64,000 bases of DNA from Antitrichia curtipendula (Eukaryota; Streptophyta; Bryopsida; Hypnales; Leucodontaceae). The translations under genes and the position numbers were made by a program. The notes beneath the pieces were generated by a model. The model searched no databases and was not told the origin of the DNA. It saw only the letters and a program-made list of their open reading frames with translations. Positions 1 through 64,000 of this stretch are shown piece by piece. Location of the stretch: positions 27,339,567-27,403,566 of the forward strand of contig OX579636.1 in NCBI GenBank assembly GCA_951230915.1, written 5' to 3'. Within the stretch, counting starts at the first letter, position 1, and each line of letters begins with the position of its first letter.

Positions 1-793
1 AGTGGGATTCTAGGGTATTCTAGGTATAAAATTCTATTTTAGACCAAATACTATATTGGTACGTGACATACCTATTTTGGTTCTACACTCTTTTCTGGAC
101 TTTTTATAAGTTTTTACTATTTTTATTTATAACTAATGAAAAAAAAAATTGTGAGTCCCAAGTGACAAATTAGGGGCTCACATACCCCTTAATCCATTGA
201 CATAAATTCTTCCAAAGTCTGACATGTCCATTCTTGTAATGGTTTCCAAATCCATCTAAAGGCATCTAAATTTCCATATCAACCTCAAGTTCGCTAACGT
301 TGTCAAAATATTTGGTCCTACAAATTTGTGGTTGTTTTGCTGCATACAACGCCACCACTAGTGTATTCAACACCATCAATCATTGCCACAATACTAGACT
401 TTTGCACTTCACAGGTCAGAGATCATAAATTATGAAGGTTGTAGAAACTTGTGAAGAATGACCAAGAAAAAGTCCTACCAATTTGGAATCTCCCTTCTCC
501 CAATGTTGCAACTTCTACCTATCTTCTGCTTATGTCTGCACAATATAAGCTCCAAATCATATCATCTTTAAAATCAAAAGACCCAATTTCACAACACCAA
601 GGTCCTCAAAATCGTGTGAAACACATCCAACTGTTGATCCATTCCCCTCTCCTCTACTACGGACTCCAAGTACTCATTATCAACGTAGCCCACTAGCTAC
701 CCGCAGCAAGAGACGGTTCCTAAGTTTCCCAAATACGTATGTATAGTAAAACAATAACATCTTCTATACATTCAAGCATTCTAGAGCAATAAT
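1..793. other. No gene seen; AT-rich intergenic DNA
   Basis: I see no coding signal, RNA gene or repeat here. The one modest open frame (451-696, plus) has no recognisable motif or splice context. Confidence 0.5.
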
Positions 794-1079
794 CACTAGA
801 AGAAAAACATGTCCGCCACAATCGACTGCAATGCAACTATGTGTCCTATACAACTATCTTGCAACTGTAGCAATCTGTATTTGCACGAGATTTGACGTGA
901 ACAAAGTTATACGTTGTTGTAGTTGCAAAGTAGCTGTAAAGTGAAGTTTAGAATTACAACAATGTATCAGAAGAATTGATGTGAGGTATATTACATCCAA
1001 TATTCCTGACAATTGTTGATGTCAAAAACTTTCTGTTCTGTAGAGTCTAGTGAGTCAAACTACAATTGCATAGAATCTA

Positions 1080-1205
1080 AATTCAACTCCAATTCAACTA
1101 GAATTCAACTCAAAAGCAACTAGACTGCAATTCAGAAGCAACTAGACTACAACTCAAAAGCAACTAGACTACAACTAGACTACAACTAGAGTTCAACTAG
1201 AAAAC
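1080..1205. repeat. Subterminal tandem array (AGCAACTAGACTACAACT-like)
   Basis: Short imperfect direct repeats built on CAACTAGACTACAACT and CAACTCAAAAGCAACTAG lie within the left part of the CACTA-type element. In known CACTA elements such arrays bind the transposase; that role here is inferred. Confidence 0.6.
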
Positions 1206-1579
1206 AATTACAATTGTCTCAAATCAATTGTCAAGAGTACCATTAGGTTGGACATATAAGAATTGTAAGTTATAGCATTTTTACGTAATGAATTCTAATT
1301 ATGGTATTTCAATATATCTACATTTTGTAGACTTTTATAATTTGTAGATTTCTACAGCTTGTGGATTTTTGTAGTCTATAGAAATCACCAAATATTTAAA
1401 GGCTAAGAAATTTTAGAAATTTAGAAATTTAGAAATTGTAAAGTTTTGTAAATTGGTGAAAGCTATTTAATATCAATATTTGGATTTGATAATCTAAAAA
1501 AGAAGCTAGATCTGAAATTCTGATATTTACAAATCATAGAGATTAAAACTTTAAAATCTACAAATGTACAAATCATAAA

Positions 1580-1670
1580 CGAGTCGTAAATGAGTTGCAA
1601 ACAAGTTGCACATGAGTTGCAAACAAGTTGCACATGAGTTGCAAGCAAGTTGCATACAAGCAAGTTCCAC
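1580..1670. repeat. Subterminal tandem array (GAGTTGCAAACAAGTTGCACAT)
   Basis: Two to three near-perfect direct copies of a unit of about 22 bp built on GAGTTGCAAACAAGTTGC lie near the right end of the CACTA-type element. They carry the inverse of the CAAC motif seen on the left, so the element has inverted subterminal arrays. Confidence 0.6.
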
Positions 1671-2133
1671 ATTAGCAACCATGTCAAAAGAGTTCATCAA
1701 TGAACTTCCACATTGAGTATTGAATGAGATCAAACTTGCAACTCTTTTGAAACTAGTGCAACTTGTCCACTACAACTGCAGTCTCTAAATTATCACACAG
1801 TTGCAAACGCCCTTTGCAACTACAAATCTAGTTGCAAATTGTAGTCACTAAATCCCTCGTTTTTTTTCTAGTGAATTGGTTTCAACGCAGCATGTCAAAA
1901 ATTGCAGAAAGTCATGCAAAAGAAATTTTTCTTCAAGATGCTAATTAGCTCATCTTATAGCTTTGCCACCTTCAAATCTTGCTCTCGCATGCAACCACGT
2001 ACCCTTAGAAATGACTTCAACCAAGATCAAACCATAATCGCATTAAAATGGTAGGCAAAAAACTATCAAGGTCGTATGCCAGTGATCTCAAGATGTGCAA
2101 TTGGGAAAACCTAGCTACCCGCCACACAGAGAA

Positions 2134-2384
2134 GGTTACATTTGTTATATTGAGACTTTTTACAGATTTTAAGACAAAATACTAGTTATTGAAAAATTCA
2201 TTAAAAAAAATGGTAACTGAAACCAAAAATAAATAATGCTAAAATAGTGATTCTATAATAAAATTCTAAAAATTGGTATTGTTGCCTATTTATAAAAAAA
2301 TACTAGTAAAGAAATAAAGCGGTTTATTCTCAAGTGGAGGATAAAAACGAGACTGCAAAAAGTCTCAATATAACAAATATGACC
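2134..2384. mobile_element. Small MITE with about 30-bp inverted ends
   Basis: The left end GGTTACATTTGTTATATTG is mirrored at the right by CAATATAACAAATATGACC, and the similarity continues inward through GAGACTTTTT. The 250-bp interior is AT-rich and non-coding. No clear target duplication could be assigned, so the superfamily is undetermined. Confidence 0.6.
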
Positions 2385-5300
2385 TTAGAGTCTCTTATGT
2401 ACGTCAAGGTTAGCAACATAAATGCCCTTTAGGCACTCAGTCAAAATCAGGACACGATAAAACCATTTGAGTCCCTAATAGGGATGGCATAATGCACACA
2501 ATTGGCTTCCAAAGAACCTTCTTTAATTTTCCAATTCAAAATCTAACAATATATGAAATCTCTATGGAATCAAAATTTACAAAGACATTTAGATTTTTGA
2601 TATTTTACTTGCCTGCTCCTCAAGATGTGTCAACAAAGAATATCACTTACAGACATCCATGACCACACCCTACATTGACATACTTCAGCTCGCAACGCAT
2701 AAGAGTACCCTTCCGATCCGATTAACCAAATGAGAACCAAGGGTCAATTCAATCCACATTTCAAACTTGGCTCTTCTAGTGTTCAATGAAGCAGGCACAC
2801 TGTGGAGAAAACTAGCTGCAACATCCACGATGTTTGTGCAAGCCGGCAAAGAATTTGTAGTGCAGCCGCTTTGGCCAGATGCCCTCTCCATCCGCTATCA
2901 ACAACCCCCCTTGCTACTTGATAATTCCTGATCATTGCCCTCCTCCGGCCAACTTCATACGCATCAAGCCCACAACAAAAACAAAGGTCGAGCGTGGTAC
3001 AATATATGGTTCAATTGGATTGACGAGAAGGAAACGACTAGCAACAAACAATCGGGTGAATCATCGAAGTGCCCAAAGGCGGTATGATTTCTACAAATGC
3101 AAATCCTTTTTCCGATGGAAAAGAGGCAAAATTGTGCTTTGCAAAAGTCCAAATGCTTCTCGCCAATTCGCCATGACCACCACGGCATTACCAAAATCAC
3201 AATCTTGCATGCACATCTAGTGGCAGATAATGAAACTCTCCACGATCGCCAGTGTGTCAGTAAGCAACATTGGTGATCGATAAAGGGCTCCTAAGAACAA
3301 ATTAGCCAAAGATTCTAGAACAATTTGTATTGTGCCAAGTGCATACTATGAATGCAATACTCAAATTAGACTAGCAGACTTCAAAATTGAGAAGTTAATG
3401 CAAATTGGAGGCGAATTGGAACATGTACGAAGTCAGAGAGCAATCATGATTTGGAGTATCACCGCCACCATTTTGCCACGTTATTGATTGTCATATCAAC
3501 TAAAGTTTTCTGATCTCGCATCCTAGATAAATCTGCAAATTTAGTCCGAATCTTTGTTAAACCCTAATCTCTTTAAGTACCCAAATTTTGGTCTCCAAGA
3601 TTTGGATTCGTGTCAAAGTAGGAGTAACCTTGATCCAAAACTTGTGTCGTCTTTTCGAAATTTCTATAGGAAGGACTACCCAATAATCCGACTTGTGCAT
3701 CAAATCCAATTTTATTTAATTTTCGTTTATTTCAGGGAGTGCAGAAAGCGATAACCATTGGAAGGACGAAGCTATTTACAACCATGGAATGGATGACACT
3801 TGGAATTTATGGATGAATTTTTGTTTTTTCATCCCAAACAATGTACATTCATAAAAAATAGAGCAATATTGTGCCACAATTTGGTAGCAAGTTAGCAATT
3901 TCAACCATTGAAAAGTAAGAATATTTCACTTTAATAAAATTTTCCATAAAAAAATCATTGCTTTCCAGAGAATAATTGCCCAAATAAAAAACTTTAATCA
4001 AAATGCAACCAGGTCATTTAATATCTAGCAACAACTTGATCACGGGATTGTTCAAAGTACACAAAGAATGCACTAAAAATAAAATAAAATGATTTGGTGT
4101 ATCTTACCCTATACTGTATTCACTCTAATTTTCATTTGGTTGACAAATAGTGTTTAGATTGACATTCAATGTTGTTAGCATTAGTAGTGTTCTTGACATT
4201 CTGTGCACTCCTTGTTAGCATTAACACTACTAAAAACTAAAGCTTTGTATTGTTGCGCTCACCAATTGATGATTGTGTTGGAAGTAAGAGATATCAATTC
4301 TTACTTATTATTTATCTTTAAAAAAAAGATTTCATCAATATCAATGAAGGAAGAAACATTGCACATTTATACACAATTTTTAATTTTTTAATTTTTTAAT
4401 TATTATTTATTTTGCTTTTCTTCCCTAGTGATGGAAACAACAATACCACCAACCAAAGTTTTATACTCCAATCCAAATGACCTCTCTCTAATATGAATAT
4501 CATCAAGAAATTAAAATAGTTGATAACTAGTCTCCTAGCTAATTCAAAACATGAATTCAAGATTTTCAAATTTTATTAGCAATGATAAATAATTAGCTTT
4601 TGTATTTTTCCAATTGGAACGGAGTTCCATATACTTGCCCTACCAAAGAAGGTTTCTTGGTACTATTGCAATCGAGTATATTGATTGCAATAATGTTGAT
4701 CTAAAATAAATTTGTAGGATGCAACTACAATCCAATTTTTCAAGTGACTAATTCCCCCCCAAATGGTATGCATCACACAAGAATGAGAAGAAGAGGTTTG
4801 CATATCCAATTTATATTCTCAATATAATTGCATCCCTATCTATATTTGTTCAACATTTCAACGTATCAAAGACTAAAATGTTGAATTGATGTAGATAAAG
4901 ATACAATTGGATATGTGCACCATACATCTCAAAATAAAACCTTTATCTATGTTTTATGACATTGATATAAATTTCACTATAATACCGCACTTTCATATGA
5001 ACTTCATATGATTTAAAATTACAATGACTTTTCAAATGTTATAGTTCCAAAAAAATTACAATTTTGCAAAATTTTTAAAGCACATTTTATTCTTGGATTT
5101 TCTTATAAAGCAAAACCGTTCAAATTGGCTTCTTGAACTTGTGACTTCTTTGAAGATAGAATTCTTAAAAAGAGATTGAAATTTTAAATTATATAAAGTC
5201 TGTATAAAAGGTGCATCTGGTGTCATATTGAAGTTTATCACCAAAAGTAATATGAACGTCATGTATATGACAATGATAAAATGACTTTTTGAGATGTAAC

Positions 5301-5529
5301 TTAAGATGCTATAAGCATAGTAACATAAGCAAGGCTCCTTTATTGCTCCCTTTTTTCTTCACTTCTTTCACCCTTGCTTTCACCTCACTTCCATCAGTCT
5401 CACACTCTTCACACAGGGTTGTCTTCCCTGACACCGTGACACGCGACGTCCCCGACATCATGCAACGTCCAATAGTGGCTCCGCGATGTCACAAAAAGTC
5501 AAATTGCATGTTGACTATTCCAAAAAATA
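2385..5529. other. Gene-free AT-rich intergenic DNA
   Basis: Open frames at 2685-2891 and 2879-3220 overlap on opposite strands and show no domain, splice site or codon pattern I trust. The rest is AT-rich with no RNA gene or structured repeat that I can recognise. Confidence 0.45.
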
Positions 5530-5775
5530 AATTCTAGTGCCCAGACACTTGGCTGCCATGTGGCAGCCCCATAGCACATTCACGGGGCGCGTGCGGGTTT
5601 GACCTGGAGGGGCAATTGCGGGTACAGGGCAACTGCGGGTAGGGGCGACCTTGGGTGAAGGCGATCATGGGTGAGAGACCGCGGTAAGGGGCGACCGCGC
5701 CTCTAGAAATAGGACAGGCAATCGCGGGTTTACCTGAAGTCGTTCTTGCCAGAGCCGCGGTCGCCCTAAACATTC
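5530..5775. repeat. GC-rich G-tract segment with degenerate short repeats
   Basis: An abrupt GC-rich stretch contains degenerate direct repeats of the form GGGGCAATTGCGGGTAC / GGGCAACTGCGGGTAG / GGGGCGACC. It lies about 160 bp upstream of the first ATG of the decayed coiled-coil/RING gene, so it may be the remains of that gene's promoter. No function is demonstrated. Confidence 0.4.
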
Positions 5776-5933
5776 TCCACCTGTGCTGGCCCTACTATAT
5801 ATGTAGTCGCCATTATGGTTTTGCTTACTTACATTCTTCATTGAGGCTTGATGTCTTGTATCCTTTGGTGAAAACATGCACAAAACTTGGGTTGATTTTT
5901 CATTACTTCATCACTATCTTTTGGTTTAGGGTC

Positions 5934-7908
5934 ATGGCCACCGATGGGACCAATGATGGCTCGCTTCCTCCCGCTCATATTACACGCACTGCAGGTATAG
6001 CGCGAAAGTCATTTATAGAGAAGAAACAAAGCGAAGGGGCACTACTCACAAAAAGAGGTTGCATGTACTCAATAGCGAACACCACATCGCTTTCAAAGGG
6101 TGGAAGGATGAGCTAGAGCCATGGAGCATGCTGACCAGCAAAGATTTTATTGAATGGTGCCACATTAGCAAGCTGTTTCCAACGTGGCGCCATTATTGCA
6201 ACCGCCACACCAACAAGGCAAACTTGAAGTTCAATGAAAATCCAGATTTCACTCAAAGGTGTGTGGAATTGTGGCAAGTTTTCTACAAAATTCCTTATAT
6301 AGACAGGAATGAGGTTCCTCTCTTCATTGCTAGAGGAGCATATATTGAAGTGGCCCTACAGAAGGAGGTCGACTAGAGCACAATCAAGGAAACTCCGTAC
6401 GTGGCATGTCCAATAAACGGCTCAGTACCAAGAGGTGTTTTGACTTTTCCGGAGGGGGGGCTAGGAATTATTCGAAGTGCTCCAAAAAATAGAGAAATCA
6501 TTGAAGGTGACACAGAAAAATCCGAAGAAGATCCAGATTTTGACGATATGCGAGGCCCACGGGGAAGGAGAGTGAGGGAACAACCTACCAAAGTATTGAT
6601 TCCAAATGACGAGGGAGGTTCAACGTCATGAGGGCAAAGATCTATAAACCTTCCAAAAGTACGACATTCAACTACGCGAATTGGACCGGCATCAGCTTCA
6701 ACGGCACTTCAAGTTGTACCAATGTCAAGACATGACGCAAGCAATGTCTTTGATTTTGAAAAAGGCACAAGAACTCTTGAAGACCAAAGACAATACAATT
6801 GCCTTGCTACAAAGCAATTTCAAGAAGTTGCAAATGGAGTGCGACCAGAAACAAGCTCTCATTTTGCAACAATCCACAGAGTTGCAACGCCTTTGACAAA
6901 GAGCGCATGAAACTATCACTTTGTCGGATATGGACGACGCTTTTGCTGAAAATGATCCACACCATTTGGACAAGGTTGTACAAGACCTCACCAATGATTT
7001 GGTGCACTTTTCCCCACTCACCAAATGCACCGAGCATTCTCCACGTGTTCGAAGTGAGCTTCTGACAGCATATTTGGAGGACGCTACTACTGCCACAATT
7101 GAGGACCATGGGACACAAGATTCACTCTCGTTTCCTGCAATTCCACATTCTACACAATTGCAAAAAGACAGAGACCTTCAAGCAGAAAACAAAATGCTTC
7201 GAGAGTAGCTAGGACAATTGGCGGCCACATACTACCATTGGAAGGTTGCGTGCATTCTCTCTAAGTCTCTGTGGATAGATCACAACAAGTTGCCAAGGAG
7301 TTGGAAAAAGTTTCTAGAAACTTTATTGCAAAGGCTCCAAAGCGAGAATGTAGTCTCAAGTCGTGGTTGTTATTGGAAGACATGTTCCCTGCTGACATGC
7401 CCATGCTAGACATGGAAAGGAGAAGTCTTATAGATTGGACAAAAAATGGTTGGGACCACAAAAACAACAAGTCCAGCCATCTTGAAGTGAACACCCAAAA
7501 CTACTATAGCCAAATCCTACGGCTTTTGTTTTGGACCATACCAAATGCCCTATATATCAAGAGCAATTTGGCCTTGAAGGTGGTTGGGCACTTGGATCCT
7601 GTGCACATATATACCACCTTCAATGTCTAATCGCGCAATGTTTGATTAGACAACATTGTGTTTTGTGTTCAGCATCATTCCATAATCATTTGTACGCCAT
7701 GTTCAACTTGATGACTTACATACCACCTTCTTGGGAATACAATGGTTATACAATCGATGATGCAATATTTTGGGGTCAATACCTACTCTGGAGTTGGCGA
7801 CAAGGACTACATGATTTGGAGAAGGGTCCTACTAGTTCGCAATTCAACTGGGAAACAAATCTGGAAGAAATTGCTAGAGTCGCACCAAGGCCTCGGAGGG
7901 GATACTGA
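5934..7908 (+). pseudogene. Decayed gene: coiled-coil protein with RING-like C-terminus
   Basis: A coherent protein can be followed across three frames. It begins MATDGTNDG at 5934, preceded by an acceptor-like TTTAG. It continues through a tryptophan-rich block (HIAFKGWKDELEPW), an acidic linker, a long coiled coil (about 6660-7290; leucine/glutamine heptads around LLQSNFKKLQMECDQKQ) and a zinc-finger-like end (CPIYQEQFG ... CAHIYHLQC ... CVLC). The end resembles a RING finger, but the second ligand expected after CPI is Tyr, not Cys. Frame changes occur near 6050, 6635, 7270 and 7530. In-frame stops lie at 6374-6376, about 6643, 6894-6896 and 7206-7208, and the sequence reads on sensibly after each. 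I do not recognise the family. It resembles a repeated, element-borne gene, but that is inference. Confidence 0.55.
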
Positions 7909-8352
7909 GCAGTTGGAGTAGCAAACTACGTGTGAACAAATGATAGGGTATCTTAAAAACATGGGGGCAAAAAATTAGAAATGGGTTTAAAGTAATATAA
8001 GGTACCAAAAATGGCACTGGACGTCTTTAAAGTACTATAGGGTATGGAATAATAGGCCCCATAATAAAAAAAGGGGTACTAAAATCCATTCTTGAGCTTA
8101 GGGTTTAGGGCATCAATCTTTGAAATTGAAGTGCAATGTTGTTAGTTTGCATGAATAACCTGTCTTCCAATTGCACCCTTGAACGGGGGCACCTGGATTT
8201 TGCAAGAAGTCTATTTTAGGGTTGTCTTGTCCGGTCTACGATTTACTGTTAAAGGGTTTAGGCTGCTTTTCTTGTGCAATTTTTTGTGCATCTCTGTTTT
8301 AGGGTGTAATAGCAGATTCTTTGTATTGAGGGTAGGATATTTGGAATGGAAG

Positions 8353-9348
8353 ATGGCGCTCAACTTCAAGATTAGGTTGTACTCGGTGGAAGATAATGTC
8401 GCGCAACCGGAGCTACTGAGTCCCTTTTATTGCCAAACAGGTTATACTTATGCTGATTTGTGCATGCGCTTGGAGAACGGGGGATGCGTGGAGTGGCCTT
8501 TCCTTTTCTAGGACTTCGAAGATGAATGTAAAACCCTCAAGAGGTTTGAGGCCATGAATCTTGTGACAGACCATATCTATGTCATTCCTGCGTTGGAGGA
8601 CGACGGTAGACTTCAGAAGCAGTGTTGTACTTTGAAAGCCGGCCAAAGCGAGGAGCAGCAACTTTGTAGCGGAGCCCCAATTGGAAATTAAGGTTGTTGA
8701 AGCTATCCAACCTTGTAATGCGGACGTCTTGGATTGTGATGTTGCCCCGATGTTGGAGGAGGCAGAAGTTGGCACACAATGGAATCTGATTGAAGTTCCT
8801 GAAGAGGAAGAGACTTTGCTGCAATTGACACTCTTATCTGTTGACGTACTTGAGAATTACAAGTGGGGTACTAAGAAGCTGAGAAAGGAACTGGAGTCCA
8901 TGGATTTCACTGATTATATGTGGAACCTCAAGACTTATGATCACCATGGCGTGGCAGTTGTGAAGATACTTTGCGGAGAGTGCAAGAGAGAAATCAGGGG
9001 TATAGGCTGTGATCACTCCCGGAGTGCTATACAAAATCTGTTTCTGAGACAATCACTTTTAATTCTACTTTGCAAAGAGTCCTACATCTGTGGTATATGT
9101 TGCTAAGTAGAGCCTCGGACTTCAAGAAGTTGACTCGAGAAGAAGACAACATTTTGAAACAAAGTTTGAATCTGGCTTCAGCCCTTGTAGTATCACTTCT
9201 TCGACTATCCTTAATATTGCTGCAAGGAGCACAAGACTGTGCAATCTGTATAGATGATTTGTTGAAAAGGAACAGCATGCATGTCAATGAACTACAATGG
9301 ATTATGGCTTCTGCATCGAATATGGGGCTTCAAATTTACAATAAGTAG
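8353..9348 (+). pseudogene. Decayed ORF of unknown family with CxxC motif
   Basis: The frame opens at ATG 8353 (MALNFKIRLYSVEDNVAQPE). It meets TAG at 8509-8511, reads on coherently as DFEDECKTLKRFEAMN, then shifts frame near 8665 to continue as VAEPQLEIKVVEAIQP. A cysteine motif (CGECKREIRGIGCDHS, about 8975-9020) resembles a small zinc knuckle. A further shift near 9060 leads to a leucine-rich end stopping at 9348. I do not recognise the family. The breaks show it is not functional as it stands. It lies 450 bp downstream of the RING-like relic in the same orientation and may once have belonged to the same element. Confidence 0.4.
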
Positions 9349-10542
9349 CCTATGTGCACTGTCTAATCGTAGAAGAACGGAAATCGAATTGCCATCAACT
9401 GAAATTGTCATGTGACACTTGATTCATTGACAGTGTTTGTTGTTCCAGGTATTCTTCAGGTTTGCTTTTGCAAACTTTGATAATGTCCGGAAGGGGCTTT
9501 CTTTGGCCTAATTTACGTTTGGCTCTGCGAAATAATGCATTGTTCTTCATAGATGTACATCATTTGTAATTTAGTCTGGCCTCACATCCTCACATATGTT
9601 CATGAAACTCTGGTAATGAAACTTGTCACATGACTGAATCTTGTAAATGCATGGACTTAGAGCCAGATTTTGTCAAATTTTTAAAAATACTCTAGGGCTT
9701 ATGTGTACCCCAGAGTTCTGTAAAGTGAATGCTGAATAGGTGCTGATGTGGCTAAGATGATGTTAAAAGGGTCCCAAGGTATCCCTTCCTAATGTGGTTG
9801 ATTGCATGATGTGGATGTTAGATGAGACAAATTTTGCAAGGAGGCTGCACCTTGGAGGTTCTTCATATTTGAGTCTTGGGTTGCAGATTTGTCATGCTGT
9901 CTCAGGTGGTTCAACATTGCATCGTAAGAACCTTGAACCCTAGTCTGTGATCTCCCTTGCACCTATATGTTTTGAATCCTGTTTGTTTTGTTTAGCAATC
10001 CTCCACACTCACTTGGAGACGTCCTGGGGCATTATTAGGATTTGTTTAAGCTCATTGTGTGTTCATTTCTTTCTTGGACATTTCCATTGATGCAAGTGTG
10101 TATGTTTGCTGCAATGCAGGTGTAGAACTGAAGGGGATTTTGAATCACAATTACAATAGTGCATGTTGAAGTTTAGGTTTACAACCTTAATTTGTTCATG
10201 TCTCTATGAAATGCACATTTTGTTTTAGTCATTGTGTTTGTAAATACAATGAGAACATTCTATTTCATACTACTATGATTGTGCACAAATACTTTGTTCA
10301 TTGTGTTTCATAATATGATTGATTTCATACTAAAGGTTTGTATCGTTTTTACATGATCTATACGAATTGCTTTTTGATATCAAATTCACCTTAACCTACA
10401 TTGTTTGATTTCATGTATGTGTTCACAATTTGATATAGGACAAAAATTGTAGTAGAATTTTTTTTTAATCTAAATTACCATATCATTTATTCATATCAAT
10501 TTACAATTATAAGTAATGCAAGCTCCTTTTCTATTAACCCAA
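9349..10542. other. Gene-free AT-rich intergenic DNA
   Basis: No open frame, RNA gene or structured repeat could be supported here. Confidence 0.45.
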
Positions 10543-10767
10543 AGTAGAAAATTACATAATGATAGCATGTGAAAAAAAAGAAAAAAAGTAATACCCCCCT
10601 AAATAGGATTTCACTCGGGGGGGGGGTATTACTTTTTCTTTTTCTTTTTTCATATGCTATCATTATGTAATTTTCTACTAAAAAAAATGTAATACCCCCC
10701 TAAAATAGTGGTTGTTTGCACCTATGTTCTTGTTTTTTTAACACAATGACCCCCCCGAGTGAAATCC
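10543..10767. repeat. Inverted repeat with C/G homopolymer tracts
   Basis: The arm 10543-10599 (AGTAGAAAATTACATAATG ... AATACCCCCC) is mirrored by 10617-10679 (GGGGGGTATTAC ... CATTATGTAATTTTCTACT). A second inverted pair shares GGATTTCACTCGGGGGG (10607-10623) and CCCCCCGAGTGAAATCC (10751-10767). A third copy of AATACCCCCCTAAAATAG follows at about 10691. The structure could be a fold-back MITE with a partial internal duplication. Confidence 0.6.
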
Positions 10768-11161
10768 TTTTGTTTGCAATTCTAGTGAGTATCCAATCTC
10801 AAATGTGAATCAAAAGCTATTTGATTTCAAGTAATAGTTCAAGCTTGTTCTTCTTTTCCAAGTGATACAAACATACTAAAACAAAAATAACTATGATCAC
10901 CAAAAACCAATTCAAGTCAAGTTGTATGTGATGGCAAGATATTCAAGCTCTACAAGTCATACCATCATAAAATTCATTAAAGACTCACATGCCTAAATGA
11001 ATCTTTGCAATTTTTTTTACTCATCATAACTGAAAAGGCTCACCAAAATACTCCACTACATACTTGAAAATAAATACAAAATCAAATCGATGGTCAACTT
11101 CATACAACTACATTGAGCTAAAGCCTTCTGAATCTTTGTTGTAATCATCATTCATGCTCAA

Positions 11162-14100
11162 CTAGGGAGCCACGTCCTTGAGCATTTTCACCACCTCACG
11201 CATTGAGGGACGACTTGTAGGTGTGTAATTGGTGCACAACATCCCAACTCGCAGGACTTGAACCATCTCACTTTGTGAACTTTTTCCACACCTAGAGTCT
11301 AGGATCTCATACAATCCTTTCGGTGTCAATACTCTATTATGAACCCATTGCACCAAGTTTGCTCCATCCACGCCCTCCACTGGATTTGCAGCACGTTTTC
11401 CAGTCACCAACTCCATCAATACAACGCCAAAGCTATAGATATCAATTTTCTCTGTCACTTGTGTTCCAAATGAGTATTCTGCACCCAACATTCCAACTCC
11501 ATTCACATCATTAGATCCAACATCTCAACCCCAGTCACAATATTAAAAATCATCCATTGCAACTTAGAACAATTATTGACCAACTCTACATCTCTAAGAA
11601 TCCCACTACCCACAACAAATATAGCCTTGGATGAAAGCTCTTCACCTGGAGGGATGTAGCCCACCGAGCCGGCAACTGAAGACAAGTCAAGCGATGCTCC
11701 CGGATCCACCATTCTTGCAATTCCAAAATCAGCCAAGTGTGCTTCATACTCCAAGTCTACCAAAATGTTATTGGACTTCACGTCCCGATGAAGGATTTGT
11801 GGGGAGCAATCGTGGTGCAAATACTCCAATCCCTACCAATACAAAAATGCAAACTCCAAATGTTATTCTCCAAGAACCTACATGCACACAGTTGACTCCC
11901 AAGAAATCAAGTCAAATAGAAATGGAGTGGCACAATTCTACACTATAAAAAAACAATGTTTCTTTATGTCTTAGTGGATAGATTTTTTTGGACATCCAAT
12001 GTAATAAACCATGTTTTCGTATCAGCAATGACATTCAGTACAATATAAAGATGTTATATTGGACATCATTGTTAACATAAAAACATTAGTGTTACATCAG
12101 ATGTCCAAAAAAATCCATCAACTTAGACACAAGTTTTGTATAGTGCTAGTTTGGAAACATAAGGGATGAGCCATAGAAACAAACCGCGGCAGCCCCCGTA
12201 GCTATTCTGTAGCGTATTTCCCATGGGATTGGGTTTGCCTTAGGACTATGCAACAAATCTCCCAAGCTTCCATTGGGCATGTACTCGTACATCAAAAGGT
12301 TGGTATTGCCTTTGGTACAACTACACAAAAGCTTCACAATGTGCCGATGACGAATGTTGGCCACTGTCTTCAACTACACTCCATCCAAGCAAGCAAAACC
12401 CATTCACATCCATAGTCAATTTTTTGAATGAACTATTCAATGTTTGCAAAGAACAACACGTGCACCTTTGCAACCAATGGAAATGATTGTAGGAATTTCC
12501 AAACCTCAGTATTGAAGCCACGATCATAGTGCCCCTCTTCTAAGTCCTCTTTCTTCACATTCCACAGTTTCTTTACAGCCACTATTTCACCATCGCTTAG
12601 TTTGACCTTATACACTTGACCCGAACCGCCAGCTCCAATTATATTTTCTTCTTCCAAGGCCGTGACCTCATCCTCGTGGTATATTTTATTGTGAAATGGC
12701 GTCAACGTCCACAAGCTTTCCTCCTTAGGCAAGTGCAAAACGTCATTCCACAAGGTGCAGTTGAGATAACTTCTGAAAATGAAAACTAACACCACAAATG
12801 CCACAATACCAAATACCCCCACCAACACCATCCATGCTTGCATTTTACCCCCTTTAGATGCCAAGTCTTGGGTAGATGAATTGGAGCCACAAGAGCCCTC
12901 CATGCATAAGTGCGGATTTCCAGTGAAGTTCACCGTCACAAACGTCGCACCATTTTCCTTTGTCGGGATCACCCCCGACAGGTTGTTGAAGGCCACATTC
13001 AGCGACTGCAAATTCACCATGCTCAATACGCCTGTAGGAATTGTTCCTGTGAGGTTGTTCTCCGAGACATCCAGAGTACTGAGTTTGTTGAGATGGGCCA
13101 ACTCGTCGGGAATGGCACCGTCCAGATGGTTCCCGGATAGGTCGAGCTGCACAAGCTCTGTGCAATTGCCCAAGCTTGTAGGAATGGCGCCGCTGAAGGA
13201 ATTAGTGCTCAATGTGAGTTGTGTCAAGCTTGACAAGTTTCCTAGCAGGGGAGTAAGAGTTCCAGTGAATCCATTGGAGTTGGCTTGGAACTTGACCAAG
13301 TTAGTTTGTCCAATCCCTATAGGAATGGGGCCTGAAAATTGGTTATCTTGCACATACAAGATGGAGAGAGACTTTGCATTTTTGATGTTGGCATCTATAC
13401 TTCCATTCAAACGGTTCCCGCTCAATTGCATCCTTATCAAGTTGGCACCTCCCCACAAGCTTGCTGGCACAGGCCCTTCAAAGTAGTTTTCATCTAATCG
13501 CAATACGCTCAAGTTTGTGCAATTGCTATATGAATCAGGAATTGTACCAATCAATTTGTTTTCGTACAATCCAAGAAATTCCAAACTCACATTGTTGCCC
13601 CAACAAAGATACGGAGGCATAGGACCTTCAAGAAGGTTGTGCCCCAAGTCCACCCATTGAAGTAAAGTATTCTTCCCGAGATAATATGGGATTTCACCAG
13701 TTAGTTGATTTCGCTGGAGAAGAAGTCGAGATAATTGTTCCAAACTGGCAATTTCAGAAGGAATTGAGCTACTTAAATTATTAAAGCTCAGGTCAAGATG
13801 TGTGAGAAGCGACAACTTCTTCCAAATCAATGGAATCTGTCCAGTCAGATTATTTGAACTCAGGTCAAGATATGCGAGAAGTGTTAGATTTCCCAAACTG
13901 GTCGGAATCTCTCCACTGAGATTATTTGTACTTAGGACAAGCTTTGTGAGAAGCGTCAAATTTCCTAGATTGGATGGAATCTCTCCACTGAAATTATTGA
14001 TTCCAATGTCAAGCCAAGTCAAGCTACCCCACAAATTTGCTAAGCTTGCCAAATCTCCACTCAAGCCATTAGAGAAAGCAATTACTTGCCAAAGTCTGTT

Positions 14101-15288
14101 GCACTGCAATAGAGAGCTCGGGAAAGGCCCTGTCAATTGATTTGAAAAAAGCCATAATGTTGTCAAGTTCGGCATGCTTCCAAACATATCTGGAATGTGA
14201 CCACTCAGTAAATTGTTGCCTAGATTGAGTACTTCCAAATGCGACAAACTCTCAAGAGAGGGAATGGAGCCTATGATGTGGCACCTCTCAAGATGAAGAA
14301 TCCTCAACTTTGTTAGCGTCAATAGGCCTACTGGGAATAGAGATGGTGGAAAATTCACGCCGTGGAGGCGAAGATCCTCAATGCCCTCCCATAAGCTCAC
14401 ATTGGGCCATGGCACCATGTCTAGGGCATCTAAGTCTGAGCCTAGCCATAAAACTTTCAAGTTTGGAATGCTGAAGAAGCCCAAAGGTAGTGTACCATTC
14501 CAATTGTTATGTGACAAACACAATTCCTCAAGCTTTGTGAGAGAAAGAATGGAATCTGGCATTTGACCTTCGAAGAAATTACTGCCAAGACGTAAAACTT
14601 GCAACCCTTGGAGCTCGTCAAATTTGTTCTCCACAGTACCTTCAAAGTTATCATTTGTTAGATCAATCACTTGTAGATGTTGGAGTTTAGGAAAGTCATC
14701 TGGAAATTTTCCACCAATGAGGGTCCAACTCAAGTTGAGGTACACCAATTTAGAGCAGTTTACAATATCTTCAGGGAAATTTCCGCTTAAACTTGTGTTT
14801 CCCACATTCAAGATTGTAAGATTCACAAACTTTGCTGCATGACAACACAGTTTATGTCAATTAAGATAACCTCACCCAAGTTCAAAGTCCATATGCCTCC
14901 TATTCATTGCACCACTTTAAAATCAAAGACATGTAACCTAAAATAACAAACCCACAATAATAGTATGAAGCTACTTACAAGGCGTAAAGGCGTGGATATC
15001 TCCAGCCAGATGGCAAAAAGGAAGAGGGGAGAAGTCCAACACAGTTACGGACCCTTGGGTGCATTTCACACCATTCCACAAACAAGGACTGTTATCTGAG
15101 GCATTCCAGTTGCTCAAGCTATCATCTGTATCCTCCAAAAAATCTTGCTTCCACTTGAACAGCACCCGGCCTTCTTCATTAAGACATAATACACATCTAG
15201 AAAATACACCGATGCATGCCATAGCCCACAAGAGATAAACCTTGCATAGCCATCTGCCATCCAAACTTCTCTCCATCTCTAGCCACAA
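11162..15288 (-). CDS. LRR receptor-like kinase, LRR-XI/HAESA-like
   Basis: A five-exon gene: 15288-14979, 14834-12505, 12373-12185, 11832-11646 and 11478-11162. All junctions are GT-AG and phase-consistent, giving about 1110 residues (MERS at 15276 is an alternative start). A hydrophobic signal peptide is followed by an LRR cap ([11 protein letters not shown]) and more than twenty plant-type LRRs of the form LxxLxLxxNxLxGxIP. The membrane segment is near residue 770. The kinase has a glycine loop ([12 protein letters not shown], about 835), VAVKK, the alpha-C Glu in [12 protein letters not shown] (Asp about 960), ADFG (about 979) and GYIPPEY, where APE is PPE. All catalytic residues are present, so it is probably an active Ser/Thr kinase at the plasma membrane. 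LRR-XI kinases perceive small secreted peptides; the ligand here is unknown. Closest by memory to HAESA/HSL1-type sequences; orthology is unproven. Confidence 0.88.
11941..12145. mobile_element. CACTA-type MITE in receptor-kinase intron 3
   Basis: The element starts CACTATAAAAAAAC and ends GTTTTGTATAGTG. Longer inverted similarity reaches inward through GATTTTTTTGGACATC and GATGTCCAAAAAAATC. It is flanked by CTA at 11938-11940 and 12146-12148, a 3-bp target duplication as expected for CACTA elements. At 205 bp it carries no gene. It lies in the intron between kinase exons 3 and 4 and does not touch the splice sites. Confidence 0.75.
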
Positions 15289-17300
15289 ATGGGCACTCTA
15301 GTATCACTCAATAGTGACAATTCCCTTGATGTGCCTATTACTCAAAGTAGGCTTCACTGCATAGGGCTCAAAACATCCTGATGTCAATAACAAGGAAACC
15401 TTCTATTAAATTGGAAAAATATCAAGTTATACACTTCGTAATTTCTTCTTCTAAGAAGTTCAATCTCCAATCCAATCTTATACATACATATTTTCAAGAC
15501 TTCAAAGGACACTCACAAATCCAAAATACTCCCCAAACCACTCACAACTCAAATTTCTCAAGCCTCCACCAAATTGTCTCTAAACTATTGGTAAACCGAT
15601 CAAAGTGAAGATTTCACCTTAATCAAGAAGTATCCAAAGTAAAGACCACTAGAAATTTGGAGAGATTGAAGAACCATTACTTCAAAGCATTGAGTGGGAA
15701 ATTCTACTATAAACATAGAATACAACTCCCCAAAAAAATATGTGAAGCATAGATACCTAGCTAGCAATGCACTCCTTGCTTAGACTTTGTAACATTGCTA
15801 AAGCTTAGTAAATGAAGAAGTTGATACAAGCACCTACTATCATTGCAATGTTGAACATTACAAATATAGTTCACCATCATTGTATGTGACATTCTAAATA
15901 GGGTTCAATAAAGTTGCTTGCATCAAGATATAATCTCACTTATAACAAGCTAGACTTCAACTTGTACAAATTTCAAAGAGAGGTAGCTCCATTCTTCTTA
16001 AAGAAATATTTGCATGTTTCAAACAAAGCCTAGTTTAAATTAGGAGCTTGAAAATCCTAAAACCCACATCCTTTGAGGTGTTTTACCTTCAAAACAAGAC
16101 TAAAGGTTCAAAACATGATGATACCTTTTTTAAGCAAATCCCATAGGTGTTAGCAATGTCAAATAGACAAAAAAATCAAGAGAAAATTAATACTTGCAAT
16201 ATAAAATTGCACAGAATAGACATCTAACCTTTTCAAAATTGTTTAGAAGAAGGAAACCAACAAACTTGACAACATAGTGTTTTATGTACTAATGGACATC
16301 ATCAATGTTGAAACACATAAAATGTAGAAATACCATAAATAATTTAAATAAGCATTTCAACCTATAGGATATGGAGATTTCCTTGAAAATTTGAGCTCAA
16401 TATGTGCAAAAACAAAGATGAATAAGAATACAAAAAATACAAAAATAAATTCTTTAAGAATTAGTATTTTTTGCAATGTAAATGTGGATTCCTCAATTGA
16501 ACCCCATTCTTGTCATATAATTTATTCTAATATGTAATGTTGTAATTTCTAAAACTTTATTTTTTTTCTTTATTTAAAAAAATAACAAAAAAATTCTTAC
16601 TTACTTCAAAAATTTGGAAAAATGAATAGCAATAGAAAATAAAGTTAGCTGAATAATGGCATTTGACTTAAATGCCATTGGCAAGGGTGTTTGGTGTGTA
16701 AAATAATAAATAATAAATAAATAAATCTTCACACCAATCTCCATTGCTAATTGTACTTCCTACAAAAATCAAATTAATTGAATAATTTCTATTATATTTA
16801 CTAATTTGTTCTATGAAATTATAACAATGAAAAATTTAAATAAAACAAATTGAATATTTTTGCAATAATAGAAAACCAGTAATATCACATACTACGAGTA
16901 TATGATTGATATTTTAAAAGACTAAATTTAAATCAAACACAATGTTTGATCATTTTGCAATGGATGACTAGATGAGGTCCTTTAGGAGTTAAAGAAATTC
17001 TATACAAATGTAATAACACAGATAAAGGTCACATCACCTACAAGCTATACTCTTTCTAGTCCCACTACTCTAAAGGTCAAATAACCAAAAATATTTTAGG
17101 CAAAGTAGGCAAACCTATCTTTAATCACAAGTTGCCAAAGAAGATATTCATGGAAAATCCCAACTAATTAAAACAACCTAAATGGACAAGTTGCAAAAGG
17201 TGGAGAAATATACCAAAGGGATATGAACTAAAATAGATTAAATCAATTTTAAGCCATATTATACTAGGGACAATCAAGACAAACATTTTACTCCTCACAA
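15289..17300. other. AT-rich DNA upstream of the receptor kinase
   Basis: No gene recognised. The first few hundred bases must contain the kinase promoter, but I could not pick a convincing TATA element. A purely A/T-rich stretch lies at 16480-16860. Confidence 0.45.
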
Positions 17301-17329
17301 TACAGAGAATGATGCACATGCTGTATCCC

Positions 17330-19200
17330 TCACCTGAAGGTGCGATTTTGCACTACGAAATACTTTGTTCCCTAGATAGCTTCACGCATCTGCAAGACGG
17401 AACATCGCCGCACATGGTAATCACTTCTCACTTCTCCAATTCAACACTGAACTTTCAGACCGCGAAGACCTACGCAGCATGATCTGTAACAGCAGCCGAG
17501 GAGACAAAGCTAGTCTAAACCTTGAGCTCATGATTCACATGACGCTCTGTCACCCTAACGCAATACTTACAAGAACCCAAGTCGTTGTTGTGGTGCATTA
17601 CATTTAAACCACTTGCCCATGGCAAGACAATCTAAAATCGCAAACTGGCTAAGACCTTCCCTGCAGAATCGACCCAACTACAGTAATTACGACAACGGAG
17701 ATCAACAAGTTGCATAACAACCGATCAAAACTTGCTTGCCCCAATGTTGGGCAGACTCCATTCTCAGCAAGAATTAATTGATCAACAAAGACATCTCAAT
17801 CCCAACCATATCGACAAGATGCAAATGCAGCCACTAGCTCGTACCTCGAGGTGAGAATTCGCAAGGAGCTTGCAGGCTTGTTTCCCTCAATGGCTTCACG
17901 GCTCTGCAAGACAGAATATCGCCACAGATTAGTACCCACGATCGAGTCTTCAACTTCCACACACCAAAGCCGAAACTCTAACTTAGAACTTTCAGACCAA
18001 CAAAACCTAGTGCCCGGGGTGTGATGCGTAACGCCTGACGAAGAAACCTGTGACAAGTACTGCAACATCAGCTCATAATACAAGCTGCTCTCGCGCATGC
18101 ATCTCGGAGATGGATTCAATTTTTCGGTAAGCCCAAGAGAGCGGACATTTCACCTCGATCGACAAGCATCCCCATGACCCACTAGTCGAAATTCGCAAGC
18201 GGGGGCAGCGACCACTACGTTCCTCAAGAATGCACCGTCCAAGCGCGTGGAGTAGCGAGGTCGGAGAACAAGGAAAGGGCTCCGTTGGCTCTCTCGGGAA
18301 GCTCGGCGTGCAAAGGACGGCACCACCATTGCCACAGTAGTGCGACCGCAAACGATCTTTCCTCTTCTCGCCCTCGGTCCAGCTGACTTGGGAGTGGAAT
18401 CTCTAGGCCTCCACAGTACTGCTCACCGCCAATGCCACACTAGTGCGACCGCAAACGGTCTTTCCTCTTCTCGCCCTCGGTCCAGCTGACTTGGGAGTGG
18501 AATCTCGAGGCCTCTACAGTACTGCTCACCGCCAATGCTACAGTAATGCTTCCGCAAAACGCCTTCCCTGTTCTCGCCCTCGGTCCAGCTAACCTGGGAG
18601 TGGAATCTCTAGGTCTCTATACTATTCACCGCCAATGCTACAGTAATGCTTCCGCAAAACGCCTTCCCTGTTCTCGGCCTCGGTCCAGCTAACCTGGGAG
18701 TGGAATCTCTAGGCCTCTACAACACTGTACATAAGCGTCTTGACTGAAATAGAGCCTAGAAACTTACTTAGAAATCCCAGAGACCCAGACTACCAAGACC
18801 TAGTGCCCAGGGCTTGATCCGTAAGGCTAAACGAAGAAACCTGGGACAAGTACTGCAACAACTCACAATTAATATGAGCTGCTCTCGTGCATGCATCTCA
18901 AGAGAGCGGAGACTTCACCTCGACCCACCAGTCGAAATTTGCAGGGAGCCTGAATCCGGCCTTCACGAGCGGGGGCAGCAGCCACTGGGTTCATAAAAAA
19001 TGCACCATCCAAGTGCGTGGAGTAGCGACGTCGGAGAACAAGGAAAGGATTCCCTTGACTCTCTCGGGAACGGCTCGGCGCGCAAAGGACGGCACCACCA
19101 CTGCCACAGTGCAAAATGTCTCTCCTTGTTCTCGCCCTCGATCAGTCGGTCCAGCTAGCCTGAGAGTGGAATCTCTAGGTCTCTACAGTACAGTGCTGTA
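17330..19200. repeat. GC-rich block of diverged segmental duplications
   Basis: Three diverged copies of one segment lie at about 17330-17530, 17840-18370 and 18790-19190. Shared landmarks are CTAGTGCCC, GAAGAAACCTG, GACAAGTACTGCAAC, GCTGCTCTCG, GGAGTAGCGA and GTCGGAGAACAAGGAAAGG. The block is clearly richer in G+C than its surroundings. Open frames exist on both strands but none has a recognisable domain. Its nature (satellite-like unit, long terminal repeat or promoter duplication) is unresolved. Confidence 0.55.
18346..18750. repeat. Four tandem units of about 100-103 bp
   Basis: The landmark CCGCAAA recurs at 18346, 18449, 18552 and 18652, each followed by CTCGGTCCAGCT, CTGGGAGTGGAATCTC or a close variant, and CTACAGTACT-like sequence. 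The unit length is thus 100-103 bp. A further diverged unit follows the third segmental copy at about 19110-19200. Units share GC-rich composition and have no open frame. Confidence 0.75.
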
Positions 19201-19269
19201 CATGTGGGGTTGCAGCCATTGTGAGACGTTATGTCTCCCCATCCTCTCCGCTCATCATGTGTCCTCAGA

Positions 19270-19797
19270 AATGCCTGAAACGAAGACCAATCCAAACCGC
19301 AAGTAAACGACAGACAGGAAACTATCATGATCTTTGTCAATAGTTGGGTTGTTTTTTTAATTTTTATAAAGTACCCAAGTGGGAATATAAAATTTTATAG
19401 TGGTTCTCAACATTCATCCACATATTGGATAGAAAATATCACATTAGCACTCATATATCAAATATCCATAATTCTATTCTCATCCAAGATTTCATCCAAG
19501 ATTCTTTTGTATTTTGAAAGTTTTATAGCAAAAAGAAGTTCATGGTTTATCATCATTTTTTAGGCAAATTATTTTTTTCAAGTGCAATTGGCACTATGAA
19601 GTGGAAAAAAAAAGAGGCATGGTTGCCAATATCCTCAAAAGCAAGTAGTTAGAGAGTCGATTGAAATAACCTTGTGTGTGCACACAGAGTCTTCCATGTT
19701 CGTCAAGGTAGGCAATGGATGTGCTCAAGCAATGGGGAAGAAGACTTTACTGACAAGCAGGATTTGTACCATCCATATAACAAACTCTTGACATACC
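19270..19797. other. No gene seen
   Basis: AT-rich sequence between the GC-rich duplicated block and the TTAA element. A 78-codon frame at 19327-19563 is A/T-driven and has no motif. Confidence 0.4.
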
Positions 19798-19801
19798 TTA
19801 A

Positions 19802-21225
19802 CTCCTAAAGTCTCAAGGCCTCTTTTTCATCAAAAAACACTCAAACTTGTCATTTCTATAGTAAAGAGAAAAAAAATTAATATTATTTCGCGTATCTAAC
19901 CATAGGATCTTGTATTAGACTAGTATAAAAATGTGGAAGAAATTTCACAAACTTTGATTGTTTAAATTGCAAGATGTTTGCATTTAAAGTGAAGGAAATA
20001 AGTTTTTTTGCACCTTACTCAACTACATTTTTGGCTTTGAAATTTTGTAATTTCTAATTTTTGCTCTGCTAATTTTGAATTTCTAATTTTATATGATAAA
20101 GAATTGAGTTTAGAATCTAGAAAAAAAAAATTGTTGTTTCATGTGCCATTTAAGGGTTAGGAGTGACCTATATAAGCCTCAACTAAATAAAATAAATAAA
20201 TGAATATGACTAATTAGGTACAATACTTCTTCCTCTAGTTTCAATATAAACTTTGGAGTACCATCCCAATGCTGAAGTGATATCAAAGAGTAATGTCACA
20301 AATGCCTTAACTCCTTAGCACCTAAATCTTTTCATGAATTCTTGCATAATTTTTCTTATATCTTTATAAATATATATTGTTTATTTCAATTTCAAATTTT
20401 TATTTTTCAAAAAAGTGATTTTTAAAGAAGTTTTTTTTGTTGCTTAGGCTACTCGCCAAGCAATGAAAACTACATATTATACAATAACTTTTTGACAATG
20501 CAGTCAAGAATTATAAAAATTGTTGGATCGTAAAGCTACTCCTCGGTAAAATGCTCGGGGAGGTCACTTAGAGTGTCCATTAGAAACCACGTGCAATCAA
20601 AACTTTGGACCCCCTATTTACTTTTTGAATTTTAAATAAAACAAAATTAAAACAAAATGAATAGATTTTCCTACTTTGAAAGTTTATGTTTTGAATTATT
20701 GATATTTTTATTTGTTAATCATAATTAGTTACAAATTTTTGAAGTAAAAAGATACACTATAGAACTGAAAAATAACTTTCACACCCCTATATTATATAAT
20801 AAAAAATTGTCTAAAAAATGAACAAAAAATTCCTAAAAATAACTCTCTATTGAAAGCTCATTTTGAGTTGAATATTGATTCAATGGTCATCTAAATGTGT
20901 TCTCTATAATTTTTTGAGTTGAAAAACATGCCATTTTAGTTCATTTTCAACCTCTTCTAGAAATCATTTCATATTTTATTTGAGTTAGAAAATTTGGCAA
21001 TAGAAACCTATAGTCATTATTAAACAATGCTCAAAATTTTAGGTTGAGATTATAGTTTATTAGAAACCACTTGTTCGCACGTGGTTTGTTGTAGTAGAAC
21101 TAAGTGACCTCCCCGAGGTAAAATGTTGTGTTAAAATTTAAAATAAATAAAATAAAAATTCCATTCATAGTGAGCTGCCCAAAATTGCTATGTTGCCAAA
21201 AAAAAACACTTTGGTCCTTTAGAGG
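19802..21225. mobile_element. TTAA-target MITE family, piggyBac-like, copy 1
   Basis: TTAA flanks the segment (19798-19801 and 21226-21229). Its ends are CTCCTAAAG and CTTTAGAGG, variants of the CCCCTAAAGG ends of the copies at 37 and 45 kb. Internal landmarks shared with those copies include the block around TAGGATCTTGTA, the GAAGAAATTTCA block and GTGAGCTGCCC near the right end. It is interrupted by a hAT-like MITE (20554-21117). TTAA targets and CCC-starting ends are known features of piggyBac elements. No transposase is encoded. Confidence 0.7.
20554..21117. mobile_element. hAT-like MITE nested in the TTAA element
   Basis: The exact 18-bp terminal inverted repeat CTCGGGGAGGTCACTTAG (and its complement at the right end) is flanked by the 8-bp direct repeat GTAAAATG (20546-20553 and 21118-21125). 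Uninterrupted copies of the host element at about 37912 and 46791 show the pre-insertion arrangement with only one 8-bp segment at this point. An 8-bp duplication is characteristic of the hAT superfamily. The 564-bp interior is non-coding. Confidence 0.8.
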
Positions 21226-21456
21226 TTAAGCAAAATCAGTGAACTTCAATGAGAACTTTGTCGAATACCTAAGCACTAGACATCTATTGCTTCTTATTGC
21301 TGTAAGTCACTCAATTTTTGGATTATGAAAAATGCATAGCATGCCATAGCAACTCAAAAGTAACCTTTGATGCTTACAAAATTTAAACAACATGCATTCA
21401 ACCATATGTGCACATTTGAAATATATTCTAACCAACATTTGGGGAGCTACGGATTA

Positions 21457-21497
21457 GGTAACCTTGCCCTGGAGCCCGGCTACGGGCGAGGTTACCG
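21457..21497. repeat. Hairpin in the left element end
   Basis: GGTAACCTTGCCC and GGGCGAGGTTACC form a 13-bp stem with one mismatch around a short GC-rich loop. It lies just inside the left end of the Crypton-like element and could be part of a recombinase binding site. Confidence 0.55.
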
Positions 21498-22135
21498 GAC
21501 GTAATCGGTTACGCGAGCTGAAAAGCTTCAAACGGATTCCAGGTACAGCCGGTACCCTGGCCCACTCTTTTGAAATTTAAATTTTTTTCTTTTTAGCGGT
21601 GGCGGGGTGAGTTGGTGGCGGGGTGAGTGAGCAAACAGTGGACGTGTCGGTTTCTCATTGGTTCACATGTAGCTTAGGGTTTCACTGGGGCTGGGGTTTC
21701 TGCGTATTGTTTTGCTTGTGCATCGTCATTTTTGCTCTGATTTGCTTGTTTCTTGTATGCTTGCGCTCGCATGCTTGCAAGTGTGCAGCGCTTGCATGCC
21801 TGCAAGTGTGTAACGCAAGCATGCGAACTTTAGTTTGAGAGTCCCTTTTGAGAGTCATAGTTTGAGAGTGCCACAGTTTGAGAGCGCCGCATTGCTTTTG
21901 CTGTAGTTTTAGAGTCACGCGATTGAAACCGCATTGCTTCTGGTTAGTTTTCTATGCACCAAGCATGCGTGCTTTATACAATGTAGGAGTTTTTGTTACT
22001 TTGATGAGCTTACATTTACAATAGAGTTGTGAAAGAATAGAATCAAATTTTCAACAATTAAAGAGGTGTTGAATCTTTGGTTCTATTCTTTCAAGAAATT
22101 GTATACTAAATTTGATAGACAACAAACATCTCAAA

Positions 22136-25100
22136 ATGTCAGAGATTAGGAAGTCTTCTAGACTTAGAGTAAAACGGATTAGAGAGGATCTTGTAGTTTC
22201 TCCTACTGTAGCAAAGTCTCCGCTAGGTGGTTGTACTTTCGATTTAATACCGGGGCTATCGCAGGAATCACCGCCAATTAGGTCTCCGCAGTGGAAGAAG
22301 AAGAGTGCAAGAAAATCTGTAAAGAACCTTGGCTGTAAATTTGCAGAGTATTCTTATGTCGATAGACCGATTCCGCTTATTGACACTTCTTCACTTCGAG
22401 AGTCAGAAGTCAAGTTGTTTGCTGCACCTATTGTGACAGATAGTTCATCTAGATTTTCTGATGGTGCACCTCATGTTTCAAAGCCTATTGTAAATGATCT
22501 TGCATTAGAACCGATTGTAGATCCTATTTCAGAGTCGGTTGTGATTATAAATACACCACAGCATGTGGCTTCTGGAGCTGTAGATATTTTCCAGCCTTCT
22601 ATGACTGCATATGATCGTCTAGATCTTGATCTTGTATCATCAGAAGATCATCCTGCGTTAAATTGGACATTCATGCCGATCCTTAAGAATTTAGATACTA
22701 GTCAATTTGGTGACTCTATTCTTGTTGATCGTAATCCGGAATTTGTAGTTCCCTTGGTGACGTCTCCAGATCCTTGTAGTGATGTCGTTATCACAGAAGA
22801 GGCTTTCTCTAATTCTGATGATAGCTCCGATATGCTAGTTGAGCCTCAACCTATTCATATGAGAGATGGCGGTGAAAGTTCTCATGTCGCTGTACAGAGC
22901 ACAAACCTGCGAACTTACATATTCAAAGAGGTTGATCGGAATCTGTTAGATAAGTGCATGGATGGTGGAGAGAATCCCAGTGTTAGAAACGATAGGTGGT
23001 TGAGAAATCGGTTTAATTTGTGGAAATGTGAGACGAATCATGCAGATTCTAAGTCGATTGAGGATTACGGAATTGAAGAATTAGCAGAGCTGATGACACA
23101 CTTCTTTCTAGCATTGTGCAAAAATTCTGGAGAACGTTATCCATCTGGCTCGATAGGGAACCTCTATAACTCCCTCAATAGAATTTTGCGGAGGGCTCAG
23201 AAGAAACGCATTCGGCTGACTAAAGTGAACGAAGTTGAGTTCACACTTCGCAAGTGTGTTTTCTTTGACACAGTGACTCGTGCAGTGGAGGCAGCGATGA
23301 AACTGTCCATTGATAGTGGCGCTAACAAGCCTAGGAGGAAAGTGAAGGTGATCTCGTTTGCTGAAGAATCTCTTATCATGGCGCATGAATCACACCAGAT
23401 GCACCATCCCAGGGGGTTGCAAAAACGGATTGCTTGGTACTGCACTGTAGTTTTTCTAATTTGTGGCTATCAGGAGTTGCATGACTTGGAGTATAAAAAT
23501 TTTCAAATTAAAATCAATCTTGTCAATGGAAAGAAATTTGTTGAGTAAGTTTTCTTATCTTTTGCTTTTCTTGTAGTTTCATTAGTAGCTTGGTTTGTTT
23601 CATTGCTAGACTGTTGCATCGTATCTGGTTCATAATTCAGTTGTATCTTGTAGTTTCATTGATAGCTTGGTTTGTTTCATTTGCTTAGAATCGTATCTCG
23701 TTTGTCTCATTGTTGGTTTGAATTGTATCTAGTTTATTTCATTGCTAATTATCTGATCTTTTTTGTAGGTACACAAAGGGGACCTCAAAAAATCACAAGG
23801 CGACTGTTACGAAATTTCAACAAGAACAGTTTAGAAGACCTGTCATTTCTTATGATGAGGATGTTGTTGCATGTTGGGTGAAGTATGATACACATTTGGC
23901 TAATGATATGAAGTCAGGTGCGTTCTTCTTGGGAGCGTTAGATGAGCGAGAACCAATGTCTGGTTTAAGCGAACAAATGTTGGCATAGGTACTATTCGTA
24001 CTTGGATGAAGGAAATGGCTAGAATTGCGGGAGTTACCGGTGATATTACAAACAAGTCTGGCAGAGCGACTGCAATCACAAAAATGAGTCTAGCTGGTGT
24101 TCCTAAGCATGTCATTTGTGGTGTAACTGGTCACAAGAATCCCAATATGTTGGACAGATACGATGCAACATTAGACTTGGAGCATGAGGTGAGACTTGTT
24201 TTTTAGTTTAAGTTTCAAGCTATTTCAAGTTTATAGTCCTAATGTTTGTTGCATTATATATTGGTAATTGTGTCTTGATGATTGATGTAATTTTCCATTT
24301 GTTATTACAGGCAGCTCAGAGAGCAAGTAGAGGATCATTTCTTGGTAGTTCTTCGATGTTGTATGAACAATGTCGGGAGTCAACAGTTCTGGAATATCGA
24401 CAGCTTCAAATTGCCCCGGTTGCAGTTTTCCCTGCCATTACTAATGTCGAGTTATCTGCAGCAACTACATCTCATCCGAGAATTACAGATGTAACCTCAT
24501 CCATGCCAGTTGTAGATGTTGATCTTTGGTCTCCAGGACGTGATACTAACTGCTTTTTTGATTCTAATCGACAAGTAACTTTTGAAACTCCAACGCATGA
24601 GTGTCTACAATCGACCCTTGGTGTTCAAGCCATATGTAATGCTACAGGTAGTGATGTTCCTAGACAAGTACTTCAGTCCCAATATCATGTTGTGCTTCCC
24701 TCAATTCCAGAGGATTTACAGGTTAATTGCTGTAGTCAAAATCCAAATGTCTCTAGAGGTGGTGCTGATCAAAGTAAGCAATTTCCCACCCGGCCATATG
24801 GTCAGCATCGACGAATACCTCCACAATTTGTTCGTGGTAGCAAAATTATAGATCGTCCAAATCCTTATAATCGATCCCAGCCTGTTTCTTCCCCGGTGAT
24901 GCCTCCTCCAGCACAGTTACGGAATGACTCTATGAGAGGTAGACTTTCATATTTTTAATTTTCATGTTCTGAATTGTTCTTTGTCAATTATATATGGCTT
25001 TTGTACTTGTTTATTTATGGTTTTTAAAAAATTATTGTTGTGCAGACTATCATTGGACTGTGAATGACCAAGTGACAGTACCTTGGTCAAATATGCAACA

Positions 25101-25712
25101 ACGGGAAATTCAAACCAAGTTTCCGGTAGCGAGACCCGCATGTCCAGAGTTGAAGAGAGATTCTGTTGAAATTAACACCAACATCTTTAGTCCTGATGAG
25201 GAGTTATTGAGTCTTGATTGGGATGCAAATTCTCTGAGCAGGAGGTCTGTTAGTTCGTCAAGCTCATTGACTGACGGGGTTCAAATTCCCAGTTCAAATT
25301 GTAGTCATATTGTAGATGTTCCTATTTCTGTGACTGAAGGTTCTCCCACATCTGGTGTGCCTCCAATTGCTCGTATGCCATCTACTAAAGGTAATACCTT
25401 TGTTTACATTTCATTTGTGAAGTTTAAATTATTGAGTTGTTGTATTTGTTTCAGTTTAAACTTTTCCTATTTAAGATCTTGATTATATTTCTTGTTTCTA
25501 ATTGTACAGATGTACATGAAGTTGTGCCGTATATTAAGCACGCAACCGTTGCTCCACCTAGTACTGTTGTTAGTGCTCCTGTAGTTCCTGTTCCTGGAGG
25601 ATCAGTTACTCTTGCTTCTGTAGCTACACCATTTAGCAATGTTATTCATGTGAATTTTGTTTTCACAAAGGAAATGGATTTTTCTACTTTGATGGCAGCA
25701 TTAGGGAAGTGA
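22136..25712 (+). CDS. Crypton/DUF3504-type tyrosine recombinase-like protein
   Basis: Phase-consistent exons are 22136-23544, 23769-23917, 23989-24188, 24311-24938, 25046-25390 and 25510-25712, giving 977 codons. The N-terminal third is disordered. From about residue 260 comes a domain like the Crypton-derived DUF3504 of animal ZMYM/QRICH1 proteins: RWLRNRFNLWKC, YPSGSIGNLYNSLNRIL, then VEYTKGTSKNHK, and the C-terminal core NKSGRATAITKMSLAGV ... GVTGHKNPNMLDRYD. In tyrosine recombinases this core carries H-x-x-R, H/W and the Tyr nucleophile; here the first His is Lys, while Arg, TGH and Tyr remain. If the 71-nt intron 23918-23988 is not removed, exon 2 has a one-base frameshift near 23954 inside a block expected to be conserved (FFLGALDEREP then NVWFKRTNVG). 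The tail (24311-25712) is low-complexity. Host-domesticated versus mobile status is uncertain. Confidence 0.75.
23570..23750. repeat. Imperfect tandem duplication in intron 1
   Basis: About 77-bp units sharing CTTGTAGTTTCATT and AGCTTGGTTTGTTTCATT begin near 23570 and 23647, with a third degraded unit after them. They fill most of the first intron of the recombinase gene. Confidence 0.6.
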
Positions 25713-26229
25713 GATGATGTAGTAGCTTTTCAAGTTTTGTTGATCTACTTCAACATCATGATTGCTATAAAACTTTCAATCCAGTATACTGGTATACTTG
25801 TTTTAGTAAAAAAAATTTGAATGTGGTGAAAATTTGTGAACTTGTGGCAGTTGTTTATTGCAATACGTGCATGTGTTAATACCATTTCATCCATCATGCT
25901 AGTCTATACAATAAATTTCATCCACCATGCCTCCTGCTATAATCAAGAAACATCCATCAAGACGATTGCTACAACCTACAATCATCCATAGAACTAGCTA
26001 CTACAGTACTTTTCATCCATTTAGCAAGGGCCCACAGGGTCTAAAAGCAATTGAATCGGTAGGGAAAAAAAATGGACGGTAGGAAAACAAGAAGGGAGGT
26101 ACGAAATTACGCAGGATAGTGGATGAGTCCCCGGCCAATGTGATTCTGACACGTATGCTTTTCAGCAAGCGGGACCGGTTACAGATTTGCCACCGAATTT
26201 AGAAAATAGGATTTCAACCTCCGTAGCTC

Positions 26230-26563
26230 TGTTTCTCATCACGGCAATTGATAGCGTCGCCCCCGCAGACGCAATTTATAAATTAGTGACAATAACCAAA
26301 GTTCTTGGTGAGTGCTAAAAACTATTCTTCCACCAATTTGAAACGTGGCAAAAATTTATTCACGTATCATCCTATCACTCTCCTTATGGGAAATCTAGTG
26401 GCCTCTGACATAATATAACAAGATTGTCCCAAGCAGCGTTATTATTGTCACAATTTATATTCAAGGAAATAAAAATAAAAATAAAAAGGTTTTCTTTCTC
26501 ACTATCATAGTGTGTGATTAAGGGTGAAAAAATAGTAAGGTAGAAGCACCAATAGTCAATCAT
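26230..26563. other. No gene seen
   Basis: Short spacer between the right end of the Crypton-like element and the next TTAA element. No feature recognised. Confidence 0.4.
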
Positions 26564-26657
26564 TTAACCTCTAGAGGACCACGGTCATTTTTCTGTCAAA
26601 AACCACTCAAAACTGTCATTTCTATTGCGTTCATCCAAGAAAAAAAAAAAACAATCA

Positions 26658-26665
<8 letters not shown>

Positions 26666-26725
<60 letters not shown>
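26666..26725. repeat. (AT)n microsatellite
   Basis: About 30 uninterrupted AT dinucleotides follow the sequence ATATGTGT, inside the TTAA-element relic. Confidence 0.9.
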
Positions 26726-26727
<2 letters not shown>

Positions 26728-27378
26728 AATCTAATCATAGGAACTTGTACCTTACTTGTCTAAGATCATGTGGTAAAAATTTCATGGAGTTTGACCATAC
26801 AGACTGGAAGATATAAGCATTCAAAGTTGAAAAAAAAGTTTTTTTGAATACAAGCATGCAATTTCAAATGACTTTGACCGCTCTTTGAGGATTTTTTTTG
26901 CACTATAGACCTTGAATTAAATTTTTTTTGTTTTGAAGAATTGAATTGAAAGTCTAGGAAAAAAAGTTCAGAAGAAAAGTGCATGTTTATCATTCTTCAA
27001 CCCCTAAAGTTTCTTGACTATGTTATCACCAAAAACGCTTGAAAATTACCATTTTTAGTACAAGTATCAAATTTTTGAAAAATATAATTTTTAGACACAT
27101 GTAACCGTAGGATCTTGTAGTACACTAGATTGAAGCAACTTGTCATTGTTGACCACTTCAACAAAATCCTTAGCAGAGCGTCGATCTTTAGGCATAAAAA
27201 CAAATTGTGACTTTTGCCTTCTAGCAAATGTGCCCCAAATCATCAAAGAAGTTCTTCCACTTTTAAAAATTAGAACTACACAAATTGAAAAATAGTACTC
27301 ATATGCATTTCTCTAAACATGAACTTGTCTAGAATTTTTTCCAACTTCAAAGGTCAACGAAGTTAGTATGTGAGGATT

Positions 27379-27540
27379 GTGAGCGTGGAGCGTAGAGCAT
27401 AGAGCTGGAAACCCAAGTGGGAAACTAAATGTTTGTTGAAAATTATTTTGGCAACTAAAAGGTGACCAGTTTTTTTGGCAAACTTGAAATATTTTGAGAT
27501 TTTTCTAATTTCACATATAAATTGTACCTATGACCGTGGA
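27379..27540 (+). repeat. Third copy of the 12-kb element terminus
   Basis: GTGAGCGTGGAGCGTAGAGCATAGAGC (27379-27405) is followed 120 bp on by CCTATGACCGTGGA (27527-27540). The same order and orientation occur at the left end of the large element (GTGAGC minisatellite 47659, CCTATTACCGTGGA 47749). It is therefore likely to be a terminus of a related element, perhaps the one that carried the decayed ParB-methyltransferase gene at 33-37 kb. Confidence 0.5.
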
Positions 27541-27726
27541 TTGTTGATGTCCTAGGATCATGGAAAATAAGGTATTTCATAAATTTCTAAAATAAAAACT
27601 TGAACCTAGTCTTCTAGTGATCTATGTGGCAATTGACTTTTCAATGCAAACAATGAATGTAAGTGAAGAATTCCGAGAAATGTCACAATGAATCCTAAAC
27701 CCGTGTTGGATGGCTTTTTAGGTTAA

Positions 27727-28646
27727 ATAAAACAAAACTAACTATTGTAATTATTGAATGTGCTTTTTATACACACAAATTTTTTTGGTCATGATATATT
27801 GGTATATTTGTTTTTTGATAAAGAAGGTGCTTTAACCATGAATCACATCCATTTAATGCAATACAAAAAAACATTTAAGCACAAAATGGACAAAATCATA
27901 AAAGACAAGAATAAAGTAGTGTCTCTTTTTATCTAAAATAGAACAAATTTTTAAATATGAGGTATAAAATGGAGAACAACTATATTCAACATTCAAAAAA
28001 AGTTAGAGTTAGCAGATATATTCTCTTAGTTCCACTAAGAACCTCCAAATTGGTTTAGAATTTGTACCACTAAAAAGGTTTTATTTACCAATTTTGATTG
28101 TAAAATTGTTAAAGCCATGTGAAATAGAGGGGGGAATGGATACACACATGATTTGAATTCTAGATTTCTTGCTCAATGATCAAAATCAACAAATAGAGTG
28201 GTTTAGTAATACAAACCCTAAATCAATTTGGAGGTCTTTAGTGGGATTGAGGCAGTAATGATTAACTACTTTGCTACTTCGACAAGTTGCTTTCAAAAAT
28301 ATGTTTAAGCTCATTAAAGTTTACTATAGAAACATAAATGAAAAGATCAACTCTTGCTTCGAGGCAACATATCACTTAAAAAAATATAATACATTATATA
28401 AAATTTATCCACTGGATTTTTTTTTCAAACATCTTTGTTAGCATTTATTAAAAATAGGCACAATAATATTTTAGAAATGATCCCACATTCAATATGTATT
28501 TGGATTTTGTTTCATTTTAAACTATAAACATGTTGTTGCAAAGTATTGTTGATATCATGTAGCTAACTACTTAATGTATGGTTCTTGATTCTTGATACAC
28601 TTTGGATGTAGGATGAGATTCAAGAAGTTTGGGCAATTTTTTCATG
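27727..28646. other. No gene seen
   Basis: AT-rich DNA with only short A/T-driven frames. Confidence 0.4.
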
Positions 28647-29003
28647 CATCACAAAGTTTAGACCCTACAATTTGGCAACAACTATTGTGCGGTTATCGTT
28701 GTTTCATGGGTTCATACCATAACTGCACTGGCTCAGTGTATTTTTACGCACTGAATCAGTGCAAAAACAATGAATACCAATAGCGTACGATTTATGTACT
28801 TTAACTATATGATTGTTGTGTAGTTTTGACACAACAATTGTATAGTTAAAGTACATAAACCATACGCTATTGGTATTCATTATTTTCGCACTGATTTAGT
28901 GTGTAAAAATACACTGAGTCAGTGCGATTATGGTACGAACCTATGAAACAACAATAACTGCACAATAATTGTTGCCAAATCATAAGGTCTAAACTTTGTG
29001 ATG
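28647..29003. repeat. Near-perfect palindrome, 175-bp arms, 7-bp loop
   Basis: The arm 28647-28821 (starting CATCACAAAGTTTAGACC) is mirrored by 28829-29003 (ending GGTCTAAACTTTGTGATG), with a 7-base centre at 28822-28828. Similarity runs along the entire arm with scattered substitutions, many of them C/T or A/G. A transcript would form a long double-stranded hairpin. It may be a fold-back MITE or a young small-RNA source; there is no open frame. Confidence 0.85.
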
Positions 29004-32000
29004 TGGTCTTTGGCATTTGTTTTAAATTTCAATGCATATGGTGGATTAAAAAGATTTTAGATGAAATGGATGAACTTGGATGCAGTTAGATATGCTTGAA
29101 TTTAGATAACTCTAACCCACCTCAAACTATAAAGTCTTATATAGGCTAATTTTTCACTCAACTAAGCCTACATCACTTCATTTGAACATACCATAGTTGC
29201 CTAGGCTTGCTTGATATCATTTAGGTTGAGTTAAGTTTGATAGGGCTCACATTGAATTCCATCCAGTCATTTATTCTTAGAAAAAGAAGAATGATCGTGT
29301 TCCTTGTCATGTTCTCAATTTTAATTTTATTGCATGATAAAAAACATCTTAACCATCTTTTAGAAAATATTATGAATCCCACAAGTATAAAACATCTAAA
29401 TACACTGTCCAATCAAGTTTTTGTTTTGAAATTATGTAAAGTCAATTGACAAGCCAATTATTCATATTGATCTAATTCAAGCTTGTTGTTGAATATTTGT
29501 TAGTATATATATAATAAATTTAATATTTTAATAAGATATGTATAAGTCAATCATTTCTAACTTTTTACAATGCCTTCAATTTTCAAATGGATTGCATTTG
29601 GTTATCATGGTAAAAAATTCTTTATAAGAGTTGACCTCAATTTTATTTACCATTCATTTTAGCTTACTTTCTAAGTTCTTCTAAGTTTTTTAAACTTTTA
29701 AATACCTTTTTAAGTTTCTAAAACAAAACATTTGTATTCATCAAAATACACCAAAGGCCATGGAAAGAATTAATCAATGTTAGCTTAGTTAGCAAGGTTG
29801 AGGTTAAAAGCCATTGCTAATGATGAAATTTTTGGCATCATCCTTACTTCTTCCAAGACTTTGGGGTAGGCAACATCTTCCATAAGAAAATAGATATAAA
29901 TATTGTTTCAAAAAAAGAAAAACTTTCATCTAATACTAAAACCTAATATTAAAAAATATCATCTAATAGAAAGTAACTGCTTCATCTATTTAACTCCAAT
30001 GAATACTTGTTGTCACCAAAATGTATTTTGTGGGGCCACAAAGATACCAAATTTTTATAAAACAAAAATGTATTTTTCTAAAATAGCACTTCTAAAGCAT
30101 TGTAGCCAAATAGTACCTATCAGCATTCCTAGTTATTGTTGAAGAACCCCCAAAACTCAAAAAAATGTAAAACAATCACTTTTTTTTTACATCTTTATAA
30201 AAAAAAATTTCATTTTGGCACTCTAGAGTCTTACTTTAACTTGTACTAGAGACAACAAAATTCATTCATATGTATTAAATAATTAAAATTCAAAATAAAT
30301 TTAAAATAAAATTGCTCATCTCCAACTTGTCAAAAAAGGAAAAGTATCCATATTGACAAGTTATTTTGAAAGACTGCAAAATAGGGAATATCTATATGTA
30401 TTGGAAAAAAAAATGTTGCAATCATTTGTAAAGATTTCTATTGGTTCAAAGAGGTATACAAAAGAGACATATCATTGTAATACAAAAATTTCAAAATCAA
30501 TATGCTTTATCTTTGAATACTAAAGTTGCAAGTAAAGACGTTGCAAGTGCCAATAATGCACTATGAGACTTGAAACCAACAACATTTTTTAAGAACAAAT
30601 TATAGAAGAAAAATAATTTATTCAAAGATTAATTGTTTTTAGAACATAATCTTCAAAAACACTTGTCAATATTGACCAAGGTCCCTACAAGGCTTGGAAT
30701 CCTTCAATATTTTTGTCCAAAAAATAAAAACAAAAAAATCAAATTTTAAAAACTTAAAAACTTGTTGTAGGAATCTAGGATTGTGGAGAGTTTATTGATA
30801 CCAATAGGGTTCCTAAAGGGCCCATAAAAAAATTTGAAAAAAATTAAAATCATTAAGAAAAATCACATATATTTCTGAAAGTTGTAACTATAGCTAGGCC
30901 TTTACTATAGGATTATTGTTGAAAATGACATCATCCTTATGAGTCCTTGACAAAAACTACAACCTCCATAATCAATAGTTGGTTTTATATTTTATTTATT
31001 TACTTCAAAACAATATTTACACTTTCCTAAAGGGAATCTTTCATTGACATTCCTCCTAGAAAGTGCGACAATGTTGGTACATATTTTTCTTGCATTCATA
31101 CCCTAAAATGCAACTTAGGACTTTCTAAAGGCTACTATCTTACAACAAATTTGATGGCTAGATGCAGATTATTCATCATTGGTAAAACTATCAACTCCAT
31201 TAGAATCTCCTTCTCTGCTTAAAGGGACACAATTTATGCAAGAATGTCTAGGAAAATTCACATTTCTAACTTCACTAATGAGTGTGGTGATGACCATCAT
31301 GCTTTCACACAAACTAAAATTAGCAATACATTGTGTTCAAATAGGGTATTCTATAGTGGCGGGCTTTATACCTCTAGGTAGAAATTCTTTCCTCCTACCT
31401 TCAATGTAGTGATCTTTCCTAGAAAATCAGACTCAATTGTATTCTTATTTTTTTCAAAATCTCACCATTTGTTTCAAAAAAGAAAGAAAAAACACCAATT
31501 ATACCTCAAGTCTCTAAATGTTGTGTAGTATTTTTACAAAAACAACTAAATAATCTTGAAAAATAATTTTTAGAAACACTTTTTAGAAAACAACAACTGC
31601 ACCTAGGGGCCCATGGGAATAGTGTCATTATCGACGGTAGTCTTAAGGGGTTTTGGATACAGCTGCAATTTTTTTATAAATAAAAAATAAAAAATAAAAA
31701 AATAAAATTTGAAAGTTGCAGCTGTACTTCAAGAACACGGAATTAGACATTCTTGCACTTGGCCAAGTGCAATGATCGTATGCAAAACTATTCACCAAAA
31801 ATGTGTTATGAAAAACTTGAGTACCTCCCAGATTTTCAAGAGAACAATTTTTTAATTTCATCATGCAATACTATCACTTCGAATGCAAACTCTCTATGAG
31901 GATGCCATTTCAGTTCTTCCAAGAGAAATACAAGTCCAGCACATTTTACTTCTTCCTATCAATCATTTGATTTGGTCTCATGTACAAATCTTTCTGCTCT

Positions 32001-32265
32001 GTACAATGCAATTATATTCGTCTTATAATATGTAAATGCGTATACCATGTGTACAACAATATTCACTACAATTTTTGGAATATTTATTTATAAATCCACA
32101 ATGACATTGAAGGTTTAGCAACAACATTCACATTTTTTCATTATGTGCTCACACCAATCAAAAACAATACTATCATTCGAACATCTTCATAGTCTTTCAA
32201 AACTAGCATACAATGTCTATACTCTCACACACCTTATTCTACCATCACACGTACTACTATGTCTT
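29004..32265. other. Gene-free AT-rich intergenic DNA
   Basis: Only short A/T-driven frames (for example 29237-29449 and 31179-31409) with no motif. No structured repeat recognised. Confidence 0.45.
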
Positions 32266-33080
32266 TTATAACGGCCCTGCTTCATCCGGAGTCTCCAATA
32301 CTCGTGCAGATGATTGCACCAAGTCTCCTCCTTCTCCTCCACCAATTGCCTCCGCTTGATCGTGTGCATTTGGTTCACCGATTGGACTCATTGGAGGCGA
32401 AGAAATAAACTGCAACGCCGTTTCCACCACGGTGCTTGCAACAAGTGTTGTCACTACTTCTGATAAAGTTGGCGTCAGAGAAGGTCCTTCAAAGATGGAA
32501 GTCACTCGGTGATAAATGTAATGTGGTTCTTCACCTGTCCGAGTGAATCGAATGTTGTCTCTATTACGATAATATCCTTCACCATCTGGGACGAAGCTCA
32601 TTTGATCCAATTGGCTGAATGCTGACAACGCTGACATGGACTCCGTTTGTGCTGTTGTATCTGCATTTTCTTCCACGCCGTCTTCAACTTGTTCCGATTC
32701 CACGTTGTCCACCTCCTCAACTACTTCTGGAACAACAAAATCCGGGTCTTGCTTTACTTCCATCAAGTTTGCTTGGTCCCCACGGGCGTCACTGACTGCA
32801 TCAGTGTCACGAGAACCTAAACTTCGGCCAACACTTGGTAATCTGTCAGACTGTGAGACTGTGTCCGCTCCGCATCACTCTCATCTTCGTTCGTCAATGA
32901 GGCTTCCGAATCAACAGCTTTAGCTTTCTCCTTCCGCCTTCCCCGTCTTTCCACTTGATCTCTCTCTTCTTCATTGGAGGAGTCCCTAGATGACCGCGGT
33001 AGTCTTTCAACTCTACCAGGTGGCACACCTTCATCTATTTCAGAAACACCAGGACTAGGCAACCTCTCTTCTCTAGTCAA
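32266..33080 (-). pseudogene. Charged C-terminal tail relic of the ParB-methyltransferase-like gene
   Basis: After the TAG at 33086-33084 the same frame reads on as GLTREERLPSPGVSEIDEG and a very charged segment (EEERDQVERRGRRKEKAKA) to 32817. A frame change near 32860 leads into another open stretch (MEVKQDPDFVVPEVVEEVD) ending at 32266. The acidic, low-complexity composition matches a disordered tail. It may be the former C-terminus of the upstream gene or a separate small exon; I recognise no domain. Confidence 0.4.
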
Positions 33081-33083
33081 CCC

Positions 33084-36000
33084 CTATGAGGGTCTGCGTT
33101 CGGCGGCCATACTCACACTGTTCACCATCACCAGCTTCTCCCCATACATCGATTGCAATTTGTCGTACACGAATTGCGTTCTCAGCGAGACACCTTCCAT
33201 AATGATAACATCATTGCCCACATATCCTATCTCCAAAATCCCTGGCACTACCATTGTGATGCCTAATGTTATCAAACCCCAGTTCCGCGGCAAATACATT
33301 TGTACCAATCTCTTCAACTCCGTTGGTGTCCTCTCAAACTTGTCTTGCGCTCGAGGCATCACTTCTGTACTCCAAGAGTCTTGAAATATAACATATAAGT
33401 CATCCGTACCGCTAGGAAGGTTTTTCATATACCCACTCTCTTTGGGATAATTCATGATGATGACAATGCCACCAACGGGTTGTACACCACGGCGTCGTTG
33501 CTCGCCATGACGTAGATCATTCACGTATGAGGATACGGTTTCTACTTGAAATATCCAAGAACCTTGGAGCACGTGGCAGCCCTCTGGCAACGCCATCCTC
33601 GACTCCATCGCTTCGTCAAAGCATACGCCTGGCGGAAACAAAAACACAGCATTCCAACGAAAAATGCAAGACATCCAGTTCTTGAGTTGCTGCATAACCT
33701 TGTTGTAATCCTCCTTCGACCAAGGTATGTCCGCCCCTTGCGAACCTCCACGTCTACAATCAAAAATCCATAAACATGGTTTGCCAAGTTCAATGTACTC
33801 GTCCTCAAAGAACCCTTCTCTACATCTCACGTGAAATGAGGCTTCACGTTCTTCATGTTGCACTACTGAGATTGCAACTTGCCAATTCCAACGAGCATTG
33901 GATACATCCTCCACGTCTCGACCATATCCCGCATAACCTCTGCGACCCGCTCGGATATCCACAAAGTGTTGTCTAACAAAAGCTGGGACGACATTCTCCA
34001 AACTGCTCAGCATTTGAACCATCGTCACTGCAGGAAAACACCACGAGGTCTTTGTGTCATTATCCAATGTCCTCCCCATCAAGATGAACTACCTTCCTTC
34101 TGAATCTCCATACTTGCTTGCGTTGATGGAGAAGAAATCATCCATGGATGATGGATTTTCATCCCTTGCTTCTACCATAAGAAACCGAATTTGGTTTCTG
34201 ATGGCATCTTTCCGCTGTACTCGATCCACCGCATACGCTATTGTACCTTTGGAGGGGTTCGCAAAAGCAGCATCATTGAAATAGTATCGCAGCGAAGGAC
34301 GCTTTCCATTCACCACATCCTTTGCAGACATCTCTTTCACCACACGTACATAGTTCGCCGTAGAGATACTGTTCAATGGCCTCCACCACGTCTTCTCCAT
34401 CCTCTTCCACTTCGAGTTTCCATCCACTGTGACATCAAGATTTTGATCTCCAGCCATCTTCTTCCATTTAGTTTCTGCCTTCTTGCTGAAAAATAGTTTT
34501 CCGTCCTCATAATCTTTGCACACCCGCAATATAGCCTTATAGGACTCCTCGTCTTCATGCCAAGCATGGCGTGTATAGTCCACCATCTTCCTTGACAACT
34601 CCCCCAATGATACATGCTTTGATAAGCTTTGACTTAAATGTAATGCACTCGCTGCCATTGCCAACGCTTTTGCTCTGTATGCATCGTCAGCTCGAGTAGC
34701 CACACTTGGACTTCCACATGCTTTCCATATGTCGCACAATTTGATGAGATTTTTGTAATGCGTTGTGAAAAATTTCCTGTCAAACTCCTTTGCATTAATT
34801 TTGACCGACGCTTCGATATAAAACTGTGGATTGTTGTACACCACAAACTTTGCTTTCCGGCTCACAAACTGCGCATGGTACTCTTCATTGGATAAATGTC
34901 CCTTTTCCTTCTCCCGTTCAGCTCGTTTACAAGCACCAACAATATGTTGGCCATCTACTGGCTCCCACACAATATTGCTCTCCAGCCACCTCCTCTGCAA
35001 TGCGGTGCTCAAAAGCGATGGATCCGCTTGGCAATGTTTCAAATACACAGCTTCAAATTCACGTGCAGTCCTTTCTTGGCTAAACGGTACCTCCGTCACC
35101 TCCGTCACCTCCGTCTCGCCTTCGTCATTGATACTGTCATAGCGACATGCAATGGGACGAAGGGTAATCGCACTTACTCCATCAACTTCGGATCCCTTGA
35201 GGCGCTCGTACATTTCATTTACACGCCAATCCATGAGCACCCTGTGGTTTGTCTCTGCGTTAGCCACATCGCGGATGCTATTGATCCTCGCATCAAAAAT
35301 CAGACTTTGTCCCCATATATATCCTGCTCTGTACTCGGTCTCAGTAGGAAAAACAACAGATGCTTTCGTAATGCTCTTTGGCAATACTCTTCTAGGCTCT
35401 TGTTTTGGTTCACCTTCAGAGGAATCATCATCAATAACATCATTTTCGCCATCATTTCTTTGTGGAGGACGACTTTGTAAGGCTGCTCTTCGACGATGTA
35501 TCTGTGCTGCTGTTCGCTTTTTGGCGCCTTGCTTTTCTGCAGCATCCATTGCACGAGTGCGACGCCGTCCTTGGTTTTCTGCGACGTTTTCCACTGCAGA
35601 AGCATGCTGCACATCATCCCCACCATGTTGTCTACTAGCACCACGTCCTCCACCAGCAACACGTCCTCCACCAGCACCGCGTCCCCTTGCAGCACTCCGT
35701 CCGGCACGATTGGCAATCCTAGCAGTATCTACGTTGGCCACTACAACACGTGATCTGTAAACTCTTGCACCTGAGCCAACTCTTTGTGGTCTTGATCTTG
35801 ATCCTGATCCAACTTCCGTGATTGTGGTTGGAGCTCCTTCTTCTCCTTCACTTGGAAGCTCTGGAAAAATCGGGAGTTCGCTCACTACAAGATTTTGAGT
35901 TCCCTCCCCCCTTGATTGCAATGATTCTTCTACAACTGAAGACTCCACTACTGGTGGCCTCACTGCTGCGATCGCTTGCACTTGTACCTCTTCGGTATCA

Positions 36001-36698
36001 CTTGTAGGTTGAACAACAACATCGGTTGCTGCAGATTGAAGGCATTGACGCTGTGCCCTCGGTCCACCAGAATTAACCCCCTCATTTGCATGCATTCCTA
36101 ATCCCCTTTCAACAGCAACTCGCTTGCGGTTCCATTCATCCGGTGGAACCCAATTTGGATTAACTGGCGTAGCAAAATTCCAATATGCTTCATTCAAGTC
36201 CTCTGGATCTCTTGGTGCAGGCCGCTCTTGCACAACACCTGGGTTCATCCTTTCTAATTCTTCACGGCTTAGAATCTCCCGGTATCGATGACGCAATGCT
36301 CGCACTTGTTCAGAGGTCATCCCCATGAATTTTTGAACTGCTCCCTCTCGTTTAACCTGCAATTCATGAGGCACTTTCTTCCAATCTTTTGCCACACTCT
36401 TCAAGCTACGCATTGGAGTAAGAACTAAAAGAAGTTGTGGTGGAATCGGAGCCATCATCAATATCTTCTTCAGTTTATACTTCTCAAGTGTTGTTTCTGT
36501 TGTGGTCACCGACACTGTCAGTCCTCCGTCAGTGGTTCTCGTGAGGCCCTCAATGACTCCATATGAGGACGCCAATGCAGACTCATAACGCCCCTGCCCA
36601 ATTGGAAAATCTGTGATCCACAAAGAAGATCTGTCGTTGTCGTTTACTACGATCCACCATCCATGCTCCAACCACTTCAAGTGCATCTTCGGTGCCAT
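33084..36698 (-). pseudogene. Decayed ParB-like plus DNA methyltransferase-like gene
   Basis: One frame runs from ATG 36698 (MAPKMHLKWLEHGWW, after an acceptor-like TTTTCAG) to 33084, broken only by TAG at 34091-34089 (869 codons, then about 335). In order: a basic/RG-rich disordered part (residues about 330-360), a ParB-like domain (about 495-640) with EMYERLKGSEVDG, ITLRPI and VDGQHIVGACK, a helical middle, and after the stop a methyltransferase-like part. The last has a motif-IV-like CLWIFDCRRGG, a hydrophobic strand plus FLFPPG, a motif-X-like RTPTELKRLVQMYLP and a degraded motif I (GLITLG). DPPY and FxGxG are both lost, so catalysis is unlikely. It is a distant relative of the 13-exon gene at 48-55 kb, yet has no introns over 3.6 kb. 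GTAGTT at the stop could be a donor, but no sensible acceptor fits the frame. Confidence 0.6.
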
Positions 36699-37075
36699 AA
36701 TGCCCTGAAAATGAAAGTTTAACAACACCTTAGCATCCATTGATGTTTTCAAAAAAATTTAAATGCATTAGAATAAATTAGAATAAATAATTTCAACTGT
36801 ATCAAATTTGAAAAACTCACTATTATTATCGTGAATTTCCATAAACTCATTCATTAAGACAAATGAATATTCTTTGCATGGTACTAATTGTAATTCTCCA
36901 ATAACACTTGTTCTATGCATGACAATGAATATCACAATTGCTCTAGCAAATCCACTTCACTTTCAAACCTACAAAACCCAATTTGATGGGCATATGAGAA
37001 CCTCATATATCTCTTCTCAATAGAACATTGCATGTATGATTTCATCATTACCTTCATATGTTGTTCCTTGCTCTA
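36699..37075. other. Upstream region of the ParB-methyltransferase-like relic
   Basis: AT-rich; may hold a 5' exon or promoter of the minus-strand relic, since its ATG is preceded by a 3' splice-like TTTTCAG. Nothing definite seen. Confidence 0.35.
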
Positions 37076-37079
37076 TTAA

Positions 37080-38024
37080 CCCCTAAAGGTTTTTGACTAT
37101 GTTTTCACAAAAAATGCTCCCAAACTGCCATTTCTAGTAAAAGTACAAAATTTTGGAAAAAAACATTTTTGGACACATGTGACCGTAGGATCTTGTAGTA
37201 AACTAATTTGAGAAGATGTGGAAAAAATTTCAGAAATTTCCACCATGTAGATTGCAAGATATTAGCATTTGAAGTGACAAAAACCCTTTTATTGTCCATG
37301 CGAAAAATCGGGCAGCGGCACTTCACATGGTCACATTTGGATGAAAAAATGTTCAAAATGGTGGTAACTCTTTGGATTCATTCTTCAAAGCAAGTTAGCT
37401 ACATGCTTGAAAAATTTCATATCATTTGAAAATGTACTACATATAGGAAAGAAATAGTAAGTAGAAAGAAATAGAAAATGATTCAAAACACTAAATTGTT
37501 AAGGATTTAATTATGGAATTGAAAAATGCCGTTCCAAACGATTGTAATGTTGTAATGAACAATCTACACCTTCTATTTATATATTTTTCCAAAAATATTG
37601 AAAATTGAGTTAAATAAAGGACTGAAATTTTTTATTTTAGAGTAGAGATTCCATAACTACCCGCAAACTACCCACAACTGAAATTCCTCATAACTTTCAT
37701 CTCATAAATCAAAGTGGAATGATTAAAAGCTTTCCGTGTGCACATAAATCTAGAGAACCAATTTCAAATTTTTATTTCTCTAGAAAATGATTTTTAAAGA
37801 ATTTTTTTTTGCTGCACGGGCTGCCCGCCGAACAATGAAAACTACATATCATACCATAACTTTTTAACCAAGTGGTCAAAAGTTATGAAAATTGTTGGGC
37901 CCTAAAGCTACTCCTTGGGCACATCTTGTGTGAAAATTTAAAATTAAAAAAAAAAAAATTCCATTCGTGGTGAGCTGCCCCAAAATGCTATGTTGTCAAA
38001 AAACGGTATTTGATCCTTTAGGGG
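37080..38024. mobile_element. TTAA-target MITE, copy 2 (uninterrupted)
   Basis: TTAA at 37076-37079 and 38025-38028 flanks a 945-bp body with ends CCCCTAAAGG and CCTTTAGGGG. It is nearly identical over most of its length to the copy at 45024-46900 and supplies the empty-site reference for the insertions in the other copies. No coding capacity for a transposase. TTAA target and CCC ends suggest a piggyBac-like parent. Confidence 0.85.
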
Positions 38025-38028
38025 TTAA

Positions 38029-40606
38029 ATAAAGTAAAAACATTTCTACACTTCAAAGTAAAAGTTAACTTATAAAAACCTTTCAGTCTAACTTTAAATT
38101 CTTACACTCCAAATTTGAAACTCCTTTAAATTATTTAAATGATTATTTTCAGATATTGTACAAAGTTCACTGTGACAATGAGTTTGAGTTCAATAAAACT
38201 ACATATAAATGTAATGTCTAATTGCTTTCAATATCTCTTCTGTTGATAGTAGCTCAACAAATTGTTTATGTATATGATGAACATCACTTCTAACATAAAT
38301 TCCTAAATAAAAACAAACAAAAAGAGTTCAACTTCAATGCACCTAGAAGTCTAGAATACACGTAAAATATTGGTATAAAATGCTCCAACAGCAAAACAAA
38401 TTGAAGAACTATGTACACAGTAACAATGGCCATGAAAGAAAAGCAAAATAAATTTAATGCAAAATCGAATACATAAAATTGCTTGGTAGTTTATTTCATA
38501 GAAACATTGAAAGATTTGCACCTTGCAATGTAAATGGAACTTCTAGAGAAATTATTGCTTGCGTTCCACGTTAGTAAGCCGAATCACATCCCTCGCTCTT
38601 GATAGACCTGCCATGGCGAGATAAACTATCAATATCTCTATTATTCTTTTCTTCCTAAAGTAGATGCTTCTAAAGTACTTTCAGCCTGTAAAACTTTCAA
38701 TTAATCCCAACAACTATAGTCCAGGAAGACATTTCGGGAATAGGTTTCAACTATAGTCCTGAAAAGAAAAATTTCATACAATGTGGTTTACTCCTTGTAA
38801 TTCATTTTCAATTCAAGTTATTGAATTTCAAATCTACAACATAGATTAGAACCTTTCAAACTTTGAGGTCCTTCAATTTGTTTGAAATGATTGTGAAATA
38901 TCATTTTTGTTTTTCTATGTAGACAACATAAAAAAATTAATTGTTTGTTTGTTCAACATGCAATCGTAGGAACACAAAAAATAATTTTGTGACAGTGTCT
39001 ATAAGAATTCTCAAATCTCAAAAAACATTAATCCAAATGTACACGCATTTATAGTAAAGAGAAGAAGTTATTTTATTCCTGGCAAGACCGAATTGTAAGA
39101 ATTCCATTTTCTAAAATTGAAATTCATGAATTACTAATTTTGAATTCAAGTTTCCCTACATTGCATAAATATTGTGAGAATTTATGAGGGAAAAAATACC
39201 CTGTAGTCATTCTTCCCCCAAAAATGACATTAAAGCGCATGCAATCAAGATGTAAGGCATACCAAAATTGTTTGTAGTTGAAAAAGGATAAAGTAACAGT
39301 AATATCTATGATGAGGTTGTTGAACACTTAGAAAATAAGAAAAAAAACAACAATTTGTGCAGAGTTCGTTAACATTGGCCACCAAAAGCTTCGGAACTCT
39401 CAAAATAGTTGTCCATTTGTATTGGTCCATAATTCCATAAATGACAAAATCCTTCTTTCAAGCTTCAAAGAATGCACTCTGAAGCGAAGAATAAGACAAA
39501 CTTCTGATAAGCTCACTCCAATTTTTTTCAATGCAACCATACAAATTCTAAAATTAGACATGTTAGGTACCACATACAAATAGCAAACAAAGGAACATCA
39601 CTTATGCATTGAAATTTTAGCAATTTTAGATCACAAGGATGCTCAACATGCAAAAGTAATTTGAAGACTTTCAATCTTCTTTTCACATGTCAAATCTATT
39701 CTTTTGTATGGTGAAAACACCAAATTTCAAAAACATCAATGCGCAAAAAATATCAAAGTGGGACGATTAATTGAAAATCTCCAATGTTATAACATTATTA
39801 GGCCTTGAGGGGTTAAAGAATTAAAGACAAATACCTTATGCAAATGTCGTTCTTGCTTGTAGCATAAAAGCAGCCACACTCCCTTAATGATATCAAAGCT
39901 CACTCTTTACATTGGTCAGGTACGGCGCATGTGTTCCTCTGAAGAAATCTAAAACATCCACAAGAAATGTCAACATCTGCTATTGGATTTCATTTTGGAG
40001 GACTTGTCAACATCTTGAACTTTGTTTAAATTTTCTAATGACATACTCATGAGTCATCAAAAATTGTCAGGTTCCCAAATTTTTTATATGTAGACAACAA
40101 AAAATATGAAACAACTTGGGTTAGATGCCAATTTCATTTTTCTTCCTACGGAAATTTAATAAAAATCATTGAAAGAAGTTTAGCTTCCTCAAAATGCAAT
40201 CAGCTCTTAAATGGTCGATTTTAGAGCACAGTACCATATTGTACAGTCACTACACTAATCAACCTCTGTGAAAAGATGGCATGAACATTGCAATTTGGTT
40301 TCTGAAGAACCAACATTGCCTGCCCTCCACTCCTCCTTTATAACTAAGTGGTGACACAATTCAGGTTTCATGCATTCCAATGCTTACTTGTGCGATTTAA
40401 TGTTGTCGAACTTACTGTACTAACAGTAAGTTAGAACCAGTACCCTCACCTTCTGTAGAGCTCGCTCACACAACCAAAAGCCAGGGTGACTGCCTAATAG
40501 TAAGTTTTCTGATGTTAATCTAATACTAAATCAACATTACTTGAACATCAACTTACACTACATTAGTAATTTAGATTAACATGAACTACTTAAGCTTAAT
40601 CTAATG
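38029..40606. other. Gene-free AT-rich DNA with a TTAA-element end
   Basis: No gene recognised. A right-end-like GGCCTTGAGGGGTTAA at 39801-39816 marks another eroded TTAA-family copy whose left end I could not place. The last 200 bp form the 3' flank of the thaumatin-like gene and contain repeated GTTAATCTAA and AGTAAGTT motifs. Confidence 0.4.
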
Positions 40607-41483
40607 CTAGTGTTGATGAAAGCTTCTAAGATGACAGCCAGGGATTGAGTTGAAGGTCAGGATAACCCTCATTACCACATTGCTCAGGTCATAAGAGTCC
40701 TGGCCATTGCTGCCAATGGTGAACTCAGCCAAGTCTGCTTGAGGCTTGGCCTGGTTTCCTAGACCTGGATCACCACTGTTACCTGGGAATTCCCAAATTA
40801 GACCTCCTGTCCAGACAGTACCCACGTCGAGAGGATGTGAGTCACCGTTGTTGAGTACGTAGCATTTGACTTCGGTGCCTTGAGCTTGATCACAAGCCGT
40901 AAGAGCAAACGAGCATTGGCGGACATTGATCGTAGCGCCTGCAAGTGAAAGGTCGGTAAATTGCAAGTTGGTCAATGACGGGTATGATTGGGTGATTGGT
41001 GCTTAGACCATAAAGCACTAAACAGTAAGGGAAATCATGTAAATGGGCTAGTTCAAAATGCAAGAACCACTAACAGACTCCGTGCACAATTATGGTCATA
41101 TTGGTTACAGTGGCATGTTTCAAAGAAACAAAGCATCCAACTGATTGTGACATTTCAAGTGCGTAGAGCACTAAAACATACGACTGGTACAGATTTGATG
41201 TCTCAAAAACTTGGAATTTCTCGATATTAACGAATATGACGATGAACTCAATATTTGCAGATGGTACCAGGCAGGAGATCCCCAGTACTGAATAGTGCAG
41301 AAATCTCGTATGAATGCCAAGTGTATCGACAGTGATTTCAAGCTATCAATGTACGCAGTGAGATATATATTCGACAATAAATCTCAAACAAAATATCTAA
41401 AGTTTACCTTGAACAGAGCTGCTGATTGCCAGCAGCGTGAGAACCATGACTGGCAATTGGATTTTTGCGGACAAGTTGGCCAT
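40607..41483 (-). CDS. Small secreted thaumatin-like protein
   Basis: Two exons, 41483-41408 and 41001-40607, join in phase (G|CA) and give 156 residues. Exon 1 encodes a clear signal peptide (MANLSAKIQLPVMVLTLLA), with cleavage likely near SVQA. The mature part contains GTVWTGGLIWEFPG and PQADLAEFTIG..GQDSYDLSNV, matching the LAEFTL....YDISLVDGFN core of thaumatin-like/PR-5 proteins. It has far fewer cysteines than classical members (four in the mature part), and the end after YDLSNV (MRVILTFNSIPG) departs from the usual GFN sequence. Apoplastic, probably defence- or wall-related by family; function unproven. Another fold-related small secreted protein is possible. Confidence 0.65.
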
Positions 41484-41619
41484 GATGGCACAAGAAGTGC
41501 AGCTCGAAAACTCGATCTCAATGGGAAGACAAATACAATGTACTAGAGGACTCAACCATGTGAATTTCAGTTCATATGAATGAAATGGATACAGATGCTG
41601 ATGATTTAGAGCCGGTGTG

Positions 41620-41627
41620 TATTTATA
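41620..41627 (-). promoter_or_regulatory. Probable TATA box of the thaumatin-like gene
   Basis: TATAAATA on the minus strand lies 137 bp upstream of the ATG. Transcription would be expected to start about 30 bp downstream, leaving a leader of roughly 100 nt. Confidence 0.55.
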
Positions 41628-42891
41628 CTTGAGCTGCTCCTTAGTTCCTGATGACATTTTACTTCACGAGGGTTAGCATTTGACTGATGACGGGGTGCCA
41701 CGGATGACACCTTTTATTTCATGAAACGTGCATCATCTCATGCTCTCAGCATTCACACCTTACTTGTCGAGATGATCGCTGTGACATTTGAAACAGCTTT
41801 AATTTTTTTTTTATGCAATTAAAGTACATATTCGTACATTGCAAAAATGACAGTACAACCCACGAGTCACCGTCGTATGGGAACCCAACTCTGGAGAGTG
41901 CCGACTTTTTCACTACGGGAGGATCCAACGTAACTACGACTGGCTTTTGAACTTGACGTCTATCGTTTGCTTTACCTTGTCGTTCAAATTACTAACCGAC
42001 TATTCTGGCAGGGACAAAATCGCAAAGATGAAGCTCCAAGATATCATGCATGACTGTGAAGTTGACCCTGGAATACTTGTTCTCAGACCTGCGGTACCAG
42101 TTTAAGCTCAAAAACATGTACCCTAAACCCTGCCATGCATTCGCAAAGTGAAACTGTGAAAGCAACGTGACCTGTAAGTTTACAATCCCCCGCCGCTTCA
42201 CTTTCTCCGTTTCAGTACGCAGACAGGCATTGCACTCAAGGTATCCCCACCGCTTGACTTTCTCCGTTACAGTACGCAATTCAATATTAGTTTCCCTTAA
42301 TGCTTACACTCTACCTGGATTGCAAGATAAGAAGACCCGCGGAATTGCAAAACCCACCGACAACAACGGGAAGTCAAGAAATTTTTCTAAATTTCAAACT
42401 AATTGAAAGTCAAGCCCAAATTTTCAATTTCCTGCTTGCAAGTTCGACGTAGTGTACAGGCAGATTGCGGAAAGGGGGACAAATCATTCTCAAACTACCG
42501 ATTACCTGTTCAGCTTTCTCCCGAAATTTCGTATACTCCTACTCACTACGGAAGTAAAGAGTGGTGTGCTCCACTTACCTCTGCAACTGGGGTCCTCGTA
42601 TGACGATCCAGTGGTTCAGCAGCGCACTGAAACGGAGCAACGCATTCAGGGGAAGTTCGCTCCACAAATCTGTGTTGGACTTGTGTTACTAGCAAAAACT
42701 GGAATCGGAGGTTGCGATTGGAGACGAGCACCAACTTGAGAATTGAGGAGAGAATCGACTGCTGAAGACGGTTCTAGACGGTGGATCAAGGAGCGGAGGG
42801 TGCAGCGCGTGGTCTCGCGGTCTTCAGGTACGTTGTGTTCGCTACATTCCACCTGCAAAAGTAACCCCGGAGAGCGGGCAGAATCATTGAC
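41628..42891. other. No gene seen; G+C rises towards 42.5 kb
   Basis: Upstream flank of the thaumatin-like gene. GCCGCTTCACTTTCTCCGTTTCAGTACGC (about 42190) and ACCGCTTGACTTTCTCCGTTACAGTACGC (about 42249) are a direct duplication. Overlapping short frames on both strands have no motif. Confidence 0.4.
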
Positions 42892-42991
42892 ATTGGAAAC
42901 TAGGCATCTAGATTTATCCGTGCATTGTGCGGGAACAGTAACTTTGGAAACTCGGCATCTAGATTTAACTTGAGCATTATGCGTGAACAGT
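42892..42991. repeat. Direct duplication of about 50 bp
   Basis: TTGGAAACT..GGCATCTAGATTTA and GAACAGTAA occur twice, starting at about 42892 and 42943, with the second copy differing at a few bases. Confidence 0.7.
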
Positions 42992-43037
42992 AATTGGCAT
43001 CAGACCCCCCGCGCGTGGAGGGGGTCTGATTCCAGTT
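42989..43037. repeat. GC-rich hairpin directly after the duplication
   Basis: GGCATCAGACCCCC (stem) and GGGGGTCTGATTCC pair almost perfectly around a CGCGCGTGGA loop. AATTGG and CCAGTT extend the stem. It would make a very stable RNA or cruciform hairpin. Confidence 0.7.
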
Positions 43038-43299
43038 ATTGTTCCCTACACCGTAAACCCTTCCCGACGTTCCACTCAGTGAGGACAAACTTGAGGAGAG
43101 TACATAGGGAGATCTTACGGAGTCGACGACGGAGACTTCAAAGTTTTGAAGCTTTCGGAGATCGACGCCTCTACACCGTGTAGGTTTAGAAGATTAACCG
43201 CCGCGTCGAACTAGCACCGTCGCTCTGCCGTGGGTGCCGACCCTTTGTTTTGCACAACGCAATCTCTGCAAATTCTGAATTTTTCACCGTCTCTCTACA

Positions 43300-44400
43300 C
43301 TGTGCATGCCCACCGTCGAACTGTCGAACTGTATTACTCAACATTGTCGAACTGATGTCTGTCGAACTCAACATTGGGGGTAGTCACACCTTCTCCGTTT
43401 TCGGTCTAAATAATGAAGAAGTGCGATGTGGCGTGGCGCCCGCATCTTGCGCAGCTCTCATTCCCCGTTATTCAGCCGGTCTCAATCTCCTCCTCCGACC
43501 CTGAAGATTGAGGGATCTCAATATTTTGGTTGCACGAGATAATTCAGGAGGTGGGCCCTTTGCCTTCTCAAATTTCTGGCTTTCTCATTTTAGGGGTCCG
43601 GAGGCTTTTTTTTTGAATTTTTTTTTGCAAATTTGGGGCCTGCGGCCCCAATTTACTCTAGGAGGTCCCCTTCTACTTTAAAAAAACCAAAAAAAACAGG
43701 GGCAGGTTTTACCCCACCCCCCCCTCCTGAAATATCTCGTGCAACCAATTTATCGAGATCCAAGATTGAGGCATCCGGGAGATATAACGGGGAAGTTTTT
43801 ATCTTGTTGTTGCTCCTTTCACCCGTGCTTTGCAGATTTCATTGTCCTTTTTTACTTCACCGTCGTCGTGGCTCCTCAAGCACAGTCGTCGTGGCTTAAG
43901 CATATAACTCATTCCTTGGTTTTCAATCTTGATGCTTCACACGTCGAAAGGGGGTGTCACAGCTTCTTTAAGCGGAACACCATCCCATTGGCTCCGTCTT
44001 TCCCTCATCAACTTGGCATTCCCGAAGAAGTTTTGTAGTTCCGAGAAGGTGTGACTACTCCTACTGTCGAACTGTATTACTCAATCGAAACATCAGTTCA
44101 ACAGACTTTTACGACAAACAATCAGCTCTGTCGAGTTGTCGAGGTACAAGGCTATGGTAGCTAGAAAACTCTGTCGAGCTAGAAGTCTGTCGAGCTAGAA
44201 GGGTATCGACCTACAAGGGTGTCGAGCTGTCGAGCTAGAAGACTCTGTCGAGCTAGAAGTCGACCTGCCCGCCAGAGTGTTTGTCAACCTAGAAGTGTAG
44301 CTGATTCTGTCGACAGAGCTGATTGTTTGTCGAGCTATAAGTCGAGCTGGCCGCCAGATTGTGTGTAGTAAAAGTCGGCCGGATTGTTTGTCGAGGTAGT
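43300..44400. repeat. Tract dense in TGTCGA(G/A)CT motifs
   Basis: TGTCGAACT recurs at about 43313-43370 and again near 44067. Between 44130 and 44400, TGTCGAGCTAGAAG and variants (GTCGACCTACAAG, GTCGAGCTATAAG, GTCGAGGTAG) recur more than a dozen times at irregular 10-40 bp spacing. The region is GC-richer than its surroundings. The irregular spacing argues against a simple satellite. Open frames here show no domain. Confidence 0.6.
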
Positions 44401-45019
44401 TTTGGAGCTGCTTGTGTCGATCTTTCCCGGGCTTTCTGTGCGCTCTGGCTTCCCTCGGTGCTGCTTTTGTTTTGTTGTTCCTTTACTTTAGAAAAATCAG
44501 AAAATGTATTTTCTCGCCGGTGACTTTGTCTCCTGGTTCGATGGTCTCTTTCTTTCAATGGAAATTGTCCGTTTGTTTAAAAAAAAAAAAAAAAATCTTT
44601 CTCGGGACAAATTAAAATGTAACAGCGAACTAACAGACATACGAACTCTTAGCAGTGCACATCGGAAATCTATCGCCGGATAACTAGAAAAGTGACATAT
44701 AAAGTGCTATGCAGTTTTGTCTTCATTGACGAGCTCCTGGAGAAATTGATGACGAATCTAACCCAAGCGGTTTTGTATTTTTCCAATCGTTTTAGAATTA
44801 CTTATGAATTTTCAAACAAGTTGGGTCATAGGTCCCTATTTGTGACCCCAGGTCTTTCATAAACGGTTCATTTGCAATTCTAAATAAAAATGGGAAAAGC
44901 GAAGAGAATGATTGGCTCTTGCAAGTAATTAGACTTTTTTCTTGATTCATTCAATGAATGTACTAGTTTATTTCACAACCATCTCATGTCCATTTCACAG
45001 CCATTTATAGGGTCCACTC
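44401..45019. other. No gene seen
   Basis: Transition from the GC-richer tract back to AT-rich DNA, including an A-run at 44578-44595. No feature recognised. Confidence 0.4.
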
Positions 45020-45023
45020 TTAA

Positions 45024-46900
45024 CCCCTAAAGGTTTTTGACTATGTTTTCACAAACAAAAAAACGCTCCCAAACTGCCATTTCTAATACAAGTACCAAAT
45101 TTTGGAAAAAAAACATTTTTGGACACATGTGACCGTAGGATCTTGTATTAAACTAGTTTGAGAAGATGTGGAAAAAATTTCAGAAATTTCCACCGTGTAC
45201 ATTCCAAGATATTAGCATTTGAAGTGACGAAAACCCTGTTTTTGTCCCTGCGAAAAACCGGGCAGCTGCACTTCACATGGTCACATTTCTATGAAAAACT
45301 GTCCAAAATGGTGGTAACTCTTTGGATTCATTCTTCAAAGCAAGTTAGCTACATGCTTGAAAAATTTCAGATCATTTGGAAATGTACAACATATAGGAAA
45401 AAAATAGTAAGTAGAAAGAAGTACAAAATGATTCAAAACACTAAATTGTTAAGGATTTAATTATGGAATTGAAAAATGCCAATCCAAACGACTGTAATGT
45501 TGTAATAAACAATCTACACCTTGTGTTTAAATTTTTTTCCTAAAATATTGAAAATTGAGTTAACCCCTAAAGTCCCAATTGTCCCCTCAGGGGACAATTT
45601 GGATTTCGGGCAGGCTCCTACGGTCTCAATATTTTTTGTGATTTTTTGAATTTTTGTGTGAAGATAGAGAATCACATTAGCTTTCTGAAAATGTAATTTT
45701 TATTTCAATCGGTGCCTGGGAGCAAAAGTTATGGCACAAAACCCCCAAATTTTAGTTCAGCAGGCGGAAAAAAATCCTCAAAAAAACTTTAAACTAAAAA
45801 TGTAAAATATTTATTTCATATAGATTTTATTTTTATTTCCATGGGAAGCTTTGATTCATTCCATTTGGATTTGTTATGCAAAAGTTATGGTCAATCTTAT
45901 TTTTTGGGCAATTAGAGCATCTTTTTGAAAAAATAACTTGTAGGACTCAATTTTTAACTCAATTTTAACAATTTAAAAAAAATAAAAGTTTCACAAGGTC
46001 AAGATTTCCTGCTAGAGCAATCTCACCCTTGAGATTAGTATATTTCAATTCTATCTTAGAGCTATTAATGATTTAATTTTTCTTTCAATCTTGAACGTAC
46101 TTCTACTTAACGATTTTTTAATGAGTGAAATCTAAGTGTTTCTTCTTAAATTTTTTTTCTAGATTCTCAACTCAATTCTTCATTATTAAAAACTAGAAAT
46201 TCAAAATCATTAGAGCAAAAAATTTTAATTAAAAAGGTTGAAAGCCAAAAAATTTAGTTGAACAAGGTACAAAAAAACTAGATTCCTTCACTTTAAATGC
46301 AAATATCTTACAATCAACATGTTCAAAATTTCTGAAATTTCTTCCACACATTCTTACACTAGTCTAGTACAAGATCCTACGGTTAAATATGCAAAAAAAA
46401 CATTAAATTTGTTTTTTTGATCTTTGCTCTAGAAATGGCAGTTTTGATTGGTTTTTGATGGAAAAATGGCCTTGGGACTTTCGGGGTTAAATAAAGGACT
46501 TCAAAGTTTATTTTAGAATAGAGATTCCATAACTACCCACGAACTACCCACAACTAAAATTCCTCATCACTTTCATCTCATAAATCAAAGTGGAATGATT
46601 CAAAGCTTTCCTTGTGCACATAAATCTAAAGAACCAATTTCAAATTTTTATTTCTCTAGAAAATGTTTTTTAAAGAATTTTTTTTTGCTGTCCGGGCTGC
46701 CCACCGAACAATGAAAACTACATATCATACTATAACTTTTTAACCATGTGGTCAAAAGTTATGAAAATTGTTGGGCCCTAAAGCTACTCCTCGGGCACAT
46801 CTTGTGTGAAAATTTCAGAGAAAAAAAAAAAAAATTCCATTCGTAGTGAGCTGCCCAAAAACGCTATGTTGTCAGAAAACGGTGGTTGGTCCTTTAGGGG
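45024..46900. mobile_element. TTAA-target MITE, copy 3 (carries a nested relative)
   Basis: TTAA at 45020-45023 and 46901-46904 flanks ends CCCCTAAAGG and CCTTTAGGGG. Removing the nested 923-bp element and one TTAA leaves 950 bp, matching the 945-bp copy at 37 kb. Non-coding. Confidence 0.85.
45564..46486. mobile_element. Nested TTAA-target MITE, related subfamily
   Basis: The body runs from CCCCTAAAGTCCC to GGGACTTTCGGGG, flanked by TTAA at 45560-45563 and 46487-46490. The uninterrupted copy at about 37610 reads GAGTTAAATAAAGG, so insertion duplicated TTAA exactly. Near its right end it holds the complement of family landmarks (TACAAGATCCTACGGTTA), so it belongs to the same broad family, inserted in the opposite orientation. 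A small inverted repeat (GTCCCCTCAGGGGAC) lies near its left end. Confidence 0.85.
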
Positions 46901-46904
46901 TTAA

Positions 46905-47589
46905 TGTCCGCTCTGTTTTACAGCCTCCTTCCTTAATGTCTAATCCCATAGAAGACTAAAGTTTCATCGTTTTAGTTTGACCAATTTGGGTGATTACATT
47001 CTTGAAAAATCAAGAATTTGGATGTGGCCAAATTTTACATCACTACAATCAATGATGTGGTGGTCACAATAACTATATAGTTTGACTATAGAAAACCTCC
47101 ATAAAATCTACTCAAAACTGCTTAAAAGAACATGAGGATGAATATGGGCTTCTTGGGGCTAAATCTGTTGTTATATAATTGATGATATTTATGAGATGGC
47201 TTTCTTTCATAATACCGTCAGTGACTGCTATGATGTACTGATCCCAAGAATCACGTCTTGTTGCCTACCGAAACTAAGACCTGTAATGTGATCATGTGTG
47301 GTGGATGCAGATATATTCCATTCAGTGTGGGGCCTCGCAAATGTGTAAGTGAATTAGTTGCTATGCTAGAAGTAACGGTTGCTTTGGCAATGCTTCTCCA
47401 GAGGTTTACCATCGAGTTGGTTGCTGACCGAACAATTGGAATGACAACTGGAGCCACTATTGACACCACTACGATAAATATTGGCATCTAACCCAAGTTG
47501 TTTCATATTTTTTGAGTCTTAGTGGAATTAGTTATGAATTTCTTAAGTTGCAGAAAAGTGCATTTTTGAGATCTCTAAAGCTGACCACC
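46905..47589. other. No gene seen
   Basis: Spacer between the TTAA element and the large inverted-repeat element. Overlapping opposite-strand frames at 47251-47491 have no motif. Confidence 0.4.
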
Positions 47590-47763
47590 TCCTGAAATGC
47601 ACACCGCTTGTACATCGAGAAGTACAAAATGTACCTGTAGAGCGAGAAACTTAGTAGTGTGAGCAGAGAGTGGAGAGCGGAGAGCGGAGAGCGAAGTTTG
47701 CAAAGCAGAGAATCAAATTTTTGTAATCAATTTTGACCAAAAAAAGTGCCTATTACCGTGGAA
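47590..47763 (+). repeat. Left terminal inverted repeat
   Basis: Contains TCCTGAAATG, the GAGCGGAGAGC minisatellite and CCTATTACCGTGGAA in that order. The same order occurs on the complementary strand at 59840-59599. Confidence 0.6.
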
Positions 47764-48193
47764 GCTGGAGTTATTTTAAGCCAAATTTGTTGAAAATGTA
47801 CTCCAATTCTGTGGAATTTCAAAAAATATTTGCCGAGATTTTTGGAAAGGTACTCCAATACCATGGATTTTCAAAAAATATTTGTCAAGATTTTGGAAAT
47901 GCCCCCCCATTTTGTGGAATTCTCACATCTAATTAAATTTAGTAACAAATAAAACCTTAAAGGCATGGAACACTGAATTTTTAATGAATTTTTTTGTAAA
48001 ATTGCTTTTCTATAGTGTAAAAATGCAATTAGGGCTGACGTCATCAAAAGAAGTTTACAATCAAACAAAAACCCAAGAAAAAGTACAAGGGGACTTGTAA
48101 GGATGCATGTAAATATAACTAAAATCCAACTCATATAAAATCCAAATCAATATAAAGCATAGGAATTTAGGTCACTTAATCCCAAAAGCCTCA

Positions 48194-51100
48194 TCAACGG
48201 CTAGAACTACTACTATCCTCGCTCTGCTTAGCCTCTAGATCTATGTAATCCAAGACACGCTTATCAAAACTGCGTGCACGAGGAGGGGATGGTGATAGTG
48301 CTTCCGCAAATTGATGCGCAATCCCACTAGCATATGAAGGGAGCTCAAATGCCTTAGGAGGACTTGCAAACATGTCCGTAGTGAGGACATGAATCGGACT
48401 CTCCCTTGGAACTCTGAACAGTCAAGAAAAATAAACAAATAAGCAGAAAGAAGAAACAAAGAACGGAGAAGAAGAAACTGTAAACAAACAAAGAAAAATG
48501 CAAAAAACAAACTTACGCATAGAGGAAATCAAAGTTGCGCTTTGCCATCTTTTGAGGAGGTGGAGCAAAAACGGACCCTCGCGGTCAGGCAATCTGACGA
48601 GAAGTAGTCTCTGGAATAGGGTCTTGCATGGGGAGGAGGATGGCGTCGAAGATGTCCAAATCCGCCTCAAGAGCCACAATATGGCGTTGAAGTGCACGGC
48701 ATGCAATAATGGAACCACCTAAAACATTTAGAACCAAATTGTGAGAAGTTGTAATACAAAAAAATAAAGTAGTGGGAAGAGGAAGATTGGAAATCAAAGA
48801 GGTTGAAAACAAACCTAGACCACATTGCCAATCCATCACAATGTCATCCTTGTCGGTGAGGGCAGAAAAAAGGATGGAATAAAACTCGTGACGTTTCTCA
48901 CGAGCACCTCTCCAGGGCACGCCATCGTCCCTCATAGCCTGATTCTTTTCATCTGTGAAACTGTTGAGCCAACCATCCCTCTGGAGGTTGTAACCCATCT
49001 TATCAAAAGTTGTATTCCGTACCTTAAGAATGGAGTTAACCCGAACTAACACTTTGATGAAGAACTTGCGAGTCTGAAAAGATGAACATAAATGTGTTAG
49101 TATCCATAAATCCACAAAACTCAACTGAATTTGAGGTAGAGTAGAGGGAAAAAAACTTACTACTCCAGTAGGAACCATGGGCGACTGAAGGTCCAGGTCA
49201 TTCATGCCAAACCAATCTTCAGCCACGTAGAAGTTCATAGTGTGTGCCCAATTGTGGATATCCCTTGACATATCAGGATCAACGGCATGACTGAAGACAA
49301 GAATGCCGTTGTCATGGAGGTTGGCATCTGCAAAGGCAAACAAAACCTCAAAATATGAAGTAGACCGCCTGTTCCAAGTTGGAACATCATCGAAGCAGGT
49401 AGAGATCCGTGGCACACACAAGTTCTCGGGCACATTTGCAAAAAGAAGATCAATGCCCGTGTGAACCTTTTCCTTGGCATTGGATCGAGTACGACCTGCT
49501 CCAACCTACACAGAGAAACCGTTGTAAAAATTTAAAGAAGTAAGAGAAATTGAATCTTAGAATTAAGAATGAATGCAATGGAAAGAGAAATTGTATATAA
49601 ACCTTAGTTAGGAACTCTTGAATGCGGGTGTAGGCTGAATGGCGAATCCCGTTCTTCATAAGGTGCTCAATGACATCCACCATGTCCACATTCTCAATCA
49701 AGGTGAGCGTAGAGGGCTTCTCTGAGGAAGTGGCTGAAGTATCTGGTGCAACTGCCTTCCGCTTTCGCGGCTCAGAGGGGATGGTGATGTCGCTTTGAGA
49801 AGGAGCGAGGGCCAGGTTGGCAGGAGCAATGGAAGGGGTGAAGGATGGAGCAGAGGAGGGAGCAGCGGAGGGACTTCCAGCGATTGCAGTGTCGGGGGCA
49901 GAAGGAGGTGCTGAAGCCTTGGAAGCAGAGCGAAGGGACCTACGGGATTGAGAAGGCTGGGTACTTGCGGCTGTGCCAACTAACTTGCCCTTTCTGCCTT
50001 TGGACACGTTTACTGGCTTGGCCGCCTTCTCCTTCCCTTTCTCCGTCGTCTCCGTTGATAGAGGCTCCAAGTCAAAAGGATGATCAAGCACCGGAGTTGT
50101 AGCAATCAATGAAGAATGAAGTGCCACCTCAGAGAGGGGGATAAAACCTCTGGAACAATCGATATACCAACCACAAGCCTTAAGGTGGGGATCTAGGTAC
50201 TTGGCAACCTGTGTCTCCGTATACATGAATTGGGTAGACTCCAAATTCACCCAGTCTTCCAAATAAGGTGGTAGAAACGATGTAGAAATAGCTTGCTTGG
50301 GAACAAGCTCTTGGAAAATGTACCTAAAATACAAGGCAATGATTAGTAAGCGAAGGGTACAAAGAGGATAAGAATAGTAAAGAGAAGGTGTGAGATGGAT
50401 GCAAACCTGTAAATCACACGTTGTACAATCTGGCGACCACCAAACTCATTTAGGTTAGAGGCTTTGAAGAATCTTGGATCTGCATTGTCGTCAAAGAATT
50501 GCTCGAAGGCCGTGTCCAACAGAAAGATCCTCCAGCGGTCAACAAACTCCGCAGGTCGTAATACACCCACGGAGACATCCCAATGAATGGATCGAGCAAA
50601 GCTCGACTCCATGGAAGCAAACTCCTCCACCACAGCATGCTCTAGCTGCATTACCACAAGTAGAAAGTAAGAATCCCAAAGAATGGTACAAAACAAATTT
50701 AAAAAGGAAAGAGTAGTTAGAAAATAGACCTGAGCCCAGAAAGACGCTTTGTTTAGCCAAATGTCAAGAACCTTCTCCTTAAGAGGCACTATGGAGGGGA
50801 ACTTGTTACCGCCACGGATAGTAGGGGATGAATTCCACCACCGGAGCCAGGCCGTCTTGAAGCGAGGTTGGACGTTAGCTGTGGCAATCTTATGGAGCTT
50901 TTCAATTGTCATGTCGGAGACAGTGTTGGTGGAGAAGTGCCGATCAATCTGGAGACAAGATGCATGGTTAAAAATATGAAAATAAATGTCAAAGTAGAAT
51001 GCAACAAATTTGAATAAGAGAGGAGGGAGAGGATAACCTCATCAAAGAATGTTGGCTCGTGATGCGAGTTTGCTACGGCAACGTACTTCTCAAAGCTCTT

Positions 51101-54100
51101 TGTACGAATTGACTTTCTAGCCTTCTCTTCAGCTGAGGTCATGGCCTTCCAAATACCCACAGCAGTCCTCTGATTCACTGGTGTTGCATCCTTGTAAGCT
51201 AGAGCAGCAACATCCGCAGCAGCCGAGATTTCCCTCTGGTGAGTAGAAATGTTAGCCCATGCAAATTGCAAGAGTGACAACCAATAAGAAGAGCAAATAG
51301 ACGAAGGATTACCTTGTAGAGGAAGGAAACGAAGACGTCCATTGTAAGAGGATACCATGTGGGAACCTTCGACTTGGCGGTAGCACATGCCTGGTAATCG
51401 TCCTTGGAAATCAAGTCCGTAAATGCCTCTAAGGGCAAGGCACCAAAGGTGCGGATGCGAAGGAGTTTTGCTGGCACGCTAGACTTGACGTGGTCGTTCT
51501 CAGTTGACCTATGCAAAAAATTGGCAAGTGTAAAACAAACAGAAGTTGAAGGTGACAAAATCATGAAGAAACCAAAAAAGAGGGCAGAACTTACCAATTA
51601 ACATCATTCATGGCGTTCATAAGAACACCACTGTTCTTTCGCGCATCCAAGGCAATGCAGTGTGGAGAAATATGCCAGGACTCCTCCATAGGATGGAACT
51701 TGTTAATATGGCGGTACCAAGCCGTGAGACGATGGTTGCCCTCCCAAACAAAGAGCATCTTGCCAACCATATGAGCAAGGTCATCATCTTGCGCCATGAG
51801 TGAGTCGAATCGCTCACTAGCAGTCTTCCAGAGCGGATTCCACCCAGTGACGATATCCTCGGTGACATCGACAACCTCGTCCTTGTTGTTGTAGATTGAC
51901 ACATAAAGGACACGATCACCGTCACGGTAGGCAGTGACGAATTCATTCTCCAATCGTTGGACATCGACCTCGTTAATTGGGCGCACAAGAGGCAAGGCAT
52001 GCATTTGGCAAAGGGGAATGCAAAGGCGGGACTTATTTGTGGGCCGAATTCGAAGGCGATTAATAACCGCAGTTGAGTCGGCCTTCTGCTGTGCTCGAAG
52101 TTGATTTTCTTCTATGTCCGGATCAGCTTTCTCCTCCGGTTCGGCATAACGCAGTAGAGGAGTTGGAGACTACAACCAATACAAGGTTTATTATTGAGCA
52201 TATCAAATACCAGAACAATTAAATAATCAAATACACAATGTTTATAAATGGAATTTGAGTACAATGTTCTAGATGCAAATGCATATAGAAAGCATAGCAC
52301 GCTATCAAAAGTGGATGTACATCAAAGAGCACTAATAATAAACAATGTGATGGATAGAGATCCATCACTGAACCAATGAGCAAACATGTGCAAAAACTAA
52401 ATGGATATGATTCCAAACCAATTACCTCTTGCCCCCCAGTAGCAATGTTGTTGATCACTACTTCAGATGTTGGCATAGGTGGCTCCTGAGCTAAGACAGC
52501 TTGAGACAAAACAATCTCTAAGGGCTGCGAAACGTCCATCACTCCAGACTCCTACCAAAAGAAGGCATGAATTAGAACAAAGATACACGCTAGTGAAGAA
52601 CTCGGCGGAACCGCGGGGTTCATTAAGAGTGTTTCAAATGGCCTCAAAATGGAAATGAAAAACTAGTATTTTTCATTGAAATGGTAAAACAACTTCAGAA
52701 AAAGGTGAAATTACAAGAAGAAGTTGGAATTTCTGGATAGTCTTTGTAGTCCACTTAGGATTGGTCTACAATAGAACAAATAAGCACAAAACTGTTGAAA
52801 ATGAACAAAAATACGCAAGATAGGGCAGCCCAAAGGAACCTCGCGGAAACGCAGGCTTCTTCAAAAAATAATCAAAATTCATAAATGAATTACAAATGAA
52901 GAAAGGGCACGGCCTGCTAGAACCCTGCGGTTCCGCCGTGTTCCTCCAAATGGTGCCCGAGTCTATTGTGCATACAAATGAAACCCTAAGTGCAAAGAAT
53001 CCTAAACTTTGTTTGCGGTTTAGGGTGGGAAGTAAGCTTGGTTGTCACTATGCGTGGCCAAATTAAACAACCCCGCAGATCCGCGAGGTTCCTCCAATTG
53101 ATGCCTCAACCAACTATGCACATGATTGAACACATGAAACCCTAACTGCAAAGAATTAAAAAATTTCTTGCATTCAAAGAATTTTGCACTATAGCCCCTC
53201 AAAAGCTGTAATGTGGCGCTTGTTAGCAACCAGTAGTGCTCGGCCGATAGTAAGCACGGCCAACAATGGCACTTGTAAGCACCGTGCGGCCTAAAAATTG
53301 TGCGGCCAACAGTGTGCGCGGCTGAATTGGTTGAACCCCGCGGTTCCGCGGGGTTCCCCCAGGTGGTGCCGCACCCTTTTCCTAAAACCCTAGCTGTGAG
53401 TCTTTGCAAAACTGCGCTTGTACAAAATTATAGCATGAAGGACGGCGGCTCAAAAAACACCCGCATGCAAGCTCAACCCGGACCGCACAACACAAATTTA
53501 CAAAACAAAGAAGTTTGGACTAACCTCTAAAGCCGCACGGAAAACATCGCCGCTTGATTCCACAGCAGCGCCACGTTTCTCCCCATCGCTCGCCATTGTT
53601 CTTCGTTCATAAAAAACGCCCTTCTTTGCCACTCGTCTCCCTTCTTCTACGTCGTCTCCCTTCTCTTCTTCTCCTTCCCGTCCATCCACTTCATCCATCT
53701 TCTCATCCTCTGTCTACAAAATAGCCAAAAATAGCAGTTTTTTCTTTAGAAATTTTACCAAAAAATTACTATATTTAGTAAATTTTTCTTCGCCCCATAG
53801 TCCCCCAGGGGAGACGTCGAGACAGTTGGGGAAAATTTTTCTAAAACTAAGGGAAAATAGAGTTGACAGATCATAAGTTTGACCACTTATTTATCCCTTT
53901 GTCACGGTCTCTATCCTAAGTGGCCAAACTCATGATTTGTCAACTCCATTTATTTGACCCAAAATTGACTCTATTGTATTGTGACGGGGGGGCCGTCACA
54001 AGACGACATGTCATGATGTCACGATAGACCACCCTACCTTCATCTCCATGCATAAAATCAAATGGATAACAATTTGACTTCTATAAATAAAATTGAAGAA

Positions 54101-54742
54101 GGAGGACCGATGGGGGGAACCCGGCGGAACCGCGGGGTTTCCTCACCTCGCCCTCCACAACTCCAGTAACCCTAATGAACTCTATGTGTGACTAGTGCAA
54201 AGTCATGCAAAGCCTTAGATTTCAATTGCAGAGCCATGGATAGTACCCGTGGAGCCGCAAACTACAATTGTGAAGCGCATGAGGAATAGAAGCCCATGCG
54301 CAACAAAGGAAACCCGCACATTCATTGAAATTTAAAAAACCAATAATGCCATTGACTCATATAACAATGGAGTTTAACTTACCGTGTTGACAAAGTCCTC
54401 CCTTCTCTCTTCATTTGAATCAATCTGGTTTGAATTGGTACGCTGTTCGCTCTCGGCCATTGCTGGTGAGGGTGAACTTTTGTTCTTTGTTTCTTCCTGG
54501 ATTGGCACAAGATTAAGAACCCGAATCATACACCTTGCCCTCCAAGAACCACCTACTTCCTCCTCAACTGGCTCGCTTAAATCTAAAGGTGTCCCTCGTC
54601 CCTCTATGCTCGATAGCTCCTTCTTTTTCAACTGGTTTCGCCTCTTCTGCTTCGAGTTGGTAAAAGTCGTGCCGCCTCTTCTTTTCTTGCGCTTCCGCAC
54701 TGTATCAATCGTACAGACTATATTGTGGCCTGATTCCTTCAT
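48194..54742 (-). CDS. ParB-like domain fused to beta-class DNA methyltransferase-like domain
   Basis: Thirteen exons, all GT-AG and in phase: 54742-54383, 53713-53525, 52551-52426, 52169-51595, 51508-51313, 51235-51038, 50948-50730, 50645-50407, 50323-49603, 49505-49161, 49073-48815, 48718-48517 and 48413-48194 (1283 codons). An in-frame TGA at 48587-48585 would end the protein at 1186 residues; coherent coding and a spliced last exon follow it. The N-terminus is basic (RKRKKRR, possible nuclear signal). A ParB-like domain (about 280-390) has PLVRPINEVDVQRLE and WEGNHRLTAW. After a helical middle and a Ser/Pro-rich linker comes the methyltransferase fold in beta-class order: motif IV as IDLLFANVPE (965-968, where DPPY is usual), NGILVFSHAV, a motif-X-like EKRHEFYSILFSAL and motif I DIVMDWQCGLGGS (1137-1145) with VALEAD. 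ParB-methyltransferase fusions are known from phages and bacteria. With NVPE for DPPY, catalysis is doubtful. Confidence 0.75.
52598..53357. repeat. Five GC-rich palindromes in intron 2 of the ParB-methyltransferase gene
   Basis: Variants of AACCCCGCGGTTCCGCGGGG occur at 52598-52621, 52835-52859, 52920-52944, 53069-53092 and 53333-53357. The last is a perfect CCCCGCGG..CCGCGGGG palindrome. Three are followed by TTCCTCCAAATGGTGCC-like sequence, so they are copies of a longer unit. They stand out sharply from the AT-rich intron. Confidence 0.75.
54118..54140. repeat. Sixth GC-rich palindrome, in intron 1
   Basis: AACCCGGCGGAACCGCGGGG is the same motif family as the five copies in intron 2, here in the intron between exons 1 and 2. 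I found no copy elsewhere in the window. Confidence 0.7.
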
Positions 54743-55466
54743 GTGTGCGTCTCGCCAACCCTACAATGCCCGCACACCACCCCTGTACTCTCACGACATC
54801 AAACGCCCCTCACAAAAGATGACCCTTCACTAAACTTTTTTTGGCTATATAATGCTACTGCATGCGGTTTAGGGTTTTCCATTGTCCAATAGCCGTACAT
54901 TATAACATCGCCATTAAGAAGATATTAAACCAATTATAAACTAGGCTATTAAACGGTGTCCTCCAAAGAACAATTGGCGTCTGCAAGATTCTTTTCTAGA
55001 TTGACCAGGCTCTTGATTACTCTGTTCCACTATTAATATGGCAACTATTCCAATTGTAGGGCAAGATTGTCTGTCATTGCAGGAAGTTCATTATCTATTT
55101 GTTGCCTCCGCTCTAATTCAAAGAATTGGTGTTCATCAATTCTACCTGACTATTACGGCTGCCTGCTTCAGATGATGCCAATGGCTTTACTAATGACTAC
55201 GCCATCTACAATATTTCTAATTCCTTCTAATTCTTTGTTAGAATTGTAATTATTATGGGATCTATCAATAGTGAATGATCAATTATTCATAGATAATTCA
55301 AAATGCTTAAGCTCCGAGTTGCTCATACGTATTGCCTCTCTTTGCAAACCGTCAATTTCTTCCTCATTGTTGGTCATCAAACTCTCCTTCTATCTATTTG
55401 CTTTCTTGTGGTCCTTCATGGCTTTGCCTTTTGTAGTCTACGCTTAGCTTTTCCTTCTCTTTGTCG
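54743..55466. promoter_or_regulatory. Divergent intergenic promoter region
   Basis: This 724-bp gap separates the start codons of the ParB-methyltransferase gene (minus) and the transposase (plus), so both promoters must lie here unless distal. A TATATAA-like element at 54846-54852 lies about 105 bp from the minus-strand ATG. No second clear TATA was chosen for the plus-strand gene. Confidence 0.5.
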
Positions 55467-58400
55467 ATGGCTTCATCTTCCACTATTTCTGCAATGGCTG
55501 AGATGGCTGAGCTTCGTGCGCATGGCCTTAAAGTCTCCATTCTCGTTCCTATAGGTGAAGATGGATTTGCATCAATCTACGCCCTTCACCTTAGCATCAG
55601 ATTCTCTTTGCAAGTGAATACCATTTGGATTGAACGTGAGATTTTTGATCCTGCTACATCTTTGCTTTCTGTAACCATGCGTGAAAATTCTAGGCTTGCT
55701 GAGAATGGATCAATGGTCTGGGAGCTGGGCGCTGGCAAGTACAGGGTCTATGGGCTCACTGATTCTCAAATAGGGGTATCGAATGAAATCCTTACCCCAC
55801 TCCGATCGTCTACTTACACGTTCAACACCCCTCCGGTAGTGAGAGTTAAGAGTGAGCCTGGTGTGCAGCCAATCATTGATCTATCTGATTCCTCTGATGA
55901 AGATGCACTCACTTGCCCTACTCCTCTTCTAAATCCTATTTGTTTGTCCAAGACTCCCACGTTTGTCACCCCGTCTCCCTCGCGCCCTAAACCTTCAAAT
56001 CCTCAAGTACCCTCTTCATCCAAACCTTCCAATTGCATTGTTCAATGTTTATGTAGACTAGGTTCTATGGCCGGTAGTAAAAACATCCTCAAGAAGTTAG
56101 ATTACGATAGATTGAAAATTGAGGAAGTCAGTTACCTTCCCCCACGTTTTGATGGTACTCAAATGTTTGTCCTTCCTCCGGTTGGAGCCTCTTCTTCTCA
56201 TACCAAAGCCAAATCCATGGAGGGCATGGACAAGCGGTATGATGGCCATGTCTGGACCAAGACTCAAACCACCAACATTAGCAACAACCTTGGTCTTGTG
56301 TTCCGCTCATCAATTTGCGTTGGCCACCTTCAGTGCCAGAATCAAAACTGTGACTACCTTCAACGTGCTCACCGAACCTCCACGGTGAACGATATCGACT
56401 TCCAAGGCTTTACCAAAGATCTCTTTGCCATTGGTGGTCCCCCGCCAACCACCTCCACTCTTGCATGCAGGATTTGCAAGGAGCCACCTATTTGCCTTGA
56501 ACTTTGTAACGCTAAGATCTTCTATGTCCACAGCAAAGACTCTTCTCAGCGAGGTTGCATTCATATCGGCAACCATCGGCACCCTGTCAAGGTTGGTGAT
56601 TGCAGAGATAGTCGCAAGCGCATCGATGCGCTTCTTGAGGAGCACGTTGAGAGGATGCCCCAAGCCACGCATAGCAAAATTGTCCTTGAAGCTAGCAAAG
56701 ACCTTGTAGGTGAGTTCCTCCTTTGCAATGATAATAATGCACATCAACTTCTTTCATTAGAAGAACTAGAGCCCGTCTTTGATCGCTGCAAAGAGTTGAA
56801 TTCTCCTCACCTTCGTAATAAGGTTACGACCTTCAAGTACATGCGTAGATTAGGAGTCATGGATGGCATTGCTAAGCTTAGGGGAGTTAGCACTTGGGCC
56901 TACGTTCAGCGGAATCAGTTCCCAGGCCAAGGTGATGAAGCGGATAAAGTCTTTGTCTTCAAGATGTCCGAGGTTGGACCCGGTAGTGGAGTCAATTTGG
57001 TTTGTCGCATGCAACCAGGCGGAGATCTTGAGCATGCGTGGATCATGTTTGACCATGTCAAGCGCGTCTCCAAATGGACCACCATGGCCTGCCATGTCTA
57101 CGATGGGACGTACCAACGCATCATGACCATTGCTTGTTGTGACTTCCAATCTGAAGACAAAGATGCTCAAATGCTTTTCTGGCATAACCTCAACCATATC
57201 ATGGCTCGGCACGGAATCCCGAAGCCATACTTCAAAGGATTCATGGCGGATAGTGCACAAGCCAACTGGAATGCCTTGCGCATCGTCTATGGCTCCGGAG
57301 ATCCCAAGGTTCCAATCGAAGGGCGTGAGAGGACATGCTACTTCCACTGGACCCAATCCTTGGAGAAGCACACCAAGCTATATATCAAGCACGACTTGCA
57401 AGACCAACACAAGCGTCTTTGCCTCCAGTACCGCGACGCCTCGTCTATGTTGGAGGCAGACACGAGGTACCTTGCTATCAAAGCATGGTGGGCATCATCA
57501 AATTGCACCTCTGAGGATGGACTAAGGCATCTTCAGCTCTGGCTAGCCTGTTGGCACTTCCGCTATCGACAATGGGGTGGCTTCATGGAACTGGTATGTT
57601 TGTTGACTTATCACTTGACGTTTTCATCTTCACTTCTTTCCTAACCTTAACAGTTTCTTATACAACCTTTCTTTTGTGTAGGAGAAAATCATGATGGCCG
57701 AGGAGTTTGCAGAGATGCCTAATTGCAACCTTGCCAAATCCATTCACAACAAATGGCTTCAAGCGTCCGGCAACAAGGGTGGCGATCTCTATGTGGCAAC
57801 TGTAGATGATTATGTTCGAGCATTCCTCCAAGTTGTGGCTTACCATCAATTTCTAAAAGGTGGCGTTGGCGGAGATGGCCCTAGCAAAGAAGAACTCAAG
57901 CTTAGATGCGCTCAACGTCGGGCTCAACGAATTGGCGACCCAATGGTGCTGCAAAAGGTTCTCCTTGACATACCCGGCGGTGACAGATTCTGCACACGCA
58001 ATCCACACCTCGAAGGCGGCGAGGTCTTCGGATCACAAAAGCGCAAACCTGACACTCCTATTGGAGCCGATGAAGATTCTCACCGCCCCGACACAGTCAA
58101 TTTCTCTCGCCCGCATGTTAGTCACAGAAATACAAGATCTCATCCTACACCTCTACCTACAATTGTTGAGGAATCCTCCCCGTCTGTGCAGGAGGTGGCG
58201 CCTCTTTCACCCACTGGATTGGATGTCCGTCGCATTACAACTGTTCAAGAATCTAAAGTTGACGAGAAGTTGTGGCATATTGCTCGCCTTCCTTGTAATT
58301 CCGAAAAGTCTTGTTGGGCTATGCATGCTGTCACTAAGAAGAAATGTACTGCCAAAATCGTCCCCAACGGCAAGAGCACCCCTGCTCCAACCTACTCCGG

Positions 58401-59139
58401 ATTCTGGAACCATTACTCATTCACAAGACCAAGATCCGAGAAGTTTTTCTTCTGCTCGGATGACATTGAGCGTTGTGTGAAGGGCTCACGTCGCAAGTGA
58501 GTGGACAATTTCTCTGCAAACCAGGAGAGACCTCCAATTCCTCCCGTGTGGCCCGTGAAGCTTGGCACTAACCTCACTCGCCCGGAGATCTTGAAGCTTG
58601 AGAATGCCGGCTTCCAATTGCCACAAATAGAGCGCATTACTCCAACACGCCTATTCAACAACTCTGCTCCTCCCCTTGACCTCTCCGGGGTGGATGTTCC
58701 ACCGAATCCTGACTTTTACCCTGTTTCAAGGCAATCTAAGATTACGCGACGCTCCACCCACGTACAATCAGCAAAGCAGATGCAAATGGTCGCATCCGCT
58801 CATGCAATGCAAGGAACCATCTTGAAGGTAACAATGATTCCTCATCCTGGATTTGGGTGTGTTATCAGTCTGCAGTCCAAACCTGCTCCAACACAATCAA
58901 TTTATCAACTTACAGTGAGCTCCCTCCCTAATTGCACTTGCCCGGCCTTCAAAGACATGATTACCAAGTTTGGCCGCAAGCGAAATTTGTTTTTACATTG
59001 TAAGCATTTGTACTTTTTGTTTGTCAAGGTCTCTAAGTTAGATCCAGAAGTGAACTTGTTCATTCATGCCCCAACCTTTAGCTTCAATGAGGTTAAACTC
59101 ATTCTTGAAGGGGGCCTCTTGACACATTCTACCATCTAG
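55467..59139 (+). CDS. MULE-like transposase with C-terminal SWIM finger (late TGA)
   Basis: Exon 1 is 55467-57593 and exon 2 starts at 57682, in phase. The frame gives 981 residues to TGA 58498-58500, then reads on openly in the same frame for 212 more codons. From about residue 275 lies a WRKY/GCM-like zinc-binding region (CVGHLQCQNQNCDYLQRAH, CRICKEPP, HIGNHRHPVKVGD). A transposase core follows at about 535-640 (TTMACHVYDGTYQRIMTIACCD, then GFMADSAQANWNAL, then RTCYFHW), with spaced acidic residues expected of a DDE/RNase-H fold. After the stop, CTCPAFKD ... CKH (58933-59007) is a SWIM zinc finger, CxCx(n)CxH, typical of MULE transposases. GTGAGT overlaps the TGA and could be a donor, but the nearest acceptor would leave a 28-nt intron, too short. 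Losing the SWIM finger probably disables it. Confidence 0.75.
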
Positions 59140-59598
59140 ACTCATTGCCGGCCTAGGATTACTTTATATTCTTATGAATATAGTCATTTGTTGACCTCAT
59201 ATGTACTTGCTATTTACTCCCTTGAGAAACAAAATGTTGTGTTTTAAGATTTTTATTCACCGCAAGTCATTGCATTACAATAATTGCACAATAATTGCAC
59301 CACCATGTATTTCTCACATTTTCTCACTATACATGCTAACCCGTAAACCTTCCAAATGCACCAATCTCTTTGATTTCTTCTTGACTTCATCTTCCACATG
59401 AATTCAATTTTGCGTTTTCCAAGTCTCTAATTAAATCACAAGTTTACGAATTCAGACCTTCATTGTGTTTTAGGCCATCAATTTCTACGGTGATAGGTCA
59501 CAAAAATTAATTATTTAGCATTTCTTGGATCTTAAACTAAATCAAAAGTTTGGAAATTTAGAAATTTTAGGTGCCCATTGATTTTTTTTGCCCTCTAA

Positions 59599-59840
59599 TT
59601 CCACGGTAATAGGTCATAAAATTTTACTGTTTTCAAGAAAATCTTGAATATTCTTTAGAATATTCGCATCCGTCAATAATAAAACCTAAAAATAATAAAA
59701 ATATATATATATATTTTTTTTTTGGCTATTCTTTGCTCTCCGCTCTCTGCTCACCGCTCTCCGCTCTTTGCTCACCGCTCACATAGCAATGTCGTCCCCT
59801 GTAGAGCTTGATTGGTTATAGAACCCGATCCATTTCAGGA
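59599..59840 (-). repeat. Right terminal inverted repeat
   Basis: Read on the minus strand: TCCTGAAATG, then a GTGAGC/GAGCGGAGAGC minisatellite (59782-59730), a poly-A and (AT)n stretch, and CCTATTACCGTGGAA (59613-59599). It is longer than the left copy, mainly through the AT stretch. A weaker second copy of the inner motif lies at about 59485-59499. Confidence 0.6.
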
Positions 59841-62800
59841 CCTCCTACCTTACAGACCCCTATTTAGTCAAATGACATCAATAATAATCCCTGCATTGGA
59901 ACAAAATAGTTTTTTTTTTTAATAATGCACCCCTACTAAGGCCTAGCGAGGATGTCAATCCACACTGATCCAAATCAACTGATGAGAGTGCTTGTTCATG
60001 TTGAAACCCTTCTTCCTCGTGCATCTCATCCGTTCCCAGGTCTCATGCTTAAGTTGTGAGTCAATTAGGGGACTTTGTTCTTGTAAATACCATGGAAGAA
60101 TTGTTAGGCTTTTAGGGGAAGAGAAGTTTCTGTCTTTGAAACAATTTCGTTGGAATAGAATAATAACGTGGATCGAGGACCAGTATTTTAATATTGTTTA
60201 AATCTTTTCGGTAGGAGTTTAATCTCTGAATGCCCGTGGCGTCAAATTCTAGTGTCGAGATCTTTGGGAATTAAATGAGAAGGTAACCTATTTTTTTTTT
60301 AATATCTAACATTTCGTCCAAAGTTATTTTTGAAGTCTGGTTTTAGCATCAAAAAACTTATTTTTAAAATGAAGGACTATGATTTTGTTGTTAAACATTT
60401 CGCGAAATGATACGTTTTGCAATCTTGACTATACGTAGTGTCCAAGGCTCATGGACTTGAGTTTGAAATACAGAAGATTTTGGATGGAAAATCACACTAA
60501 GAAGTCATTAGAAACAATTATGGTAAAGGCTTCGAGAAGCCAATAATCAATTGAGAGTATGCATGTTTGCTTGCTCAGCTCATATTATTTAGGTAACCAT
60601 TTATTTGGATTTGAAGTGGAAAAAGAAAGCCGAAAGAGTTTCATAGTTTCAACATTCTCACGATCAAACATTTTTATCTGTCAATCTTTAAATGATATTT
60701 TTATGTTTTCTTTTTCCATATGATTTTGACCATGTTTAGTTCAAATTTGTATAGTCACAAACTCACAATTAAAAAATAATTAAATTTAACTTTTTAAAAT
60801 GTTGGCTTCTTGTTTAATATATAGCCAATTCCAAGAAACTTAGAACAGGACTTCGGCATTCAGGGATTAAATGCAGTGGACAGTAAAAGAGCACCTCCTT
60901 CACTGTAGAGTGTTGTTACATTTGGTACATTGAAGGACGAAAAACATATTTTTATGTGTCATGATTGGTTTAATAGGGTTGTTGTTTTTATTACTTATAA
61001 GCTTCGTGACTACTTTAATTTTTGGCAGAAAATAACCCCATGAATTCATTCCAACAAAGTATTTGTAGTTATCGCTTATAAACTTATAGCTTATAATGGA
61101 TTTTTTAAATTGATATAAGTACATGTGGATGAAACACCCACTATGGAATTACAATTGAAGAAGGGACTCTATATGAAGGAAAGTTATTTGGACTGAACAT
61201 GATATTGAGGTTTCATGAATGTAAAATTGAAATACTCTTAAAAAATTATTTTGCATTTAAAAGTATGAAAAACTTAAATTTACAAACTTGAATAACAAGT
61301 CTTTACATTGTTGTTTTGAACATTTGAAAGTTATGTAATTTTTGAAAAATTATGATATTGAAAGCAACAATATTTGGCTTTCTATATAGATTGAGAGTAC
61401 AAATGTTTGATGTACGCCAAAAAAATCTACAAAGTAGTTTGTAAGCATTCAATGAATTCCATTTTTTTTAGAAGTTTGATTCAATTAGAAGTCATACATG
61501 TGCGTGAATAATAGGTTCAACGTGGCTTACAAACGCATTTACATTTTAACAATTTTGAGAATGTATAAATGAATTTTGGTTTTTATTTTTATGTTAGTGA
61601 GCCTCATAGTATTTACTGAACTTAAATTTTCAAATCAATATTTACAAAGTAGATTACATAGATCAGAATAATTTCCACATTTTTAATACCCTCTTCATCA
61701 AAAATCATAATCTTTCGATGTCAAAGTATTATGTTTGTGTTTTTTGTATAATTAAAGTGCTGTATAGGTCATGTAGCATAAACTAAGATGTTATAATTTT
61801 TTCCTTGAATATTATCTTAGAATTTGGCTTATTTAATTATTTTTGAGTGAACTCAGAAGAGCTCAAAGGAGGGCGTTGGCCCTCTTCGTGTGAAACCTTG
61901 AAGGACAAAGCGGTACTTTGAATTACAAAAATTGTGAAGATATATTATAAGAAATGAAGTATTGTTCAAGAAAGATAAAATGTACCTATGTTTAATGAGT
62001 GTTTGTAGAGTTTGGTTGATGTAAGAAGGGACTACTTTCATATGTAACATGTTTGTGTATTGGTTCTTTTGATTTGTTTTTGTTGTAGTGACTTTTAAAT
62101 AATGTTTTTGGAGAATAATAATTATTTAGTGCTTGTCACGGATATATCTTTTTTATTACATTCAATGCTTCAATGTACAAGTTATGGCACTTGCAAACCT
62201 AAATGGAGATTGTTGAAAAGTGCACAGAAAACCATTGGAATTGTGAAAAATTAATTAAAATTAAAATTAAATATTCCCTTTGAACTACAAAGATTTTATT
62301 CATTCCATGTACATTAGTGATGAGCTGTTTTTGTACAGTCTTGTCCTGTAGTCAATGTAAAGAAATTGCAAAAAAAGAACTTGCTGATTCTCTTTTTGAA
62401 TGAAGAATTTACAAGTTTTAAGAAGAAAGTGGAACGTGTCTAATTACTGAACAAGAACTATTGCACTACTGTGATTTTCTTTTTTGGAATTTCATTTTTG
62501 ATTTATTCGTATTCTAGTTTAACCAATGAATTCTGAAAGTACATGTACTCTATTACCTCTTCTGTTTAAAAATGATCATTATGTTTGAAAAAATGTCTTG
62601 ATTACGTCACATAATACATTTTAGAAACCAATTTTCCGCTATAAGTTGAGTTCATTGTTTTTCTATCATTCATTAAAATTGTATGACAACTTATTTGAAT
62701 GATAGTTTTAGAATATTGAGAGTTAGTTTTTCTTTGGCATTTTCGAGGACTAGCATTGGTCAATTCATTTTTGAGTGTGAAGTTGCCATTTTGTATGCAT

Positions 62801-64000
62801 TTAGTGTATGCCATAGACCATGTGCAATCATTGAATCTGCCTTTCCAAAGTCTCACCTCCTTAAACTAGGAAGAACTTAAAGATATAAGAAATTAAGGAA
62901 TGAACAGTGAACTGATCTGTATAGTCATTTTATTTGTCATGTAATTAATGGTTGCATGGAAGGTAGAGGAACTATTACTAAAAATAGGTTTTTATATTCC
63001 AAATAGCAATTAATAAACTAATCTCAACTATTGACAATGTCACGGAGTGAAATACGGACAAAAATGAATAGAGTATTTGGGTGGAGGGAGTGATTTTAGA
63101 GGATTGTAAAAAAAGTGTGTTCTGTTGAAATTTCTTTCTTTATTGAAGGTTGAAGTCTTCAACATAACTCATTAGATATGAAATTTGTGTAGTGTGAAAG
63201 AATGAGATACAAACATTAAAAGCTTTTTAAATGTATTAAAAAAAAGTTGGAAACAAAAATAATTTTTCATTTTGAAAGAAAAAAAATTGCAATTTTTTTA
63301 TTAAAGGTTTTGGAAATGGACTTTACAAGAGAACTTCATATTCTGTTCTTGCATACATTTGTTGTGGTAATAGTACGTATTGCTTCTTCTATGAATTATT
63401 GTGAAATCAAAGGTTTATGTATGTGTAAGTGGGTAGTCATTTCTGCATGTATTCTGAAAAAATTGAAATACTTAGAACAAATTTGTGATTGTGCGGTATG
63501 ACTGTTATACCCAAAAAATCCCTATGAAATTGGCAATATGAATAGGAAGGACAATATAAAAAACTATATACATAGAATAGAACGAGTACCTTTCATTTCA
63601 CAGTATTCATGCACAGATAGAACTAGAAAAGTCCAAAGAGGTTGTTTGGATTAAAGAAGTAAATTTAATTGACACTGTTGTGTAAAAACATAAGACATGT
63701 AGAATGGAAAGTGCGAGTTCATCTTTCAATATTTTGTCAGTGGCGTTTCTTTAAATTATGTGCACAGTCCGGTGATTCTTATGAGAGGCATATGGCATTC
63801 ACAAATTAGCAATTTAGATATGTAGTCTGTGGGGTTTGAACTTTCATAAGAGAAGCTTCCGAAAGAATGAGAGCATGACGAATGTTATTAATGATATCAA
63901 TTTGATTACGCATGTACCAGAAGTTGTAATGGGATGGTGTTGTTTGCATGTTTACAATGAAGTGTCCAATGTACAGGGATTCCAAAGAAATTGTATGATG
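59841..64000. other. Gene-free AT-rich intergenic DNA
   Basis: Only short A/T-driven frames with no domain. GGACTTCGGCATTCAGGGATTAA near 60849 weakly resembles a TTAA-element right end. No RNA gene or other repeat recognised. Confidence 0.4.

What the first reader, a model, noticed from the sequence alone, without database searches (positions are those of the whole stretch)
47590..59840. A 12-kb inverted-repeat element pairing a MULE-like transposase with a ParB-DNA methyltransferase gene
Seen: colinear inverted landmarks at both ends (TCCTGAAATG, a GAGC-rich minisatellite, an exact 15-mer) enclose exactly two divergent genes whose 3' ends face the termini. Known: MULEs have long terminal repeats and SWIM-bearing transposases, and some plant MULEs carry accessory anti-silencing genes. 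Inference: the ParB-methyltransferase is cargo or an accessory factor of the transposon, perhaps for site recognition or interference with host methylation. I know of no described plant transposon with this gene pair.
Basis: partly seen in the sequence, partly recalled or inferred. Interest (0 to 1): 0.92.

Follow-up and report, generated by a model that had tools for sequence, protein, structure and literature searches.

The report
Plant jumping gene with ParB-methyltransferase partner
A 12-kilobase plant jumping gene carries, besides its own transposase, a bacterial-looking gene that joins a DNA-binding ParB-type domain to a DNA-methyltransferase-like domain, together with a cluster of mirror-image DNA sites that the protein may recognise.

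The parts
47644..59797 (.). The whole element (12,154 bp)
   Evidence: Ends from 22 paired copies and two empty sites
47634..47643 (.). Target site duplication, left copy (CCTGTAGAGC)
   Evidence: Identical to the right copy; present once in the empty sites L083 and L084
59798..59807 (.). Target site duplication, right copy (CCTGTAGAGC)
47644..47664 (+). Left terminus (family consensus GGGAAACTTAGTAGTGTGAGC)
   Evidence: read in 22 of 22 paired copies
59777..59797 (-). Right terminus, inverted (family consensus GGACGACACTGCTATGTGAGC)
   Evidence: read in 22 of 22 paired copies; 12 of 21 identical to the left consensus
47658..47713 (+). Subterminal GAGC-rich array, left
   Evidence: Inverted to 59728-59783, 75% complementary
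59728..59783 (-). Subterminal GAGC-rich array, right
47749..47763 (-). Inverted 15-mer TTCCACGGTAATAGG
59599..59613 (+). Inverted 15-mer TTCCACGGTAATAGG, second copy
55467..57593 (+). Transposase exon 1 (709 aa; D546, D595, C624, H627)
   Evidence: 79 database homologues; residues checked in 30 loci of the genome
57682..59139 (+). Transposase exon 2 (catalytic position 728, SWIM-type CxC...CxH); in-frame TGA at 58498-58500, and 728 is K where 23 of 27 aligned loci have E
48194..54460 (-). ParB-methyltransferase gene, 13-exon model with canonical splice sites; coding well supported from exon 4 on, exons 1-3 doubtful; in-frame TGA at 48585-48587
   Evidence: comparison with copy L087
51595..52169 (-). 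Exon 4: ParB/sulfiredoxin-fold domain with GNHR motif
48517..49505 (-). Exons 10-12: N6/N4-type methyltransferase domain (motif IV D[VI]PE in relatives, NVPE here; motif I DWQCGxG)
   Evidence: 117 homologues, motif counts; Pfam N6_N4_Mtase and PHROG matches of the deeper relative
54117..54140 (.). Dyad site A
53333..53356 (.). Dyad site B, perfect 11+2+11
53068..53091 (.). Dyad site C
52920..52943 (.). Dyad site D
52836..52859 (.). Dyad site E
52598..52621 (.). Dyad site F

Best explanation
This is a two-gene MULE-type DNA transposon of a land plant. One gene makes the DDE/SWIM-type transposase that moves it (supported by motifs and 10-bp duplications). The divergent gene makes a conserved element-encoded accessory protein: an N-terminal ParB/sulfiredoxin-fold domain, a middle region and a C-terminal DNA-methyltransferase-type domain. 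Inferred: the ParB part binds a cluster of six dyad-symmetric sites in the region between the two conserved coding parts, loads onto the element's own DNA as bacterial ParB loads at parS, and so brings the methyltransferase-type domain to the element. The result would be self-recognition: marking the element with N6-methyladenine or N4-methylcytosine, or, if the altered catalytic motif is inactive, occupying the promoter region. The most likely benefit is escape from host silencing or control of transposase expression. This copy is broken in both genes and can move only with proteins from elsewhere, if at all.
For: Duplications: 13 of 22 exact, 6 of 22 one mismatch, 3 of 22 worse. Empty sites. 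Linkage: 44 of 63 transposase exons have a divergent ParB exon within 25 kb upstream (18 of 19 same-family, 26 of 44 others), 37 of 63 within 8 kb; for 25 kb 300 shuffles gave mean 0.6, maximum 5; 0 on the same strand upstream, 2 downstream. A family whose transposase is 52% identical keeps the same ParB-middle-methyltransferase order at 24-37% identity. ParB fold: pLDDT 86, eleven best VIA rows all ParB, Noc or KorB. Methyltransferase: the deeper relative matches Pfam N6_N4_Mtase at E 7.3e-5 (under the curated cut-off) and phrog_3008 at E 6.9e-7. dN/dS against copy L087: ParB exon 0.11, methyltransferase exons 0.137; transposase exon 1 against five relatives 0.144-0.157. Dyad sites: 92 in 400 Mb at up to 3 mismatches, 0 for the reversed pattern; all 50 that were listed lie within 24 copy spans that total 0.085% of the genome, two of the spans with an assumed far end. 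The other family has CCTCTCGGTACCGAGAGG instead; of 50 exact places listed, 39 lie in two tandem arrays and 8 of the other 11 lie 1.1-2.3 kb upstream of a ParB exon.
Against: No binding, methylation or expression data exist here. Motif IV is D[VI]PE, not the recalled [DNS]PP[YFW], so methyl transfer may be lost. Pfam's ParB profile matched none of 36 ParB homologues at the levels scanned, and Foldseek alone gave E 0.19 at best. The spliced methyltransferase of the closer family did not reach Pfam, and its model, which had to contain two introns, was poor (pLDDT 54.6). The covariation test on the dyad sites did not beat shuffles (score reached in 91 of 500), so compensatory evolution is not shown. 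That a transposon's sequence is confined to its copies is expected in any case. 19 of 63 transposase exons had no ParB partner found. The selection test of the ParB gene rests on one copy, which itself has stops.
Confidence: 0.6

Rival explanations
1. Passenger cargo: the ParB-methyltransferase gene was captured once and rides along without serving the element, as in gene-capturing MULEs.
For: MULEs tend to acquire host gene fragments (PMC6446971, abstract start seen). 14 of 23 same-family copies have stops in the ParB exon.
Against: Divergent linkage across deeply diverged families and dN/dS of 0.11-0.14 in the two domains, like the transposase.
Confidence: 0.08
2. The protein is a second transposition factor (for example end pairing, target choice or copy-number control) and the methyltransferase-type domain is a catalytically dead SAM- or DNA-binding module.
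For: Motif IV reads D[VI]PE in the family (D in 48 of 56, P in 47 of 59, E in 50 of 59 rows); GAGC-rich arrays at both ends could be its binding sites.
Against: Motifs I and II are conserved and selection is strong on this domain, which suits but does not require catalysis.
Confidence: 0.25
3. The dyad sites do not bind the ParB domain: they are sites of the transposase or of a host factor, or act as hairpins in the transcript.
For: They lie in 5' introns or the divergent promoter region, where any regulator could bind; a perfect 11-bp-arm hairpin would fold in RNA (inference).
Against: Dyads next to the ParB gene recur with another sequence in another family, as expected if site and ParB protein diverge together.
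Confidence: 0.3
4. Two unrelated repeats happen to lie side by side.
For: The locus is a nested-repeat region.
Against: One pair of ends, one duplication, and the same divergent order in 18 of 19 same-family transposase copies.
Confidence: 0.01

Closest known systems
Sola1-1_Ec32 transposon of the brown alga Ectocarpus, with a 1104-aa ParB-like plus N4/N6 DNA methyltransferase protein (PMC12477816, passages seen); [quoted passage not shown]
   Same: ParB-like domain plus N4/N6-type methyltransferase domain in one protein of about 1,100 aa, transcribed on the strand opposite to the transposase of a large DNA transposon.
   Different: Sola1 rather than a MULE-type transposase; brown alga rather than land plant; no binding sites reported in the passages seen. 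Homology between the two proteins was not tested because no sequence was held.
VANDAL MULEs of Arabidopsis with VANC anti-silencing proteins (PMC10398659, PMC5735166; abstract starts seen)
   Same: Plant MULE with a sequence-specific accessory protein; the proposed benefit, anti-silencing, is the same.
   Different: VANC has no ParB or methyltransferase domain (recalled); here the candidate sites are dyads beside the accessory gene.
MuDR/Mu of maize with mudrA and mudrB (recalled)
   Same: Two-gene MULE; DDE/SWIM transposase; duplication of about 9 bp.
   Different: Mu has long, near-identical inverted repeats and an unrelated second gene.
Retrotransposons that acquired cytosine methyltransferases in dinoflagellates and charophytes (PMC5890265, abstract start seen)
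   Same: A mobile element that carries its own DNA methyltransferase.
   Different: Retrotransposons; C5-cytosine enzymes; no ParB domain named in what was seen.
Bacterial and phage ParB-methylase fusions and ParB-parS partition (recalled)
   Same: ParB/sulfiredoxin fold with GxHR-type motif; palindromic sites near the gene.
   Different: Here in a eukaryotic transposon; the sites differ in sequence and length from bacterial parS (16 bp, recalled); motif IV altered.

Membership tests
MULE superfamily | Target site duplication of about 8-11 bp | tested here: met
   10 bp: 13 of 22 exact, 6 of 22 one mismatch, 3 of 22 worse; 8-11 bp entries in the table of PMC6446971 (passages)
MULE superfamily | DDE catalytic residues with CxxH between second D and E (motif recalled) | tested here: met
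   In 30 loci: D546 in 30, D595 in 27 (N in 3), C624 in 30, H627 in 29 (Q in 1); E728 in 23 of 27 aligned loci, K in 4 including this copy
MULE superfamily | SWIM or other zinc finger in the transposase | tested here: met
   CxC in 24 of 24 loci that reach it, third C in 20 of 21, H in 21 of 21; by pattern, not by a Pfam match
MULE superfamily | Match to Pfam MULE or Transposase_mut profiles | tested here: inconclusive
   No Pfam match for this protein; Transposase_mut in 2 of 58 members, best E 0.034, among 22 other families at similar chance-like E-values
Mu-type subgroup with long terminal inverted repeats | Long, near-identical inverted repeats | tested here: not met
   12 of 21 terminal bases identical, then GAGC arrays at 75%; PMC6446971 lists several MULE groups with none
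ParB-methyltransferase transposon accessory proteins | ParB-like fold | tested here: met
ParB-methyltransferase transposon accessory proteins | N6/N4-type DNA methyltransferase domain | tested here: met
   Relative L088: PF01555 E 7.3e-5, 23.3 bits, under the curated cut-off of 26.7; phrog_3008 E 6.9e-7. Its counterpart here aligns at about 24% but has no Pfam match of its own; PF01555 in 1 of 51 intron-containing homologues at E 0.17
ParB-methyltransferase transposon accessory proteins | Gene inside a DNA transposon, opposite to the transposase | tested here: met
Active N6/N4 methyltransferases | [DNS]PP[YFW] catalytic motif (recalled) | tested here: not met
   D[VI]PE in homologues, ADIPED in the deeper family, NVPE in this copy
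ParB-parS systems | Dyad sites bound by the ParB protein | not testable with these tools
   Sites present and clustered; binding unknown
VANC-type anti-silencing proteins | Loss of DNA methylation on copies that carry the motif | not testable with these tools
   No methylation data held

The most novel reading that the evidence does not exclude
A plant transposon superfamily carries its own ParB/parS-like self-recognition system. Each family encodes a ParB-methyltransferase that loads at family-specific palindromes beside its own promoter and chemically or physically marks that family's DNA. Protein and palindrome co-diverge, and this addressing system has helped the elements reach more than a thousand candidate places (first-look counts) in one plant genome.
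Probability: 0.35. Interest if true: 0.92.

Novelty: new variant of a known kind. Interest (0 to 1): 0.76.

Why it matters
Plants mark transposons mainly with 5-methylcytosine (recalled). An abundant plant transposon that encodes a prokaryote-type ParB plus N6/N4 methyltransferase-type protein, with candidate recognition sites in the same element, makes two open questions testable: whether transposons write their own non-5mC marks, and how an accessory protein tells its own element from many relatives. It also extends an accessory class known from algal transposons to land plants and to a MULE-type transposase.

Full report
Observation. The window lies at G000:C4:27339567-27403566 of an unnamed 400-Mb genome. 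An LRR receptor-kinase-like gene and a thaumatin-like ORF (read by eye; no Pfam match) point to a land plant; the species is not identified. Searching the genome with the left end gave many copies, most of which begin at query positions 43-57, while positions 1-54 also match a different set of places. The right end behaves alike: most copies stop at about position 318, and 319-381 match other places. The two outer pieces fall together at shared loci with a 10-bp overlap. Joining the flanks gives 95% and 93% matches to two uninterrupted loci. So the element is 47644-59797 with the duplication CCTGTAGAGC.

Copies. Of 22 copies with both ends, 13 have exact 10-bp duplications, 6 have one mismatch and 3 do not fit (one of the three, C3:26.8, is exact if the junction is shifted by one base). 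The consensus ends are GGGAAACTTAGTAGTGTGAGC and GGACGACACTGCTATGTGAGC, 12 of 21 alike, followed by GAGC-rich arrays.

Transposase. Exons 55467-57593 and 57682-59139 give a reading frame with one in-frame TGA at 58498. 79 database proteins are related, none with a functional name. VYDxTY (D546), FMADS (D595), CxFH (C624, H627), CNLAE (E728) and a CxC...CxH finger match the MULE plan (motif knowledge recalled; residues). Of 30 loci, D546 is kept in 30, D595 in 27, C624 in 30 and H627 in 29. This copy has K at 728, where 23 of 27 aligned loci have E. In the alignments, 5 of 30 loci had no stop; one of the five (L011) has a TGA and another (L020) lacks the H. The superfamily is large: 1803 first-look candidates, 63 scored.

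Linkage. Of 63 scored transposase exons, 44 have a divergent ParB exon within 25 kb upstream and 37 within 8 kb. Random placement gives 0.6 and 0.2 on average (maximum 5 and 2 in 300 shuffles); no ParB lies upstream on the same strand and 2 lie downstream. 18 of 19 same-family copies are linked; 26 of 44 diverged ones are. The 19 misses may include partners outside the 298 ParB places used (first-look candidates 1248 and 1178) and truncated copies; this was not followed up except for one (L085, no ParB in 4 kb).

Selection. This copy against copy L087, 85% identical overall: dN/dS 0.11 (ParB exon), 0.18 (exons 5-8), 0.40 (exon 9), 0.137 (methyltransferase), 0.41 (exon 13), 0.252 in all, and 0.835 for exons 1-3, which may not be coding. 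Transposase exon 1 gives 0.144-0.157 against five relatives and 0.495 against the near-identical L010. Aligned noncoding identity is 0.797. This argues against passive cargo, but it is one ParB pair, and L087 itself has two internal stops and a one-base gap.

Dyad sites. Six sites like GAACCCCGCGGWWCCGCGGGGTTC lie at 52598-54140 and none elsewhere in the window. Together they keep 53 of 66 dyad pairs; L087 keeps 55 of 66 at the corresponding six sites; random 24-mers of the same stretch average 2.8 of 11. Genome-wide there are 92 sites with up to 3 mismatches and none for the reversed pattern. The tool listed 50 of the 92; all 50 lie in spans of this family, spread over 23 of 24 spans, two of which have an assumed far end. 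In the related subfamily three of the sites carry three different perfect dyads (for example in the copy at C8:14.95M). The formal covariation test did not exceed shuffles (91 of 500 as high), although pairing was 88% against 32-56% in slid controls. In the deeper family the corresponding region has CCTCTCGGTACCGAGAGG: 990 sites genome-wide at up to 2 mismatches against 4 for the control. Of the 50 places listed there, 39 lie in two tandem arrays and 8 of the other 11 lie 1.1-2.3 kb upstream of a ParB exon. The array unit of about 138 bp shares only about 20 bp with the element.

Mechanism. Shown: mobile element, two genes, conserved pair, ParB-like fold, methyltransferase-type domain, dyad clusters. 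Inferred: ParB binds the dyads; the methyltransferase domain acts on, or merely covers, the element; the benefit is escape from silencing or control of expression. The altered motif IV leaves catalysis open.

Prior work. [quoted passage not shown] The idea is therefore in print for algae. What is added here is a MULE-type transposase, a land-plant host, linkage statistics, a selection test, and candidate binding sites that differ between families.

Noticed in passing
window 34092-36758 (-) and 47590-47643 / 59798-59860: A long ORF with a ParB-like 'VDGQHIVGACK' stretch (read by eye; only weak DUF matches in Pfam) belongs to another large repeat family (276 first-look candidates, 51 scored). 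Copies of the flanking repeat into which the MULE inserted lie about 8.5-9.4 kb upstream of copies of this gene on C7, C8 and C6 (coordinates compared by eye), so the MULE seems nested in that second large element.
   Followed up: partly
G000:C6:5441336-5445769 (L089 covers 5441300-5441760): A tandem array of about 138-bp units, each read one with a palindrome centred on CCTCTCGGTACCGAGAGG, the same core as the dyad site of the second transposon family but in otherwise unrelated sequence; L034 also has three such stretches about 130 bp apart.
   Followed up: partly
window 58498-58500 and 48585-48587: Each gene model of this copy has exactly one in-frame stop, both TGA, in an otherwise open spliced frame, which would suit a young, recently lost copy.
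   Followed up: partly
P0053 and P0093: A transposase and a ParB homologue from public assemblies are both listed on a longest contig of 674,632 bp, suggesting that the two genes also occur together in another organism.
   Followed up: no
window 53855-53951: An inverted repeat of 35-nt arms with a 27-nt loop (89%) lies between the two genes, distinct from the dyad sites.
   Followed up: no
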